From assembly GCF_020164595.1 (NCBI RefSeq), contig NZ_JAIQZE010000007.1, forward strand, positions 1 to 64,000: a stretch of 64,000 nucleotides of DNA, written 5' to 3'. Source of the stretch: Psychroflexus longus. Its GTDB lineage: Bacteria > Bacteroidota > Bacteroidia > Flavobacteriales > Flavobacteriaceae. Each line of letters opens with the position of its first letter. Positions within the stretch are counted from its first letter, which is position 1. Below, in pieces: positions 1 through 64,000 of this stretch. A model generated the notes under the pieces. It was not told the DNA's origin. It saw only the letters and a list, made by a program, of their open reading frames with translations, and ran no database searches. A program made the position numbers and the translations under genes.

Positions 1-44
1 TGCACAAGCAAAACAAACTCAAAAGAAAATCGTATAAATCAAAA

Positions 45-74
45 AACCTTAACGATGCTAGCATCGTTAAGGTT
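45..74. terminator. Perfect inverted-repeat hairpin, probable terminator
   Basis: A 30-base perfect palindrome (arms 45-58 and 61-74) is flanked by a run of A on its left, which is a T-tract on the minus strand, and by AT-rich sequence on its right. It sits between a putative plus-strand gene end at base 37 and the convergent icd gene, so it could stop transcription from either side. Confidence 0.6.
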
Positions 75-156
75 TAAATTATAAATTTAATGTCTAATAA
101 TCTGTATCGGTTATTTAGGACGAGACATACTTCAGCACTTCCGTTTTGAACTAAAA

Positions 157-183
157 AAAGCCTTGAAATCATTTCAAGGCTTT
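157..183. terminator. Bidirectional terminator downstream of icd
   Basis: A 12-bp perfect stem (157-168 with 172-183) with a 3-base loop has an A run on its left and T-rich sequence on its right. It lies just beyond the icd stop codon and is a standard rho-independent terminator for the minus-strand gene. Confidence 0.8.
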
Positions 184-206
184 CTGTTTTTTAAAAAATA
201 TACAGC

Positions 207-2435
207 TTATCTTTCGTCTACAATAGAATTTAAAGTAGAACTTGGTCGCATTTTCTCAGTCACAATATCTTCATCTGGAAAGAAGTATCCATTCATGTCT
301 TGAGGTTCACCTTGAGCTTTGAGTAATTCTTCATTGATTTTAGCTTCATTTTCTTCAAGGTAATTAGCTACCTTTTCAAACTCAGATTTCAAATCAGTAT
401 TTTCATTTTGCTCTGCAAGAGCTTTTGCCCAGTACAATGCCAAATAAAAATGAGTACCTCGGTTATCGATTTCATTTACCTTTCTAGAAGGAGACTTGTC
501 GTTCTTCAGATATCGACTATTAGCCGCATTCAGAGTTTTAGCGATAACTTTAGCTTTCTCATTATTAGTTTTGTCTGCTATGTCTTCTATAGAGACAGCT
601 AATGCGAGAAATTCACCTAAAGAATCCCATCTTAAATGCCCCTCTTTTACAAATTGTTGTACGTGTTTTGGAGCAGATCCACCCGCACCAGTTTCATATA
701 ATCCACCACCCGCAAGTAGAGGAACAATAGAAAGCATTTTGGCACTTGTGCCCAATTCCAAAATAGGGAAGAGGTCGGTTAAGTAATCCCTCAACACATT
801 ACCAGTCACGGAGATAGTATCTTTGCCAGCCTTTACTCTTTCTAAGGTGTACTGCATAGCATCTTTTGGACTCATGATTTGTATGTCAAGACCTTTTAGA
901 TTGTATTCTTTTAAATAAGTATTGACTTTCTTGATAAGATTTGAGTCATGCTCTCTATTAGAATCTAACCAGAAGATTGCAGGTTGACCTGTATTTTTTG
1001 CTCTTTTTACTGCAAGCCCAACCCAGTCCTTTATTGGTAAATCTTTGGTTTGGCACATTCTCCAAATGTCTCCTTCTTCCACTTCATGAGACATTAAAGC
1101 GTGACCTGCTTTGTCCAATACATCTACTCGTCCTTCTTTAGGAATTATAAATGTTTTGTCATGAGAACCATATTCTTCAGCTTTTTTAGCCATCAAGCCT
1201 ACATTGGAAACATTTCCCATAGTAGTTACATCAAAAGCCCCATGTTTTTGACAAAATTCAATGACTTGTTGATAAATTCCAGCATAACATCGGTCTGGAA
1301 TAACAGCTTTCATATCCTGAGTTTCATCATTCTTGTTCCACATTTGTCCACCAGATTTCATGGCTGCGGGCATAGAAGCATCTATAATGATATCACTAGG
1401 AACGTGCAAGTTGGTAATTCCTCTAGAAGAATCTACCATTGCTAAATCTGCTTTCTGTTCATAAATAGCTTCAAGATCCTTAATGATAGCTTTGGATTTT
1501 TCCTCAGGAAGTTCAGATATTTTATTATAAACATCTCCGAGACCATTGGTTGGGTCGACACCTATTTCTTTAAACTCGGCTTCATATTTATTGAAAACTT
1601 CTTCAAAAAATACAGTGACGGCATGACCAAAGATGACAGGATCGGAGACCTTCATCATTGTTGCCTTCAAGTGTATAGAAAAAAGAACATTCTTTTCTTT
1701 AGCATCTTCGATTTCATGGGCTAGAAACTTTCTCAGTGACTTAGCATTCATTACAGAAGCATCGATAACTTCGCTTTTTTCCAAGGGTGTTGATTCCTTA
1801 AGAGTAATGCTGTTTCCATCCATATCGAAATGTACTATTTTGACATCATCTTCTTTTTCTATAACAACAGATTTTTCGCTTCCGTAGAAGTCACCTTCAG
1901 ACATAGCTGAAACATGTGATTTTGAATTTTCACTAAACTCTTCCAATTTATGTGGGTGCGCCTGAGCATATTCTTTTACCGGCTGAGCAACTCTTCGGTC
2001 TGAATTACCCTCTCTCAATACTGGGTTTACAGCACTACCTAATACTTTAGCGTATCTTTTTTTGACTTGCTCTTCATCGCTGTTTTTGGGATCTTCAGGA
2101 AAATCGGGTATTTTGTAGCCTTTATCCTGCAGTTCTTTTATTGCAGCAGTCAATTGAGGTACAGAGGCGCTTATGTTTGGTAACTTGATAATATTTGCTT
2201 CTGGAGTTTTAGCCAATTCACCTAAATAAGCCAAGTTATCTTCAACTTTTTGATCATCTGTGAGGTAATCATTAAAATTGGCAAGTATTCTTGCTGCCAA
2301 TGAGATATCTTTTGATGTTATTTTTATTCCCGCGCTTTCGGTGAACCTTCTTACAATAGGTAGGAAAGAATATGTAGCCAATGCAGGAGCTTCATCTGTT
2401 TTTGTGTAAATGATCTTAGTACTATGATCTGCCAT
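207..2435 (-). CDS. icd: NADP-dependent isocitrate dehydrogenase, monomeric type
   Basis: This enzyme oxidatively decarboxylates isocitrate to 2-oxoglutarate with NADP in the TCA cycle, in the cytoplasm. The 742-residue length is that of the monomeric IDH family (about 740), which is unrelated in sequence to the ~400-residue dimeric enzymes. The substrate-binding stretch [13 protein letters not shown] is present, and the C-terminus is complete (ends [11 protein letters not shown]). The ATG at 2435 gives a family-typical N-terminus ([19 protein letters not shown]). A TATATTTG element (2481-2488, minus strand) is a plausible -7 box about 45 bases upstream. The gene is monocistronic between the rplS terminator and the 157-183 terminator. 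Family assignment is secure. Confidence 0.97.
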
Positions 2436-2480
2436 GAGTCTTATTTGTTTTTAGAATTAATTATAAATAATTGAATCTTT

Positions 2481-2488
2481 CAAATATA
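2481..2488 (-). promoter_or_regulatory. Candidate -7 box of icd
   Basis: On the minus strand this reads TATATTTG, matching the Bacteroidota -7 consensus TAnnTTTG. No good TTG -33 element lies 19 bases upstream, so the call rests on the -7 match and on its position 45 bases before the start codon. Confidence 0.4.
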
Positions 2489-2542
2489 AAGATTAAGGTT
2501 ATAAAAACCTTGTTGTGGGGGATATAACCCTGTTAAAACAAA

Positions 2543-2574
2543 AAAACCTTCTGTCATAAATGAGAGAAGGTTTT
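2543..2574 (-). terminator. Terminator of rplS
   Basis: A 10-bp stem (2543-2552 with 2565-2574) closes a 12-base loop, and A runs on the plus strand give the T-tract in the minus direction. It ends 20 bases beyond the rplS stop codon. Confidence 0.75.
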
Positions 2575-2594
2575 TATAGTTTCGGGAATCAAAA

Positions 2595-2945
2595 CTAGTT
2601 AGTTCTTTTTTCCTTAATTCTTGCTTTTTTACCAGTAAGGTTTCTGAAGTAATAAATTCGAGCACGTCTAACGCTACCTCTTTTATTAATCTCAATTTTC
2701 TGAATTGCAGGCATGTTGATAGGAAATATTTTCTCTACACCTACAGTACCACTCATTTTACGAATGGTAAACGTTTTTGAAGAACCAGAACCTTTAATTT
2801 GTATCACAACCCCTTTAAAGAACTGTGTACGTGTTTTTTGGCCTTCTCTAATTTCGTAATAAACAGTGATAGTATCACCAGAAGAAAATTTTGGAAAGTC
2901 TTTCTTCTCTACAAATTCGTCCTGAACAAATTTTACTAAATCCAT
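2595..2945 (-). CDS. rplS: 50S ribosomal protein L19
   Basis: L19 lies at the 30S-50S interface of the ribosome. The 116-residue product carries the family features: DTITVYYEIREG near residue 25, the GVVIQIKG strand, FTIRKMSGTVGVEKIFP, and a basic C-terminal tail typical of rRNA binding (RRARIYYFRNLTGKKARIKEK). The length matches bacterial L19 (about 115). The ATG at 2945 is the only sensible start. It lies 107 bases downstream of trmD on the same strand, the usual trmD-rplS order, and is followed by its own terminator. Confidence 0.98.
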   Translation of the reverse strand: MDLVKFVQDEFVEKKDFPKFSSGDTITVYYEIREGQKTRTQFFKGVVIQIKGSGSSKTFTIRKMSGTVGVEKIFPINMPAIQKIEINKRGSVRRARIYYFRNLTGKKARIKEKRTN

Positions 2946-3052
2946 TTTTTTAAGTTTTTCTGTTACCTAAACCAACATTCACGCATCTCGTCAGAGGTTA
3001 ATTTAGAGATTGCAAAAATAGACAAAAATTCTAAAACTGCAAGTATTAGATT

Positions 3053-3730
3053 TTATTCTTCCAATAAATCTGGTCTTCGGTCCTTTGTTCTTTGCAATGC
3101 TTTATCATCCCTCCAGTTATCAATCTTTTTTTGATGTCCACTAAGTAACACATCTGGTATCATGTGTCCTTTATAGTTAGAGGGTCTTGTATAGATTGGT
3201 GGAGAGAGTAAATTGTCCTGAAAAGCATCTGTAAGAGCTGATGTTTCATTACCGAGAACACCAGGAATCAATCTAATAATTGAATCGCATAAAACTGCTG
3301 CCGCCAATTCTCCTCCTGATAGGACGTAATCACCAATAGAAATTTCTTTGGTAACGAATAAGTCCCTGACTCTTTGATCTACGCCTTTATAGTGTCCGCA
3401 AAGCATGATTAGGTTTCCTTTTAATGATAAAGAATTTGCCATAGATTGGTTGAGAACATTCCCGTCAGGAGTTAAATAAATGATTTCATCGTAAGACCTT
3501 TTAGATTTTAGTTTTGAAATGCATTTATCAATAGGTTCAATCATCATTACCATACCAGCACCTCCACCGTATTGGTAATCGTCAATTTGCTTATAACTTG
3601 ATGTTGTATAATCTCTTAAGTTATGCAAATGGATTTCTACTAGGTTTTTTTCAATGGCTCTTTTAAGGATTGATGCTTCAAAAGGACTTTTTAGCAAGTC
3701 AGGAACCACTGTGATGATATCAATTCGCAT
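3053..3730 (-). CDS. trmD: tRNA (guanine-N1-)-methyltransferase TrmD
   Basis: TrmD methylates G37 next to the anticodon of tRNAs that read CNN codons, using S-adenosylmethionine, and so prevents +1 frameshifting. The 225-residue protein has the SPOUT trefoil-knot signatures: YLTPDG near residue 87, [11 protein letters not shown] near 110 and [13 protein letters not shown] near 131, the last forming the AdoMet-binding knot. The start [13 protein letters not shown] is typical of the family. It begins 3 bases after the MFS gene stop (3734), so the two are very likely co-transcribed, and rplS follows. Confidence 0.97.
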
Positions 3731-3733
3731 TAT

Positions 3734-5032
3734 TTAAACTTTCTTGAGGGTGAAACTTAATAGGATACAAACAACCAAAAGTAAAAGGAAAAACCAGAAT
3801 TGGTATGCTAATCCAAAATATTCCGCAATAAGCCCGAATGAAGCTGCAACAATGGTAAATAATCCAATCAATGTATTGGCGACAGAAACGTATGTTGGTC
3901 TTTCATTTTCGGGAGCGTAATCTATAATATACGTTTTTCTGCTTAATCTTGCTCCAGAATAGGCTATGCCATTAATAAAAAATACTGGCATGAAATAATA
4001 AAAATTGAGTGCATCGGTCTTGAAGTAAAGAAAAACCAAAGCATACAAAATGCTTAATATGGACAGGCCAGCAGAGATTCTCATCAACAGAAGGCTAGAT
4101 TTGTCTGCCAATCGTCCCCAGATTGGGCTGCTAACTATCTGAGCAAGGCTACCAATAACGATGATCAATCCTAAATAGTTCCAGCTAGTATTGCTTATAT
4201 CTTTTGCAACTAAAATAAAAAATGGATCGAGCAGTGGTATTGCCATTAACAAAGCTCTTGTGATTATAAAATTTCGATAGGATTTCTCTTTTCTCAACAA
4301 AGATGCTCCAGTTTTTATTTCTTCCACAGGAGTTCTTCCTCCTTGGGTGGAACCAGGCATTTCTTGAATGAGAGAAAATATAATCGATGCTGCGACCCAA
4401 AGTAAAGAGGCTAGTGTAAATAAACCAACGTAAAGCCATTTGCTATTTTCCCCCTTCAAAAAAAATACTAAGGAACCTCCTGCAATTAGCGCTAGGGCTC
4501 CGCCAAAGGTGGATCTAAAACTAAGCATTTGACCTCTTTCTCCTTTGGGTACTGTTTTTCCTGTCACATCCTTAAAGCTTATCGATCCTACGCCAGAGGC
4601 AATACTAAAGATGAGCAACAAAAAGACTAGAGCGTAACTATTGAAAGTTTGGTTTTCGATGAAAGCAAGAATAACAGCTGAAATAAGCAAACAGCCTCCT
4701 TGAACTAATCCAGCTCCAACCCAATAAGGTTTTCTTTTTTCTTTTTTCCTTATTTGTCCACTTACAAACAATTGAGGCAAAAGAGAACCAATATCTTTTA
4801 TAGGAACCAGCATTCCAATGAGAAAAATAGGAGCACCAATAAAACTTAAAATCCAGGGCATTGTAAGCCCTGGACTTATTAATTTTTCAGCTAGCTTGGT
4901 AAGGCTTCCATTAAACACATTTAATGTGAAGTTTTTCGGCAGGTGAGTACATTGATCGTCAGGAATAGATTTACAAACCCTGGCATCAGTATCCTCGGTT
5001 AAAAATTCATAGAATTTTTCTGACCTCGACAT
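3734..5032 (-). CDS. MFS transporter
   Basis: This is a 432-residue polytopic inner-membrane protein of the major facilitator superfamily. About 50 hydrophilic N-terminal residues precede the first helix (MPWILSFIGAPIFLIGMLVP). Roughly twelve hydrophobic segments follow, with a basic cytoplasmic loop (RKKEKRKPYW) between helices 2 and 3 and a central loop around residues 225-250. The substrate cannot be read from the sequence. The start codon overlaps the stop of the upstream coiled-coil gene by one base, and trmD starts 3 bases downstream, so this is a tight three-gene unit. Why an MFS carrier is coupled to trmD is unknown. Confidence 0.85.
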   Translation of the reverse strand: MSRSEKFYEFLTEDTDARVCKSIPDDQCTHLPKNFTLNVFNGSLTKLAEKLISPGLTMPWILSFIGAPIFLIGMLVPIKDIGSLLPQLFVSGQIRKKEKRKPYWVGAGLVQGGCLLISAVILAFIENQTFNSYALVFLLLIFSIASGVGSISFKDVTGKTVPKGERGQMLSFRSTFGGALALIAGGSLVFFLKGENSKWLYVGLFTLASLLWVAASIIFSLIQEMPGSTQGGRTPVEEIKTGASLLRKEKSYRNFIITRALLMAIPLLDPFFILVAKDISNTSWNYLGLIIVIGSLAQIVSSPIWGRLADKSSLLLMRISAGLSILSILYALVFLYFKTDALNFYYFMPVFFINGIAYSGARLSRKTYIIDYAPENERPTYVSVANTLIGLFTIVAASFGLIAEYFGLAYQFWFFLLLLVVCILLSFTLKKV

Positions 5033-5646
5033 TATTTTTTATTGCCCTTATTCAGTTTTTGATTTTTATTCTTTTCGTCTTGAAGTTGTCTGCCTAATTT
5101 TTGTTGTTTTTCTAAAGCTATACGCTTGTAGTTTTCATAGTCAGCATCTAGGTTTTTCAAGTTTTGTTTAGCTTCTTTTGTTAGAAGGTTACTTCTATTA
5201 AATCTAAAGATAAAGAATAGCAGAAGTATGACTAAAACTCCAATAATAGACCAAACAAGGGTATTATATCCAGATTTAGTAAACGCTATACCTAAGAATT
5301 GAACCTCATCTTTTTCATTCTGAAGATTTGTGAGTTCTGTTTGCAAGTTGGAAACTTGTTTCTTGAGTGACTTTATTTGTTGATCTTTATTTACAATGCT
5401 GTCATTTAAGCTTGAAATTTCAGTTGTAAGAGCATCAAATTCTGAAAATACTTTATTGATTGCAGAATTGATTTTTATTTTTTCAACTACTTTATATTGT
5501 TGATAATTGTTTGACTCATCAACTACAGTTTTTAAATTGTCTACTGATGAAGGCTGTTCTTCTACCGGATCTTCGCTGGAAGGCTCTTGAGAAAAGCCTG
5601 AAAAAGAAAAAAGTATAGCGAAAATAATTAAGTGGAAAGATTTCAT
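5032..5646 (-). CDS. Secreted-N-terminus coiled-coil protein with one transmembrane helix, unknown function
   Basis: I do not recognise a function. The 204-residue protein begins with a signal-like segment (residues 1-19, ending SGFSQ) and an acidic, Pro/Glu/Ser-rich stretch. A long coiled coil follows (about 50-118, heptads rich in Leu/Ile, Lys and Gln) and then one strongly hydrophobic helix near residues 130-148 (WSIIGVLVILLLFFIF). The tail is a Lys/Gln/Asn-rich second coiled coil, presumably cytoplasmic. It is the first gene of the unit with the MFS carrier and trmD. Proteins of this architecture are sometimes labelled tRNA methyltransferase in databases, probably by transfer from neighbouring trmD; nothing in the sequence supports that activity. 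Confidence 0.75.
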   Translation of the reverse strand: MKSFHLIIFAILFSFSGFSQEPSSEDPVEEQPSSVDNLKTVVDESNNYQQYKVVEKIKINSAINKVFSEFDALTTEISSLNDSIVNKDQQIKSLKKQVSNLQTELTNLQNEKDEVQFLGIAFTKSGYNTLVWSIIGVLVILLLFFIFRFNRSNLLTKEAKQNLKNLDADYENYKRIALEKQQKLGRQLQDEKNKNQKLNKGNKK

Positions 5647-5671
5647 GCGTTAAGTGTTTAACGCAAAAGTA
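5647..5671 (-). promoter_or_regulatory. -7 box and overlapping palindrome before the coiled-coil gene
   Basis: The minus strand holds TACTTTTG (5664-5671), a perfect match to TAnnTTTG, 18 bases before the ATG. Directly downstream lies GCGTTAA-4-TTAACGC (5647-5664), a 7-bp inverted repeat that touches both the -7 box and the start codon. It could be an operator or a 5' hairpin. A -33 TTG at the ideal spacing is not seen. Confidence 0.5.
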
Positions 5672-5709
5672 TTTAAAATGCTTTTAATACCATTCATTTC
5701 TTAAAAATA

Positions 5710-5735
5710 AAAATCCCTAATTTCTTAGGGATTTT
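5710..5735 (-). terminator. Terminator of the GAPDH gene
   Basis: An 11-bp perfect stem (5710-5720 with 5725-5735) with a 4-base loop and flanking A/T runs sits 7 bases beyond the last stop codon of the interrupted GAPDH gene. Its position fits termination of the complete 482-codon reading frame. Confidence 0.8.
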
Positions 5736-5741
5736 ATTAAG

Positions 5742-7190
5742 TTAATAATAAGTGAATCGCCTTACATTGGAAATGTATTTCGCAAGTCGTATCACTTGAT
5801 GACTGTAACCAAATTCATTATCATACCATATATAAAGTACTACTGAATTTGTATTTTCATCTGCAATCGTAGCATGACTGTCAAAGATTGCTGGGGCAGA
5901 AACACCCACAATATCAGAAGAAACTAGCTCATAATCTATAGAATATTTGATTTGTTCTACCAATTCGCCGTCTAATGCTGCTTCCTTAATTCTAGTGTTT
6001 AATTATTTTTTGGTAGTTTTTGTTTTCAGATTCAAATTGAGAATAGCCAAAGAACCGTTAGGTACAGGAACACGAATGGCGTTGGAAGTCAATATGCCTT
6101 CCAGTTGGGGTAGGGCTTTGGCAACTGCCTTTCCTGCTCCAGTTTCCGTGATGACCATATTGAGGGCTGCAGCTCGTCCTCTCCTGTATTTACTATGCAT
6201 ATTATCTACCAAATTTTGATCATTGGTATAAGCATGTATAGTTTCCAGATGTCCATGTTCTACACCATAGTTATCTTCTATAGCTTTTAAGATTGGAGTG
6301 ATTGCATTTGTGGTGCAAGATGCCGCAGAGAAAATGAAATTCTTTTTAATGTCAAAGTCCTTATGATTTACACCGTGAACAATATTTGGTATGCCCTTCC
6401 CTGGCGCTGTCAATAGAACCTTTTCTGCTCCTTTAGATTGGAGATGTCTGTTTAGAGCCTCTTTATCTCTGAAGGCACCAGTATTATCAATAATCAATGC
6501 TTTATTGATGCCATAAATCGTGTAGTCAATATCTTCTGGTTGATTGGCAGTAATCATTTTAACAGTAGTATCATTGATGATCAAAGCTGAATTTTCAACA
6601 TCAATTTGTACAGTTCCATTAAAGTCGGCGTGGATCGAATCGTTTTTAAGCAAAGAGGCTCTTTTTTCAAGAATCTCTCGTGTGATTTCACCTCTAGTCA
6701 CTATAGCTCTGAGTCGTAATTGATTTCCTTTTCCAGTCTTAGCCATCAATTCTCTTGCAATAAGACGGCCAATTCTTCCAAATCCATATAGTACTACATC
6801 TTTTGGAGTAATAGAATTGAAATTTTCCGAATCTTTCAATTTGTTGGATAAGAAACTCATTATATTTTGATCCTTATTCCCGTTTTGAAGGTATTCATAG
6901 GTGAGTTTACCGATGTCCAACTTTGATGGCGGTAAATTTAGATTTTTGATACCCTCAGCAATTTCTGTTGAATCAAAAATAGAGATGGGTTTATCTACAA
7001 ATTTTCCAGCATACTCATGGAGTTTAAGAATTTCACCAACATTTTTATTGATGAGAGAGTTTCTGAATAAAACGAGTTCGATGGATTTTTCATACCATAG
7101 GTCGTTAACAATACTGATAAACTTTACTGAAGCGCGACGCCTATCCGCTTGAAAGGAAAGTTCTTTTTCATAAACTTGTGATGGATTCAT
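5742..7190 (-). pseudogene. gap: Glyceraldehyde-3-phosphate dehydrogenase interrupted by one in-frame TAA
   Basis: GAPDH converts glyceraldehyde-3-phosphate to 1,3-bisphosphoglycerate. This is the long form with an extra helical N-terminus (about 120 residues), followed by the NAD-binding domain (VLYGFGRIGRL) and the catalytic SAASCTTN with Cys292. Codon 396 is TAA (6003-6005). The same frame then continues as LNTRIKEAALDGE into the normal C-terminus with the conserved WYDNEFGYS, ending at 5742. Counted through the stop, the frame has 482 codons, the usual length of this family. The ATG at 7190 is chosen because the -7 box at 7218-7225 would leave the alternative start at 7235 outside the transcript. 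A truncated product would lose 86 residues of the catalytic domain. Both parts look undecayed, so the cause is a recent nonsense mutation, recoding, or a base-call error. Confidence 0.85.
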
Positions 7191-7210
7191 TACAAAATTG
7201 AATTTTAAAA

Positions 7211-7225
7211 TTTTGCGCAAAAGTA
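7211..7225 (-). promoter_or_regulatory. -7 box and 12-base palindrome before gap
   Basis: The minus strand reads TACTTTTG at 7218-7225 (consensus TAnnTTTG), with TTA, one base off TTG, 19 bases upstream. A perfect 12-base palindrome TTTTGCGCAAAA (7211-7222) overlaps its downstream half, where transcription should begin, and could be an operator. Confidence 0.5.
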
Positions 7226-7352
7226 TAAAACTCAAACGTTTTCGTAATCCATTTTTTTAAATAATAAACTAGATAATTATTTCACCTTTAAGTCTTGAAA
7301 TCAATCAAAAATTGACAAAGAAAAACTTAGTTAATTTTTTTACTAGTAAGTA

Positions 7353-7382
7353 TTGTCAATCGGAAAATTAAAAATACTTTTG
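7353..7382 (+). promoter_or_regulatory. Promoter of the marC gene
   Basis: TTG (7353-7355), a 19-base spacer and TACTTTTG (7375-7382) match the Bacteroidota sigma-ABfr consensus exactly. The start codon of the MarC gene lies 31 bases downstream. Confidence 0.75.
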
Positions 7383-7413
7383 CAGGATTTTAAATTTCTA
7401 TAACCACTTATAA

Positions 7414-8052
7414 ATGACTGAGTTAATCGCTTTTGGTGTTTTATCTTTCACCACCTTTTTCACCATTATTAATCCACTTGGTGTTATGCCGATTTTCATG
7501 ACGATGACCTCCGATTTGGATAAGGAAAGCAGAAAAGCTACTGCCAAAAAAGCAATTCTTGCTTCATTTGTTACTATTATTCTTTTCGCTTTTACGGGTC
7601 AGATTCTATTTAAGTTTTTTGGAATATCTGTGAATAGTTTCCGTGTTGTAGGTGGAATTATCTTTTTCTTGATGGGTATGGATATGTTACAAGCCAGACT
7701 TGGCAAAGTGAAAGTGCAGGAGTCTGAAATTAAAACTTACGTCAATGATATCTCTATAACGCCACTCGCCATTCCTATGATTTGTGGTCCAGGAGCTATC
7801 ACTAATGCCATTGTCTTGATGGAAGATGCTGGATCTGTAGAGATGCAAGCAGTTCTGATAGGAGCAATCGTCTTGGTAATGGGAATCACTTTAACAATTC
7901 TTCTGAGTGCCGGAAAAATTATCAAGCTGCTCGGGCAGACAGGTAATAATGTTTTGATGCGATTGATGGGATTAATCATTATGGTGATTGCTATTGAATT
8001 TTTCTTAAGCGGTTTCAAACCTATTTTTCAGGATATCATTGCTGGGAGATAA
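7414..8052 (+). CDS. MarC family integral membrane protein
   Basis: This is a 212-residue polytopic inner-membrane protein of the MarC/UPF0056 family, which has six predicted helices. The signatures FFTIINPLGVMPIF at residues 15-28 and ITPLAIPMICGPGAI near residue 115 are family hallmarks. The length matches the family (about 200-220). The molecular function of MarC proteins is not established; early links to multiple antibiotic resistance in Escherichia coli were not upheld. The gene stands alone behind a good promoter. Confidence 0.92.
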   Translation: MTELIAFGVLSFTTFFTIINPLGVMPIFMTMTSDLDKESRKATAKKAILASFVTIILFAFTGQILFKFFGISVNSFRVVGGIIFFLMGMDMLQARLGKVKVQESEIKTYVNDISITPLAIPMICGPGAITNAIVLMEDAGSVEMQAVLIGAIVLVMGITLTILLSAGKIIKLLGQTGNNVLMRLMGLIIMVIAIEFFLSGFKPIFQDIIAGR

Positions 8053-8132
8053 TCCTTTTTTATTTGAAGAATTTTTTATTTGAGGATTTTAAAATTAGAA
8101 TATATGATGATTTGAAGCAAAATATGTTTTCG

Positions 8133-8197
8133 CTTCGAGCGCAGTTGAGAAATCATTTGTCATAGTTTTTAACCTAAGGTCTCGACTTCGCTTGACC
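8133..8197. repeat. Imperfect inverted repeat resembling a flavobacterial interspersed element
   Basis: CTTCGAGCGCAGTTGAGA (8133-8150) and TCTCGACTTCGCTTGACC (8180-8197) match as inverted copies at about 12 of 18 positions. Short palindromic units rich in TCTCGAC and CGCTCGA are common between genes in flavobacterial genomes, and this looks like a decayed copy. It fills the gap between the convergent MarC and DUF429 genes, where it may also act in transcription termination. Only one copy is seen in this window. Confidence 0.4.
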
Positions 8198-8228
8198 TGA
8201 CAAAAGATAGTGTTTAATTCAACTTAAT

Positions 8229-8930
8229 TTAATAAGCCACTTTTACCAAAATTCCTTGCTCGTCTTTATTTTGCTCATCTTCCACAAAGCGTAATCCGGA
8301 AGTATTGCTTTTCAAATTTGACACACAAAGCACCATAGCATCCAAAATGTCATCAGGTTTTACTTTCGATTTTGGAAAAGTTGTAGTGATCGACTTGTAG
8401 ACTTGATTTAGTTCTGGAAAGTAGCTTTGAAGTAAATTAAAACGTTCCTCAAAGCCTTCTTTATTGGATTTTTTGGACAGAATAACTTCTGAATTATTCA
8501 AATACTTAAAACAGATTTCAGGGTGACTTTCATAGATTTCAAAACCTTTCGATTTCCTCTGAATGTACTTGTCGATCTCTCTTATTTTTTTGGAAATGTT
8601 ATAACTCTGTATTGAAATGCTTTTTCCAAGAATTTCTTTATTAATTGCTCTGGCTTCATCGTAATCTGAAGCATAAACCGCTTTTCTGCAAGCGGGTGTG
8701 AAGATCGTAGAAGACCTTTTACCGAGTTCATTCCTCAACTTAGACTCGATGGTTCTTACAAAATTTTCAGAAGATAAACCTATGGGAATGTCTATAAAAA
8801 TTCGGTGTAGGTCTGGATGAAGTTCGATTAATTCATCAATCGAGTTGACTGCTTCAAATGTAAACTTCTCAGCATTATGAAGAATGACAATCCAGCCTAA
8901 CGGACAAGAATCAATTCCTGCTATTTTCAT
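8229..8930 (-). CDS. DUF429 domain protein, predicted RNase H-fold nuclease
   Basis: The 233-residue protein starts with KIAGIDSCPLGWIVI, the glycine-rich first strand with an Asp that is characteristic of the DUF429 (PF04250) family. FIDIPIGLS follows near residue 65, a second acidic strand. Both fit an RNase H-like fold in which such Asp residues bind metal. A further PDDILDAMVLCVSN lies near residue 192 and could supply the third acidic position. The family is uncharacterised biochemically as far as I know. The gene is monocistronic and convergent with the MarC gene. Confidence 0.85.
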   Translation of the reverse strand: MKIAGIDSCPLGWIVILHNAEKFTFEAVNSIDELIELHPDLHRIFIDIPIGLSSENFVRTIESKLRNELGKRSSTIFTPACRKAVYASDYDEARAINKEILGKSISIQSYNISKKIREIDKYIQRKSKGFEIYESHPEICFKYLNNSEVILSKKSNKEGFEERFNLLQSYFPELNQVYKSITTTFPKSKVKPDDILDAMVLCVSNLKSNTSGLRFVEDEQNKDEQGILVKVAY

Positions 8931-9082
8931 GTTTTGGATACTTCTGGTGAACGAAATTAATATAGTTTAAATTTAAACTTTTTAATTTTTATAAATCTCT
9001 GGAAGGGGCTTTAAATTAACTTTTTAGTCTAAGTTGAATATCTGGATGTTTAAAGTTAACGTTTTCAAAATCAGAATAAAAA

Positions 9083-9108
9083 AAGCCGATACATCGCTAT
9101 ATCGGCTT
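9083..9108 (-). terminator. Terminator of lpdA
   Basis: A 9-bp stem (9083-9091 with 9100-9108) with an A run on the plus-strand left side gives a T-tract in the minus direction. It lies 23 bases beyond the lpdA stop codon. Confidence 0.7.
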
Positions 9109-9130
9109 GATTATAATTTAAAACTTAATT

Positions 9131-10537
9131 TTATATGTGTAAAGCTCTGTCGCCAGTGGCGGCTAAGGCAGCTTCTTTCACAGCCTCTGCATAAGTTGGG
9201 TGAGCGTGGCTCATTCTTGCAATATCCTCGGCACTCGCTCGGAATTCCATAGCCGTCACTGCTTCTGCGATAAGATCTGCGACTCGGGCACCTACCATGT
9301 GTACGCCAAGAACTTCGTCGGTTTTCTTATCTGAAAAGATTTTTACAAATCCATCAACATCTCCACTTGCTCTAGAACGCCCCAAAGCCCTCATCGGAAA
9401 TTTACCGGTATTGAAATCGATGTTTTCGTCTTTCAATTGATCTTCGTTCTTTCCAACTGAAGCGACTTCTGGCCAGGTGTAAACTACGTTAGGAATCAAG
9501 TTGTAATCGATATGTGGTTTTTGACCTGCAATTACTTCAGCGACAAAAGTTCCTTCTTCTTCGGCTTTGTGAGCCAACATTAAGCCTTCCACAACATCTC
9601 CAATGGCGTAGATGTTTTCTGTAGAAGTCTGAAGTTTTTTATTGACAACAACTTTTCCATTATCATTTATTTCCACTCCAGCTTTATCGGCATTTAAGCC
9701 ATCTGTATAAGGACGTCTTCCCACAGAAACTAAGCAATAGTCACCTTTGAATTCAACTTCTTTACCGTTTTTATCGTCTGCTTTTACGATGACTTCATCG
9801 CCTTTACGCTCCACAGATTTTACTTTGTGGGATAGCATGAATTTAGCTTTCTGCTTTTTCATGGCTTTCATCAATTCCTTGCTTTGGTCTTTATCCATGC
9901 CAGGAATAATACGGTCCATATACTCAATCACAGTTACTTCTGCCCCTAGTCTTTTGTATACCTGACCAAGTTCAAGGCCAATAACTCCACCACCAATCAT
10001 GATCAGGTGTTTTGGAATTTCTTTGAGGGAAAGAGCTTCGGTAGAAGTGATGATTCGTTCTTTATCGATGTCTATAAATGGTAGACTAGATGGTTTACTA
10101 CCTGTGGCTATGATAGTATTTTTGGCCTCAATTTCTGTTTCCTTACCATTATTATCTGTAACGATGATATGTGTTTTGTCTTTGAAAGATCCCACACCTT
10201 GTAAAGATTCAATATTGTTTTTATCCATGAGGAAATCAATTCCTTTAGTTGTTTGGTCTACAACTCCAGACTTGCGTTTCATCATATTTTCTAGATTGAC
10301 TTTGACTTCTCCAGAAATATCTATACCGTGTTCTTCAAAATGTTTTATGGCGTCTTCGTAGTGATGGGAAGAATCCAGTAATGCTTTGGAAGGGATGCAA
10401 CCTACATTAAGGCAGGTTCCACCTTTGGTGGCGTACTTTTCAATAATTACTGTTTTTAGACCTAGCTGTGCGCAACGGATGGCTGCTACATATCCTCCAG
10501 GTCCAGAGCCAATTACGGCTACATCATATGAGTTCAT
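9131..10537 (-). CDS. lpdA: Dihydrolipoyl dehydrogenase (E3)
   Basis: This flavoprotein re-oxidises dihydrolipoamide with NAD as the shared E3 of pyruvate, 2-oxoglutarate and branched-chain 2-oxoacid dehydrogenase complexes and the glycine cleavage system. The 468 residues contain the FAD site IGSGPGGYVAAIR (about 9-21), the redox disulfide in GGTCLNVGCIPSK (near 40-52), the NAD site IGGGVIGLELG (near 181) and the C-terminal HAHPTYAEAV with the catalytic His-Glu pair. Length and N-terminus are typical. It is not next to E1/E2 genes here, which suggests a shared E3. A consensus promoter lies at 10571-10600. Confidence 0.97.
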   Translation of the reverse strand: MNSYDVAVIGSGPGGYVAAIRCAQLGLKTVIIEKYATKGGTCLNVGCIPSKALLDSSHHYEDAIKHFEEHGIDISGEVKVNLENMMKRKSGVVDQTTKGIDFLMDKNNIESLQGVGSFKDKTHIIVTDNNGKETEIEAKNTIIATGSKPSSLPFIDIDKERIITSTEALSLKEIPKHLIMIGGGVIGLELGQVYKRLGAEVTVIEYMDRIIPGMDKDQSKELMKAMKKQKAKFMLSHKVKSVERKGDEVIVKADDKNGKEVEFKGDYCLVSVGRRPYTDGLNADKAGVEINDNGKVVVNKKLQTSTENIYAIGDVVEGLMLAHKAEEEGTFVAEVIAGQKPHIDYNLIPNVVYTWPEVASVGKNEDQLKDENIDFNTGKFPMRALGRSRASGDVDGFVKIFSDKKTDEVLGVHMVGARVADLIAEAVTAMEFRASAEDIARMSHAHPTYAEAVKEAALAATGDRALHI

Positions 10538-10570
10538 AAAATGAATTTTGGTTTCTAAAAATGCGTATTA

Positions 10571-10600
10571 CAAATTTACACCTTCTATCACAAAGGGCAA
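10571..10600 (-). promoter_or_regulatory. Promoter of lpdA
   Basis: Read on the minus strand: TTG (10598-10600), a 19-base spacer and TAAATTTG (10571-10578), an exact match to the Bacteroidota promoter consensus, 34 bases before the lpdA start codon. Confidence 0.75.
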
Positions 10601-10791
10601 TTGAATCCGTTGAAATCCTTGTTAAATTCTTATATATCCTCTAAATTTATTTAATTGTAAGAATCTAAAGTTTTTTGAACATTTCGTTTTGAAAAAAAAA
10701 TAACCAAACATTGATTGAGGAATAAACTAAAGGTTTGTTTTGTGAAATAAGCCACAAAATTGTAACATTACGTCGATTTTAAACCTTTGAC

Positions 10792-12264
10792 ATGAGTGAA
10801 TCCTCAACTGCACCTGAAGAAGACACATCCCACACAAAAATAAGACTTAGCATTTGGCAAGCACTAATCCCGGTTCTTGCTCTCATTGCCATGCTAGCGT
10901 ACAACGTATTTGTTTATGGTGATGATGCACTTGCAGGATCCAATCAATTTATTCTTTTGCTGGGCGCAGCTGTTGCGGCGATTGTTGGGGCTTCAAAAGG
11001 CGCTAAGTTTGAATCCATGATTGAAGATGTGGCCAAAAACATTAAGTCCACAACAGAGCCCATCTTAATTCTGTTGATGGTAGGTGCACTAGCTGGGACA
11101 TGGCTGCTAAGTGGTATCATACCCACTATGATATACTATGGATTACAAATTCTAAATCCTACTATATTTCTGGCAGCTTGTGTTATCATTTGCTCTGTAA
11201 TTTCAGTTGCTACAGGCAGTAGCTGGACGACTTCCGCCACTGTAGGCATTGCTTTAATCGGTATTGCAGAAGCTCTTGGAGTTTCTGTTGCGATGACAGC
11301 AGGTGCTGTTTTATCCGGAGGTTATTTTGGAGATAAACTGTCTCCGATGAGTGATACCACCAATTTGGCGCCTGCCATGGCAGGAACAGATTTGTTTACA
11401 CATATTCGGTATATGACCATCACAACGGTGCCCACCATTATTGTAACTTTAATTATCTTTATTATTATTGGTTTAAATTTAGATACCTCAGGACAAACCG
11501 ACCCTACTGAAATAATAGGGAGTATTGAGGCTTCTTTTAATGTTTCGGGATGGCTGTTTGTAGTTCCGATACTGGTTATCATATTAATCGTAAAGAAAAC
11601 ACCGCCACTTATCGCACTTCTTATAGGAACTCTTCTGGCTGCGCTTGCAGCACTTATTTTTCAGCCAGATTTGGTCAAAATGATTGGAGGAGGAGAGGTG
11701 CTAACTTTTGAAACAGCTTATCGCGGAATTATAGATGCGATCACGGTAAATATTACCATACCAACAGAAAATGAATCTCTACAAGACTTATTTTCTGCTG
11801 GAGGTATGTATGGCATGTTAGGGACAATTTGGCTGATTATTTGCGCCATGGTTTTTGGTGGAATTATGGATGCAATTGGTGCTTTAGAACGTATTAGTGA
11901 AGCATTACTGAATTTATTCACGTCCACTTTTGGTTTGTTTTTCAGTACCGTTTCAAGTTGTTTGGCCTTGAATCTTACTGCTTCAGACCAATATCTTGCG
12001 ATTGTAGTACCAGGTAAAATGTTTGCAAAAGCTTATGAGAAAAAAGGATTAGCTCCAGAAAACTTAAGCCGAACTTTGGAGGATTCTGGTACGGTAACTT
12101 CGGTTTTAATACCCTGGAATACTTGTGGAGCATATCATAGTGGAGTTCTTGGCGTTCCCGTCGTAGATTATTTCTTCTACGCTATTTTTAATTATTTAAG
12201 CCCATTCGTCACTTTGATTTTTGCTGCATTCAATATCAAAATAAGACAATTGACGAAAAATTAA
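10792..12264 (+). CDS. nhaC: NhaC family Na+/H+ antiporter
   Basis: The 490-residue inner-membrane protein belongs to the NhaC family of sodium/proton (or related carboxylate/sodium) exchangers. Eleven or more hydrophobic segments are visible. The family core SSWTTSATVGIALIGIAEALG near residue 143 and GAVLSGGYFGDKLSPMSDTTNLAPA near 171 are both present and carry the conserved Asp residues. In a marine organism its expected job is Na+ extrusion and pH homeostasis, although some NhaC-like proteins exchange malate and lactate. bshB1 begins 6 bases downstream and is probably co-transcribed. Substrate is inferred from the family. Confidence 0.9.
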   Translation: MSESSTAPEEDTSHTKIRLSIWQALIPVLALIAMLAYNVFVYGDDALAGSNQFILLLGAAVAAIVGASKGAKFESMIEDVAKNIKSTTEPILILLMVGALAGTWLLSGIIPTMIYYGLQILNPTIFLAACVIICSVISVATGSSWTTSATVGIALIGIAEALGVSVAMTAGAVLSGGYFGDKLSPMSDTTNLAPAMAGTDLFTHIRYMTITTVPTIIVTLIIFIIIGLNLDTSGQTDPTEIIGSIEASFNVSGWLFVVPILVIILIVKKTPPLIALLIGTLLAALAALIFQPDLVKMIGGGEVLTFETAYRGIIDAITVNITIPTENESLQDLFSAGGMYGMLGTIWLIICAMVFGGIMDAIGALERISEALLNLFTSTFGLFFSTVSSCLALNLTASDQYLAIVVPGKMFAKAYEKKGLAPENLSRTLEDSGTVTSVLIPWNTCGAYHSGVLGVPVVDYFFYAIFNYLSPFVTLIFAAFNIKIRQLTKN

Positions 12265-12270
12265 TTCAAT

Positions 12271-12987
12271 ATGAAATTAGACATATTAGCTATTGGAGCC
12301 CATCCAGATGATGTAGAACTGAGTTGTTCCGGGACTTTGGCTAAAGAAATAAGCAAAGGAAAAAAAGTTGGAATTTTAGACCTAACTCGTGGTGAGCTTG
12401 GTACCAGGGGAACGGCAGAAACCCGGGATGAAGAGGCAAAAAATGCTGCTGAAATCCTGGGGGTAAGCGTTAGGAAAAACCTTGAATTTAGTGATGGGTT
12501 CTTTACGAACAATACGGCGCACCAACTCGAAATTATCAAAATACTAAGAAAATACAGACCTGATGTTATTTTATGTAATGCTATACATGATAGGCACATC
12601 GATCATGGCAAAGGAAGTCAACTGGTAAGTGATGCTTGTTTTTTGAGTGGTTTAAAAAAAATAGAAACTATTTACGAAGGCAATTCTCAAAAGGAATGGA
12701 GGCCGAAACATGTTTACCACTATATACAATGGTATGATATAGAGCCTGATATAGTTGTAGATATATCTGGTTTTATGAACAAGAAATTAGAATGTGTGAA
12801 AGCTTATAAAACTCAGTTTTATGATATCAAAAGTAAAGAACCTCAAACTCCAATTTCTAGTTCCAACTTTTTTGATAGTATAACTTACCGAGCCAGAAAC
12901 CTTGGTCGTATTATTGGCACCGAGCATGCAGAGGGCTATACCGTTGAGCGCTATCCGGCTGTAGATTCTATTTTTGATTTAGTTTAA
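12271..12987 (+). CDS. bshB1: Bacillithiol biosynthesis deacetylase BshB1
   Basis: BshB1 removes the acetyl group from GlcNAc-malate to give GlcN-malate, the second step of bacillithiol synthesis, in the cytoplasm. The 238-residue protein has the LmbE-family zinc site: AHPDDVE near residue 14 and the distal HDRHIDHGKG near 109. LTRGELGTRGTAETR is typical of the BshB1 branch and separates it from the mycothiol enzymes. The C-terminus (GRIIGTEHAEGYTVERYP) is complete. A strong terminator follows at 13016-13047. bshA and bshC are not in the window. Confidence 0.95.
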   Translation: MKLDILAIGAHPDDVELSCSGTLAKEISKGKKVGILDLTRGELGTRGTAETRDEEAKNAAEILGVSVRKNLEFSDGFFTNNTAHQLEIIKILRKYRPDVILCNAIHDRHIDHGKGSQLVSDACFLSGLKKIETIYEGNSQKEWRPKHVYHYIQWYDIEPDIVVDISGFMNKKLECVKAYKTQFYDIKSKEPQTPISSSNFFDSITYRARNLGRIIGTEHAEGYTVERYPAVDSIFDLV

Positions 12988-13015
12988 AAAAGTAAAATAG
13001 GGCTTTAAAACATCA

Positions 13016-13047
13016 CCCTGTTCCGAGTCCTCGGGACAGGGTTTTTT
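13016..13047 (+). terminator. Terminator of nhaC-bshB1
   Basis: A GC-rich 12-bp stem (13016-13027 with 13030-13041, one T-G pair) is followed by six T residues (13042-13047), 28 bases after the bshB1 stop. It separates this operon from the acetate locus. Confidence 0.85.
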
Positions 13048-13133
13048 GATGAAAATTTCTAAACCATAAATTATTCAATTGGTAGTGAAAAATTATGTTG
13101 CTAAATTGATATATTTATGCAAAATTAATATAT

Positions 13134-13547
13134 ATGGATTTTTGTCCTCAATGTCAATCTGATAAAATCGTAAAAAGTGGTGTTATAAATAGCCGCCAAC
13201 GCTATAAATGTAAGTCGTGTAATTACTTTTTTACTGTTAATAAGTTGGGAAAAAAAATTGATCAATACTATGTCACTAAGGCTCTCCAGCTTTATTTAGA
13301 AGGATTGACTTATCGTGAAATTGAACGAATTTTAGGAGTCTCTCACGTAAGTGTTATGAATTGGGTGAGAAAATACAACATTCATAAAGTTCAAAATACA
13401 GGTTTTCATCCTACTTATAAGATATTAAGTCAGACTGAACTTGAGCAATTCTTTTCTTCTTCAGAAAATACCAAAGGTTCTGGTATGATTGTAACTGAAC
13501 TTGGGGATAAATTTATGATGATTAAATGGGAACGGTTCAGAGAATAA
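13134..13547 (+). CDS. IS1/InsA-like zinc-ribbon and HTH protein without transposase catalytic domain, possible regulator
   Basis: The 137-residue protein looks like the DNA-binding half of an IS1/IS1595-type transposase. A zinc ribbon uses C4-x2-C7 and C26-x2-C29. A helix-turn-helix region follows at about 46-85 (LEGLTYREIERILGVSHVSVMNW). The last 50 residues are low in motif content and hold no DDE catalytic residues. No terminal inverted repeats or target duplications were seen around it, and no second transposase frame follows. Frame and codon use look intact, which argues for a domesticated DNA-binding protein, not a dead element. It lies 113 bases upstream of the porin-symporter operon on the same strand, so I infer a role in its regulation. 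A solo InsA-like remnant is the alternative. Confidence 0.7.
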   Translation: MDFCPQCQSDKIVKSGVINSRQRYKCKSCNYFFTVNKLGKKIDQYYVTKALQLYLEGLTYREIERILGVSHVSVMNWVRKYNIHKVQNTGFHPTYKILSQTELEQFFSSSENTKGSGMIVTELGDKFMMIKWERFRE

Positions 13548-13609
13548 ATATATTCTTTAACTGAAATATATATTTAATTTTATTTAACAAATAAATTATT
13601 TGAAGTTCG

Positions 13610-13656
13610 TAACAAGTTATTAGCAAAGAATGCTATAATAAATTGAAAACTTGTTA
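13610..13656 (+). promoter_or_regulatory. Nested inverted repeats in the porin leader
   Basis: A 9-bp inverted repeat, TAACAAGTT (13610-13618) with AACTTGTTA (13648-13656), encloses a second, TAGCA-aagaa-TGCTA (13621-13635). The outer arm ends 4 bases before the porin ATG at 13661. In RNA this would fold next to the start codon; in DNA it could be a pair of operator half-sites. I see no convincing TAnnTTTG box here. Confidence 0.45.
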
Positions 13657-13660
13657 GGTA

Positions 13661-14875
13661 ATGAATTATAAAATTGCATTTTTATTAGTATTTACTGCTT
13701 TATTTAGTCATAATGCTATTTCTCAGGGTTCGCCTTATTACAAAGGTGGTTTTAAAATAAAATTTGATGACAACGACAATAAATACGTAAGGATTTTAAC
13801 TTGGGTCCAGACTCAAGCCAATTACTCAGATTCACGAGCAGAAGATCAAGCTGATATTTCTTTTCAACTGAGACGCGCAAGACTTCTTGTTTACGGTCAG
13901 ATCACAAAGGATTTTTTGGTCTTAACTCATATAGGGATCAATAGTTTAAACTCCTCGAATATGGAGCCAGTTGGTTCTGTAGGAACTCCTCAGGCGTTTA
14001 TGCACGATGCTTGGGCTCAATATAACGTTTCAGATCAGCACGTGATAGGTGGAGGCCTTCATTATTGGAACGGATTATCAAGATCAAATTCTCAAGGAAC
14101 TCTCAACTTGATGACCTTGGACAATAACCGAGCATCGTGGGCAACTTTAGGATTAACAGATCAATTTGCAAGGCATATAGGAGTATTTGCTAAAGGTAAT
14201 TTAGGAAAGCTCCAATATAATGTAGCTGTTAATGAAGCAATCGTCAATGGTCTTGATTCCAGACCGCTCTCAGACATTAGTGCTTCATATCAGGGAGCCA
14301 GTCTTCTTGGAACAGCAGAGGCTGGAAAAACGTTTACTGGATATTTTGCATACAATTTTTTCAATTTAGAAAGTAATTTTCTTCCTTACAAAGTTGGCAC
14401 TTACATGGGTACACAGCGTATTTTTAATGTGGGTGCCGGCTTTTTTCATCATCCTAATGGAGCTGTAATGCTTCAGAACGATCAACCTATTGGTGAGAAT
14501 GTCAATCTTTTTGCGGTTGATGCATTTTACGATGCTCCGGTGGGCAGCAACGGTTCAGCAATAACTGGGTATGCTATTTACCAATCCAATGATTATGGCA
14601 CAAATTATCTTTTTGGTCCTTATGCTTCTGGTGATATGCTTTATGGACACTTGGGTTATTTGTTACCTGGCTCAGAGTCAGCAAGATTTCAGCCTTACAC
14701 ATCCTATAATCACACTTTTATAGATGCTACCGATCAGGATAGAACCATTTTTGGTTTGGGAATCAACGCGTTTTTGAACGGCCATAATTCAAAACTTACA
14801 CTAGAATTTCAAAACGAAAGCTTCCAAAATCAAACTTTTAATAGAATTAATCTCCAAGCAATGATATACTTGTAA
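13661..14875 (+). CDS. Outer-membrane porin of the acetate-type symporter locus
   Basis: This is a 404-residue predicted beta-barrel. A signal peptide (residues 1-21, MNYKIAFLLVFTALFSHNA then ISQ) leads into GSPYYKGGFKIKF. Alternating polar/hydrophobic strands follow, including FQLRRARLLVYGQI, an arrangement common in phosphate-selective-type (OprO/OprP) and DcaP-like porins. There is no TonB box or plug domain, so passive diffusion is expected. The stop codon is 2 bases before the DUF4212 gene, so porin, small subunit and symporter form one operon. I infer that it admits the same organic acid as the symporter. The phosphate-porin label should not be read as phosphate specificity. Confidence 0.75.
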   Translation: MNYKIAFLLVFTALFSHNAISQGSPYYKGGFKIKFDDNDNKYVRILTWVQTQANYSDSRAEDQADISFQLRRARLLVYGQITKDFLVLTHIGINSLNSSNMEPVGSVGTPQAFMHDAWAQYNVSDQHVIGGGLHYWNGLSRSNSQGTLNLMTLDNNRASWATLGLTDQFARHIGVFAKGNLGKLQYNVAVNEAIVNGLDSRPLSDISASYQGASLLGTAEAGKTFTGYFAYNFFNLESNFLPYKVGTYMGTQRIFNVGAGFFHHPNGAVMLQNDQPIGENVNLFAVDAFYDAPVGSNGSAITGYAIYQSNDYGTNYLFGPYASGDMLYGHLGYLLPGSESARFQPYTSYNHTFIDATDQDRTIFGLGINAFLNGHNSKLTLEFQNESFQNQTFNRINLQAMIYL

Positions 14876-14877
14876 TT

Positions 14878-15147
14878 ATGGAAACAAACAACAAAAAACA
14901 GAAACACGCTACCGCCTACTGGAAAGAGAACCTGAAGTATCTGGCTATTCTTCTACCCATATGGTTTCTTGTATCCTATGGAGCAGGTATACTTTTCAAA
15001 GACTGGCTAGACCAGTTTCAAATTGGAGGCTTTAAAGTAGGCTTTTGGTTTGCACAACAAGGTTCCATCTACGTATTCATCATTTTGATTTTCGTCTACG
15101 TGAGGTTAATGAACAAATTAGATAAAAAATACGGATTCGATAAATAA
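14878..15147 (+). CDS. DUF4212 protein, small subunit of sodium:solute symporter
   Basis: The 89-residue protein has two hydrophobic helices (about 20-40, LAILLPIWFLVSYGAGILF, and 55-78, WFAQQGSIYVFIILIFVYVRL) with charged ends. It belongs to the DUF4212 family (TIGR03647, putative solute:sodium symporter small subunit), which is almost always encoded directly before a VC_2705-type symporter, as here with a 6-base gap. It probably forms a complex with the large subunit in the inner membrane; its exact role is not known. Confidence 0.93.
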   Translation: METNNKKQKHATAYWKENLKYLAILLPIWFLVSYGAGILFKDWLDQFQIGGFKVGFWFAQQGSIYVFIILIFVYVRLMNKLDKKYGFDK

Positions 15148-15153
15148 AAAACT

Positions 15154-16941
15154 ATGGATGCTCAAACACTAACTTACATTTTCGTCGGCGTTTCGTTCGC
15201 TATTTACATTGGAATAGCGATTTGGAGCCGTGCCGGTTCAACTAAAGAATTTTATGTTGCAGGTGGCGGTGTTTCGCCTTTGGCCAACGGTATGGCGACG
15301 GCTGCTGACTGGATGTCTGCAGCTTCATTTATATCCATGGCAGGTATTATTTCGTTTATGGGCTATGACGGCTCAGTATTCTTGATGGGCTGGACAGGCG
15401 GTTTTGTCCTCTTGGCATTGTTACTCGCGCCTTACTTAAGAAAGTTTGGAAAATTCACGGTTCCAGATTTTATTGGAGACCGATATTATTCCAAGACTGC
15501 TAGATTTGTGGCCGTATTTTGCGCGTTGATCGTTTCCTTTACTTACATCGCCGGTCAAATGCGTGGCGTTGGAGTTGTCTTTTCAAGATTTCTGGAAGTT
15601 GAAATTGAAACTGGAGTCATCATTGGTATGGTAATCGTTTTATTTTACGCAGTTCTGGGTGGCATGAAAGGAATCACTTATACACAAGTTGCACAATATT
15701 GTGTGCTGATTTTTGCTTTTCTGGTTCCTGCAATTTTCATTTCCTTCCAGGCTACAGGAAACCCTATTCCTATGTTTGGTATGGGAGATACACTGGCAAG
15801 TCAGCCCGATACCTACATGTTGGACAAACTTGACGGCTTAAGCAAGGAATTGGGTTTCAATGAATATACCGAAGGATCAAAAAGCATGATCGATGTTTTA
15901 GCGATAACTCTAGCTTTAATGGTTGGAACCGCTGGTTTGCCTCACGTTATTGTTAGATTCTTTACTGTCAAACGAGTAAAGGACGCACGTAAGTCTGCCG
16001 GATATGCCTTATTATTTATTGGTATTCTTTACATCACGGCTCCCGCAGTTGCTTCTTTTGGTAAATTGAATCTGATTGAAACTGTTAACCAAAAAGATTA
16101 CGCTGAAATGCCAGAATGGTTTACGACTTGGGAAGATCTTGGCCTATTGGCATGGACCGATAAAAACGGTGATGGAAAGATTCAATATTTAGGTAAAGCC
16201 AAAGAAGGAGGAGATGCCTTAACCGGAATACCTTCATTTAAAGATTCTGAAAGAGGAGAAAGTGGACAACGTTTAGTTACAAATCCTTCAGAAAATAAAA
16301 ATGAATTGTATGTGGATAATGATATAATGGTGATGGCCAATCCAGAGATCGCAGATCTTCCCAACTGGGTTTTTGCTTTAGTTGCTGCAGGCTGTTTAGC
16401 AGCTGCTTTGTCAACTGCTGCAGGTCTTTTGTTGGTAATTTCTTCTTCTGTATCTCATGATTTAATCAAAAAGATGGTGTATCCTAAAATTTCTGACAAA
16501 GGTGAATTGATCGCTGCTCGTCTTTCTGCAACAGGAGCAGTTGTGATTGCAGGTTATTTTGGAATCAATCCCCCGGGGTTTGTAGCTGCTGTTGTAGCGC
16601 TCGCCTTTGGCTTGGCTGCGGCTTCCTTTTTTCCAGCTATTATTTTGGGCATTTTTTACAAGCGCATGAATAAAGAAGGTGCCGTTGCCGGTATGATCGT
16701 TGGAATTTCACTCATGCTGTTTTATATGTTAAAATTTAAATTCGACTTCTTTGGAGGTGGAACTCAGGAAGATTGGTGGTTTGGAATTTCACCAGAAGGT
16801 TTTGGTACGGTGGCTATGATTTTCAACTTTATTGTGTCGATTGCCATCAGTAAATTTACTCCAGCACCTCCCGCTGATGTTCAGGAAATGGTAGAAAACG
16901 TGAGAATCCCTAGTGGAGCAAAAGAAGCTTCAGGCCATTAA
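15154..16941 (+). CDS. Sodium:solute symporter, VC_2705 subfamily, probable acetate/short-chain acid uptake
   Basis: This 595-residue member of the SSS family (SLC5 fold) is the large subunit partner of the preceding DUF4212 protein. Hydrophobic segments begin at residue 5. The region ATAADWMSAASFISMAG near 49 and the AALSTAAGLLLVISSSVSHDL segment near 415 are signatures of acetate permease ActP and its relatives. A hydrophilic insert at about 312-400 carries an EF-hand-like loop DKNGDGKIQY (residues 336-345, positions 16159-16188). The nearby fused acyl-CoA synthetase makes acetate or propionate the likely substrate, driven by Na+. A hairpin at 16955-16995 ends the operon. Confidence 0.9.
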   Translation: MDAQTLTYIFVGVSFAIYIGIAIWSRAGSTKEFYVAGGGVSPLANGMATAADWMSAASFISMAGIISFMGYDGSVFLMGWTGGFVLLALLLAPYLRKFGKFTVPDFIGDRYYSKTARFVAVFCALIVSFTYIAGQMRGVGVVFSRFLEVEIETGVIIGMVIVLFYAVLGGMKGITYTQVAQYCVLIFAFLVPAIFISFQATGNPIPMFGMGDTLASQPDTYMLDKLDGLSKELGFNEYTEGSKSMIDVLAITLALMVGTAGLPHVIVRFFTVKRVKDARKSAGYALLFIGILYITAPAVASFGKLNLIETVNQKDYAEMPEWFTTWEDLGLLAWTDKNGDGKIQYLGKAKEGGDALTGIPSFKDSERGESGQRLVTNPSENKNELYVDNDIMVMANPEIADLPNWVFALVAAGCLAAALSTAAGLLLVISSSVSHDLIKKMVYPKISDKGELIAARLSATGAVVIAGYFGINPPGFVAAVVALAFGLAAASFFPAIILGIFYKRMNKEGAVAGMIVGISLMLFYMLKFKFDFFGGGTQEDWWFGISPEGFGTVAMIFNFIVSIAISKFTPAPPADVQEMVENVRIPSGAKEASGH

Positions 16942-16954
16942 TATCCCTTATTAG

Positions 16955-16995
16955 TTCTCAAGAGTATGTTGCTAAAAAACACATGCTCTTGAGAA
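16955..16995 (+). terminator. Long hairpin between symporter and sensor-kinase operons
   Basis: A 15-bp stem (16955-16969 with 16981-16995, one T-G pair) with an 11-base loop is followed by a T/A-rich tract. It lies 13 bases past the symporter stop. It is probably a terminator, perhaps partial, allowing some read-through into the sensor kinase genes. Confidence 0.7.
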
Positions 16996-17028
16996 TTTTA
17001 ATTAAATTAAAAACTTATTTCTAATCGA

Positions 17029-17226
17029 ATGAAAAAAAGACACCAACAGAAACTTATTTTCTTAAGCTTCGGCTTGATTTTGCTTTTCAATATTCCTTTA
17101 GTGTTTGCTTTTAATAGGCTAAAATTAGTCTTGGGTTTCCCATTGTTTTATTTCTGTGTTTTCACCTTATGGTTGGCTAGTACTATAATTTCTTTCTCGA
17201 TTCTAAAAAAATACTCAGATCAATGA
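17029..17226 (+). CDS. Small two-helix membrane protein preceding the sensor kinase
   Basis: The 65-residue protein has a basic N-terminus (KKRHQQK) and two hydrophobic helices, about 9-27 (LIFLSFGLILLFNIPLVFA) and 36-58 (LGFPLFYFCVFTLWLASTII). The stop codon overlaps the start of the SLC5-type histidine kinase by four bases (ATGA), so translation is probably coupled. It resembles the DUF4212-type small subunit in size, topology and position before an SLC5-fold protein, although I see no clear sequence similarity. I infer an accessory subunit of the sensor. Confidence 0.75.
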   Translation: MKKRHQQKLIFLSFGLILLFNIPLVFAFNRLKLVLGFPLFYFCVFTLWLASTIISFSILKKYSDQ

Positions 17227-19919
17227 GTAAAACTGCTCTCATAGCACTCATTTTTGTTTATTTGGGAATCCTATTTCTCATAGCTCTTTTTGCTGAAAAA
17301 AATAAAGGTTCAAAACTGGTATCTCACCCCATTGTTTATGCACTTTCCCTGGCGGTATACTGTTCGGCCTGGACTTACTACGGCAGTGTGGGTATGGCTG
17401 CAAACTCTGGAGTTGAGTTTCTTACCATTTATCTCGGACCTATCATCGCTGCCCCTTTATGGATTGTTTTACTGAAAAAGATCATTCAACTTTCCAAAGT
17501 GTATAACATTTCTAGTATTGCAGATTTTATTTCACTTAGATACGGCAACAGCAGATCTCTAGGAGCTTTGGTCACTTTGGTGTGTGCAGCGAGTATTATT
17601 CCTTACATCTCACTTCAACTCAAAGCGATTTCTGAAACTTTTGAAATTGTATCTACTTCTACTCTTGGAATTGAAGGTTCATCGGTGATCACGGATTCTA
17701 CTTTTTATATAGCTTTAATCCTGGCTGTTTTCGCTTCCTTCTTTGGGACTTTAGCTTTGGATGCTTCCAAAAACAGAACGGGCGTGATGTTCTCTGTAGC
17801 GTTTGAATCTGTTTTGAAACTGACTTTTTTTCTTATTGTTGGCGTTTATGTCACTTACTATGTGTTTGATGGTACTACAGATGTATACCAAAAAGCAAGT
17901 CTTAGTTTAGATTTGAATCAGCTGAGCACTATCAACGGCTTGAGTGGTGGCATCAATTGGTATTTTAGCATTGTGCTTTCCTTTTTGGCTATTTTTTTAC
18001 TGCCTCGTCAATTTCAAACTTCAGTAGTCGAATTTACCAACAGGAAACAGCTTAAAACTTCGATTTGGTTGTTTCCGCTTTACCTTTTTCTATTCAATGT
18101 ATTTGTTATTTTCATTGCCTGGGGAGGATTGCTGATTTTAGGTGACCAAGCTAATGCCGATTACTTTACGCTTCTTATTCCACTTTACTTTGGGGACCAT
18201 TGGTTAGCTGTATTAGTGTTTTTGGGAGGTCTTTCAGCAGTGATTTCTATGGTAGTGGTTTCCACAGTAGCTCTATCCACTATGTTGAGCAATAACCTTA
18301 TTATTCCTTATGGATTTATAAAAAACCTAACCCGGGGCAAGTCGTTCAAAAATGAAAAAACTATCAAAAACATAAGGCGACTTTGTGTGTTCATTTCTAT
18401 AATCCTTGCTTATTTATTTTATGCGCTGTTTGATCCTAAGGTTTCTTTATTCTCCATTGGACTTATTTCCTTTTTAATTATCGCTCAGCTAGCTCCAAGT
18501 TTTTTTATAGGTATGTTTTGGAACAGAGGCTCGGCTTTAGGTTCCAAAGTGGGAATTATTCTTGGATTGGTATTTATCGTATTCACCTATCTGATCCCCT
18601 TTTTTACTGAACATGTTATAAGTTATCATCAATTTGTAGAGGAAGGGTTTTTGGGAATACACTTACTGAAGCCTTACGCACTTTTCGGAATTGACATTTT
18701 AAACCCTGTTAACCATGCTTTATACTGGAGTTTATTTTTTAATACCGGGGCTTATTTGATTTTGTCGGTCATAAAAAAAGGAAATTACCGGGAGCGAAAT
18801 TATGGTGAAATGTTCGTGAATAGTGAAAGAGTTGTTGAACTGAAAGAAAATGCATACGTCTGGAAAGGTGAGGCTTACGTTGATGATATTCAGAATATAT
18901 TGGTTCGTTTTCTAGGTCAAGCTAAAGCTGACAAGGCTTTGAGAGTTTTCAGAAAACGATATGCCGTCAATCCGGAAGAAAAATTGGCAGATGCCCGATT
19001 CATCAATTTCTCCGAACGTTTGCTTACTGGAGCCGTGGGAAGTGCTTCAGCAAAAATTTTAATTTCCAATGTTGCTAAAGAAAAACCTGTGTCATTGCTT
19101 GAAGTTTTGAAAATCCTGGAAGAAAATAAAGAAACTATTTCGGTCAACAAGTCGCTGGAGGAACAATCTCATAAGTTGATTAAACTCACTTCAGAATTAA
19201 AATTTGCCAATGAAGAATTGAGACTTCAAGACCAGTTAAAAGATGATTTTCTGGATACCGTAGCTCATGAGCTTAAAACGCCAATCACTTCCATCAAAGC
19301 AAGTTCTGAAGTTTTAGCGGATAGTGAAGATATGCCTCAAGAACTTCAACATAGATTTTTAAATAATATCATTCAGGATACAGAACGATTGACTGTCTTA
19401 ATCAACGATATTTTAGACTTGGAGAAGATGGCTTCAGGAAGAGATGAATTAAATCTTCAGCTTCAAAGCTTAAATAAATGCATAGAAGATGCCATCAATG
19501 GAATCAGCAGTATTGCCGGGAAAAAGAAAATTGAGGTGAATTTTGATTTTTCATCGTCTGTAATGATCGAGTTTGATTATAATAAAATGATTCAAGTGTT
19601 CACCAACTTGCTATCCAACTCTATAAAATTTGTTCCAGAAAACAACGGAAAAATTGAAGTGTTTCTTGTAGCAAATTCAGAAGAAGTTGTTACTAAAATA
19701 AAAGACAATGGTAAAGGAATTCCGGAAGAGGATCTCCAATTGATTTTCAAAAAATTCTACCAATCCAAGAATCAAACTTTCAAAAAACTTCAAGGCAGTG
19801 GCTTTGGACTTGCGATTTGTAAACAAATTGTGGAAATGCATGGAGGTGTGATTTATGCTAATTCAAATATCGAGACGGGTGCAGAACTTATTGTTAATTT
19901 ACCAAAACGAAGACCATGA
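17223..19919 (+). CDS. SLC5-type (CbrA/CrbS-like) sensor histidine kinase
   Basis: This 898-residue protein joins a transporter-like sensor to a kinase. Residues 1 to about 520 form an SSS/SLC5 domain with about 13 helices (SAWTYYGSVGMAANSGVEF near 47). Residues about 530-650 match the position and character of a STAC linker domain. A short coiled coil leads to the HisKA dimerisation box with His682 in VAHELKTPITSIKASSEVL. The HATPase domain follows, with the N box NLLSNSIKF and G boxes DNGKGIPEEDL and GSGFGLAICK. No PAS domain is evident. CrbS of Vibrio cholerae and CbrA of Pseudomonas share this design, and CrbS controls acs. The start overlaps the 65-residue gene and the stop overlaps the response regulator (ATGA both times). 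Confidence 0.93.
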   Translation: MSKTALIALIFVYLGILFLIALFAEKNKGSKLVSHPIVYALSLAVYCSAWTYYGSVGMAANSGVEFLTIYLGPIIAAPLWIVLLKKIIQLSKVYNISSIADFISLRYGNSRSLGALVTLVCAASIIPYISLQLKAISETFEIVSTSTLGIEGSSVITDSTFYIALILAVFASFFGTLALDASKNRTGVMFSVAFESVLKLTFFLIVGVYVTYYVFDGTTDVYQKASLSLDLNQLSTINGLSGGINWYFSIVLSFLAIFLLPRQFQTSVVEFTNRKQLKTSIWLFPLYLFLFNVFVIFIAWGGLLILGDQANADYFTLLIPLYFGDHWLAVLVFLGGLSAVISMVVVSTVALSTMLSNNLIIPYGFIKNLTRGKSFKNEKTIKNIRRLCVFISIILAYLFYALFDPKVSLFSIGLISFLIIAQLAPSFFIGMFWNRGSALGSKVGIILGLVFIVFTYLIPFFTEHVISYHQFVEEGFLGIHLLKPYALFGIDILNPVNHALYWSLFFNTGAYLILSVIKKGNYRERNYGEMFVNSERVVELKENAYVWKGEAYVDDIQNILVRFLGQAKADKALRVFRKRYAVNPEEKLADARFINFSERLLTGAVGSASAKILISNVAKEKPVSLLEVLKILEENKETISVNKSLEEQSHKLIKLTSELKFANEELRLQDQLKDDFLDTVAHELKTPITSIKASSEVLADSEDMPQELQHRFLNNIIQDTERLTVLINDILDLEKMASGRDELNLQLQSLNKCIEDAINGISSIAGKKKIEVNFDFSSSVMIEFDYNKMIQVFTNLLSNSIKFVPENNGKIEVFLVANSEEVVTKIKDNGKGIPEEDLQLIFKKFYQSKNQTFKKLQGSGFGLAICKQIVEMHGGVIYANSNIETGAELIVNLPKRRP

Positions 19920-20290
19920 AAAAGATTTTACTCGTAGATGATGAGCCCAATATTATAATGGCCCTGGAGTACAGTTTAAGAAAAAATAATTATGACACCT
20001 TTATTGCCAGAGATGGCGAAGAAGCGATTGAGCTTGCAGAAAAGCTCAAGCCAGATTTAGTAGTCCTTGACATTATGATGCCAAAGGTAGATGGGTACGA
20101 AGTTTTAGAATTTTTGAAAAGTCATGATACTTTAAAAGATAATACTCAAACCATAATCATAAGCGCGAAGCAAAAGCAAAGTGATGTTGAAAAAGGGCTG
20201 AATCTTGGTGCAAAAGAGTACATAAAAAAGCCATTTTCAATGAAAAAACTTTTAAGCATAGTAAATGAGTTATTAACCTTAAAAAAATAA
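19916..20290 (+). CDS. Single-domain response regulator (receiver only)
   Basis: The 124-residue protein is a CheY-like receiver domain with all key residues: Asp8 and Asp9 (metal binding), Asp52 in VVLDIMMPKVDGYE (phosphoacceptor), the conserved Ser in IIISAK and Lys in IKKPFSMK. It ends directly after helix 5, so there is no DNA-binding or enzymatic output domain. It overlaps the kinase gene by four bases and is almost certainly its partner. The homologous CrbR of Vibrio carries an HTH domain, so here the signal must leave through protein-protein contact or onward phosphotransfer. The synthetase gene starts 11 bases downstream. Confidence 0.93.
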   Translation: MKKILLVDDEPNIIMALEYSLRKNNYDTFIARDGEEAIELAEKLKPDLVVLDIMMPKVDGYEVLEFLKSHDTLKDNTQTIIISAKQKQSDVEKGLNLGAKEYIKKPFSMKKLLSIVNELLTLKK

Positions 20291-20301
20291 AATCCATAGT
20301 T

Positions 20302-23300
20302 ATGAATTATAAAGAAGTTTATCAAAAAAGTATTGAGAAGCCAGAGGAATTCTGGATGGAAGAGTCAAAAGCAATTAAATGGTTCAAAGCACCTACCAAA
20401 GCATTGGAGCAAACAGCAGAAGGTATTTATCATTGGTTTCCAGATGGTGAGACCAATTTGAGTTATTTGTGTTTAGATAAACACATTGAAGATGGATACG
20501 GAGATGAGTTGGCTCTGATTTATGACTCTGCAGTGAGGCAAAAGCAGGTGAAATATACTTACAATGAGGTGTTGGAAAAAGTTTCTAAACTCGCTGGAGG
20601 GTTAAAAGAATTAGGGGTAGAAAAAGGTGATCGGGTGATCATCTACATGCCTATGATTTCTCATTCTGTGTTCAGCATGTTGGCGTGCACAAGGATAGGC
20701 GCTATACATTCAGTAGTTTTTGGAGGTTTTGCGCCAGATGAATTGGCCATGAGAATAGACGATGCAAAACCCAAAGTGATCATTACTGCAACTTCAGGAA
20801 TTGAAGTCGATCGGCTTATAGCTTACAAACCTATGGTAGATGAAGCTATTGAAAAGGCTAAACATAAGGTTGAAAAAGTTGTAGTTTTCAATAGAAAGCT
20901 TGGAGTAGAATTTGAGGAGAAATCCTACGATATAGATTACACAGAATTGCTGGAAAATGCTACGCCAGCAGAAGCCATCGCTTTTAAATCTAAAGATCCT
21001 TCTTATATTCTTTATACATCCGGAACTACAGGAACCCCTAAAGGAGTGGTGAGAGACACCGGTGGCTATGCCGTAGGACTAAAGTATTCCATGCAGAATA
21101 TCTATGGTACTAAACCTGGTGATGTGTTCTGGGCAGCATCCGATGTTGGTTGGGTTGTAGGGCATAGCTATATCGTTTACGCTCCTATGATTCATAGGAA
21201 TACCACTATCATTTATGAAGGGAAACCTATCAAAACACCGGATGCAGGTGCTTTTTGGAGAGTTATAGAAGATCACAAAGTGAATGTCATGTTTACTGCA
21301 CCAACGGCATTTAGAGCCATCAAAAAAGAAGATCCAAATGGTGAATTCATAAAAAAACATGATATCTCTTCTATGAAATATCAGTTTTTAGCCGGTGAGC
21401 GTTGTGATGAAACGACATTAAAATGGGCCGAAGACCATCTAAAAATCCCTGTCATCGATCATTGGTGGCAGACCGAATCGGGTTGGTCTATCGTAGCCAA
21501 TTATATGGGACTCGATCCTCTGCCAGTTAAACCTGGTTCTGCAGGGAAGGCCGTTCCTGGATACGATTTGGTAATTCTTTCTGAAGAAGGCGAGATTTTG
21601 CCAGCAAATACTGAAGGATATATTTGCTCCAGATTGCCACTTCCTCCAGGTTTTATGCAAACGCTTTGGAATAACCACGAACGCTACAAAAACGGATATT
21701 TAAGTAAATTTCCAGGATTTTATTTTTCTGGCGACGGAGGCTATATAGACGAAGAGGGTTATGTTTACATTACTGGGAGAATTGATGACGTTATCAATGT
21801 CTCTGGTCATCGGCTTTCTACAGCTGCTTTGGAGGAAGTAGTTTCTCAACATCCATCTGTAGCAGAATGCGCCGTAGTTGGATTGCAGGACGAGCTGAAA
21901 GGAGAAATTCCATTAGCTATTGTGGTTCCAAAAACAGGCGAGGAGGGTTACGAATCCTATAAAATGCAGACTGAAATCATTCAGTTGGTAAGAGACAAAA
22001 TCGGAGCTATTGCGGCTTTGAAAAACGTGGTCATTGTTAAACGTCTGCCTAAAACTAGAAGCGGTAAAACTTTAAGAAGGACTTTAAGGAAACTGGTTGC
22101 TGGTCAGCCTTACAAACTTCCATCCACTATTGAGGATCCTATGGTCATCAGTGAGATCATTGAAACTTTTAGTCAGGAGAAAATTGGAGCTTTCAGTAAA
22201 AATAAAGATCAGGTGACTCAGTCTTTAAAAGCACTGACCAAGAGTTATTACAACATTGATTCACTGGCCAAGTATATGGATGTGTATAGAATTTCTCAAA
22301 ACGATCCGGAGAACTTCTGGAACACCATAGCGGAACGTAATTTTGAGTGGAAGCGAAAATGGGATTCAGTCTTGAAATGGGACCCTGAAAAAGCTGAAGT
22401 CAGTTGGTTCGAAGGCGCTCAGCTCAACATCACTGAAAATGCGATAGACAGACATCTGAAAACGAGAGGTAATAAAACAGCTATTATCTGGGAACCTAAT
22501 AACCCTGGGGAAAAAGCGCTACATATAAGTTATAACGACTTATCAAAACGCGTCAATAAAATGGCGAATGTGTTGAAAAAAAATGGAGTTCAAAAAGGGG
22601 ATCGGGTTTGCATTTATCTTCCAATGATTCCTGAACTCGCCATTGCTACTTTAGCCTGTGCCAGAATTGGAGCAGTACACTCTGTAGTTTTTGCTGGATT
22701 TTCTGCGTCTGCCTTGTCTTCAAGAATTAACGATTCAGATTGCAAAATGGTCATTACGTCAGACGGATCTTACAGAGGCGCCAAAAGCATTGATTTAAAA
22801 AGCATAGTTAATGAAGCTTTAGAAAATACACCTTCAGTAGAATGCGTTTTGGTGGCTAAACGAACCTTTTCAAAAATTGAAATGGTCGAAGGTCGTGATG
22901 TTTGGCTACATGAAGAGTTAAAACAAGTCGAAGATAAATGCGAAGCCGAAGTGATGGACGCAGAAGACATGCTTTTCATACTATACACTTCCGGTTCCAC
23001 GGGAACTCCAAAAGGTATGGTACATACTACCGCTGGCTATATGGTGTATACCGCATTCTCATTCAAAAATGTATTTCAATATCAGGAGAATGACGTTTAT
23101 TGGTGTACTGCTGATATTGGCTGGATTACCGGACATTCTTACATAGTCTACGGACCACTTCTGAATGGCGCTACTACATTGATGTTTGAAGGCGTTCCTT
23201 CATATCCAGATTATGGTAGATTTTGGGATATTGTAGAAAAATATAAAGTGAATCAATTTTATACAGCACCAACAGCGATTAGAGCTTTGGCAAAACAGGA

Positions 23301-24168
23301 CATCGAGTTTGTCAATAAATACGATTTATCTTCTTTAAAAGTTCTTGGAAGTGTTGGAGAACCCATCAATGAAGAAGCCTGGAACTGGTACAATGAGAAT
23401 ATTGGAAAGAAAAAATGCCCTATTGTAGATACCTGGTGGCAAACGGAGACTGGTGGCATCATGATTTCTCCTATTCCGTTTGTAACGCCTACAAAACCTA
23501 CATATGCTACGCTTCCATTACCTGGAATTCAGCCTTCTTTGATGGATGATAAAGGAAATGAAATTGAGGGAAATTCAGTTTCAGGAAAACTTTGCATAAA
23601 ACATCCATGGCCGAGTATGGCCAGGACGGTTTATGGAAACCATAAACGGTACAGAGAGACATATTATTCAGCGTTCGAAAATGTGTACTTCACCGGTGAC
23701 GGTGCCTTAAGAGATGAGGTAGGATACTATAGAATTACGGGTAGAGTAGATGATGTTATTATTGTTTCTGGTCATAATTTGGGAACGGCGCCAATTGAAG
23801 ATGCCATCAATGAACACCCAGCTGTTGCAGAGTCTGCAATTATAGGTTTTCCACATAATGTAAAAGGAAACGCGCTTGCGGGATTTGTCATTTTGAAGAA
23901 TGAAGGTGAATCCAGGGATAAAGAAAACTTAAGCAAAGAAATCAACCAATTGATCGCCAGTAAAATTGGGCCTATTGCCAAGTTGGATCGTATTCATTTC
24001 GTATCAGGTTTACCTAAAACACGAAGTGGTAAAATCATGCGACGTATCATGAGAAAAATATCTTCCAATGAAGGCGATCAAATTGGTGATGTATCTACTT
24101 TGCTGGACCCTAGTATTGTAGAAGAAATTAAAGAGAAAGTTCAGCCTTTTTTAGTTGAAAATAAATAG
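20302..24168 (+). CDS. acs: Fused tandem acyl-CoA synthetase: PrpE-like half plus Acs-like half
   Basis: One 1288-residue frame encodes two complete AMP-forming synthetases. Half 1 (about 1-620) is PrpE-like: YTSGTTGTPKGVVRD (P-loop), DHWWQTESGW, GRIDDVINVSGHRLST and the adenylation lysine in KTRSGKTLRR. Half 2 (about 651-1288) is Acs-like: YTSGSTGTPKGMVHT, DTWWQTETGG, GRVDDVIIVSGHN and KTRSGKIMRR. At the acyl-pocket position before GE[PR], half 1 has Ala (FLAGER) and half 2 has Val (GSVGEP). In characterised enzymes this change goes with propionate and acetate preference respectively. A charged linker (about 620-650) replaces the expected stop and start. The product should make acetyl-CoA and propionyl-CoA from the acids, ATP and CoA. 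A base-call error that removed a stop codon remains possible. Confidence 0.9.
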   Translation: MNYKEVYQKSIEKPEEFWMEESKAIKWFKAPTKALEQTAEGIYHWFPDGETNLSYLCLDKHIEDGYGDELALIYDSAVRQKQVKYTYNEVLEKVSKLAGGLKELGVEKGDRVIIYMPMISHSVFSMLACTRIGAIHSVVFGGFAPDELAMRIDDAKPKVIITATSGIEVDRLIAYKPMVDEAIEKAKHKVEKVVVFNRKLGVEFEEKSYDIDYTELLENATPAEAIAFKSKDPSYILYTSGTTGTPKGVVRDTGGYAVGLKYSMQNIYGTKPGDVFWAASDVGWVVGHSYIVYAPMIHRNTTIIYEGKPIKTPDAGAFWRVIEDHKVNVMFTAPTAFRAIKKEDPNGEFIKKHDISSMKYQFLAGERCDETTLKWAEDHLKIPVIDHWWQTESGWSIVANYMGLDPLPVKPGSAGKAVPGYDLVILSEEGEILPANTEGYICSRLPLPPGFMQTLWNNHERYKNGYLSKFPGFYFSGDGGYIDEEGYVYITGRIDDVINVSGHRLSTAALEEVVSQHPSVAECAVVGLQDELKGEIPLAIVVPKTGEEGYESYKMQTEIIQLVRDKIGAIAALKNVVIVKRLPKTRSGKTLRRTLRKLVAGQPYKLPSTIEDPMVISEIIETFSQEKIGAFSKNKDQVTQSLKALTKSYYNIDSLAKYMDVYRISQNDPENFWNTIAERNFEWKRKWDSVLKWDPEKAEVSWFEGAQLNITENAIDRHLKTRGNKTAIIWEPNNPGEKALHISYNDLSKRVNKMANVLKKNGVQKGDRVCIYLPMIPELAIATLACARIGAVHSVVFAGFSASALSSRINDSDCKMVITSDGSYRGAKSIDLKSIVNEALENTPSVECVLVAKRTFSKIEMVEGRDVWLHEELKQVEDKCEAEVMDAEDMLFILYTSGSTGTPKGMVHTTAGYMVYTAFSFKNVFQYQENDVYWCTADIGWITGHSYIVYGPLLNGATTLMFEGVPSYPDYGRFWDIVEKYKVNQFYTAPTAIRALAKQDIEFVNKYDLSSLKVLGSVGEPINEEAWNWYNENIGKKKCPIVDTWWQTETGGIMISPIPFVTPTKPTYATLPLPGIQPSLMDDKGNEIEGNSVSGKLCIKHPWPSMARTVYGNHKRYRETYYSAFENVYFTGDGALRDEVGYYRITGRVDDVIIVSGHNLGTAPIEDAINEHPAVAESAIIGFPHNVKGNALAGFVILKNEGESRDKENLSKEINQLIASKIGPIAKLDRIHFVSGLPKTRSGKIMRRIMRKISSNEGDQIGDVSTLLDPSIVEEIKEKVQPFLVENK

Positions 24169-24186
24169 TTATTAGTGATACTTAAG

Positions 24187-24243
24187 AGATGAGGTTCGTG
24201 GCTTTGTAAACCTAAGGAGTTGAATAGGTTATCAACCTCATCT
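24187..24243 (+). terminator. Branched terminator after the fused synthetase gene
   Basis: An outer 10-bp stem (24187-24196 with 24234-24243) encloses an inner 6-bp stem (24209-24214 with 24225-24230), and a T-rich tract follows. It begins 19 bases after the stop codon and is the likely terminator of the kinase-regulator-synthetase operon. Confidence 0.65.
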
Positions 24244-24273
24244 TTTATTTTTTCCTTATTTATCAAAATCGTT

Positions 24274-24302
24274 TTGTAGAATGCAATTTTATATTAAATT
24301 TG
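24274..24302 (+). promoter_or_regulatory. Promoter of tRNA-His
   Basis: TTG (24274-24276), an 18-base spacer and TAAATTTG (24295-24302) match the Bacteroidota promoter consensus. The tRNA begins 21 bases downstream. Confidence 0.65.
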
Positions 24303-24322
24303 CAACGTCTTAAATGACAACT

Positions 24323-24397
24323 GGTGGATGTAGCTCAGTTGGTTAGAGCACTGGTTTGTGGTACCAGGGGTCGTGGGTTCGAGCCCCATCTTCCACC
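24323..24397 (+). tRNA. tRNA-His (anticodon GTG)
   Basis: The cloverleaf is clear: D stem GCTC/GAGC, anticodon stem CTGGT/ACCAG with loop TTGTGGT (anticodon GTG at 24357-24359 by count), T arm GTGGG-TTCGAGC-CCCAT. The extra 5' G (position -1) pairs with C73, the identity mark of tRNA-His. CCA is not encoded (the bases after C73 are CAA). One acceptor pair, position 6 with 67, is a T-T mismatch. A strong bidirectional terminator follows. Confidence 0.95.
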
Positions 24398-24405
24398 CAA
24401 AAAAA

Positions 24406-24435
24406 GGTCTTATCAATGTTGATAAGACCTTTTTT
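24406..24435. terminator. Bidirectional terminator between tRNA-His and the M28 peptidase gene
   Basis: A perfect 10-bp stem (24406-24415 with 24420-24429) and a 4-base loop are flanked by A7 on the left and T6 on the right. It serves tRNA-His on the plus strand and the convergent peptidase gene on the minus strand. Confidence 0.9.
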
Positions 24436-24453
24436 AGTTAAAAGCGTTTATGA

Positions 24454-25791
24454 TTATCTCATGATCTTGCTAGGAAAAACGACAACACTTTCATGTCCGT
24501 TTTTGCCAACAGCAGCAATTCCGAAGAAAAAATTATCTATCACTATGCCTTCCAGTGTGATTTCATTGACGTTTTCTACATATCGAAAATGATCCCAGGT
24601 AGGTGAGGTGGTCGATCTCCAATAGATTTTGTAGCCTTTGACATCACTTGGATTTTTTTGTTCCCATTTCAGCCTGACAGAAGGTTCTACAATTCCGCCA
24701 ATGGCAACTTCGGTAGGTGCAGGAGGTGCCCAGGCTAAGCTTGCCATGGAAATCGCATTGACAGCAGTTAGTTTTTTAACATAATCAAAATTGACGTGTT
24801 CGATCACGTCTCCGTATGCGATACCATCTTCAACTCTCACGTCTTGGTGTTGCTGAGTGTAATTTTCGTGTGCTTCCATAATTCTGATTCCTGGATAGCC
24901 TTTATCATTAAATGGTTTGTGATGACCACCACGTCCAAAACGGTCCAAACGATATATCATCATAGGATTCATTTCTGGCATGTAGGTTTTGGTAGTTTCA
25001 TAAACGTATCTTGCCAATTGACGTGAAGTTCCATCGACTTCACCTCCGTAAAAACGTTTCATTTGTCGCTCTCTGTCAGTTTCGGTAGGATTATGAGCTT
25101 CACTAAAAATTCTAAAGGTTCTATTATCTATCACACCATCGACACCTTCAATATTTCCTATCATGTCGTTATTGATAATGCCTATGATGTTCCAATCGTT
25201 CTCCTTTGCATATTTCGCTAAAAATTGACCACCATATAGGCCTTGCTCTTCACCGCTTAATCCCACATAAACAATACTGTGATCAAATTCATATTGAGAA
25301 AGCACTCTGGCAGCTTCCATAGCTCCCGCCATTCCTGTCGCATTATCGTTGGCACCCGGCGCATCTGTTGTGAAATCCTGAGTATCTGAAGCTCTGGAAT
25401 CTATATCTCCACTCATAATGACATATGAATTTGGATATTTTTTTCCTTTCTGTACCGCAACAACATTCAGAACTTCTGCAGTTTTTGGTATTCTATTTCC
25501 ATCTTCTGGTGTGACAGTTTCCCCTTGAAAAAAAACATCCAGGCAATCATTACAGGAAGAAGAGATAGTTTCAAATTCGTCCTTAATCCAACGCCGAGCT
25601 GCTCCAATTCCTCGTGTATCACTTTCAGTTTCACTAAAGGTATTTCTAGTTCCAAAATCAACCAGATTTTGAATATAGTATTCAAGTTTTTCTGCAGACA
25701 CATCGTCAACGATATCATAAATTCTAGAATCTACCTGACCATAAAAAACAGTAGTGATGGTTAAAAAGGCAATTGTAAGTATAGTTTTCAT
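24454..25791 (-). CDS. Secreted M28 family metallopeptidase
   Basis: This is a 445-residue exported zinc aminopeptidase-like protein. A signal peptide (1-19, ending TTVFYGQ) precedes a catalytic M28 domain (about 80-345). Four of five usual zinc ligands are visible: Asp in APGANDNATG, Glu in LSGEEQGLYG, Asp in INNDMIGN and a late His in AHENYTQQHQ. The first ligand, usually His in an H-x-D motif, is Asp129 in SGDIDSR. A C-terminal domain (about 355-445, with VRLKWEQKNPSDVKGYKIYWRS) has the look of a fibronectin type III fold, perhaps for surface or substrate binding. The role is probably extracytoplasmic peptide degradation. Confidence 0.9.
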   Translation of the reverse strand: MKTILTIAFLTITTVFYGQVDSRIYDIVDDVSAEKLEYYIQNLVDFGTRNTFSETESDTRGIGAARRWIKDEFETISSSCNDCLDVFFQGETVTPEDGNRIPKTAEVLNVVAVQKGKKYPNSYVIMSGDIDSRASDTQDFTTDAPGANDNATGMAGAMEAARVLSQYEFDHSIVYVGLSGEEQGLYGGQFLAKYAKENDWNIIGIINNDMIGNIEGVDGVIDNRTFRIFSEAHNPTETDRERQMKRFYGGEVDGTSRQLARYVYETTKTYMPEMNPMMIYRLDRFGRGGHHKPFNDKGYPGIRIMEAHENYTQQHQDVRVEDGIAYGDVIEHVNFDYVKKLTAVNAISMASLAWAPPAPTEVAIGGIVEPSVRLKWEQKNPSDVKGYKIYWRSTTSPTWDHFRYVENVNEITLEGIVIDNFFFGIAAVGKNGHESVVVFPSKIMR

Positions 25792-25863
25792 ATAATTAAA
25801 TTTTGGTGGTCAATTTACTATAATTTTAGAGGAATAAAAATTTTAAGAGCTAAGTGGGTTTGT

Positions 25864-25871
25864 TATCTTTG
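25864..25871 (+). promoter_or_regulatory. Candidate -7 box of pheT
   Basis: TATCTTTG matches TAnnTTTG and lies 21 bases before the pheT ATG. The -33 position holds only a T run, so the promoter call rests on the -7 element. Confidence 0.5.
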
Positions 25872-25892
25872 CGCCTTCTATAGATAAATATT

Positions 25893-28319
25893 ATGAAGAT
25901 TTCTTATAACTGGTTGAAGCAATTTCTAAAAACAAAATGGACTGCTGAAGAAACCGAAGTTTTACTCACTGATTTAGGACTAGAAGTTGAAGGCATTACA
26001 GATTTTGTATCTATAAAAGGAGGTCTTGAAGGTATTGTTGTTGGATATGTCGAATCTTGTGAGCCACATCCTAACGCAGACCGTTTAAATCTCACCAAAG
26101 TAAATGTAGGTCAGGATCAATTACTCTCCATAGTTTGTGGAGCTCCTAATGTTGCAGTAGGACAAAATGTTCCTGTGGCTACAATAGGTACGACGCTTTA
26201 TGATGAGAAAGGACAGCCATGGCCTATTAAAAAAGGAAAAATTAGAGGAGAAGTTAGCGAAGGTATGATCTGTGCCGAAGACGAGATTGGTCTCGGGAAA
26301 AGCCATGATGGAATCATGGTTTTGGGTGAAAACCTTATACCAGGAACACCTCTTAATCAAGTATTTTCAGTAGAAAAAGATCAGGTATTTGAAATTGGAC
26401 TTACGCCTAACCGGGCAGATGCAATGAGTCACTGGGGAGTTGCCAGAGATTTGAGAGCAGGATTAATTCAAAATGAAGTCAATATTCCGATTGATACTCC
26501 TTCTGTGAGTAGCTTCCATGTGGATAACAGAAGTATGAGAGTATCAATTTCTGTCGAAAAGCCTGAGTTAGCGCCAAGATATTGTGGAGTAAGTATTTCT
26601 GGTTTGGAGGTCAAAGACTCACCAGACTGGTTAAAAAACAGACTTAAGGCCATTGGAATAAATCCCAAGAATAATATCGTCGATGCTACCAACTATGTCT
26701 TACATGAGCTTGGTCAGCCGCTGCACGCTTTTGATTTGGATAAAGTCAAGAACAATAAAATAGAAGTGAAAACTTTAAAATCTGGAACAAAGTTCATCAC
26801 CTTGGATGGTGTTGAAAGAGAACTTCATGAAGATGATCTTATGATTTGTGATTCTGAAAAACCACTTTGTATGGCTGGTATTTTTGGAGGAAGCGAATCT
26901 GCTGTAAGTACTAGTACAACCGATATATTTCTTGAAAGTGCTTACTTCAATCCAGTGAGCATCAGGAAAACTGCAAAACGTCATGGATTGAATACTGATG
27001 CTTCTTTCCGTTACGAAAGAGGAATAGATCCAAACATAACAGAGTTTGCTCTCAAAAGGGCAGTTATCCTTATTCAGGAAGTTGCTGGTGGAGTGGTATC
27101 CAGCGATATAGATGATTTTTATCCCAAAAAGATAGAAGATTTTCAAGTGTTTTTAACTTTCGATAAAATCAATCAGTTGATTGGTCAGGAAATTGACACA
27201 GGAGTGATTAAAACCATCTTGACCTCACTAGATATAAAAGTTAATAATGTGTCTGAAAGCGGTTTAGGATTAACCATTCCCGCTTATAGAGTTGATGTTC
27301 AACGTGAGGTCGATGTCATTGAAGAAATCTTACGAGTTTATGGTTATAACAATATTGAATCCGACAGCAAGTTCAATGTTTCGGTAGCGAACTCTTCTAT
27401 TTACGATGATTATAAAGTTCAAAATAAACTAGCAGACCAATTGGTATCTCAAGGATTTTATGAAATCATGTCAAATTCTTTGACAACCAAAGCTTACGTT
27501 AAAATGTCAGAAGACCTGAATGAGGAGCATAATGTGAACATTCTCAATGCGCTCAGCAACGATCTGGGAGTCATGAGACAGTCTATGTTATTTTCAGGAT
27601 TAGAATCTGTAAGTTACAATATCAATAGAAAGAAAAACGATTTAAAGTTTTTTGAGTTTGGAAAAACTTATAAAAATATAGAAGGAGAGTATTTTGAAAC
27701 CAAACATTTATCTCTTTTTATTACAGGTCCGAAAACCAAAGAGTCCTGGACCATGTCACAAGAAAGAACCAATTTCTTTACACTAAAAGGATATGTGGCC
27801 AAAATTTTTGAGAAGCTTGGATTATCAAACCTAGACTTTCAATCGGTTGAATCAAAATCAATTTCTGAGGGTCTTACTGGTAAGTTGAATTCCAAGACTA
27901 TTGTTGACTTTGGTAGAGTAAAAACTGATGTTTTAACACATTTTAATATTCAACAAGAGGTTCTTTTTGCAGATATCAACTGGAGTAATATTTTAGAGGT
28001 TATAGAAAAAAAACAGCTCAAAATTAAAGAAATTCCTAAGTTTCCAACAACTCAAAGGGATTTTGCTTTGTTGCTGGATCAATCTGTAAACTTTGACGAA
28101 CTGAAAGAACTGGCTTTCATGACTGATAAAAAAATCTTGAAAGGTGTTGATTTATTTGATGTTTATGAAGGAGATAAATTGCCAGAAAAGAAAAAAAGCT
28201 ATGCGCTTCGGTTCAAATTTATGGATGAGAAGAAAACACTCACAGATAAGCAAGTGGACAAAGTGATGAAAAAATTACAAAATCAATTTGAAATTAAATT
28301 TAATGCCTCCTTAAGGTAA
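25893..28319 (+). CDS. pheT: Phenylalanine--tRNA ligase beta subunit
   Basis: PheT is the large subunit of the heterotetrameric enzyme that charges tRNA-Phe. The 808 residues show the expected order: N-terminal helical start (MKISYNWLKQFL), an EMAP/OB-type tRNA-binding domain (about 40-150, with HPNADRLNLTKVNVG), the B3/B4 editing domain (about 215-385), the B5 domain, the catalytic-like core, and a C-terminal anticodon-binding FDX-ACB domain (about 715-808). pheS is not adjacent, as is common in Bacteroidota. A hairpin at 28340-28369 terminates it. Confidence 0.97.
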   Translation: MKISYNWLKQFLKTKWTAEETEVLLTDLGLEVEGITDFVSIKGGLEGIVVGYVESCEPHPNADRLNLTKVNVGQDQLLSIVCGAPNVAVGQNVPVATIGTTLYDEKGQPWPIKKGKIRGEVSEGMICAEDEIGLGKSHDGIMVLGENLIPGTPLNQVFSVEKDQVFEIGLTPNRADAMSHWGVARDLRAGLIQNEVNIPIDTPSVSSFHVDNRSMRVSISVEKPELAPRYCGVSISGLEVKDSPDWLKNRLKAIGINPKNNIVDATNYVLHELGQPLHAFDLDKVKNNKIEVKTLKSGTKFITLDGVERELHEDDLMICDSEKPLCMAGIFGGSESAVSTSTTDIFLESAYFNPVSIRKTAKRHGLNTDASFRYERGIDPNITEFALKRAVILIQEVAGGVVSSDIDDFYPKKIEDFQVFLTFDKINQLIGQEIDTGVIKTILTSLDIKVNNVSESGLGLTIPAYRVDVQREVDVIEEILRVYGYNNIESDSKFNVSVANSSIYDDYKVQNKLADQLVSQGFYEIMSNSLTTKAYVKMSEDLNEEHNVNILNALSNDLGVMRQSMLFSGLESVSYNINRKKNDLKFFEFGKTYKNIEGEYFETKHLSLFITGPKTKESWTMSQERTNFFTLKGYVAKIFEKLGLSNLDFQSVESKSISEGLTGKLNSKTIVDFGRVKTDVLTHFNIQQEVLFADINWSNILEVIEKKQLKIKEIPKFPTTQRDFALLLDQSVNFDELKELAFMTDKKILKGVDLFDVYEGDKLPEKKKSYALRFKFMDEKKTLTDKQVDKVMKKLQNQFEIKFNASLR

Positions 28320-28339
28320 GTTATTTAAACTTTATATTT

Positions 28340-28369
28340 AATCCCTAAGCATTACTAAGCTTGGGGATT
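28340..28369 (+). terminator. Terminator of pheT
   Basis: An 11-bp stem (28340-28350 with 28359-28369, one T-G pair) with an 8-base loop and T-rich downstream sequence lies 20 bases past pheT. A TTG at 28361 sits inside the hairpin, which argues against it as a start of the next gene. Confidence 0.75.
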
Positions 28370-28390
28370 TCTGTTTTAAAAAAATTAGCC

Positions 28391-28822
28391 ATGGATTTGA
28401 ATGATGATTTTGTAAAAAAAATGATAGAAGAAGTTATACCTATCCACAAGTTTTTGGGACTAAAACTACTTCACATCGAGAAAGATTTTGTCAAGGTTAA
28501 AGTCCCTTTCAGACCAGAAGTAGTTGGAGATATTCGTTCGAATAGGTGGCATGGAGGTATCATTACCACCGTAATGGATTCTGTTGGCGGAATAGTAGGA
28601 GGTACCCACTTAAGTTCCATTAAGGATAAAATGGCAACCATAGATATACGGGTTGATTTTCTGTCACCAGCCTATGCAAAACCAATAATAGTAGAAGGCA
28701 GAACACTGCGGCTAGGATCACGAATTTTTGTTGCGACCATGAAATGTTATTTGGAAGATGATCCTGAACAACACCTTGTAGCGGAAGGTCGTGCAGTCTA
28801 TAATTTCATTAGATTAAAATAG
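28391..28822 (+). CDS. Hotdog-fold thioesterase, PaaI-like
   Basis: The 143-residue protein is a single hotdog domain of the acyl-CoA thioesterase superfamily. The active-site segment NRWHGGIITTVMDSVGG at about residues 52-68 matches the PaaI pattern HGG followed by an acidic Asp on the central helix. IDIRVDFLSPA near 90 is the next conserved strand. The ATG at 28391 is chosen over the upstream in-frame TTG at 28361, which lies in the pheT terminator hairpin. The acyl substrate cannot be told from sequence; neighbours give no clue. Confidence 0.9.
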   Translation: MDLNDDFVKKMIEEVIPIHKFLGLKLLHIEKDFVKVKVPFRPEVVGDIRSNRWHGGIITTVMDSVGGIVGGTHLSSIKDKMATIDIRVDFLSPAYAKPIIVEGRTLRLGSRIFVATMKCYLEDDPEQHLVAEGRAVYNFIRLK

Positions 28823-28930
28823 TTTGTTTAATCTTATTGAATAAATGCTTAATAGGTGTTAAATTTCAAGAGAGTAATTGAATGAACTTAACTTCCTTAT
28901 TACATTTATACCGAATGTTGAAAAAGATAT

Positions 28931-29653
28931 ATGATGTTTCCAAGAACAAACCTTAAAACACAGTTGAACAAGGTAAAATTCAAGACCACTTCCAACGAAG
29001 ATATCTTGAAACAAGTTCAACAAGTTCTAAATGATGTTGATGTTAGAAATGATGAAATTTTAGACAAAGTAGTTTCAGGAAATTCAGCTGGTCATAATAA
29101 TTTTATTTTTGATAAATTAGAATCAAGTGAAATTTATCACATTGATCAGATTGAACAAATTTGCATCAATTATAGATTGAGATTTTTAGATTCTAAATAT
29201 TTTAAAGGTAAACTGCCTTACGAAGCTATTTCGAAAATAAAAACTTTGGAAGAGGAGCATGATACGAGCTTGAAAGGTTTTAAAATCATGGCTCCATCAA
29301 AGTTGTTTAAGCTAGAAAATGCAGATGATCCACTATTATTTGTTCCTATAGGTAATGATTATTATTATTTGATCCATAAATGGGGAAATGATTTAAGTCC
29401 ATTCCGTAGACTGATGATGTGGCCATTCAAAACATTTGAAAACTTTATGTTTTTTGTTCTGTTGTCAGCTTTGATTTGTACTTCTTTGGTACCATCTGGT
29501 TTTTTTATGAGTGAAGACAGTAGAGGAACTGAATTTTTTCTTCTCTTCATATTCATGTTTAAGTGGATTGGAGGTATTGCGCTCTACTACGGATTTGCAA
29601 AAGGAAAAAATTTCAATACTGCTATTTGGAGAAGTAAATACTACAATGCTTAA
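28931..29653 (+). CDS. Membrane protein of unknown function
   Basis: I do not recognise this family. The 240-residue protein has a hydrophilic N-terminal region of about 165 residues containing a predicted helical part (EDILKQVQQVLNDVDVRNDEIL). The motif-like segment GFKIMAPSKLFKLENADDPLLFVPIGNDYYYLIHKWGND follows in pieces near 115-155. Two transmembrane helices lie at about 169-192 and 200-222, and a short basic tail ends KYYNA. There is no signal peptide, so the large domain should be cytoplasmic. Two adjacent ATG codons at 28931 make the start certain only to within one codon. A terminator follows at 29699. Confidence 0.7.
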   Translation: MMFPRTNLKTQLNKVKFKTTSNEDILKQVQQVLNDVDVRNDEILDKVVSGNSAGHNNFIFDKLESSEIYHIDQIEQICINYRLRFLDSKYFKGKLPYEAISKIKTLEEEHDTSLKGFKIMAPSKLFKLENADDPLLFVPIGNDYYYLIHKWGNDLSPFRRLMMWPFKTFENFMFFVLLSALICTSLVPSGFFMSEDSRGTEFFLLFIFMFKWIGGIALYYGFAKGKNFNTAIWRSKYYNA

Positions 29654-29698
29654 TATTTTTATATGATTATTATACAATTTATCATGCAACAATTATCT

Positions 29699-29721
29699 CC
29701 CGCTAAATTTTGCGGGTTTCT
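29699..29721 (+). terminator. Terminator after the unknown membrane protein gene
   Basis: A GC-rich 5-bp stem CCCGC/GCGGG (29699-29703 with 29712-29716) is followed by a T-rich run. The rest of the 258-base gap to lysA holds the lysA promoter region and nothing else recognisable. Confidence 0.65.
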
Positions 29722-29852
29722 TTTTAGTTCTTACAAAACTAAGCTGAAGAAATCTTTCATTTCAAGACTTAAACAGCAAAAACGCTATAAATTGTCTAAG
29801 TGCAATTTGAAATCAAAAATAATAGCGTAATCCTTAATTCATTTATGTTTAC

Positions 29853-29860
29853 TACTTTCG
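29853..29860 (+). promoter_or_regulatory. Candidate -7 box of lysA
   Basis: TACTTTCG is one base from TAnnTTTG and lies 51 bases before the lysA ATG. No TTG occurs at the ideal -33 distance. Confidence 0.4.
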
Positions 29861-29911
29861 CGGGATTAAAATTTTAATCCAATATCCGTTATATTTTAAA
29901 TTTAAAAACCA

Positions 29912-31117
29912 ATGACACACGCAGATCTTTTAAAAGTTACTCAGGAATTTGGCAGTCCTATTTATGTTTATGATTCAGAGAAAATTACTCACCAATATAA
30001 ACGTCTTACTGGAGCTTTTAAAAAGGTCAAACATTTGCGTCTTCATTATGCCGTAAAGGCTCTTTCAAATTTAAGCGTCCTTAGATTATTTAATCAGTTG
30101 GGTAGTGCGTTGGATACAGTATCTATTCAGGAAGTTAAACTAGGAATAAAAGCCGGTTTTGATCCTGCCAAAATTATATTCACACCCAATGGTGTTTCTA
30201 TGGAAGAACTAGAAGAAGCTGTGGATCTTGGAGTCCAAATCAATATTGATAACCTTTTGATTTTAGAGCAATTTGGAGCAAAACACCCCAATGTACCTGT
30301 TTGTATTCGTATCAATCCACACGTCATGGCTGGTGGAAATACCAATATTTCTGTAGGTCATATCGACTCAAAATTTGGAATTTCCATTCACCAAATGCCT
30401 CATGTTCTTAGAATTGTAGAAAACACAGGTATGACTATTAACGGGATACACATGCACACAGGTAGTGATATTCTTGATATAGGTGTTTTCCTTCACGCAG
30501 CAGAAATTCTATTTGATGTTGCAGCTCAATTTGAAAACCTTGAATTTTTAGATTTCGGTAGTGGTTTTAAAGTTCCATATTATGATGGTGATATTGAAAC
30601 CAATGTTGAAGAATTGGGAACCAAACTCACAAAACGTTTCAATGAATTCTGTAAATCTTACGGTAAAGAATTGACCCTGGCTTTTGAGCCTGGAAAGTTT
30701 CTTGTAAGTGAGGCAGGCTTCTTTTTAGCAAAAGTGAATGTTGTGAAACAAACCACATCAACCGTTTTCGCACAAATTGATTCTGGTTTTAACCACCTGA
30801 TTCGCCCCATGTTTTATGGATCCAATCATGAAATTATCAATATTTCCCACCCAAAACGCAACAAGCGCTTTTATTCGGTAGTAGGTTATATTTGCGAAAC
30901 GGATACGTTTGCTAATAATAAAATGATTTCAGAAATCAGTGAAGGCGATATTTTGGCCTTCAAAAATGCCGGAGCTTATTGTTACTCCATGGCAAGTAAC
31001 TACAACTCAAGATTTAGACCTCCAGAAGTGCTTTGGCATAAAGGAGAAGCTCACCTAATCAGACAGAGGGAAACTTTTGAAGATATTCTAAGAAATCAAC
31101 TTGAAGTGGCTTTATAA
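29912..31117 (+). CDS. lysA: Diaminopimelate decarboxylase
   Basis: LysA decarboxylates meso-diaminopimelate to L-lysine, the last step of the DAP pathway, with pyridoxal phosphate. The 401-residue protein is a fold type III enzyme: PLP lysine in HYAVKALSN near residue 47, HMHTGSDI near 185, the phosphate-binding FGSGFKVPY near 215, EPGKFLVSEAGF near 260 and the active-site Tyr region GAYCYSMASNYNSRFRP near 355. Length and ends are typical. The gene is monocistronic and convergent with the dsbD-like gene, sharing the terminator at 31137-31170. Confidence 0.96.
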   Translation: MTHADLLKVTQEFGSPIYVYDSEKITHQYKRLTGAFKKVKHLRLHYAVKALSNLSVLRLFNQLGSALDTVSIQEVKLGIKAGFDPAKIIFTPNGVSMEELEEAVDLGVQINIDNLLILEQFGAKHPNVPVCIRINPHVMAGGNTNISVGHIDSKFGISIHQMPHVLRIVENTGMTINGIHMHTGSDILDIGVFLHAAEILFDVAAQFENLEFLDFGSGFKVPYYDGDIETNVEELGTKLTKRFNEFCKSYGKELTLAFEPGKFLVSEAGFFLAKVNVVKQTTSTVFAQIDSGFNHLIRPMFYGSNHEIINISHPKRNKRFYSVVGYICETDTFANNKMISEISEGDILAFKNAGAYCYSMASNYNSRFRPPEVLWHKGEAHLIRQRETFEDILRNQLEVAL

Positions 31118-31136
31118 GATTAAATTGAATTTAAAC

Positions 31137-31170
31137 AAAAAAGGTAAAACTATTCAGTTTTACCTTTTTT
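31137..31170. terminator. Bidirectional terminator shared by lysA and the dsbD-like gene
   Basis: A 14-bp perfect stem (31137-31150 with 31157-31170) and a 6-base loop have A/T-rich arm ends. The arm at 31157-31170 and the loop overlap the last codons and stop (31150-31152) of the minus-strand gene, so the hairpin encodes part of its C-terminus. Confidence 0.85.
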
Positions 31171-33177
31171 GTTTTCAAAGTTTTCTAATCCTGCTTTGAG
31201 CCAAGCAAAATAGGATTTTGAAGACGGTTCATAGCCTATAGTTTCATTTAGAATTTCAAGTTCAGGTGAAAGTAATACGTAGTAGGGCTGTGAGTTGTTC
31301 CTAAAATTCAGTGTCTGGAAGGTTGCCCATTTATCACCAACTGTTCGAATTTTCTTTACTGAACCATTAGTTCTTTCGTAGTTGAATCGATTTTCTTCGT
31401 TTAGTTTAGCTTTGTCGTCAACGTAGAGTGAGATGAGTATATAGTCATTTTTGATAATTTCAAAAACTTCTGGAACACTCCAGACTTGCTCTTCCATTTT
31501 TCTGCAATTTACACAGGCCCAACCCGTAAAATCTAACAAAATGGGCTTGTTTTGAGATTTTGCAGCCACTAAGCCTTTGTCAAAATCTTTATAAGCTTTC
31601 AGTCCAAGCGGTCCTTCTGTTTCCTTATTGTAAATACTATAAAATAGAGGAGGAGGAAAGCCACTTAGAAATTTTAAGTTTGCATTGGAACTGTTAGTCA
31701 ATCCAGGAATCAAATACACGACAAAAGCCAGAGTAACTACTCCCACAAAAATTCGCCCTTTACTCAATTTTTGAAGTGGGCTATCGTGTGGAAATCTGAT
31801 TTTGCCAAAAAGGTAAAGCGACATGGCCAATCCTATGAGGATCCAAATTCCTATAAAGATTTCCCTTTTTAAAATACCCCAGTGTTCGACTAAGTCTGCA
31901 TTCGATAAAAATTTGAAAGCCAAGCCAAGTTCGAGAAACCCTAAAACCACTTTTACAGTATTTAGCCAGCCACCACTTTTTGGTAGAGAATTGAGCCAAT
32001 TTGGAAATAATGCAAACAGAGCAAAAGGTAAAGCTAAAGCCAATCCGAATCCGCCCATGCCAAAAGTTAACATGGTTGCCCCGCCATCTGCTGTAAGCGA
32101 GCCACCGAGCAGTGATCCCAATATTGGACCAGTACAAGAAAATGAAACTAAAGCAAGGGTGATAGCCATAAAAAAGATTCCTATAATCCCTCCTACACTT
32201 GTTGCTTTTTGATCTAGTCGGCTACTCCAGGAATTTGGTAGGGTAATTTCATAATACCCAAAAAAGGAAAAAGCGAATACTATAAAAATGACAAAAAAGA
32301 TGATATTTAAAGTTGGATTTGTTGAGATACTATTTAAAATTTCAGGATTTACAGAGTCCAGTAAATGAAAAGGCACACTGAGCAATAAATAAATCAGGAA
32401 AATGAAAACGCCATACATGATGGCATTGATAAGTCCAAGCTTTTTCGTTCTTGCTCCTTTAGTGAAAAAAGAAACCGTTAAAGGAATCATAGGAAAGACA
32501 CAAGGGGTTAAAAGTGCAATAAGTCCTCCAACAAAGCCCAAAAGGAATATAGTAAAGTTGCTGTCCTGCTCTTCTTTTGAATTTATTTGGAACTCACTTT
32601 CACCCTTAAGATCGAGTTTTAATGCTTCCGTCAGTGTTTTATCCTTACTTTGTATTTCAATGGCTTTAGTTTCAGCCACAACCAGATTAAAATTGTCTAC
32701 TTCAAAGTTAAATCGCTTTTGATCTTGTGGTAAGCACATTTCATCATTACAGATCATGAATAAAATTTCAAGATCTAGAGATCCTTGCTTTGTTTTAACT
32801 CTAAAGTCTTGTTCAAAGGTGACTTGATTTTCAAAATAGGTGAGATCTGTTTTGAATATTTCATCAAATTTGGTGATGCCATCAGGTTCTTTAGTCCTGC
32901 CTATTTTCTCTAAAACTTCTGTAACATATTTAAAATTAAATTCTGTAGGAATCGGGCCATTTTCATCTTCTTTAAGTTCTGTTTGAGAGGGCAAGTGCCA
33001 GCCTTTATCTACCTGAGCTTTAATTAGAACAGTAAAAATACTATCAGATTTTTTTTCAACCGAAGCTTGCCAGCTTGATGGATTGACAGAATTATCCTGT
33101 TCTGTAAAACCAAATTGAGCCCAGCTTTGAGTTGTTATAACTAGCGAAAAGAGTATTATAAGATAAGATTTAATCAT
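31150..33177 (-). CDS. DsbD-like thiol:disulfide interchange protein
   Basis: The 675-residue protein carries reducing power across the inner membrane to the periplasm. After a signal peptide (1-20, TTQSWAQ) comes a DsbD-alpha-like domain with a cysteine pair CNDEMC near 143-148. About eight membrane helices follow (about 207-480, with LLTPCVFPMIPLTVSFF and SFSCTGPILGSLLGG holding the two membrane cysteines). A C-terminal thioredoxin domain has the active site WACVNCRKME near 555. All three cysteine pairs of the DsbD relay are therefore present. The start overlaps tilS by 8 bases. Confidence 0.93.
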   Translation of the reverse strand: MIKSYLIILFSLVITTQSWAQFGFTEQDNSVNPSSWQASVEKKSDSIFTVLIKAQVDKGWHLPSQTELKEDENGPIPTEFNFKYVTEVLEKIGRTKEPDGITKFDEIFKTDLTYFENQVTFEQDFRVKTKQGSLDLEILFMICNDEMCLPQDQKRFNFEVDNFNLVVAETKAIEIQSKDKTLTEALKLDLKGESEFQINSKEEQDSNFTIFLLGFVGGLIALLTPCVFPMIPLTVSFFTKGARTKKLGLINAIMYGVFIFLIYLLLSVPFHLLDSVNPEILNSISTNPTLNIIFFVIFIVFAFSFFGYYEITLPNSWSSRLDQKATSVGGIIGIFFMAITLALVSFSCTGPILGSLLGGSLTADGGATMLTFGMGGFGLALALPFALFALFPNWLNSLPKSGGWLNTVKVVLGFLELGLAFKFLSNADLVEHWGILKREIFIGIWILIGLAMSLYLFGKIRFPHDSPLQKLSKGRIFVGVVTLAFVVYLIPGLTNSSNANLKFLSGFPPPLFYSIYNKETEGPLGLKAYKDFDKGLVAAKSQNKPILLDFTGWACVNCRKMEEQVWSVPEVFEIIKNDYILISLYVDDKAKLNEENRFNYERTNGSVKKIRTVGDKWATFQTLNFRNNSQPYYVLLSPELEILNETIGYEPSSKSYFAWLKAGLENFENKKGKTE

Positions 33178-34486
33178 TTACAATTTCAATTTTGAGGATG
33201 TCCTCAGTTGTTTCATTTACTTTGTATCGATCATCTGTTCTTAAATTTAGAACCCAGATGATGTCCTCATTTCTGTTACAAAGCACAAGTTGAGAGGATT
33301 TAAGATGTGAACTTATTTTTTCATCTTTAAGAAAATCACTCAGTTTCTTTTTGCCCTTCATTCCGAAAGGGTAAAAATAATCACCATTTTGTATAGATCT
33401 TAGACTTAAGGGAAACTTAAGTTTTGACTTATCTACATAAGCAATTTCAGAACCAAAATCTCCTAGCTGACTTGCTTCCATAATTTTAAGTTTAAAGTCT
33501 CCGGCATCCACAAGATGTTCATCCTTTTTGATGAATTGAGTTTTAAACCTAGTTGATTCTAAAACAGATAATATTAAATTATCCCGATCTTTGATCAACT
33601 GGTGAGTTGAAGAAAAAACCTTCTTACCGGTTTGTGCATCTTTCAAATGATAAACATCATCCCATTCTGTAAAGCCAAAGCCCTCCAATAATTGATATAA
33701 GATAGCCTTTTGATTAGGGAAACTATTTAGTTTTTCAATATTGATTTCATAATGATCCTTCTTTTCTATGACAATTTCCTTGAAAAGTAAATGGGTATAA
33801 TCTTCGATAAGAACTTGAGCATCTTGTAGTTTTTCCAAACTGGATTCAAAATTTTTAAGAAAATCTGGCGTTAACTCCATTAAGGTTGGTACTACTTCAT
33901 GCCGAATTTTGTTTCTGAGGTATTTGGTTGATTTATTGCTTTGGTCTTCTCTCCACGCAATTTTATTTTTAAATGCAAAACCTTCGATTTCATCTCTGCT
34001 AAAATTTAGCAGTGGCCTTCTTATAAAATTATTTTTACCTGGAATTCCTGTGAGTCCCTTGATTCCAGTAGACCGGCTTAAGTTAATAATGAAAGTCTCA
34101 AGACTGTCATTAAGATGATGAGCAGTGACCACATAGTGATGATTTGTAGTATTCACCAACTCATAAAACCAGTTGTAGCGCAAGTTTCGGGCGGTAATTT
34201 GTATCGAATTTTTATTTGTCTTTGCTATTTTTTCAGTCTCAAATTCTTTAATAAAAAACTTACATTCCAGTGAATTAGCAAGGTCTTCAACAAATCGAGC
34301 GTCCTTATCACTTTCTTCTTCCCTCAATTTAAAATTACAATGTGCTAGAGAAAAGTTTAGTTTTAAGTTGTGACATAAGTGAGCTAAGACTACAGAATCA
34401 ATTCCGCCACTTATCGCTATTATGAATTTTTGCTGGAGCAATTCCGGAAACTCTTCTTCGATATGTTTTAGAAAATGGTCCTGCAT
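33170..34486 (-). CDS. tilS: tRNA(Ile)-lysidine synthase
   Basis: TilS attaches lysine to C34 of the CAU-anticodon tRNA-Ile so that it reads AUA, an essential step. The 438 residues contain the PP-loop IAISGGIDSVVLAHL (SGGxDS near 26-31), LSLAHCNFKLREEESD near 50, and a family segment NFIRRPLLNFSRDEIEGF near 160. A C-terminal TilS domain follows (about 365-438, with SLRSIQNGDYFYPFGMKGKKKLSDFLKDEK in parts). It lies in a minus-strand run FMN reductase-pabB-tilS-dsbD, 33 bases after pabB. Confidence 0.95.
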   Translation of the reverse strand: MQDHFLKHIEEEFPELLQQKFIIAISGGIDSVVLAHLCHNLKLNFSLAHCNFKLREEESDKDARFVEDLANSLECKFFIKEFETEKIAKTNKNSIQITARNLRYNWFYELVNTTNHHYVVTAHHLNDSLETFIINLSRSTGIKGLTGIPGKNNFIRRPLLNFSRDEIEGFAFKNKIAWREDQSNKSTKYLRNKIRHEVVPTLMELTPDFLKNFESSLEKLQDAQVLIEDYTHLLFKEIVIEKKDHYEINIEKLNSFPNQKAILYQLLEGFGFTEWDDVYHLKDAQTGKKVFSSTHQLIKDRDNLILSVLESTRFKTQFIKKDEHLVDAGDFKLKIMEASQLGDFGSEIAYVDKSKLKFPLSLRSIQNGDYFYPFGMKGKKKLSDFLKDEKISSHLKSSQLVLCNRNEDIIWVLNLRTDDRYKVNETTEDILKIEIVND

Positions 34487-34519
34487 AGTGTAAAAGAAGC
34501 AAAATTATGCTTTATGGGT

Positions 34520-35827
34520 TTATTCCTTTGTAACTTCTGTAGCATTAACAACATATTGTAAAGCTCTTCCTTTCACCAAACACTCTTCATATTCCTGTTC
34601 TGGATCTGCTAGTGAAGTAAGAGCACTACCAACCATATAAGAAACGTACTTGGTTTCAGAATTGTAAAGTAAAGAACGGATAACAACATTAAAATCAAAA
34701 TTATTATCTGGAGTAATGTAACCAATTGCACCACTATAGAGTCCACGTTTAGTTGATTCGTAGGTTTCTGAAATTTCCATTGCAGATAGTTTTGGAGCTC
34801 CAGTCATGCTACCCATTGGAAATAAGGACTCAATTATTTCCACTACAGAATAATCGTTCTTTACCTGGGAAGTGATGGTTGATATCATCTGGTGGACTTG
34901 CTCAAAAGAATAAATTTCGCAAAGTTCCTCAACCTTTACTGAACTTTTGGTGGCTGTCTTTGACAAATCATTTCTCACTAAATCCACGATCATTATATTT
35001 TCTGAAACTTCCTTTGGATCGTTTTTTAAATCTAGCTTTAGCTTTTCATCTTCTATTTTATCCTTACTGCGTTTGGCGGTTCCTTTTATGGGTTGAGATA
35101 TTAATTTGTCACCTTCTTTTTTTAGAAATCGCTCAGGACTTGCACATAGGGCATAAAAATTCTCCAATTTCAAAAATGATGAAAATGGCGCTTTCGATAT
35201 AGTATTTAAATTTCTAAATGTCGCGTAAGGATCTATTTTAGTATCTTTTCTGAAGAATTCCTGGCAAAAATTGACTTCATAAATATCTCCGCGTTGAATG
35301 TGATTTAATATGTCTTTGGCCTTGGAAACATATTCTTCCTTCTGCCATTTTGGAGAAAAATCTAGTAACTGAGCTTTGGGATAAGAAATTTCAGTTTTCA
35401 AGATTGAATTAAAATCCTCTTCAATCTCATCTTCAACTATTTTAAGGTAATGTGCTTCGATTGAATTTTCCTTCAGAAGCCAGATTTTTTTAGGTTGGAT
35501 AAAATATAGTTCAGGGAATAAAAGATGATCTTCGTTTTTGGAAGTGATAGATTCAATATCATTTTTTAAATCGTAGCTGAGATATCCAAACAACCAATCT
35601 TTAGTTTTGGTGTGATATTCATTTAGCTTTTCAAACGCGTTGAGATCATCAGATTTGATAGCAGTAAAAGTGTCGATAGCTATAAGAGCCTCATAGTTCT
35701 GATATAATCCCTTACTCTTATTGGAATTTAAAAATATAACTTCATCACTTTTGTTTGCCCAGGCTAAAAGTTTATCCCCAAAATTTTCACCTACTGATGA
35801 TTTCTGAAATAATTTCTTAGTTCTCAA
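34520..35827 (-). CDS. pabB: Aminodeoxychorismate synthase component I
   Basis: PabB converts chorismate and ammonia to 4-amino-4-deoxychorismate for folate synthesis. The 435-residue protein has the chorismate-binding domain in its C-terminal two thirds: IQRGDIYEVNFCQEF near 171, SQPIKGTAKR near 240, GSMTGAPKLSAMEI near 336 and YSGAIGYITPDN near 360. The PIKGT lysine is the PabB hallmark; anthranilate synthase has Ala there. The N-terminal third is poorly conserved, as usual. The glutamine amidotransferase PabA is not in the window. The gene starts 5 bases after the flavin reductase gene. Confidence 0.92.
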   Translation of the reverse strand: MRTKKLFQKSSVGENFGDKLLAWANKSDEVIFLNSNKSKGLYQNYEALIAIDTFTAIKSDDLNAFEKLNEYHTKTKDWLFGYLSYDLKNDIESITSKNEDHLLFPELYFIQPKKIWLLKENSIEAHYLKIVEDEIEEDFNSILKTEISYPKAQLLDFSPKWQKEEYVSKAKDILNHIQRGDIYEVNFCQEFFRKDTKIDPYATFRNLNTISKAPFSSFLKLENFYALCASPERFLKKEGDKLISQPIKGTAKRSKDKIEDEKLKLDLKNDPKEVSENIMIVDLVRNDLSKTATKSSVKVEELCEIYSFEQVHQMISTITSQVKNDYSVVEIIESLFPMGSMTGAPKLSAMEISETYESTKRGLYSGAIGYITPDNNFDFNVVIRSLLYNSETKYVSYMVGSALTSLADPEQEYEECLVKGRALQYVVNATEVTKE

Positions 35828-35832
35828 TTTAA

Positions 35833-36357
35833 TTATAAATCGTTTTCAAAATTTTTAATTAAGGATTCTAAGTGAGCTTTATATTTTGGAGCCAATCCAT
35901 TCTCCCCAAAGTTTTCACTGAAAAGTGGCAGACTAAATTGATGTACGACTTGGCCTCCAAATTTATGAAAGTTGTTGGTTGTGTATTCAAGACTCGACTG
36001 GGCACCACCTTCACCAGGAGAGGAAGACAGAAGTAAGATAGACTTGCCCTTCAAATATTCACTATCTGTTCTTGATAGCCAGTCTGTGATGTTTTTAAAA
36101 AATGCTGACATAGTGCCATTATGTTCATTCACTGCTACGATGAGAGCGTTGGCATCTTCTATTTTTGACTTCAATGTCTTAATATCATCGGGAATACCTT
36201 CAGTATTTTCAATTAATTCAGAATATATTGGAATGTTCAAAGGTTTAAGATCTATATAATTGACTTCTTTTTTTAAAAAACTCAATGCATATTTCAGCAA
36301 TTTATCATTGATGGATGTTTTTGAATTTGATCCCGTAAAGGCAATAATTTTTGACAT
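35833..36357 (-). CDS. NAD(P)H-dependent FMN reductase family protein
   Basis: The 174-residue protein has a flavodoxin-like fold of the NADPH-dependent FMN reductase family (PF03358). The FMN phosphate loop GSNSKTSINDKLLKYAL is at residues 9-25, and LLLSSSPGEGGAQSSLEY near 107 forms the second flavin-contacting loop. EYNG-type contacts appear as AVNEHNGTMSAFFKN near 76. It probably reduces flavin or a quinone/azo substrate with NAD(P)H in the cytoplasm. It heads the pabB-tilS-dsbD cluster; the functional link is unclear. Confidence 0.9.
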   Translation of the reverse strand: MSKIIAFTGSNSKTSINDKLLKYALSFLKKEVNYIDLKPLNIPIYSELIENTEGIPDDIKTLKSKIEDANALIVAVNEHNGTMSAFFKNITDWLSRTDSEYLKGKSILLLSSSPGEGGAQSSLEYTTNNFHKFGGQVVHQFSLPLFSENFGENGLAPKYKAHLESLIKNFENDL

Positions 36358-36390
36358 TTTTCTTTTTGGGTAAAGGTACGTATAAATGAA

Positions 36391-36424
36391 AAATCCACTA
36401 TTTCACAGAGGAAATAATGGATTT
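36391..36424 (-). terminator. Terminator downstream of the 64-residue gene
   Basis: Two nested stems, 7 bp (36391-36397 with 36418-36424) and 5 bp (36400-36404 with 36411-36415), are followed on the minus strand by a T run. They lie between the small gene and the flavin reductase gene. Confidence 0.6.
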
Positions 36425-36446
36425 AATTTTAATTTCTGTTTAAAGT

Positions 36447-36641
36447 TTAATCGAGGTAAACCAAACATTGTTTCAATGATGGATTCTTCTGCATCAGACT
36501 CAAGATAAAATCTTTGAGTTCATCTAGTTCATAAGGAAGTAAGCGTTCCGTCGCTTTTTTTAATTCTTTGCAAAATAAGTTTGCATCAAAACTTACTTTT
36601 TTTAAAATTTCTTTAGTGTATTCAAACATGGCTCTAGGCAT
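36447..36641 (-). CDS. Small conserved hypothetical protein
   Basis: The 64-residue protein has no recognised function. It is predicted to be all helical, with amphipathic helices at about 5-17 (FEYTKEILKKVSF), 19-33 (ANLFCKELKKATERL) and 36-49 (YELDELKDFILSLM), and a short tail (LKQCLVYLD). It has no signal peptide or membrane helix. Frame, regular amphipathicity and its own terminator support it as a real gene. Start may be Met1 or Met5. Confidence 0.6.
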   Translation of the reverse strand: MPRAMFEYTKEILKKVSFDANLFCKELKKATERLLPYELDELKDFILSLMQKNPSLKQCLVYLD

Positions 36642-36760
36642 AATTTAAACTTTTAAAATTAAGTAGAAGTGCGTCATTTTTAAATTTTCATGAATATACT
36701 AATTATAAGGCTTATGTGTTATGATTTTCATCATTAAATATATTAATAGTTGCCATTTAT

Positions 36761-37246
36761 TTATTTTTTCCTAACAGTCCACAGAAATTTAAATTCAGAA
36801 ACTACTTCACCAGACTCATTTTTTGCTATGGAAGTCATCCAGAATTTCTGACCTTCAGGGCTTTTGAGACATTGCTGGATATTCTCCTTTACCAAATTCA
36901 CATCTTCACAGGTAAAGGTTATTTTTCCTTTAGCTTTTTTATGAAAGGCTGAGGAGTTCTCAGCTACAAGCATTGATATTTTTTGGCCACTATCGTTTAT
37001 TTCTTTCATTACAATAGCACCTGTACTAAGTTCTGATGCCATTGACTGTACTGCAAAATACATACTGTTGAAGGGGTTTTGATTAATCCACTTGTGAGTA
37101 ACCGTTGTGATACAAATCTTTTCATTTATAGTTTTTAATCTCACTCCGCACAACCATGCAGAAGGTAATTTAGAAAATAAAAACATGTTGATTTTTGATG
37201 GTGTAAGCTTCATTGATGTAAATTTTTCATTCCTCAATGTAGTCAT
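36761..37246 (-). CDS. DUF4442 family protein, hotdog-fold thioesterase-like
   Basis: The 161-residue protein matches the DUF4442 (PF14539) hotdog family. A helical start (MKLTPSKINMFLFSKLPSAW) is followed by the strand CGVRLKTI and the central helix NPFNSMYFAVQSMASELSTGAIVMK. The family has AAlaxxAE-like residues here, and a Glu is present. A conserved strand SEFKFLWTVRKK closes the protein. Whether it is an active acyl-CoA thioesterase is unknown. Met12 (37213) may be the true start, since family members often begin near it; the ATG at 37246 is kept as annotated. Confidence 0.8.
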   Translation of the reverse strand: MTTLRNEKFTSMKLTPSKINMFLFSKLPSAWLCGVRLKTINEKICITTVTHKWINQNPFNSMYFAVQSMASELSTGAIVMKEINDSGQKISMLVAENSSAFHKKAKGKITFTCEDVNLVKENIQQCLKSPEGQKFWMTSIAKNESGEVVSEFKFLWTVRKK

Positions 37247-37468
37247 TTATTTAATTTGAAACTTCATTTTATAGATTAATACAGTTCTAAACTTTCTTTT
37301 CCTCAGTTCTATAAATCGATTAAACCATTGTATAGCTGAGTTTAGAGTGCTTTTCAATTTGATATCAAGCATTGAATATGTTAATGAAATTATAATTCAT
37401 ATTACTATGTATTGCAAAGTAGTGTTTAAAAGACATATCCTTGTATAATATTATTTCAAAAGGAGATT

Positions 37469-37798
37469 ATGAAAATTGAAAATACTAAAGCCCAAATGCG
37501 TAAAGGAGTTCTGGAATACTGCATTTTATCTGTGCTTAGTCATGATGATGCCTATGTTGCTGAAATCCTTGAGACCTTAAAGTCCGCAAAATTGCTTGTA
37601 GTTGAGGGAACTATTTATCCATTGCTCACACGCTTGAAAAATGCTAAACTTTTGACTTACCGCTGGGAAGAATCGACAGGGGGGCCACCAAGAAAATATT
37701 ACGGACTTACAGAAGAGGGTAAAGAATTTCTAAATGAACTTTCAGATACGTGGACAGAATTAAGTTACGCTGTGACAAAAATTACTTCAAAAAAATAA
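37469..37798 (+). CDS. PadR family transcriptional regulator
   Basis: This is a 109-residue winged-helix repressor of the PadR type. The recognition helix region is EGTIYPLLTRLKNAKLLTY (about 47-65) and the wing is ESTGGPPRKYYGLTEEGKEFL (70-90 in part). The short length places it in the PadR subfamily that lacks a long C-terminal dimerisation domain. An unusually good Shine-Dalgarno, AGGAG at 37461-37465, precedes the ATG, in contrast to most genes here. It is the first gene of an operon with the PspC and DUF2807 genes, which it probably autoregulates, most likely in response to an envelope or antimicrobial signal. Confidence 0.93.
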   Translation: MKIENTKAQMRKGVLEYCILSVLSHDDAYVAEILETLKSAKLLVVEGTIYPLLTRLKNAKLLTYRWEESTGGPPRKYYGLTEEGKEFLNELSDTWTELSYAVTKITSKK

Positions 37799-37805
37799 AC
37801 TAACG

Positions 37806-39332
37806 ATGAACAAAACGATCAACATTAACCTAGCAAACGTGTTTTTTCACATCGATGAAGATGCGTTTATGAAACTTGATAAATACCTCAAGACTATAGA
37901 AAGCTACCTTGCCAATGAGGAAAGCAGGGATGAAATCCTTCAAGATATTGAGGCAAGGATAGCAGAGCTTTTTACTGAGTCTATGGCTCATCAAAATCAG
38001 GTGATTACGATATCCCAGGTCGATAAAATGATATCTATCATGGGCGAACCTGAGGCTTACAAAATTGACGATGAAGAAGATTCTTCATCTACTTTTTCCA
38101 GACCTAGATCTGCAAGAAAGCTTTATAGAGATATAGATAGAAACTACGTCGGTGGAGTTTCGGCAGGATTGAATCATTATCTGGGGCTTAACTTACTGCT
38201 TATAAGATTTATCTGGATCATTTCTGCTCTTTCTTCATTTGGAGCTACAGTGATTATTTATGCGATCCTTTGGGCGATTATTCCACCTGCTCGCACAACG
38301 GCTCAAAAACTTGACATGCAAGGCGAACCTGTGAATCTGTCAAATATCGAGCGTAAAGTCAAAGAGAGCTATTCTAAATTTGCAGATAAAGTAGGTGGGA
38401 TAGATTATGAGAAATATGAACAACAAACTAAATCTGGGATCGCCAAGTTTTTTGACGGACTAGGGGAAGTGCTCAAAGCTCTTGGCGTCTTTATTTCAAA
38501 ATTTCTGGGAATAATTTTACTAATTATTTCAGGTGCTCTTTTAGTTGGTCTTGTTATTTTTCTCTTCAGTTTCGGAACGATTTCATTATTTGATTTAGCT
38601 GATTTTACTAAAATGGATTTCTTTCCATTAGGAGTACCTTATTGGATTCAGGTAGTTCTGTTCTTTACAGCAGCGGCTGTTCCATTTTTTTATTTACTTA
38701 TTTTAAGTCTTAAACTACTTATTTCAAATCTTAAGTCCATAGGCAAAATAAGTCATATCACATTAACAGGTCTCTGGATACTCTCAATTATAATTATTAC
38801 GACACTTGGTGTAAAACGACAGTTAGAAAATAGCTACGGAGCAATAGTCGATGAGATGGATTCTATTGAATTAAAGAAACTAGACACTCTGAGGATTTCA
38901 ATGAACAATGATCTATTCATTAATAATGAATCAAATGATTCAAAAATTTACAATGTGTCCGTAAATTTAAAACCTTCCGATAATGATGAACTCAAGGTTA
39001 AAATTTCTAAAAGGAGTTATGGGCCAAGTCAGGATAAAGCCAGGGATAAAGCCAAAATGATTGATTACGACTATGAATTTGAAAATTCAAATTTATTGCT
39101 AAATACATATTTCCAGTCCAACACTGAATTCTTTAATAAAAAAGAAAAGGTTGAATTGACTCTATATATTCCAAAAGAGCATACCATTTATTTAGATGAA
39201 GATGTAAAATTTTATAATAAAGTGTGGAACCTTAATAGGTCAGATTTTAACACTTATCTAGGTTATAAAGACAATACCTGGAAGCCTCTAGACAGCATAA
39301 TTCAAATTGATTCAACTTCAACTCAAAATTAA
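37806..39332 (+). CDS. PspC domain membrane protein
   Basis: The 508-residue protein begins with a cytoplasmic region (about 1-95, with INLANVFFHIDEDAF and NEESRDEILQDIEARIAELF). A PspC domain follows (about 100-165: LYRDIDRNYVGGVSAGLNHYLG). Four or more further helices are at about 222-255, 282-300 and 315-335, and the C-terminal soluble part (about 345-508) resembles an extracytoplasmic beta domain. PspC domains take part in phage-shock type envelope stress responses. The PadR-PspC-DUF2807 arrangement is common in Bacteroidota. It lies 7 bases after padR and 5 bases before the next gene. Confidence 0.9.
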   Translation: MNKTININLANVFFHIDEDAFMKLDKYLKTIESYLANEESRDEILQDIEARIAELFTESMAHQNQVITISQVDKMISIMGEPEAYKIDDEEDSSSTFSRPRSARKLYRDIDRNYVGGVSAGLNHYLGLNLLLIRFIWIISALSSFGATVIIYAILWAIIPPARTTAQKLDMQGEPVNLSNIERKVKESYSKFADKVGGIDYEKYEQQTKSGIAKFFDGLGEVLKALGVFISKFLGIILLIISGALLVGLVIFLFSFGTISLFDLADFTKMDFFPLGVPYWIQVVLFFTAAAVPFFYLLILSLKLLISNLKSIGKISHITLTGLWILSIIIITTLGVKRQLENSYGAIVDEMDSIELKKLDTLRISMNNDLFINNESNDSKIYNVSVNLKPSDNDELKVKISKRSYGPSQDKARDKAKMIDYDYEFENSNLLLNTYFQSNTEFFNKKEKVELTLYIPKEHTIYLDEDVKFYNKVWNLNRSDFNTYLGYKDNTWKPLDSIIQIDSTSTQN

Positions 39333-39337
39333 GTTTC

Positions 39338-40192
39338 ATGAAAACCATTACAATTTCCGCAGTATTTAGTTTATGTCTTCTTTTGGTTGGCTGTTCATTT
39401 TCAATTGAAAGTGTAATCAACAATCAGAAAATTAAAGGAGAAGGCGAAATAATTACAGAACAATTCGTACTTGAAAGCTTTGAAAGCTTGGAACTTAAAA
39501 GAGGTTGGCAAGTGATTCTTCAGCCTGCTTCATCCAATTATATGGTTGTTGAAGCCAATGAAAATTTACTTGAAGTTTTCGAATATGAAAATCAAAATGG
39601 TAAACTCAAGATAGGTGCTTCAAAGCAGATTTCTGTGGCAGATGCAAAACATATTACTCTATATTTTACTGAAGACATTGAGTCCATTAAGGTTTCTAGT
39701 GGAACTGAAGTTTCTTCCATGGAACGTTTAAGTTTTAATAATCTGTCTTTGAATCTTTCCAGTGGGAGCGAGGTCAAATTTAATCTAAAAGCAGAGTCTT
39801 TGGATGTGGAGACTTCAAGTGGTGCAGAGCTTACTTTAGCTTTAGCAAGTGATAATTTGGCAATTGAAAGTTCGAGTGGATCGACTGTTTATATAGATGC
39901 TAAAGTGATTTCAACAAGAGTTGAATCTTCTTCAGGAGCAGAAATTATATTGAAAGGACAAACAAGTCAATTGAAAATTGAAACTTCCAGTGGGTCTACT
40001 GTAAAAGCTCAGGAATTTAGGGCTAAAGAAGTATTTACTGAAGCCTCATCTGGATCTTCCATTTTTGTGTATCCTATTGAAAGTCTAAAAGCTGGATCGA
40101 GTAGTGGTGGAACTATAGATTATTATGCGAAGCCCTCTGGCCGTCTCGAATTAAATAAATCTAAATCTGGAGGATCTATCAATAAAAAATAA
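39338..40192 (+). CDS. DUF2807 (head GIN domain) lipoprotein
   Basis: This is a 284-residue lipoprotein: a signal sequence with lipobox ends at Cys19 (LLLVGCSF). The mature part is a putative auto-transporter adhesin head GIN domain (PF10988), a right-handed beta structure built of short repeats such as VSSGTEVSSM, LSSGSEVKF, TSSGAELTL, SSSGSTVYI and TSSGSTVKA. These give regular Ser-Ser-Gly turns about every 20 residues. It is anchored in the outer or inner membrane facing the periplasm or surface. Function is unknown; the operon suggests a role in envelope stress sensing. Confidence 0.9.
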   Translation: MKTITISAVFSLCLLLVGCSFSIESVINNQKIKGEGEIITEQFVLESFESLELKRGWQVILQPASSNYMVVEANENLLEVFEYENQNGKLKIGASKQISVADAKHITLYFTEDIESIKVSSGTEVSSMERLSFNNLSLNLSSGSEVKFNLKAESLDVETSSGAELTLALASDNLAIESSSGSTVYIDAKVISTRVESSSGAEIILKGQTSQLKIETSSGSTVKAQEFRAKEVFTEASSGSSIFVYPIESLKAGSSSGGTIDYYAKPSGRLELNKSKSGGSINKK

Positions 40193-40271
40193 TCCGTTCT
40201 AAAACACAGCTACAATGATTATACTCGTAAAAATACTTATTATAGTTTTGACCCAATACCTTTTCTAAAAA

Positions 40272-41465
40272 CTACTCGTCCTTTTCATAATTTTCATTGA
40301 AAGCTGAGGGAAGTAGTTGGGGAATGAATTTTATAATAATTGGTAAAAGCACACTTCCGCCTGGTAATACGAAAATTGCTAGGGACGGAATGCTTTTGAA
40401 GATATCGTATAATTGATGCTTTACCTTTAGTTTTTCATCAGAGTTTAATTCTCTCTGGGTAGATTGCGAGATCAGATAAACAAGTTCTTTACTTTGGATA
40501 ATTTCTTTGTAAAGTCTACTTTTATTGCGAGTCAATAATAATTTTACAGCCTTTTGATTCTTTTTATAAAAGTGATTTAGCGGATTACTAAAATGGAAAT
40601 AGGCTATGTTTTCTCTATTGAGAGTTACAAAATCAAATAAAAACTCAATACTGGTGTTGATGTTTGATTTTGATAGTTGCAATTCAGATCCTAAGAGGTT
40701 CATGAATTTCAATTCGTTTATTTCTATTTCTTCATCACTATAGACAGCCATACAGGCAAGATCAAAAACATACATATTTCCTAAATGATCCAGATATTCA
40801 GAATAATTGATTGTATCTGGTAGTAACAGATCGTCTGAAATTTGAAAATTATAGCGCAGCGAACTTTTTAAAAGTTTTAATATAAGCGAATCGTAAGAGG
40901 TCTTGTAAGATTTTTGATTTAAAGCTTCATAAACAGTCTTCATGATTAGTCCCTCAAGGGTTTTAGCATATTCACTTGGATTTACAGAATCGGAAAGTGT
41001 TCTTTTGTAAGCGAGAACGTCTGTAAACAACAAGGCATTAGTGACAATATGACTGAAGTTCTTCTGTATTAAACCCTCGTTGGTCTGAACCCGGTTATGA
41101 ATTAATTGTTCTAATTTTCGTTCGTCTTTCGTTTTGAACTTAAAAAATGAAGTGAAGTAATCCTTTCTAGAATGTATTGACTCATAAAACATAATCAACC
41201 TCGGAATGATTTCATTCGCGGGTTGATCCTCACATAATTTATGGTCAATGAAAACTAGTGCTACAAGCAAATTGATTTTGGAGAATTCCTGTTGGGTGTA
41301 ATTAAGGTTTTTGGTAAGTGGAATTAGTGAACTTTGGCTGGATCCATATACAAAACCTGTAGATCTCAATAAATTGTAAAACTGTTCCTCATCCAGTGAT
41401 AGTAAATCACTTTCACTTACCTTATTTAGGCACTTTAACAACCAACCTGATGCTGATGGATTCAT
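40272..41465 (-). CDS. LETM1-related biofilm-associated family protein
   Basis: The 397-residue protein is soluble in most of its length, rich in helices, and ends in a LETM1-like segment, LAIFVLPGGSVLLPIIIKFIPQLLPSAF (about 362-389), with the PGGS and LLPS features of the mitochondrial LETM1 ribosome-binding region. A domain with acidic residues (AVYSDEEIEINELKFMNLLG near 240) resembles TerB-like folds. Bacteroidota homologues are annotated as LETM1-related biofilm-associated proteins; mechanism is unknown. The gene is monocistronic on the minus strand, convergent with the DUF2807 gene. Confidence 0.75.
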   Translation of the reverse strand: MNPSASGWLLKCLNKVSESDLLSLDEEQFYNLLRSTGFVYGSSQSSLIPLTKNLNYTQQEFSKINLLVALVFIDHKLCEDQPANEIIPRLIMFYESIHSRKDYFTSFFKFKTKDERKLEQLIHNRVQTNEGLIQKNFSHIVTNALLFTDVLAYKRTLSDSVNPSEYAKTLEGLIMKTVYEALNQKSYKTSYDSLILKLLKSSLRYNFQISDDLLLPDTINYSEYLDHLGNMYVFDLACMAVYSDEEIEINELKFMNLLGSELQLSKSNINTSIEFLFDFVTLNRENIAYFHFSNPLNHFYKKNQKAVKLLLTRNKSRLYKEIIQSKELVYLISQSTQRELNSDEKLKVKHQLYDIFKSIPSLAIFVLPGGSVLLPIIIKFIPQLLPSAFNENYEKDE

Positions 41466-41510
41466 AGAACAAAGAAACTTTAATTTTCTGAATACAGATG
41501 ATTAAAAATA

Positions 41511-41540
41511 AAAAAGGAGCCTAAATTTAGACTCCTTTTT
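41511..41540 (-). terminator. Terminator of the acyl-CoA ligase gene
   Basis: A 9-bp stem (41511-41519 with 41532-41540) plus an inner CTAAA/TTTAG pairing is flanked by A and T runs. It lies 17 bases beyond the ligase stop codon. Confidence 0.8.
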
Positions 41541-41556
41541 ATCAAATTCCAACTTA

Positions 41557-43332
41557 TTAGTTGGAATAAATCTTATTGTACAGATCCATGTACTTTTCTT
41601 TTATAACTCTTCTTTTCAATTTCATGGTAGGAGTTAGATGTTCTTCTTCGATACTCCAGACGTCTGGGGTCAATTCAAATCTTTTGATTTTCTCCCAATT
41701 CCCAAATTTCTGATTATAAAAATCTATTTCTTCCTGGACTCTATCGATCAATTCCTGATTTTTGACCATTTCTGAAAGAGAGTTTCCTAACTTTAAATCC
41801 TTGCGTTCTCCCCATTCTTTTACAAATTCTTCGTTCAATTGAATAAGAGCTGCCGGCATTTTTTGACCTTCGCCCACTACCATAATTTGTTCTATAAATC
41901 GAGATTGTTTCATGACGTTTTCAATGATCTGAGGAGCAATATATTTTCCACCAGAAGTCTTGAACATTTCTTTTTTACGATCTGTAATTTTTAAAAAGCC
42001 ATCCTTACAGATTTCACCAATATCTCCAGTATGAAAATAATCGTCCTTTAAAACTTCATCAGTTTTTTCTTTGTCTTTATAATACCCCATCATGACTTGA
42101 GGACCTTTAACTAGTATTTCGCCATCCTCAGCGATTTTAACTTCAGTTTCAGGGATTGGTCGGCCTACAGTTCCAATTTTAAAACCTCCATCACGCATGT
42201 CATTTACAGCTACTACTGGGGAAGTTTCTGTTAGACCATACCCTTCCATAACGCCCATTCCAGCAGCGTTAAAAACCCTAGCTAATCTTGGCTGTAATGC
42301 AGCACTTCCAGATGCAATCACCTGTAAATTTCCACCCAAGGCTTCTTGCCATTTAGTGAAAATTAATTTTCGGGCTAGCTTCAATCTGGTTTCGTACCAC
42401 CATCCATTTTCTCCGTAAGGTTTGTATTCTAGACCAAGTTCAACCGCCCAATAGAATAATTTTTTCTTTACGCCAGTAAGGTCAGTTCCTTTGGCAATAA
42501 TCTTATCGTAAACTTTTTCCAGAAGCCTTGGAACAGCAGACATGACTTCTGGTTTCACTTCTTTGAGGTTATCACTTATCGTTTCAATAGATTCAGCAAA
42601 ATAAATGCTTACACCACTAAACTGATACATATATTGAAGCATGCGCTCATAAACGTGGCAAACAGGTAAAAAACTGAGAGCTTTCGCACTTCCTTTGTCT
42701 AGTGGTAATCGAGTAGAACTATGTATAGCGTTACTTGCAATGTTCTTATGAGATAACATAACTCCTTTAGGTCTTCCTGTAGTTCCAGAAGTATAAATTA
42801 AGGTGGCTAGATCGTTTTCGGTTACTTGATCCATCAAGGATTGTACTTCGTCTTGATTACTGTCATCAGTTCCCAAATCTAGAACTTCAACCCAGTTTTT
42901 AGCCCCTTCAATTTGATCGAAAGTATACACTTCTTTGAGAGATTCAACTTCACCTTTTATGGCCATTACCTTATCATAGACCTCTTTGTCCGAGACAAAA
43001 CAAAACTTAGACTCACTGTGGTTGAGAACATAAGCGTAATCTTCTTCTGATATTGTTGGATAAATAGGTACATCTTGAGCTCCAAGCTGCATAATTCCAA
43101 TATCCATAATGTTCCATTCAGTTCTATTATTGGATGAAATTAGGGCGATTTTATCATTTGGTTTTACTCCCAACCTTAAAAGCCCTCTACTTATTTTATT
43201 GATTTGTTCTATATATTCTTTGGATGAAGTAGACTTCCAGACTCCATTATATTTAGTAACTAAAGCATCCTCAAGATTGTATTGTTCTAGTTGATAATAT
43301 GGAAAATCAAATAAACGTTTAAGTGATGACAT
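41557..43332 (-). CDS. Long-chain fatty acid--CoA ligase (AMP-forming)
   Basis: The 591-residue enzyme activates fatty acids to acyl-CoA with ATP. It has the AMP-binding signatures: LIYTSGTTGRPKGVMLSH near residue 177, GYGLTETSPVVAV near 363, YFHTGDIGEI near 435 and DRKKEMFKTSGGKYIAP near 452. The C-terminus (LTPTMKLKRRVIKEKY) holds the adenylation-related Lys region. The length and SGGKYIAPQ motif place it with the long-chain FadD15/ACSL-like branch. It is probably cytoplasmic or membrane-associated. It is monocistronic. Confidence 0.93.
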   Translation of the reverse strand: MSSLKRLFDFPYYQLEQYNLEDALVTKYNGVWKSTSSKEYIEQINKISRGLLRLGVKPNDKIALISSNNRTEWNIMDIGIMQLGAQDVPIYPTISEEDYAYVLNHSESKFCFVSDKEVYDKVMAIKGEVESLKEVYTFDQIEGAKNWVEVLDLGTDDSNQDEVQSLMDQVTENDLATLIYTSGTTGRPKGVMLSHKNIASNAIHSSTRLPLDKGSAKALSFLPVCHVYERMLQYMYQFSGVSIYFAESIETISDNLKEVKPEVMSAVPRLLEKVYDKIIAKGTDLTGVKKKLFYWAVELGLEYKPYGENGWWYETRLKLARKLIFTKWQEALGGNLQVIASGSAALQPRLARVFNAAGMGVMEGYGLTETSPVVAVNDMRDGGFKIGTVGRPIPETEVKIAEDGEILVKGPQVMMGYYKDKEKTDEVLKDDYFHTGDIGEICKDGFLKITDRKKEMFKTSGGKYIAPQIIENVMKQSRFIEQIMVVGEGQKMPAALIQLNEEFVKEWGERKDLKLGNSLSEMVKNQELIDRVQEEIDFYNQKFGNWEKIKRFELTPDVWSIEEEHLTPTMKLKRRVIKEKYMDLYNKIYSN

Positions 43333-43470
43333 ATTTTTATGTTTTATTAAGAGTGAAAAATAGAAAATTTTTCCTTTAAATTCTATTAAAATGCTTTCTA
43401 AAGCATCAAAAAATTATTTGATTATTAATTTATAAATATAAATATTTGTAAATCAGTAATCTATGTTTTC

Positions 43471-45183
43471 CTAAAATCCAACAGCGGTATCATCACCTCG
43501 GTAATCTGCTCCGCCCTCCAATGTACCGTTTGATAATCTCAATATGGCATCTACTTTTCCAAGAATTCTTGATTCTTGCTGGATGACTTTATATTCTTTT
43601 CCTCTCAAAGAATCCAAAAGATCAGACTCAAAACCTTTAGTTTCAAATACAATTTCGTCTGGTAACCATTGATGGTGGAATCTAGGGGCATTTACAGCTT
43701 CCTGCATAGACTTGTCAAATTCATAGACATTAAGTATAGTCTGAAGTACTGAAGTGATGATGGTTGACCCTCCTGGAGTTCCCACACTCATCCAAAACTT
43801 TCCATTTTTTTCAACAATGGTTGGTGTCATAGAACTCAACATGCGTTTTTCTGGTGCTATGGAATTGGCTTCCGCACCAATAAGTCCAAACATATTAGGG
43901 ACACCTGGTTTCGCACTAAAGTCATCCATCTCATTATTGAGGAAGAAACCAAGTTCATTGACAAATAATTTTGACCCGTAAGCACCATTCAGAGTCGTCG
44001 TTGCGGCTATGGCATTACCAAATTGGTCTACGATAGAGTAGTGGGTAGTTTCATCACTTTCAAATCCAATAATTTTCCCATGTTCTATTTCTTCTGAATG
44101 TGTTGCCGTTTCAAAACTAAAATCTTGCATGCGAAATTTTAAATAATCATCACTCAAGAGACTATCTTGAGGTACAGAAACAAAATCTGGATCACCCAGA
44201 TAAAAACTTCTGTCGGCGTAAGCTCTACGCTCAGCTTCTGTCAATAACTGAATGTATTTTGATGAATTATGACCCAAAGCATTTAAATCATAGCCTTCTA
44301 TCATTTTCAGGATTTGACCCAAAACGACTCCTCCGCTAGAAGGTGGTGGCATGGAAATCACATTCAATTCTTTGTAAGCAATCTTTACTGGACTTCTCCA
44401 CACAGCCTCATATTTATTCAAATCTTCAAGGCTGATTATCCCTCCATAATTGGAAATGAAATCAACCAATATACTTCCGGTTTCTCCTCCGTAAAATTCA
44501 GAAATTCCATTTTGGGAGATTCTTTCCAAAGTTTTAGCTAGAGCTCTGTTTCTGACTGTGTCACCAGGATTGAATTGCCTTGAATATAGAATCGAATCTT
44601 TATTTACTTCCAAAAAGGTAGTTTGAAATTGGTTAAGCATATCAGCCTGACCAGATGTGACTACAAAACCATTTTTAGCTAAATCAATAGTGGGCTGAAG
44701 TAATTCTGACATGGGTAAGGTTCCAAACTTCTCGTTGACTTTAAACATACCAGCAATCGTTCCAGGCACTCCAATAGCCAAACTTCCAACTCGGCTCAAT
44801 TCTGAATCAGGATTGCCGTTTTCATCAAGATACATTGTCTTAGTTGCAGAAATAGGAGCTTTTTCGCGATAATCCAAGGCTCCAGTTTCGCCATCATTGG
44901 TTCTGTAAACCATGAATCCACCTCCTCCAAGATTACCCGCAAAAGGATAGCAGACTGCCAGGGCCATTTCTGTTGCTACCATGGCATCAAAGGCATTACC
45001 ACCTTTTTTCATGATTTCAAGACCGATTTTTGAAGCCTCTTTTCTAGCAGAAACCACCATCGCAGAGTCCGCAATGGTGGTTTCGTTTTCTAATTCGTTG
45101 TTTTGATTTTGTTTTGTTTGGCAGCTAAAGCTAAGCCCAACAAACAGTAAAACACTGAAATACCTGAAGATAGATGTAATCAT
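43471..45183 (-). CDS. ggt: Gamma-glutamyltransferase, lipoprotein form
   Basis: GGT cleaves the gamma-glutamyl bond of glutathione and related compounds in the periplasm. The 570-residue precursor starts with a lipobox signal (Cys21 in LSFSCQ), so it is probably membrane-anchored. Autoprocessing is expected before Thr379, the first Thr of DETTHYSIVD (codon 44047-44049), which becomes the nucleophile of the small subunit. GGGGFMVYRTNDG near 90, AYADRSFYLGDP near 320, the catalytic-loop MLSSMTPTIV near 435 and TPGGSTIITSVLQ near 457 are conserved. It is last in a probable operon porin-BCCT-Usp-GGT, 20 bases after the Usp gene. Confidence 0.95.
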   Translation of the reverse strand: MITSIFRYFSVLLFVGLSFSCQTKQNQNNELENETTIADSAMVVSARKEASKIGLEIMKKGGNAFDAMVATEMALAVCYPFAGNLGGGGFMVYRTNDGETGALDYREKAPISATKTMYLDENGNPDSELSRVGSLAIGVPGTIAGMFKVNEKFGTLPMSELLQPTIDLAKNGFVVTSGQADMLNQFQTTFLEVNKDSILYSRQFNPGDTVRNRALAKTLERISQNGISEFYGGETGSILVDFISNYGGIISLEDLNKYEAVWRSPVKIAYKELNVISMPPPSSGGVVLGQILKMIEGYDLNALGHNSSKYIQLLTEAERRAYADRSFYLGDPDFVSVPQDSLLSDDYLKFRMQDFSFETATHSEEIEHGKIIGFESDETTHYSIVDQFGNAIAATTTLNGAYGSKLFVNELGFFLNNEMDDFSAKPGVPNMFGLIGAEANSIAPEKRMLSSMTPTIVEKNGKFWMSVGTPGGSTIITSVLQTILNVYEFDKSMQEAVNAPRFHHQWLPDEIVFETKGFESDLLDSLRGKEYKVIQQESRILGKVDAILRLSNGTLEGGADYRGDDTAVGF

Positions 45184-45203
45184 AATTTATTTAAATCGTA
45201 AAT

Positions 45204-46064
45204 TTAATCTTTTACAATAAGTAAAGGTATTTTTAATTCTCGATTAAATAAATCTTCAGTAATACTTCCTAGAGTGAGGTTTGAGATGGTGTTAGATCCC
45301 TTGTCTGCGACCATCAATAGGTTGACATCATTTTTATAAGCCTCTTTTTTTAGTCGGCTCGCCACATTGGCTTCACGACCTAATATTTTATATTTCTTTA
45401 TTTCACCAGAGAACTCAATTTTTCTCATAAAATTATCAAACCTCTTATCAACATATTCTTCCATTTTAGGGTTGATCTTTGAATTGTTTAAGTAAGGTGA
45501 AAAATGAATAGGTAAACTGTAAACATGCACAGCTTCAAGTTCAAAGTCTTGTTTTGATTTCAAAAGGTTGGCATAAGCAAAACATTTTCTTGATGAATTA
45601 GAAAAATCCGTACCTACCCATACCTTTTTCATTTTTAAGTTTGCATCTTCAGGCACCCATAAAAATTGGCATCTTGTCGTCCTTAATAGCTTAAACGGAA
45701 GTATTCCAGAGCCTTCATCATTATTTTTATTTCCCATTATCAACAAGTTAATACTGTATTTATTAACAATATAGCTGATAAGCGATTCTGTATAAGGGTC
45801 ATCAGAAATAAGAACCTCCCATTCAACATTTGAATTGAAATTTTGATCAACTCTTTCTTTGAGTTCTTCGGTTATAAGCTCCTCTATATCGACATCTTTA
45901 AGTTCTTTTTCAAGCATGTCAGAAATTTCATAGCGCTTTATATTATGAACGAAATATACTTTTTCTGCATCAACAATATCAGCAAAAAAAGAACTGTATT
46001 TGATAAGTTGTTGGTCTATATCTGATAAATCTAAGCCTACTAGAATCTTTTTGATTGGTTTCAT
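45204..46064 (-). CDS. Tandem universal stress protein
   Basis: The 286-residue cytoplasmic protein has two Usp domains. The first (1-150) starts KKILVGLDLSDIDQQL and holds LLIMGNKNNDEGSG, in place of the G-x2-G-x9-GS ATP motif. The second (about 150-286) starts KKVWVGTDFSNSSRK and ends LLMVADKGSNTISNLTLGSITEDLF, which keeps the GS(I/V)-type residues. It follows the BCCT transporter by 4 bases. A Usp next to a transporter suggests that it monitors or modulates the carrier, as known for other transporter-linked Usp proteins; this is inference. Confidence 0.92.
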   Translation of the reverse strand: MKPIKKILVGLDLSDIDQQLIKYSSFFADIVDAEKVYFVHNIKRYEISDMLEKELKDVDIEELITEELKERVDQNFNSNVEWEVLISDDPYTESLISYIVNKYSINLLIMGNKNNDEGSGILPFKLLRTTRCQFLWVPEDANLKMKKVWVGTDFSNSSRKCFAYANLLKSKQDFELEAVHVYSLPIHFSPYLNNSKINPKMEEYVDKRFDNFMRKIEFSGEIKKYKILGREANVASRLKKEAYKNDVNLLMVADKGSNTISNLTLGSITEDLFNRELKIPLLIVKD

Positions 46065-46068
46065 AATC

Positions 46069-47676
46069 TTATTTTTTATTTCTTTTTTTAATAATGTTGC
46101 TTACAATGTCTTCGTAGTCTTTTTTCTGTTCACTTTCTTTAAATTTTTCTTTTTTGGCAACTTCTTCTTTCAGCCCTCTATATAAGGAATAGCACATAAT
46201 AAGGAGAATAATTGCAAATGGTAAACCAGTAGCTATAGACGCGGTTTGCAAGGCGCCAAGGCCCCCACCAATAAGCAAGACAGCGGCAACTGTACCTTCA
46301 GTTATAGCCCAGAAAATACGCTGACCTACGGGAGCTTCAATTTTCCCGCCTGAGGTCAAACTATCAATTACTAAAGACCCAGAATCTGAGGAAGTCACAA
46401 AAAAGCCAATAATTAAAATAATTCCAATAACATTAAGTGCAATTGTGAACGGAAAATCCTCGAAAAAGATAAATAACGCAGTTGCAACATCGTTATCTAC
46501 AGCTGTAGCAATGGTTTCGTTCCCATTTAAAATCATATCCAATGCCGAAGTTCCAAATGCAGTAATCCAGAAAAACGTAAGTAAGCTAGGAACCACTAGT
46601 ACACCTAAAATAAATTCTTTAACTGTTCTTCCTTTGGAAACTCGTGCAATAAAAGTTCCCACAAAAGGAGACCAGGCAATCCACCAACCCCAGTAGAATA
46701 AAGTCCAACTATTTTGCCACTCACCACCTGTAAAGCTTTCATTCCACAATGAATTTTCAACGACACCGCTGAAATAATTGCCAAGGTTTTCAAGATAGCT
46801 TTCAAAAATGAAAAGTGTTGGGCCTAAAACAACAACCAAAAGTAGTAAGACAACTGCTATCCGTATATTCCATTCACTCAGGACTTTTACACCTTTATCT
46901 ACTCCCAATACAACTGAAATAGTTGCAACACCAGTTATTCCAGCGATAAGCAGAACCTGAGTTGTTATTCCAGAACTTATGCCAAAAACCTGTTCAAGAC
47001 CAGCAGCTACTTGCTGTACTCCAAGCCCTAAGGAAGTCGCAAGCCCAAACAATGTAGCCAATACTGCAAAAATGTCAATAATATCACCTATAGGACCATA
47101 AATTTTATCTCCCAGGAATGGATAAAAAACACTTCTAAATGTGAGTGGTAATCCTCTCGAATATGTAAAAAAGGCTAAAGCCAAACCTACTAAAGCATAA
47201 ATCCCCCAAGCATGAAAACCCCAGTGCAAAAATGTGAAATTCATAGCTTCTTTAGCTGCAGCTACACTATTGGGATCTGCAGTAGGAGGATTTCCAAAAT
47301 GCATTACAGGTTCTGCAACACTGTAGAAGAGAAGCCCAATACCCATTCCAGCACTAAAAAGCATGGAAAACCAGGATAAAGTTTTAAATTCTGGCTCTGC
47401 ATTTTTTCCTCCTAGACGTATACTACCGAATTTACTAAAAGCCAGATAAAGAACGAAAATCAGAAAAACGTTCACACTAAGAACAAATACCCAACCACCG
47501 TATTCAGCAATTTGATTTTGTGTTTTATTGAAAAAAACTTCAGCAGCATCTCCAAAATAGAGAGTCAAAGCAATACCAATAATAATTAATATAGTCGATG
47601 AAAAGAAAACAGGTCCATTGATTTCTAAACCAAAAATGGACTTCTTTTCATCGCTTCTTGTTACTTTTTGTGACAT
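46069..47676 (-). CDS. BCCT family transporter (betaine/choline/carnitine type)
   Basis: This is a 535-residue inner-membrane carrier with twelve helices. Family hallmarks are GMGIGLLFYSVAEPVMHFGNPP near residue 108, where the GMGIGL segment fits Na+-coupled members, and the Trp-rich box WTLFYWGWWIAWSPFVGTFIARVSKGRT near 330. The C-terminal tail (about 505-535) is highly charged (KEEVAKKEKFKESEQKK), like tails that sense osmotic state in BetP. Likely substrates are glycine betaine, choline or related zwitterions as compatible solutes, which fits a saline habitat. It lies 23 bases after the porin-like gene and 4 before the Usp gene. Confidence 0.94.
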   Translation of the reverse strand: MSQKVTRSDEKKSIFGLEINGPVFFSSTILIIIGIALTLYFGDAAEVFFNKTQNQIAEYGGWVFVLSVNVFLIFVLYLAFSKFGSIRLGGKNAEPEFKTLSWFSMLFSAGMGIGLLFYSVAEPVMHFGNPPTADPNSVAAAKEAMNFTFLHWGFHAWGIYALVGLALAFFTYSRGLPLTFRSVFYPFLGDKIYGPIGDIIDIFAVLATLFGLATSLGLGVQQVAAGLEQVFGISSGITTQVLLIAGITGVATISVVLGVDKGVKVLSEWNIRIAVVLLLLVVVLGPTLFIFESYLENLGNYFSGVVENSLWNESFTGGEWQNSWTLFYWGWWIAWSPFVGTFIARVSKGRTVKEFILGVLVVPSLLTFFWITAFGTSALDMILNGNETIATAVDNDVATALFIFFEDFPFTIALNVIGIILIIGFFVTSSDSGSLVIDSLTSGGKIEAPVGQRIFWAITEGTVAAVLLIGGGLGALQTASIATGLPFAIILLIMCYSLYRGLKEEVAKKEKFKESEQKKDYEDIVSNIIKKRNKK

Positions 47677-47699
47677 AAAATGAAATTTAAATTTAAAAT

Positions 47700-48836
47700 T
47701 TATCTTGATGAATTATCGGTTAAGAAATAATAACCGAAATTGATATTGAATCTAGCTTCCCAGCCTAGATTTGGTTTTCCCGCTCCAAGTTCATTGTTAA
47801 AATCTCCACCAAACCAGGAGTGATTGTAACCTAAAGCATAATCCATATAAATATAGACATCACCTGCTGAAACTAACATGCCAGTGACATTCATTGCAGA
47901 ATTTTTGAATCCTTCAGCTTTTTTATCCATGTAACCAAAATCATTGTAAAACTGAAGACTACTTATGGGACCAATATCAACAGGTAAATCATAGGAGACT
48001 GCAGCGGTATACATTTCAAAATCTGAAGCCACATCATAAGGAAATCCGTAAGCTCCCATTCGTACAATATCTCTGCTTTCTCCGGCAGCGTTGATTGGAT
48101 TGTGTCGGGTTGTAATCAGAGAGGTTTTTAGATTCCATCGCTTATAAAAAGCTTCATGATGAAGTGAAAGTGAGTAATGGTAACCAACTTCTTTGGTATC
48201 TATATTATAAAGTCCGCCATATTGTGCAGAAAGTCCTATTCTTTGTTTAAGCTCTTCACCAGTTTTATATACAAATTTACCATTGAGCTGATTTATTTCC
48301 TTGTTTCTTCCTACGATATCATAAGCGTAACGCTCTGATGTTACTGGTCTGGAACCTCCTAAGCTATAGAGTTCAGACCCCTTGAAAAACGCCAGTTGGT
48401 ATTCAAATTTATCTCCTATATTCATGTATTTGACACCTAAATCATGATCATCTTCTAAACCAACGTAATAAGTCATATTGAAAAACCAATTATGAGAATT
48501 ATAGGTTTGGATACCGAAAGGAACTTGTGTTAAGCCAAGGTGTATATCTTCATTTTCATTAATTTTATAACCTATCCAACCTTGTTTCATAAAACCACCA
48601 CCAAAACCTGGGGCGTAAAATCTATATTCTGCATTTAGATAAATATTTTTATAGGAGGCTTCAGTATTTATTCTGATAAAATCATAGACAAAATCTCCAC
48701 CTATATCTTTTTGATCATCATCCCACGAACTGAGAAGATAATTATAACGTAATGCGCCACCAACATCTACAACTGGTTTGTCTTGTGCATAATTTAAAAG
48801 AGGAAGCAGAAATAATACCAAAAACCTTTTCATCAA
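47700..48836 (-). CDS. Porin-like outer-membrane protein
   Basis: The 378-residue protein is a predicted beta-barrel. It has a signal peptide (1-18, ending LNYAQ), then DKPVVDVGGALRYNYLL and many alternating strands. YNWFF/YYVGLEDDHDLGVKYM is near 130-150, and the C-terminal strand FNINFGYYFL is aromatic. It has no TonB plug. No substrate is evident. Position directly before the BCCT transporter suggests that it lets the same solute through the outer membrane, parallel to the porin-symporter pair at 13.7-16.9 kb; this is inference. Confidence 0.75.
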   Translation of the reverse strand: MMKRFLVLFLLPLLNYAQDKPVVDVGGALRYNYLLSSWDDDQKDIGGDFVYDFIRINTEASYKNIYLNAEYRFYAPGFGGGFMKQGWIGYKINENEDIHLGLTQVPFGIQTYNSHNWFFNMTYYVGLEDDHDLGVKYMNIGDKFEYQLAFFKGSELYSLGGSRPVTSERYAYDIVGRNKEINQLNGKFVYKTGEELKQRIGLSAQYGGLYNIDTKEVGYHYSLSLHHEAFYKRWNLKTSLITTRHNPINAAGESRDIVRMGAYGFPYDVASDFEMYTAAVSYDLPVDIGPISSLQFYNDFGYMDKKAEGFKNSAMNVTGMLVSAGDVYIYMDYALGYNHSWFGGDFNNELGAGKPNLGWEARFNINFGYYFLTDNSSR

Positions 48837-48976
48837 CCTATTAATTTGTAAAGTTAAAATTAACTAATAATTAAAGATATGAGCTTATTTCACTTGTATT
48901 TTTAATATTATTTAGTTCTATACAAAAAATATGTTAATTTAATTTCGAGCTATTTTATTATACAAAAGACATAAAA

Positions 48977-49000
48977 AATCCCCTTACCGAAAAGGGGATT
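48977..49000 (-). terminator. Terminator of the SusC/SusD operon
   Basis: A 9-bp stem (48977-48985 with 48992-49000) with a 6-base loop has A residues on its left, giving a T-tract on the minus strand. It lies 26 bases after the SusD stop. Confidence 0.8.
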
Positions 49001-49025
49001 AATACATTTGATTTGATAGGGCGGC

Positions 49026-50546
49026 TTATTCCATCAAATACATTTTGGCATTTTGATTATTCCCGCCTAATCTGGAAACAGCTTCCTGATAATTTTCAGA
49101 ATTCAAACTCTGTTCATTACCTGGATATAAAAACCTTACTGGCATTTGATCGCTGTTTAGATTTTCGCAAGGAACAGTCAAGAACTGTACAGCATCAACT
49201 GCAAAGTCATCACCATTATTGGCTTCATAAACCATTCTTCTGACATCAAAAAAGGGCTCCATTCCATGAAAAAAGGTAGCAATCCATTTTTGTTCCCAAA
49301 TTTTGTTCAAAGTGTTGTCAAAGGCGACGCCAGAATTATCGTAAAAGTCATTAACTCCTGTCCATCCAAAGGTTTCTAAGCTTACATTGTAGTATTCCAT
49401 TGAAGCAACGATACCGTTCTTGAAATGCGTTTCTGTATTGTTTGGTATCAAACCTTTAAAAGCGGCTTCAGCTAAAATAAGTTCTTGTTCTGCGTAAGTG
49501 GTTAAAATTCCGTTTGCCTGTTCTTCTCCAGAAGGATGGCTTGGGTAATCGTAATATCTGGCACCAAGTCTGGATCCTCCTTTATCACACGATCCAATAG
49601 CATTTCCATTGTCTGCGCCAGAATATGTAGCCTGTGCGCTCACAAATGTATTAATTTCTGTAATGTTATCCGGACGAGCATAAACACCAAGACGTGGATC
49701 TGAATAATTCTCGAGCATGTTCACAGCTGGCTTTGCCATAACAATTGCATCGAAGTCACCTTGTTTAAAAGGAAAAATGGGGAAGTTATTTGGGAAAGAT
49801 CCTAAATAATTCAGTGTTGCATTATCATTATTACTTTCAAAAAGATCTCCTTCAGCAAGTATAGTCTGCATGTCTCCAGACACATCTCTTTTATTACTTA
49901 AATGTAATAATATTCTCAGCTGAAGCACATTGGCTAATTTTTTCCATTTAGAAGGATTTCCATTATAAATGATATCACCTTCAACTTCAATATTGTTTGA
50001 CACGGCTTCGTCAAGTAAAACTTCAGCTTGCTTCAAACGCTCGAGTAGTCCTCCATCACCATCTAAGATTGCTTGTTGTTGGTCATAAGCAGGGGTGAAG
50101 TTGTCAGACTCAGTTCCAGCTATAGCTTCAGAATACGGAATATCCCCATAAGCCATTGTCAGTGATGAATAAACCCAAGATTGCATTATGATGGCCGCTG
50201 CTTCCGTAGCTGTGTCCCCTTTGTTTGAGGCTATATTTTCAGCATCAGCAAAGTCAGCTAAGGCATCATATTGATTAAGCCAAAGTGTGGTAAAAGCATT
50301 CCACTCATACCTGTCTACCTCACTTCTTAAAGTTTTAGCTGTGATTTGAGCTATATTATTGGCGAGAAGAAAAGATTCTTTTACCATTGAGTTCATAGAA
50401 CTTCTGGTTGCACCTGTTAATAAAACACCAGGAGAAACCACTTCAGGTTCATTAGGATTAGAGTTTACAGATTCGAAGTCAGAATCACAACTTATAAGCA
50501 TAAGCATTACAAGCATTAAACTCCATATTGATTTAATATAAGTCAT
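49026..50546 (-). CDS. SusD/RagB family nutrient-binding lipoprotein
   Basis: The 506-residue surface lipoprotein forms the lid of a SusC-type TonB-dependent transporter. The lipobox ends at Cys20 (LMLISCDS). The body is helical TPR-like, with SSMNSMVKESFLLANNIAQITAKT near 51 and RILLHLSNKRDVSGD near 222. The C-terminal QKWIATFFHGMEPFFDVRRM near 430 is typical of the SusD-like_2 branch (PF12771). It starts 12 bases after the SusC gene. No glycoside hydrolase or regulator is next to the pair, so the substrate is not inferable; peptides or a simple glycan are both possible. Confidence 0.93.
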   Translation of the reverse strand: MTYIKSIWSLMLVMLMLISCDSDFESVNSNPNEPEVVSPGVLLTGATRSSMNSMVKESFLLANNIAQITAKTLRSEVDRYEWNAFTTLWLNQYDALADFADAENIASNKGDTATEAAAIIMQSWVYSSLTMAYGDIPYSEAIAGTESDNFTPAYDQQQAILDGDGGLLERLKQAEVLLDEAVSNNIEVEGDIIYNGNPSKWKKLANVLQLRILLHLSNKRDVSGDMQTILAEGDLFESNNDNATLNYLGSFPNNFPIFPFKQGDFDAIVMAKPAVNMLENYSDPRLGVYARPDNITEINTFVSAQATYSGADNGNAIGSCDKGGSRLGARYYDYPSHPSGEEQANGILTTYAEQELILAEAAFKGLIPNNTETHFKNGIVASMEYYNVSLETFGWTGVNDFYDNSGVAFDNTLNKIWEQKWIATFFHGMEPFFDVRRMVYEANNGDDFAVDAVQFLTVPCENLNSDQMPVRFLYPGNEQSLNSENYQEAVSRLGGNNQNAKMYLME

Positions 50547-50558
50547 CTAAATTATTTT

Positions 50559-53500
50559 TTAAAGTTTGATATTTAAGGCTAATCCGAAGCTTGATGTCGA
50601 TGGCAGTGGGTTACTGCCAAAACCATTGACAAAAATCCCATTCCTAATTGAAAAGGTTTCTGGATCTACAGTTGGAACTTCTGTGATTAAAAGCAAATTT
50701 CTACCTACCGCAGAAAGTCTAACTGATTCTATGCCATATTCTTCATAAAAACTCTTTGGCACATCGTAAGACAAGCGAACTTCTCTCAATTTAAACCACG
50801 TCGCATCGTAAGTAGCTGCTTCTATATTATCACGGTTAAACCCATTTCCATAGTAAGCATAGAAATAATCACGAGTTGGAACTGCAGTTTCATTCGGCGT
50901 ACCGTCCGCATTTACCCCGGGACCAACTACACCAGCACCTGTTCCGGGAACCGGTGAATAAACTGGTTCACCCGCACCGTTGTAGGACACATTGTATTCC
51001 TGTCTTCCCTCCAGAGTAGATATATTTAAATTCGGATCATTATTGTTTGTAATAGTACCACCAGTATTAAACAGGGCGTGACCTCTAGAATAAAAGTTAC
51101 CACCAACCTGACCGTCGAATAAGAAACCAAATGTCCAGTCTTTATATTTGAATGTGTTTTGCCATCCTATGCGAGCATCTGGCTGATAAGATCCTACTGT
51201 AACCTTTTCTTCGGTCATTTGTGGAATACCATTTTCATGTATAATGTTTCCGCTAGCATCTCTTTGAAAACCTAAACCTCTAAGCTGACCAAGTTTCTCA
51301 CCTTCAACTGCTACGAGCTCTAAATCCTGAGAACCGCCATCACCAGGAAACACATCCGCTACTATTGGATAACTCCCTTCAACACCGTCTGGCAAAGACT
51401 CTACAATAGCTTCATTAATACCAATATTAAAATTAGTATCCCAAGAAAAATCTTCTGTTTCTATAGGCGTTGCATTAAGTTGAATTTCAAAACCTTTACT
51501 TCTAATTTCACCAGCATTTACTAATCTTGATTCCTTACCACTTGTTGTTGGTACTGGTAGAAATATAATTTGATCCTTACTCAAGTTATTGTAATAAGTA
51601 AAATCTAAACCTAATCTGTTATTGAAAAATCTTACGTCCGTACCGACTTCATATGAAATAGTACGCTCAGGTTTCAAGTTTGGATTAGTTGCGAATGTAT
51701 TATTTGTGAATGCTGGATTATCTCCAAATAAAGCTTGTGGCTGATAAGTATTGGTTAACAAATATGGATCTGTGTCCGAACCTACTTCAGCATAAGCCGC
51801 TCTTACCTTTAAAAATGAAAGAGGTGAATCATATGGAATGTTCAATTTTTCAGAGAGTACAGCACTGGCAGAAAATGAAGGGTAGAAGTAAGAGTTATTT
51901 TCTTTAGGTAATGTACTGGACCAGTCGTTTCTACCTGTAATGTCAAGGTATAACCATCTATCCCAGCTAAGACTAGCAAATCCAAAGATAGAATTAATAC
52001 GTTTCTCGGCTCTTGGATTTTCAACCTGAACTTCAGCTCTATTGTTTGTTAATGTAAATTGAGATGGAATCAATAATTGAGAATTATTGGCGATCAAAAT
52101 ATTACTTTTTTGACGCATCATATTTCCACCCAATTTTAAGTCATAATTAAACTTGTCGTCAATATTATTTTTTGTGTAAGAAATGACAGCTTCAGCGTTT
52201 ATTTCTTGAAAAGACAATTCGTCTTCCCTGTAGCTGCCAAATTGACCAGGAATAGCCTTTGTAGAAGTTGCCCTTCTAAACTGTCGTTGCTCATCTTTAA
52301 AATCAACTCCATAACGTCCTCTAATACTCAATCGGTCTGTTAAGCTGTAATTCAAAGTGGCATTACCTATGATTCTGTTTTCCTGGAAGCTATTGGTATT
52401 TTCTTCGGTCAACAACCAGGGATTATTTACCCATAATTCCTCTACATAACGTTGTTGTTCACCAACCTGTCCCTCTCTCCAGTAAGGTTTTAATTCATTA
52501 ATACCAACTTGTCTAGGATACCATAACCAACCATACATGATAGAGTTACTTTCGTCATAACCACCGTTTGGAATATTATCAGATGAGGATCTGATGTTGA
52601 ACAAGTTGACACGAACTTCCAGTTTGTCATCGAAAAGTTGTTTCCCAACACTAGCATATAAGGTGTTTCTACCTAATCCAGCACCAGGAACAATATTTTG
52701 ATCATCCATGTAAGTATAGGAAATTCTATAGTCTCCATCCTCTGTGTTTTGACTCAAGGCAACATTGTGAATATTTAAAGTACCCGTTTCAAAGAAATCG
52801 TCAAAGTTATTTTCTGCAGGAGTAAAAGGAACAGCTTCACCATTGGAGTTGAATTGTTTTATCAATTGTCCATTCATGCGTGGCCCCCAATTTTCTCCAA
52901 AAGCATCGTAATAATCAACACCGTTTTGAGAGGTATAAATATCACCAGATTTATAACTGAATTTTCCATTACCTCCGAAACCGTAGGTGTTTTGAAAATC
53001 AGGTTTTCTTAAAATTGTTCTTCCTACGGTTTGTAAGTTTAATTCAACATTAATGTCATCATCTACATCGGAGCCTTTTTTGGTGGTGATTAAAATAACA
53101 CCATTGGCAGCTCTGGACCCATAAAGTGCTGCAGCTGCAGGACCTTTTAATACAGATATGTTTTCAATATCATCTGGATTCACAACTTGCGATGAATTAC
53201 CAAAATCGATAGTCGTTGACCCATTCAATCCATCACCTGGTGAAAACAATCCATTGGTTATTGGAATGCCGTTTACAACAAATAAGGCCTGGCTGCTACC
53301 AGTTAAGGAAGTTTGTCCACGTATTGTGACGTTTGAAGAAGCAGTGGGGCCATTTCCAGAAGAATTTACAAAAACTCCAGCTACTTTACCCTGTAACTTA
53401 TTTGATACGTTCCCAACTTTCACGTCAGAAACTTCTTCGGCTCCTAAACTTTGTACAGAATACCCTAGAGCCTTTTCCGAACGTTTAATGTCCAACGCAG

Positions 53501-53828
53501 TGACAATAACTTCATCTAATTGATTACTCGGATTTAAATTAATCTCAAAAGTGTCTTTACCCAAGATAGAAACGTTTCTACTTTTAAAACCCAAATAACT
53601 GACCTTAACTACTTTGTCCTTAGCTTTTACATCGAGTGTAAATTCACCGTCAAAGTTAGTGGTTGTTCCTCTTTTCGGATTTGAATTCTTGACGATGACA
53701 TTTGCACCCATAAGTGGCACACCCTGATCATCTACGATGAGCCCTGTAATAGTTCTATCATCCTGAGCTAGTGCAACACTTGTAAATAATAGCATTAAAC
53801 CCAGAATCTTAATGTAATGTTTAACCAT
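50559..53828 (-). CDS. SusC/RagA family TonB-linked outer-membrane protein
   Basis: This is a 1089-residue TonB-dependent transporter. A signal peptide (MVKHYIKILGLMLLFTSVALAQ) precedes a carboxypeptidase-like regulatory domain (about 25-105: ITGLIVDDQGVPLMGANVIV). A plug domain follows with the SusC signature region near 110-250 (LDEVIVTALDIKRSEK, GVILITTKKG), then a 22-strand barrel. The ATG at 53828 is chosen over the GTG at 53864, because the -7 box TACATTCG (53854-53861) lies inside the extra codons and the signal peptide begins at 53828. It imports a ligand bound by the SusD partner. Confidence 0.95.
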   Translation of the reverse strand: MVKHYIKILGLMLLFTSVALAQDDRTITGLIVDDQGVPLMGANVIVKNSNPKRGTTTNFDGEFTLDVKAKDKVVKVSYLGFKSRNVSILGKDTFEINLNPSNQLDEVIVTALDIKRSEKALGYSVQSLGAEEVSDVKVGNVSNKLQGKVAGVFVNSSGNGPTASSNVTIRGQTSLTGSSQALFVVNGIPITNGLFSPGDGLNGSTTIDFGNSSQVVNPDDIENISVLKGPAAAALYGSRAANGVILITTKKGSDVDDDINVELNLQTVGRTILRKPDFQNTYGFGGNGKFSYKSGDIYTSQNGVDYYDAFGENWGPRMNGQLIKQFNSNGEAVPFTPAENNFDDFFETGTLNIHNVALSQNTEDGDYRISYTYMDDQNIVPGAGLGRNTLYASVGKQLFDDKLEVRVNLFNIRSSSDNIPNGGYDESNSIMYGWLWYPRQVGINELKPYWREGQVGEQQRYVEELWVNNPWLLTEENTNSFQENRIIGNATLNYSLTDRLSIRGRYGVDFKDEQRQFRRATSTKAIPGQFGSYREDELSFQEINAEAVISYTKNNIDDKFNYDLKLGGNMMRQKSNILIANNSQLLIPSQFTLTNNRAEVQVENPRAEKRINSIFGFASLSWDRWLYLDITGRNDWSSTLPKENNSYFYPSFSASAVLSEKLNIPYDSPLSFLKVRAAYAEVGSDTDPYLLTNTYQPQALFGDNPAFTNNTFATNPNLKPERTISYEVGTDVRFFNNRLGLDFTYYNNLSKDQIIFLPVPTTSGKESRLVNAGEIRSKGFEIQLNATPIETEDFSWDTNFNIGINEAIVESLPDGVEGSYPIVADVFPGDGGSQDLELVAVEGEKLGQLRGLGFQRDASGNIIHENGIPQMTEEKVTVGSYQPDARIGWQNTFKYKDWTFGFLFDGQVGGNFYSRGHALFNTGGTITNNNDPNLNISTLEGRQEYNVSYNGAGEPVYSPVPGTGAGVVGPGVNADGTPNETAVPTRDYFYAYYGNGFNRDNIEAATYDATWFKLREVRLSYDVPKSFYEEYGIESVRLSAVGRNLLLITEVPTVDPETFSIRNGIFVNGFGSNPLPSTSSFGLALNIKL

Positions 53829-54258
53829 GTGACTTGCTTTTTTAATTTTTTTGCGAATGTACACAATGATGTTTATAATTTTTAATCACATAATTAATGG
53901 GAAATATGAATCTTAATAAAAACTTAAAAAGTAGATTATTTTATATTAAAAAAATATCTTTTAATGCTTATAATCAGTTATTTATGATTTTAGTCTTAAC
54001 ATTTATTTACGATTAGACAATAAGAATATATGATAGCACGATAAGATTTTAATATTACTATGTATTAAAAAAATTAACATTTCAGAATTTATTCTTAACA
54101 ATTGACACTTGTTTTCCTTTGATTTTTCCCCTTAAAGATTTAAATAAAAACCTTTACTAAAAAGCATTTTTAAATAAAATCAACTGAAAGATAAATTATT
54201 TTAAGCCTTTGACAATTAGGTAATTTTTTAGAATATAAGTAGGAAATGCTTATCAGTG
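53829..54258. other. AT-rich intergenic region upstream of SusC
   Basis: This 430-base gap between the SusC gene and the zinc-ribbon gene is strongly AT-rich and has no credible reading frame in either direction. The SusC-proximal end holds TACATTCG (53854-53861, minus strand), a one-off match to the TAnnTTTG -7 box. The rest may contain upstream regulatory sites, but I see no clear repeat, palindrome or RNA element in it. Confidence 0.5.
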
Positions 54259-54426
54259 CTAATGCCTTTTACCTTTCCAGGTTCCACCGTATTTGTAATT
54301 CGGTTGATTTTGATGCTTTTCAACACAGGACTTGCAGGCGAAAATCCATTTTTTGCCTTTTTCAATTTGAATACGAAAGAGAATCTCAAATTCTTGATGA
54401 CAAACCATACAGATCTTAGTTTTCAA
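54259..54426 (-). CDS. Small four-cysteine zinc-ribbon protein, TTG start
   Basis: This 55-residue frame carries two zinc knuckles, C6-x2-C9 (CMVC) and C31-x2-C34 (CKSC). Between them lies HQEFEILFRIQIEKGKKW, and the end is NYKYGGTWKGKRH. The KYGGTWK ending and aromatic pattern look like a small conserved family of marine bacteria, though I cannot name a function. No ATG precedes the first cysteine. The TTG at 54426 is the best start, 10 bases after the cupin stop; the internal ATG would remove Cys6. It is probably co-transcribed with the cupin and purL genes. A structural zinc or nucleic-acid-binding role is likely. Confidence 0.65.
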   Translation of the reverse strand: MKTKICMVCHQEFEILFRIQIEKGKKWIFACKSCVEKHQNQPNYKYGGTWKGKRH

Positions 54427-54436
54427 AGGAGAAATT

Positions 54437-54937
54437 TTATCTGGTGAACTTTGAAATTATTTTACTATGATTTGGAAATTTCTTCTGAAGTTGTTTGCGT
54501 TCAGCTAATTCAAAGTCATTAAAATCAAATCCGGGTGCAACTGTACATCCAACCAATGCGAAACCTTCATTGTTTTCAATTTCGGCAGCAAACCAATGCT
54601 GAGCGGGGACGATAAATTGAGGCGTTTCATCTGAAGAAAAATCACTTCCTATTTTGATGTTAGAATAATAACCTTCAGGAGAAATCATATGTAATGAAAT
54701 AGTATCCCCGGTATAAAAGTGCCAGGCTTCATCCTGATTGACTTTGTGAAATGCTGAAAATTCATCGGACGTCAACATGAAATAAATGCAGGTACTTACA
54801 CTTCTAGCGGATTCAAATTCCAAAGGCAAACTAGACCCCGGAATTGTAATTTCACTTCTATAAGTTTCCTTAAAATAACCTCCTTCCGGATGTTTTTCTA
54901 AGTTTAACTTTTCAATTAGCTGTTCTTTTGAATACAT
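54437..54937 (-). CDS. Cupin domain protein (DUF985)
   Basis: The 166-residue protein matches the DUF985 cupin family (PF06172): HPEGGYFKETYRS at residues 17-29, SACHK-like FHKVNQDEAWHFYTGD near 74 with the His and Glu of the cupin metal site, PAQHWFAAE near 128 and GCTVAPGFDFNDFELA near 143. It should form a beta-barrel that binds a metal or a sugar-like ligand; no activity is established to my knowledge. It starts 3 bases after purL on the minus strand. Confidence 0.9.
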   Translation of the reverse strand: MYSKEQLIEKLNLEKHPEGGYFKETYRSEITIPGSSLPLEFESARSVSTCIYFMLTSDEFSAFHKVNQDEAWHFYTGDTISLHMISPEGYYSNIKIGSDFSSDETPQFIVPAQHWFAAEIENNEGFALVGCTVAPGFDFNDFELAERKQLQKKFPNHSKIISKFTR

Positions 54938-54940
54938 AAC

Positions 54941-57900
54941 TTATGCGTTTTCTAGCCAGTTCTTGGCGTTTTGAAAAGCTTCAATCCAAGGGGAAACCTC
55001 GTCTGTTTTTCTGTCTTTAGGATAATGTGCCCAGTTCCAAGAAAAGGAAGATCGTTCCAGGTGAGGCATCATCACCAGGTGTCTTCCAGTTTCATCGCAA
55101 AGCATAGCGGCATTGTAATCTGAGCCATTCGGATTCACTGGGAATTCTTCTCTAAAATATTTACCAGGAATAGAGTATTGACTCTTTTCCATAGGCAAGT
55201 GGAATTTACCTTCACCATGTGCAGCCCATATTCCTAGAGTAGAACCTTCAAGACTTTTAAGCATTACGCTATTACTTTCAGAAATTGTTACTGCTGTGAA
55301 GCGACATTCAAACTTGCCGGAATCGTTATGTAGCATTTTAGGTTTATCAACATGGTTTGGTGTGATGAGACCCAACTCTACAAAAAGCTGACATCCATTA
55401 CAAACTCCAAGTGACAACGTATCTTTCCTGTTGAAGAAATTGCGTAAAGCTAAATTTGCATTTTCATTGTATTTGAAAGCACCGGCCCAGCCTTTAGCAC
55501 TACCTAAAACGTCAGAATTGGAGAAGCCTCCAACTGCAGCAATAAATTGAACATCTTCCAGATTCTCTGCTCCAGACATCAAGTCGGTCATGTGGATGTC
55601 TTTCACATCAAATCCAGCTATATGCATGGCTCTGGCCATTTCACGTTCAGAATTTGAACCTTTTTCTCTGATGATGGCTCCTTTGATACGTTTCCCCTCT
55701 ACTGATTTTAATTTTCCATCAAAATGATCTGGAAACTTAAAGCTTAAACCGTTATGCTTGAAGTTATCGTGACGTTCTTTTGCCTTTTGTTCTCCACTTT
55801 GGTGCTTGTCAAATTCATAAGAAGTCTTGAGCCAATATTCTCTATAAGCTTCTACGTTGAAATTCAGATTTTGACTCTCATGAGCAATAGATAATTCTCC
55901 AGTTGAATTGACTTCTCCAAGATATAATGGCTCAATGCCTAGCTCTTCAAAATCTGAAGTCAGATCTCCATTAGCCTGGAAAACTAGTCCAGAATTTTCA
56001 GCAAATAAGAGTTTAACCAAGTCTTTCTCTTCAAATTGATTGAAATTTAATTCTGCACCTAAATCATTATGAGCAAAGCATAATTCTAACAGAGTTGTTA
56101 TCAATCCACCGGAAGAAATATCATGTCCGCTTGCAATTTTATGCTCCTTGATCAGCTTTTGAATGGCGTTGAATTTCGTTTTGAATTTAGCATCGTCATT
56201 TATTGATGGAGCTTTATTTCCAACTTTATTCAATAACTGAAGGAAGGCTGAGCCGCCAAGTTCTAAGTCATCTTGTGAAAAATCTAAATAATAAATGGAG
56301 CCTGCGTCCTTTTGGAACATTGGTTCAACTACATTTCTAATGTCATTACAATGTCCGGCAGCCGAAATGATGACCGTACCAGGTGATAGCACTTCCTGGT
56401 CTTTGTAACGTTGCTTCATCGACAAGGAGTCTTTACCAGTTGGTACGTTGATTCCCAGATTAATAGCAAATTCTGAAACAGCCTTCACCGCATCATATAA
56501 TCTGGCATCCTCGCCTTCATTATTACAAGGCCACATCCAGTTAGCTGAAAGTGATACAGATGTCAGTTCTTGCTCTAGAGGTGCCCAAATGATGTTGGTT
56601 AAAGCCTCAGCAATTGAATTTTTAGCACCAGCAATGGAATTGATTAAGCCTGAAATAGGCGAGTGGCCAATCGAACTGGCGACCCCTTCTTTACCGTTGT
56701 AGTCTAAGGCAACCACACCGCAATTATTTAGCGGAACTTGCAACGGGCCGACAGTTTGTTGTACAGCCACACGTCCGGAGACGCATCTATCGACTTTATT
56801 TACAAGCCAGTCTTTGCAGGCAATTGACTCAAGTTGAAGTAATTGTTCTACGTAATCATATATTTTTTCTGAATCATATTCAGCATTTGAATAAGTTCTC
56901 TCAACTCTTTGGTCAGTCATGATGGTTTTTGGTGAACTTCCAAACATATCATCTAACTTCAGATCCAAAGGTTTTTCCTGTGTTTTGGAATTTTTGAAAA
57001 TGAATTGGTGATCATCAGTCACCGTTCCTACGCTATACATAGGGGAACGCTCCCGTATAGCTACTTTTTCTAAAAATGCAGAGTCTTTTTTGCCAATCAC
57101 AAGCCCCATACGTTCCTGAGACTCATTGCCAATGATTTCTTTGGCTGAAAGCGTAGAATCACCCACGGGTAGTTTGTCTATATCAATATGACCTCCAGTG
57201 TCTTCAACGAGTTCACTCAAGCAATTGAGATGCCCTCCAGCACCGTGGTCGTGGATTGAGCGTATCGGGTTTTTATCAAGTTCTACCATTGCCCGAATAG
57301 CATTAGCAGCTCTTTTTTGCATTTCAGGATTAGACCTTTGAACGGCATTAAGTTCAATACCGCTTTCAAATTCACCAGTATCTGCAGAAGAAACCGCAGC
57401 CCCTCCCATACCAATTCTGTAGTTATCGCCACCAAGAATGACAATATCATCGTCTTTTTTAGGAACGTCTTTTAGTGCCTGATTGGCTTTTCCGTAGCCA
57501 ACGCCACCAGCAAGCATAATGACTTTATCGTAAGCCATCAGTCGGTCATGCTCTTCATGCTCAAAAGTGAACAGAGAACCATTGATAAGTGGTTGACCAA
57601 ATTTATTTCCAAAATCTGAAGCTCCATTAGATGCTTTGATCAGGATGTCGAGTGGACTTTGGTAGAGCCATTCCCGTTTTGAAACTGCTTTTTCCCAGGG
57701 TTTATTATCGGTAAGTCTTGGGTAAGATGTCATATAAACCGCAGAACCTGCAAGAGGTAAAGAGCCTTTTCCACCAGCAAGTCTGTCTCTTATCTCACCA
57801 CCACTTCCAGTTGCAGCACCATTAAAGGGTTCTACTGTGGTGGGGAAGTTATGCGTTTCTGCTTTTAAGGAAATTACAGAATCGAATCTTGAATTTTTAT

Positions 57901-58597
57901 ATTCTGAAGCGATGTCGGGACGCATAGGAGCAAATTGCTCCACTTTAGGCCCTTTTATGAAAGCGACATTGTCTTTATAAGCTGAAACAATAGTGTTTGG
58001 GTTTTTTTCTGAGGTTTTACGAATCAGTTTAAAAAGAGATTCTGGTTGTTCTTCACCGTTAATCACAAAGGTTCCATTGAAGATTTTGTGTCGGCAATGC
58101 TCTGAGTTGACCTGTGAAAAGCCAAAGACTTCCGCATCGGTTAATTTTCGACCCAATTTTTTAGAAAGATCTACTAAATAAGTAACTTCTTCTTCACTTA
58201 AGGCTAAGCCTTCTTTTTGGTTGTAATCTGAGATGTTGTCGATGTCGAGAACAGCTTCAGGTTGAATATTGATGGTGAAAATATCTTGATGTAATCCATC
58301 ATAACTTTGAAAAAGCATTTTGTCAAAATCCTTTTTCTCTGAATTGGCTTCGTAAAACTCTTCAATTCGCTGAACGCCGTCTATGCCCATGTTTTGAGTA
58401 ATCTCCACCGCATTGGTACTCCAAGGAGTAATCATCACTTGTCGTGGGCCAACAAACTGACCTTCAATATGAGTTTCATCGATGAATTGCGCATCGCCAA
58501 ACACCCATTTGAATTTTTTGATGGTTTCGTAATCTGGACGTTTATCGATGGAAACTGCAAAATAATGCGTCGATTCAGCTTTAAAGAAAATGATCAT
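54941..58597 (-). CDS. purL: Phosphoribosylformylglycinamidine synthase, single-chain
   Basis: PurL converts FGAR, glutamine and ATP to FGAM, the fourth step of purine synthesis. The 1218-residue single-chain form (about 1295 in Escherichia coli) combines an N-terminal domain, two synthase halves and a C-terminal amidotransferase. ETHNFPTTVEPFNGAATGSGGEIRD appears in two parts near residue 251, LGGDNYRIGMGGAAVSS near 388 and NVPTGKDSLSMKQ near 705. The amidotransferase has Cys in GVCNGCQLF near 1062 and His-Glu in AAHGEGKF near 1120. A TAATTTTG -7 box lies at 58632-58639. Confidence 0.97.
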   Translation of the reverse strand: MIIFFKAESTHYFAVSIDKRPDYETIKKFKWVFGDAQFIDETHIEGQFVGPRQVMITPWSTNAVEITQNMGIDGVQRIEEFYEANSEKKDFDKMLFQSYDGLHQDIFTINIQPEAVLDIDNISDYNQKEGLALSEEEVTYLVDLSKKLGRKLTDAEVFGFSQVNSEHCRHKIFNGTFVINGEEQPESLFKLIRKTSEKNPNTIVSAYKDNVAFIKGPKVEQFAPMRPDIASEYKNSRFDSVISLKAETHNFPTTVEPFNGAATGSGGEIRDRLAGGKGSLPLAGSAVYMTSYPRLTDNKPWEKAVSKREWLYQSPLDILIKASNGASDFGNKFGQPLINGSLFTFEHEEHDRLMAYDKVIMLAGGVGYGKANQALKDVPKKDDDIVILGGDNYRIGMGGAAVSSADTGEFESGIELNAVQRSNPEMQKRAANAIRAMVELDKNPIRSIHDHGAGGHLNCLSELVEDTGGHIDIDKLPVGDSTLSAKEIIGNESQERMGLVIGKKDSAFLEKVAIRERSPMYSVGTVTDDHQFIFKNSKTQEKPLDLKLDDMFGSSPKTIMTDQRVERTYSNAEYDSEKIYDYVEQLLQLESIACKDWLVNKVDRCVSGRVAVQQTVGPLQVPLNNCGVVALDYNGKEGVASSIGHSPISGLINSIAGAKNSIAEALTNIIWAPLEQELTSVSLSANWMWPCNNEGEDARLYDAVKAVSEFAINLGINVPTGKDSLSMKQRYKDQEVLSPGTVIISAAGHCNDIRNVVEPMFQKDAGSIYYLDFSQDDLELGGSAFLQLLNKVGNKAPSINDDAKFKTKFNAIQKLIKEHKIASGHDISSGGLITTLLELCFAHNDLGAELNFNQFEEKDLVKLLFAENSGLVFQANGDLTSDFEELGIEPLYLGEVNSTGELSIAHESQNLNFNVEAYREYWLKTSYEFDKHQSGEQKAKERHDNFKHNGLSFKFPDHFDGKLKSVEGKRIKGAIIREKGSNSEREMARAMHIAGFDVKDIHMTDLMSGAENLEDVQFIAAVGGFSNSDVLGSAKGWAGAFKYNENANLALRNFFNRKDTLSLGVCNGCQLFVELGLITPNHVDKPKMLHNDSGKFECRFTAVTISESNSVMLKSLEGSTLGIWAAHGEGKFHLPMEKSQYSIPGKYFREEFPVNPNGSDYNAAMLCDETGRHLVMMPHLERSSFSWNWAHYPKDRKTDEVSPWIEAFQNAKNWLENA

Positions 58598-58631
58598 TTC
58601 TTGATGGATTTGAGTTGTATTTTAAAGCCTT

Positions 58632-58639
58632 CAAAATTA
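58632..58639 (-). promoter_or_regulatory. Candidate -7 box of purL
   Basis: The minus strand reads TAATTTTG, an exact TAnnTTTG match, 34 bases before the purL start codon. No TTG lies at the ideal -33 position. Confidence 0.45.
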
Positions 58640-58736
58640 CGATAAATATGTGAGTATTTTTAAAATTTAGTTAAGTTTGAGTTTTTAGGTATATCCTATA
58701 GTATCAATACTATTCAGCTACAAATATAATTTTCAA

Positions 58737-59840
58737 TTGAAAAAAATCACTTTAAAACTTCTTGCTTTATTTTTCCCCATTCAGTTGCTTCTGATTTATA
58801 TTTTAAAGCAAAATCCCTTTTGGGTAGAGGAGTTTTATAGTCGTAAGGTTTTCTTATTCGTTTCTCAAGTTCAGCATTATTTGACCTCTTGGATTCCATT
58901 TTCGATTGGAGACCTGTTTTATTCAGCTTTGGTGCTCATCATCTTGTTTTGGATCATTAACTTATTTAGAAGAAAACCCACCAGCAATTACAGGACGGGC
59001 AGATTTAGAAAACTAAGGACGCGATTTTTGGAAGCAGTGGCTTTTTTATCGCTGCTTTATTTTCTTTTCCATCTGTTCTGGGGATTCAATTATTACAGAC
59101 TTCCTCTGCATCAGTCCTTAGGAATTTCGACATATTATACCAAAGAGGAATTGCATGAGTTTGCTTGTGATTTGATTCAGAAAACCAACACCTTACATTC
59201 AGAATTGGTAAGTCATGATAGTTTGAAAGTAGAGTTTGAGTTTACCCAAAATCAACTTCAGCAATCAGTTTTTGAAGCTTACAAGCGTTCCGAAAATGAA
59301 GATTTACAAATGCCATATCGAGTGGAAAATGTTAAAAAATCTTTGTTTTCCTTACCGCTATCGTATGCTGGTTTTAGTGGTTATGTGAATCCATTTACCA
59401 ATGAAGCCCAGTATAATTATAAAATCCCCAAATACAAACTACCCACTACAATAGCCCATGAAATAGGACATCAGCTTGGATTTTCTAAAGAAAATGAAGC
59501 CAATTTTATCGCTGCAATTATCACGATGGAAGATGAAAATCAATTTTTACGCTATTCGGGTTTAACTTTTTCTTTAAAGTATAGTCTCAATGATATGTAC
59601 AGAAAAGATCCTCTTTTATCTGAAGCTCTTATTGAGGAACTCAATCCTGGAGTCATGAAGAATTATAAAGAAGTTCAAGAGTTTTGGCAAGCCTATAGCG
59701 GTCCCGTAGAATTGATTATGGAAACTGTTTACGGCAATTACCTCAAAGTCAACAATCAGCCCCAAGGTATAGAAAGTTACAATTATGTCGTGGCTTTGCT
59801 AGTCAACTATTATCAACAAAAACAAACTGTTAAACACTAA
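58737..59840 (+). CDS. DUF3810 membrane protein with HExxH metallopeptidase motif
   Basis: The 367-residue protein has three N-terminal membrane helices (about 7-25, 50-75 and 95-125), then a large soluble domain. It belongs to the DUF3810 (PF12725) family. The sequence TIAHEIGHQLGFSKENEANF places HEIGH at residues 241-245 with Glu254 as a possible third zinc ligand, the arrangement of gluzincin peptidases, so I infer a membrane-bound metalloprotease. YVNPFTNEAQYNYKIPKYKLPT just upstream resembles the substrate-edge strand of such enzymes. The start is TTG. The amidohydrolase gene follows after 11 bases, probably in one operon. Confidence 0.85.
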   Translation: MKKITLKLLALFFPIQLLLIYILKQNPFWVEEFYSRKVFLFVSQVQHYLTSWIPFSIGDLFYSALVLIILFWIINLFRRKPTSNYRTGRFRKLRTRFLEAVAFLSLLYFLFHLFWGFNYYRLPLHQSLGISTYYTKEELHEFACDLIQKTNTLHSELVSHDSLKVEFEFTQNQLQQSVFEAYKRSENEDLQMPYRVENVKKSLFSLPLSYAGFSGYVNPFTNEAQYNYKIPKYKLPTTIAHEIGHQLGFSKENEANFIAAIITMEDENQFLRYSGLTFSLKYSLNDMYRKDPLLSEALIEELNPGVMKNYKEVQEFWQAYSGPVELIMETVYGNYLKVNNQPQGIESYNYVVALLVNYYQQKQTVKH

Positions 59841-59851
59841 ATTTTACATTC

Positions 59852-62842
59852 ATGAAACAAAATGTCTTTTTTTTACTTTGTTTGTTTAGTTTGAGTCTTT
59901 TTGCTCAGGATTATTTTCCTGACAATAAAGGCGTCAAAACTAGATCGAGCAATTACATCGCCATTGAATCGGCAATTATTCATATTTCCCCGTCCAAAAC
60001 TATTGAAAACGCCACCTTATTATTCAAGGATGGGAAAATAGTAGATGCAGGCAAAAACGTTAAGTTACCAGGAAATACAATGACCATTGATGCCAAAGGC
60101 AAGCATATCTATCCTTCTTTTGTGGAAGTCTATTCAGATTTTGGCATCAAGGATATTGAAAGTGCACCTAATGCATCTCAACCCCAGTATGACCCCAACC
60201 GAAAAGGCTATTACTGGAATGATCACGTGAGACCAGAGCAATCTGCAAAAAACCATTTCAAATTTGATTCTAAAAAGGCCGAAGCTATGCGTAAAGCTGG
60301 ATTCGGTGCGGTGAATACACATTTAGCTGATGGCTTTATCAGAGGAAACGGGAGTTTATTAGCTCTTACTGAATCTGAAAATTATAATCAAAATCTGCTA
60401 AAAGAAGAATCTGGCTTTTATTATGAATTCAGTAAAAGCAAACAGTCCAGACAAGCTTACCCGAGTTCCATTATGGGTTACACGGCTTTGTTAAGACAAT
60501 TTTACCACGATACGAAAGCTTACGAAGAAGGCATCATCGAAGATAAAGATCTGGCCATTGAAGCGTATTTGGCAAAACGAAATTTACCACAATTATTTTC
60601 TGTTGATGATTACTTGGATGCGATGAGAGCTGATAAAATCGGAGACCAATTTGGGGTACAATATACCATCATTGGATCCGGAGATGAATACAAACGAGTT
60701 GAAGACATCAAAACAAGCAATGCTCATTTTGTATTGCCGCTTAAGTTTCCTGATGCTTATAATGTTGAAGATCCATTTTTAAGAGAATATTTGACTCTAG
60801 GTGAAATGAAACACTGGCAGTATGCTCCGGCTAATGCCAAAATCCTTGCAGAAAACGGCGTTGATATTTCTTTTACATCCAAAGGACTCAAGTCTCCGGA
60901 TGAATTATTGAAAAATCTTAAGAAAGCTGTAGAACGTGGATTGGATAAAAAGACGGCTTTCGCAGGAATTACAACTCAACCGGCAAAAGCTATTGGAGCT
61001 TCAGACCTGCTAGGAACATTGGAAAAAGGGAAACTAGCCAACTTTATTATTACTTCAGAAGAACTTTTTGAAGATGAATTTAAAATTCACGAAAACTGGG
61101 TCCAAGGTCAGCGATACAGACTCGAGCCTTTAGATGTTATCGATATTTCAGGATCATACGAATTGGTTTTGAGTGGCGTACTACACGAGCTAGACATTAA
61201 AAACAAATCAGGAAAATTTTCTGCTGAAGTTAAAAAAGATACTTTAAAGTTAGGTGCTAAATTGACTTATGAAGATGACTGGATGACCTTGGTGTTGAGT
61301 GATGAAGATAAATCTAAAGAAGAGTACGCTATTTTAACTTCTAAAATCGAGCCTTTTCAAACAAGTTTTAGTGGAAAAGCTATTCTAGGTGACGGTAATA
61401 CGACAACTTTTAAGGCGATGAAAAAACAAACGGAATCTTCCTCAGAAGAAGAAAAGGAAGAAAAAGAAGAGGAGGATGAAGCTATGGAAATGCTTTCCAT
61501 GACCTATCCAAATTCAGCTTATGGTAGAGCATCGGCTCAAACACAACCTAGTCATATTTTGATTAAAAATGCAACTGTGATTACAGGTGAAGAAGCGGGC
61601 ACATTAGAAAATACCGATGTTTTATTGAAAGATGGAAAAATCGATAAAATAGGTAAAGATTTAAGCGATCGCAGAGCAGAAGTCATCGAAGGTACTGGCA
61701 AGTTTTTAACGGCTGGTATTATTGATGAGCATTCACACATTGCAGGAACTTCGATTAATGAAGGTGGACACAATTCTTCCGCTGAAGTCACTATGGAAGA
61801 TGCTGTAGATCCAGATGACATCAGTATTTACCGATCGTTGGCTGGTGGAGTCACCAGTATTCAGTTGTTACACGGGTCTGCCAATCCAATAGGGGGGAGA
61901 TCTGCAGTCTTAAAATTGAAATGGGGAGAAAACGCTGAAGATTTGATTTATGACAATACTCCGAAACACATCAAATTCGCTTTAGGTGAAAACGTAAAGC
62001 AATCCAATTGGGGCGGAAATTCCAGATTTCCACAATCTAGAATGGGAGTAGAGCAGGTCTTCAGAGACTACTTCTCCAGAGCTAAAGCTTATGGTGAGAA
62101 AAAAGCCTCCGGTAAGCCCTATCGCTATGATGATGAAATGGAAACTCTACTGGAAATCATAAATGGAGAACGTTTTATCAGTTGTCATTCTTACGTTCAA
62201 AGTGAAATTAATATGCTGATGAAAGTCGCTGAGGAATTTGATTTTACAGTGAATACGTTTACCCACATTTTGGAAGGATACAAAGTGGCCGATATCATGA
62301 AAGAACACGGCGCTGGTGGTTCTACCTTTAGCGACTGGTGGGCTTACAAATACGAAGTGAACGATGCTATTCCTTTTAATGCAGCCATCATGCACAATCA
62401 GGGCGTAACGGTAGCCATCAACAGTGATGATGGTGAAATGATTCGCCGACTTAATCAGGAAGCGGCCAAAAGCATGAAATATGGTGGAGTTCCTGCAGAA
62501 GAGGCCTGGAAATTTGTCACTTTAAACCCTGCGAAATTACTTCATATTGATGATAGAGTGGGGAGTATCAAAGAAGGCAAAGATGCTGATGTCGTCCTTT
62601 GGAATGCAGATCCACTTTCGATTTATGCAAAACCTGAAAAAACGATTATTGAAGGTGTGGTGTATTTTGATATCGAAAAAGATTTAGCCATGCGCGAGCA
62701 AATTCAGAAGGAAAGACAATTCTTAATCAACAAAATGATGAAAGTCAAAAACAAAGGCTTAAAAACTCAGCCGATTAAGAAAAAAGAGAAAGAATATCTT
62801 CACTGTGACAGTTTAGATGATATTAACCATATACACGAATAA
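59852..62842 (+). CDS. Secreted double-module amidohydrolase family protein
   Basis: This is a 996-residue exported protein (signal peptide 1-18, ending SLFAQ). Two amidohydrolase-like modules are joined by an acidic linker (SSEEEKEEKEEEDEA near 530). Module 1 (about 30-420) has the composite strands (DGKIVDAGKNVKLPG) and the closing ITTQPAKAIGASDLLG, but it lacks the metal-binding HxH (IYPSFVEVYSDFG instead). Module 2 (about 565-950) keeps it: His627 and His629 in GIIDEHSHIAG, then SCHSYVQSE, NTFTHILEGYK and the catalytic Asp region AINSDDGEM. The likely activity is hydrolysis of cyclic amides or dipeptides in the periplasm (imidazolonepropionase/dipeptidase-like); the exact substrate is unknown. 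Confidence 0.9.
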   Translation: MKQNVFFLLCLFSLSLFAQDYFPDNKGVKTRSSNYIAIESAIIHISPSKTIENATLLFKDGKIVDAGKNVKLPGNTMTIDAKGKHIYPSFVEVYSDFGIKDIESAPNASQPQYDPNRKGYYWNDHVRPEQSAKNHFKFDSKKAEAMRKAGFGAVNTHLADGFIRGNGSLLALTESENYNQNLLKEESGFYYEFSKSKQSRQAYPSSIMGYTALLRQFYHDTKAYEEGIIEDKDLAIEAYLAKRNLPQLFSVDDYLDAMRADKIGDQFGVQYTIIGSGDEYKRVEDIKTSNAHFVLPLKFPDAYNVEDPFLREYLTLGEMKHWQYAPANAKILAENGVDISFTSKGLKSPDELLKNLKKAVERGLDKKTAFAGITTQPAKAIGASDLLGTLEKGKLANFIITSEELFEDEFKIHENWVQGQRYRLEPLDVIDISGSYELVLSGVLHELDIKNKSGKFSAEVKKDTLKLGAKLTYEDDWMTLVLSDEDKSKEEYAILTSKIEPFQTSFSGKAILGDGNTTTFKAMKKQTESSSEEEKEEKEEEDEAMEMLSMTYPNSAYGRASAQTQPSHILIKNATVITGEEAGTLENTDVLLKDGKIDKIGKDLSDRRAEVIEGTGKFLTAGIIDEHSHIAGTSINEGGHNSSAEVTMEDAVDPDDISIYRSLAGGVTSIQLLHGSANPIGGRSAVLKLKWGENAEDLIYDNTPKHIKFALGENVKQSNWGGNSRFPQSRMGVEQVFRDYFSRAKAYGEKKASGKPYRYDDEMETLLEIINGERFISCHSYVQSEINMLMKVAEEFDFTVNTFTHILEGYKVADIMKEHGAGGSTFSDWWAYKYEVNDAIPFNAAIMHNQGVTVAINSDDGEMIRRLNQEAAKSMKYGGVPAEEAWKFVTLNPAKLLHIDDRVGSIKEGKDADVVLWNADPLSIYAKPEKTIIEGVVYFDIEKDLAMREQIQKERQFLINKMMKVKNKGLKTQPIKKKEKEYLHCDSLDDINHIHE

Positions 62843-62843
62843 G

Positions 62844-64000
62844 ATGAATTACAAACATATATTGACAAGCTGTTTTGTTGCTCTAGCTTTGGTTTTTTCC
62901 AGTCAAGCTCAACAAACACCAGCCCCGAAGCAAACTGAAGCTATTTCTATTATAGGCGCAACAGCTCATATTGGAAATACTCAAGTTATCGAAAACTCCG
63001 TTATCGTTTTTGAAAACGGAAAAATCACTTACGTGGGAACAGATAAAACTGAAGCTAAGGGCAAACAAATCAATGCCGACGGCAAGCATGTGTATCCTGG
63101 CTTTATAGCACCTAATGCTACTTTAGGTTTGGTGGAAATCGATGCTGTTGCGGCGACTAATGATGAAGATGAATTGGGTAAGATGCTTCCGCACGTGAGA
63201 AGTCTGATAGCCTATAATGCAGAAAGTAAAGTTGTAGAAAGTATGCGACCAAACGGAGTCTTGATGGGACAAATCACTCCACAGGGTGGTCGTATTTCTG
63301 GAACCTCGTCCGTGGTTCAATTTGATGCCTGGAATTGGGAAGATGCTGTGATCAAAGAAGACGACGCTATCCATATGAATTGGCCAAGAGGTTTCAGCAG
63401 AAGCGGAAACTGGTATGATGCTGATAGAGTTTGGGAAAAGAACAAAGATTACACAAAAGAAATTGATGAAGTCATTGCTTATTTTAATAATGCTAAAGCT
63501 TACGTTCTAGGATCTAAGGATACGGATTTAGAATTTGAAGCTATGGCTGGGTTGTTTGATGGTTCTAAAGCTTTGTTCATTCATGTGGAAGGTGAAAAAG
63601 AAATTAAAGACGTCATCAGTTTTAAAAATAAGATGAATTTGGATCGAGTCACTATTGTTGGTGGCTATCATGCCCATAAAGTAGCTGAAGATCTTGCTGC
63701 AAACTATGTCTCAGTACTCGTGCAGCGTACACATTTGAATCCAAATTTTGAAGATGATGATTACGATTTGCCTTATAAATTGCCGAAATTATTAAGCGAT
63801 GCCGGAGTTTTAGTAGCTCTAGAAGGTAGCGGACGTATGGAACGTATGAATTCCAGAAACTTGCCTTTTTATGCAGGAACTGCTGCAGCCTTTGGAGTTG
63901 ACAAAGAACTAGCCGTGCAGATGATTACATTGAACACCGCTAAAATTCTTGGTATGGATGATCAAATCGGCTCTCTTGAAGTTGGTAAAGACGCTACGCT
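62844..64000 (+). CDS. Second secreted amidohydrolase-family protein, cut by the window edge
   Basis: An open frame starts at ATG 62844, one base after the previous stop, and runs off the right edge with 385 complete codons visible. It begins with a signal peptide (about 1-22, ending SSQAQ). A region like the inactive module 1 of its neighbour follows: ENGKITYVGTDKTEAKG, VYPGFIAPNATLGLVEIDA with no HxH, GSGRMERMNSRNLPFYAG and MITLNTAKILGMDDQIGSLEVGKDATL. The visible part therefore lacks the classical metal-binding motif. It is clearly co-transcribed with the 996-residue protein, and the two may form a complex. The 3' end lies outside the window. Confidence 0.85.
   Translation, partial: MNYKHILTSCFVALALVFSSQAQQTPAPKQTEAISIIGATAHIGNTQVIENSVIVFENGKITYVGTDKTEAKGKQINADGKHVYPGFIAPNATLGLVEIDAVAATNDEDELGKMLPHVRSLIAYNAESKVVESMRPNGVLMGQITPQGGRISGTSSVVQFDAWNWEDAVIKEDDAIHMNWPRGFSRSGNWYDADRVWEKNKDYTKEIDEVIAYFNNAKAYVLGSKDTDLEFEAMAGLFDGSKALFIHVEGEKEIKDVISFKNKMNLDRVTIVGGYHAHKVAEDLAANYVSVLVQRTHLNPNFEDDDYDLPYKLPKLLSDAGVLVALEGSGRMERMNSRNLPFYAGTAAAFGVDKELAVQMITLNTAKILGMDDQIGSLEVGKDAT

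Follow-up and report, generated by a model that had tools for sequence, protein, structure and literature searches.

A gene cluster in Psychroflexus longus that is predicted to encode the uptake and activation of short-chain acids appears to be an operon under the control of a domesticated IS1 remnant, in which an InsA-like protein and both ends of the element have been kept. The probability of this reading is put at about 75%. The window analyzed is a stretch of 64,000 nucleotides (contig NZ_JAIQZE010000007.1, positions 1 to 64,000 of the forward strand), and the cluster occupies positions 13134–24168. Recruitment of mobile-element regulators has often been proposed; if the reading is correct, a regulatory protein has stayed in place together with the two DNA ends that belong to it, while IS relatives with similar ends survive, which would make the steps of domestication directly testable. 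It would also explain how a regulator that is only a receiver, encoded next to an SLC5-type kinase, can act on DNA in a large bacterial group, and how acetate and propionate use is controlled in these bacteria. Because the InsA-like gene matches transposase models, it is easily overlooked in annotation.

Organization of the Cluster

The open reading frame list of the window contains eight frames in this interval, all on the plus strand, at the following positions:

13134..13547, plus strand: InsA-like protein, 137 aa, with a zinc ribbon, a helix-turn-helix and a short alpha/beta tail; candidate DNA-binding regulator
13661..14875, plus strand: porin-like outer-membrane protein, 404 aa
14878..15147, plus strand: DUF4212 small symporter subunit, 89 aa (TIGR03647)
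15154..16941, plus strand: VC_2705-family sodium/solute symporter, 595 aa (TIGR03648)
17029..17226, plus strand: small membrane protein, 65 aa, with weakly DUF3311-like relatives
17223..19919, plus strand: SLC5-type sensor histidine kinase, 898 aa (SSF, HisKA, HATPase_c)
19916..20290, plus strand: receiver-only response regulator, 124 aa (Response_reg)
20302..24168, plus strand: fused PrpE-type and AcsA acyl-CoA synthetase, 1288 aa

The same-strand series from porin to synthetase given in a preliminary description of this DNA is borne out by the reading frames and by profile matches, and the coordinates likewise agree with its 4-base overlap of the kinase gene with each neighbor. The DUF4212 protein exceeds the TIGR03647 cut-off, and the symporter reaches 860.6 bits against TIGR03648 (cut-off 320.75). 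In Pfam searches the kinase combines SSF (24.4 bits, cut-off 22.8), HisKA (62.1 bits), and HATPase_c (89.3 bits) and gave no Response_reg match; the receiver is a separate gene, whose Response_reg domain spans residues 4–116 of 124 and is accompanied by no DNA-binding domain in Pfam. No STAC model was among the Pfam matches of the kinase, and a PDB sequence search with residues 520–670 returned nothing meaningful. The kinase stretch ERLLTGAVGSASAKILIS is possibly STAC-like.

The double synthetase of the preliminary description resolves by profile matches into a PrpE-type first half, whose best match is propionate--CoA ligase NF007815 (746.8 bits, below the cut-off of 955), and an AcsA second half (TIGR02188, 965.3 bits, cut-off 724.95). 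Judged from these two halves, the substrates are probably acetate and propionate. For the porin, Pfam gave no match and NCBIfam a single one, to porin_ExtI, below the cut-off (71.9 of 150). DUF3311 was matched in 8 of 20 members of the 65-aa family (best E 0.0012), with no match for the window's own protein.

Conservation and Variation of the Gene Order

Loci were chosen by their InsA-like protein, and the neighboring genes played no part in the choice; with seven recognized duplicates dropped, the count covers 110 InsA-like loci, 97 of them with at least 10 kb downstream. The gene order is conserved far above chance. On the insA strand of the 97 loci, the kinase and the receiver were each found in 96, AcsA in 94, the porin in 92, the 65-aa gene in 89, DUF4212 and the symporter in 83 each, and PrpE in 66, so that the neighborhood comparison proposed in the preliminary description finds the order kept in relatives. 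A scan of genome contigs yielded at least 554 stretches encoding an InsA-like relative at E up to 1e-3. The best 80 of these, which were kept, come from Psychroflexus, Winogradskyella, Kordia, Aquimarina, Zobellia, Crocinitomix, and others; the nearest named locus among the matches listed is that of Psychroflexus lacisalsi, with an InsA-like protein 98% identical.

Parts of the cluster can be exchanged. An MFS transporter takes the place of DUF4212 and the symporter in six loci, identified by Pfam in three (L022, L135, and L136) and by sequence likeness in the others (L023, L132, and L142), and a different outer-membrane protein stands at the porin position in L020 and L142. The InsA-like gene, the kinase, and the receiver are retained where such replacements occur; the porin and the symporter are replaceable parts of the cluster. 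Where PrpE and AcsA both lie on the insA strand (66 loci), they are fused in 17 and separate in 49, a count that leaves out the P. longus window, itself fused. The earlier view of a self-contained cluster for transport, sensing, and activation holds in that this combination is common to relatives, and gives way in that porin and symporter can be replaced and the fused synthetase is one variant. In one genome (G003, locus L118), AcsA comes directly after NhaC–BshB1, and the block from insA to PrpE is absent.

The InsA-like Gene as Part of the Cluster

The InsA-like protein scores 78.2 bits against the IS1 profile NF033558 (cut-off 100), covering positions 1–126 of 199, and 42.2 bits against NF050000 (cut-off 28). 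HTH_23 and HTH_28 are over the cut-off in Pfam, and a structure model is consistent with an N-terminal zinc ribbon followed by a helix-turn-helix. The C-terminal tail gave no clear structural match and is strongly conserved among relatives. A second frame with the DDE catalytic core is absent, the porin being the next gene after that for the 137-aa InsA-like protein. In eight pairwise comparisons within Psychroflexus, dN did not exceed 0.12 and dS was never below 0.37, with saturation in two pairs; the gene is under strong purifying selection.

Its distribution follows that of the kinase. Among 60 relatives, 23 have both genes, 32 have neither, three have the kinase alone, and two have the InsA-like gene alone, with a weak match containing stops (G059) scored as absent. 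In all three kinase-alone cases (L009, L028, and L029) the contig ends short of the expected insA position. One of the InsA-only cases (G023, locus L027) has its contig end inside the symporter gene; the other (G052, locus L026) has the order InsA–receiver–PrpE/AcsA, with porin, transporter, and kinase not found between. A sample of 345 genomes from the phylum contained the InsA-like gene in 29 and the kinase in 37; two of the 29 (L138 and L139) are IS1 copies and were excluded from the gene counts. In this sample, every one of the 25 genomes of the window's class that have the kinase also carries the InsA-like gene; G222, the only genome of the class with the InsA-like gene and no kinase, has the order InsA–MFS–AcsA. 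A further genome, G345, has an InsA-like gene with no kinase found on a short contig. A single match was found in P. longus, and likewise in each of the 29 matching genomes from the phylum sample; G025 gave 14 further weak matches, to a different 344-aa frame.

The possibility that the gene is a passing transposase was rejected on its single copy, its fixed position, its presence in many families, and the strong purifying selection acting on it. The preliminary description had treated the InsA-like gene as a boundary, and both its co-occurrence with the kinase and a conserved operator-like repeat of its own, described below, speak against this. The InsA-like gene belongs to the cluster and heads the unit.

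Operator-like Sites on Both Sides of the InsA-like Gene

Three noncoding features lie around the InsA-like gene:

13099..13132, plus strand: operator-like direct repeat TGCTAAATTGATATA-TTTA-TGCAAAATTAATATA, read as a left-end (IRL-like) remnant
13549..13589, minus strand: inverted operator-like block in the insA–porin gap, read as a right-end (IRR-like) remnant, degenerate in the genus
13610..13656, plus strand: predicted leader stem-loop just 5' of the porin start codon, with a TAACAAGTT/AACTTGTTA stem

The left-hand site consists of TGCTAAnTTnnTATA twice in tandem at 19-base spacing and ends one base 5' of the insA-like ATG. At least 23 of 28 fixed positions of the repeat are matched in 98 of 98 loci, and its alignment holds 62 bits over 40 columns (97 loci). 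Even at 62.7% GC (54% in the 150 bases 5' of the gene), locus L132 retains a recognizable repeat. When 60 whole genomes were searched with up to three mismatches, exactly one site was found in each of 22, always within about 30 bases upstream of the insA-like gene, and none in the 35 genomes without a detected InsA-like gene; a reversed-pattern control gave zero sites in the 60 genomes. Three InsA-bearing genomes (G022, G040, and G053) escaped the search, with versions of the repeat at four or five mismatches. A chance origin of the repeat was rejected.

The second copy lies 3' of the insA-like stop codon and is turned around. With its units 21 bases apart, the inverted block holds 50 bits in 48 alignment columns (69 loci), and the porin-side unit exceeds the 99% shuffle level in 46 of 98 loci and the 95% level in 61, inverted in every case; the insA-side unit is forward in 98 of 98, a circular count, as the unit model was trained on sites from that side only. 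The window's own porin-side copy scores −3.8, below the 99% shuffle level, and its left copy is clear. A dimer scan at the 99% level placed sites before insA in 106 of 110 cases, a circular count given that the unit model was trained on insA-side sites, and before the porin in 42 of 95. It gave none before DUF4212 (0/102), the symporter (0/100), the 65-aa gene (0/95), the kinase (0/101), or PrpE (0/75), and one each before the receiver (1/104) and AcsA (1/117). The lone AcsA site is in L135, where acsA and insA run divergently from either side of the repeat. Independent tests of the repeat are provided by the search of whole genomes, the sites before the porin, and the ends of IS1 elements. 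As for the leader, the fold of the window's own copy has a z score of −1.4, and 57 of 94 leaders are below −1 and 21 below −2; a consensus fold of the whole leader alignment gave no structure.

Under a simple alternative, this would be an acetate cluster of the usual CrbS/R-like kind, with the InsA-like gene left behind as a passive IS scar and the repeat serving as no more than a promoter. Control of acs by an SLC5 kinase is indeed already known and the InsA-like gene does match IS1 profiles, but a scar would hardly be kept as a single copy at a single position in many families under strong purifying selection. A once-per-genome repeat tied to the insA-like gene is also unexpected of a housekeeping promoter, and the repeat unit recurs in the ends of IS1 elements (see below). 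This explanation is considered very improbable.

Relationship to IS1 Elements

The repeat unit was found inside the terminal inverted repeats of six IS1-family elements (L138 and L180–L184) from another order of the phylum. Elements L180–L185 were located via the first frame of L138, with matches in 7 of 123 genomes; the seventh match, L185, is short, lacks both ends and unit, and was counted neither among the IS1 elements nor in the groups of the tree. In L180, GGCATTGCTAAATTAGTATAG is present at both ends, and both ends contain TGCTAAATTAGTATA. Each of the six elements has at least one frame over the cut-off of the IS1 profile. Two overlapping frames are present in four scanned elements, and L184 has one whole frame. 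The first frames of these IS1 relatives cover profile positions 1–115 to 1–118, as compared with 1–126 for the window protein, and the second frames of the four two-frame relatives cover positions 108–199. By this profile coverage, the window's InsA-like protein is the counterpart of the first IS1 reading frame.

Scored against shuffled ends, 10 of the 12 ends carry the unit at p<0.005, the remaining two being the right ends of L138 (p 0.025) and L182 (p 0.11); for L182 the third-ranked inverted repeat was chosen for its overlap with the unit, a choice that favors the IS1 reading. Comparison ends came from 20 further IS1 regions of the phylum sample, of which 18 elements from 17 loci, L177–L179 not among them, were covered. 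Three IS1 elements with other ends scored at none of their six ends: L160 (22 of 24) and L174 (21 of 24), the only ones with clear ends, and L172 (16 of 24), picked by eye. The remaining comparison elements (14 to 18 of 24) have no clear ends and are neutral for the reading. The GG tip of IS1 ends is missing at the operators.

In a tree of 47 N-terminal regions, a branch (96/87) sets the 27 InsA-like rows and L185 apart from the rest (89/91 for the 27 alone), the IS1 rows L181 and L183 are next to this group (99/95), and an enclosing group with moderate support (86/84) holds all six matching elements. The tree has several long IS1 branches, an unsettled bootstrap, and a midpoint root. That the change ran from IS1 to regulator is therefore argued from other features as well: the lack of a second frame, the single-copy state, and the constant position.

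Alternatively, the InsA-like protein could be a regulator whose operators resemble IS1 ends by convergence in AT-rich DNA. The sequences are AT-rich, and the unit is present in just six IS1 elements of one order, two of them weak (L138 and L182) and one with a hand-picked repeat (L182). Convergence would not be expected to yield 10 of 12 ends at p<0.005, the same TGCTAAATTAGTATA at both ends of L180, no score at six ends of elements with other termini, or a tree in which the IS1 rows closest to the InsA-like proteins are the matching elements, and it is judged unlikely. Overall, these sequence comparisons leave an IS1 origin well supported.

A Model for Regulation

The preferred reading, a short-chain-acid operon under a domesticated IS1 remnant, would have the following history and mode of action. 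An IS1-family element would have lost its second, catalytic frame, and InsA would have remained as a host regulator, with both terminal inverted repeats retained as its binding sites. From its sequence, the InsA-like protein is predicted to bind DNA, as an activator or as a repressor. The left copy, which touches the start of the insA-like gene, would be expected by analogy with IS1 to give autoregulation, and the right copy, 5' of the porin operon, to control the genes from porin to synthetase. The SLC5 kinase would sense the acid or its transport and phosphorylate the receiver, which in turn would modulate how the InsA-like protein acts at operators derived from the IS.

Since the receiver lacks a DNA-binding domain, the InsA-like protein is its most likely output, in a response regulator divided over two polypeptides. 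A link to the receiver is suggested by co-occurrence, by the G052 locus, and by lineages that lie outside the window's class. In 12 of 12 genomes outside the class the kinase occurs without the InsA-like gene, with an adjoining receiver in 11; in the one of these 11 that was checked by Pfam (L151), the adjoining regulator is a receiver only. An ArsR-family helix-turn-helix protein lies directly 5' of the kinase in 5 of the 12 genomes (four of family f27 and one of f49). In L153 a receiver was not found, and a Cro/C1-type helix-turn-helix protein is upstream of the kinase. A partial search of the other six genomes saw no such helix-turn-helix protein. It is as if, outside the class, the ArsR or Cro/C1 protein served as an alternative DNA-binding partner in the place of InsA. 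Direct contact between the receiver and the InsA-like protein is an evenly balanced proposition, and the full scheme, in which a host receiver and a domesticated IS1 InsA form a split response regulator that reads IS1-end operators in many families of the class, is put forward tentatively, at slightly under even odds.

The InsA-like protein may instead be a stand-alone regulator with a signal of its own, such as a ligand of the tail or a zinc site, while the kinase and receiver act elsewhere, for example on transport or on the synthetase. The InsA–MFS–AcsA locus of G222, the occurrence of the receiver without an InsA-like gene outside the class, and the strong conservation of the C-terminal tail would all fit such a regulator; G222 and G052 have an InsA-like gene without the kinase, so that action through this kinase is not obligatory. 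On the other hand, a stand-alone regulator would not call for the InsA-like gene in every kinase-bearing genome of the class (25 of 25), nor for the direct adjacency of InsA-like gene and receiver in G052, where kinase and transporter were not found. Over 73 loci, InsA-like distances also correlate more closely with those of the kinase (r 0.90) and receiver (0.83) than with those of the symporter (0.70) and porin (0.50), which is weak evidence; the AcsA column of this comparison is unreliable. This alternative is a possible one that falls well short of even odds.

Comparison with Known Systems

The preliminary description had taken the combination of genes for one not known as a described system, and no description of the cluster was found among the top-ranked matches in the open-licence literature. 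The nearest functional counterpart is CrbS/CrbR (MxtR/ErdR), in which, according to the available parts of the sources, an SLC5-type histidine kinase controls acs and actP, actP is in one operon with the gene of a small membrane protein (PMC5715377), and CrbR is a LuxR-family regulator (PMC9100948). The likeness lies in the SLC5 domain fused to HisKA and HATPase, an architecture that the window kinase shares with CrbS, RpuS, and CbrA. CrbS has its own receiver domain, whereas the window kinase lacks one and its receiver is a bare 124-aa protein; instead of the LuxR-type DNA-binding domain of CrbR, the candidate DNA binder of the window is the InsA-like protein; and the porin, symporter, and fused synthetase of the window cluster with the kinase. 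A receiver on the kinase and a LuxR-type regulator were both looked for and neither was found, and the window system is not CrbS/R. The pyruvate system RpuS/RpuR of Sinorhizobium fredii is similar in its SLC5 kinase (SLC5/STAC in that system), a direct-repeat site, and a DUF3311 protein near the symporter gene (PMC9100948), but it uses a LuxR-family response regulator and another substrate, and the accessible portion of that paper mentions no IS-derived part.

DUF4212/VC_2705 pairs beside acs are found in four genomes (L110–L113), which share the order DUF4212–symporter–AcsA with the window and differ in that the InsA-like gene, the repeat, and the kinase were all not found.

InsA of IS1, a zinc-finger and helix-turn-helix protein, is described in PMC12428005 as a repressor of its own promoter that binds the element at both ends, and in many of the loci compared the InsA-like gene similarly sits between inverted copies of one site. 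In contrast to IS1, the window and its relatives lack the catalytic second frame and the GG tip and have tandem units, the InsA-like gene occupies one fixed position, and a host operon lies beyond the right copy. The InsA-like protein is IS1-related and is not an IS1 transposase. Recruitment of mobile-element transcription factors to carbon metabolism has a precedent in Ner/SfsB and others (PMC8987985); there the protein is of phage origin, whereas here an IS protein would be accompanied by both IS ends, and the available text of that paper contains no occurrence of IS1. The P. longus cluster joins a known type of sensor to a candidate output derived from a mobile element.

Variation in the transporter and synthetase genes

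The PrpE-type and AcsA halves of the synthetase are fused in 17 of the 66 related loci that have both and are encoded by separate genes in the remaining loci. Lineages carrying the fused form are scattered; examples are the window's own gene (20302-24168) and L038, L101, L020, L021, and L026. The position of the DUF4212 protein and symporter is occupied by an MFS transporter in L022, L023, L132, L135, L136, and L142, followed in L022 and L023 by a 75-aa membrane protein. At L118, from a relative of the genus (genome G003), NhaC–BshB1 is followed by AcsA, and the insA-to-PrpE block is missing.

The SLC5 kinase and receiver are present in other classes at L148, L149, L150, L154, L155, and L156, where acs was not found in the fetched stretch; 3' of the pair lies an exonuclease-domain protein (Pfam) in L149 and a 339-aa protein lacking any Pfam match in L150.

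Porin mRNA leader

A fold is predicted upstream of the porin start codon:

13610-13656, plus strand: stem-loop predicted within the leader of the porin mRNA

Within Psychroflexus, paired changes occur in this stem (TAACAAGTT/AACTTGTTA and TGTCAAGTT/AACTTGACA). Folding prediction gave z < -2 for 21 of 94 porin-gene leaders, and a consensus structure was not obtained from the whole alignment of leaders (94 loci).

HTH proteins near the kinase and a further InsA-like protein

Proteins at other loci include the following:

L185:5012-5407, minus strand: short InsA-like protein, 131 aa
L151:6233-6568: ArsR-family HTH protein upstream of the SLC5 kinase
L157:7269-7607: ArsR-family HTH protein upstream of the SLC5 kinase
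L153:10900-12390: HTH protein of the Cro/C1 type, carrying an M78 domain, upstream of the SLC5 kinase

The L185 protein, from a different order of the phylum, has a similar tail; neither IS ends nor acs were found in the 10 kb fetched, and it may stem from a second, separate domestication or have branched off early.

Outside the window's class, 12 kinase loci lack the InsA-like protein. In five (L151, L157, L152, L146, and L147), an ArsR-family HTH protein lies immediately 5' of the SLC5 kinase, and in a sixth, L153, the Cro/C1-type protein occupies this position. Both types are possible replacements of the DNA-binding partner.
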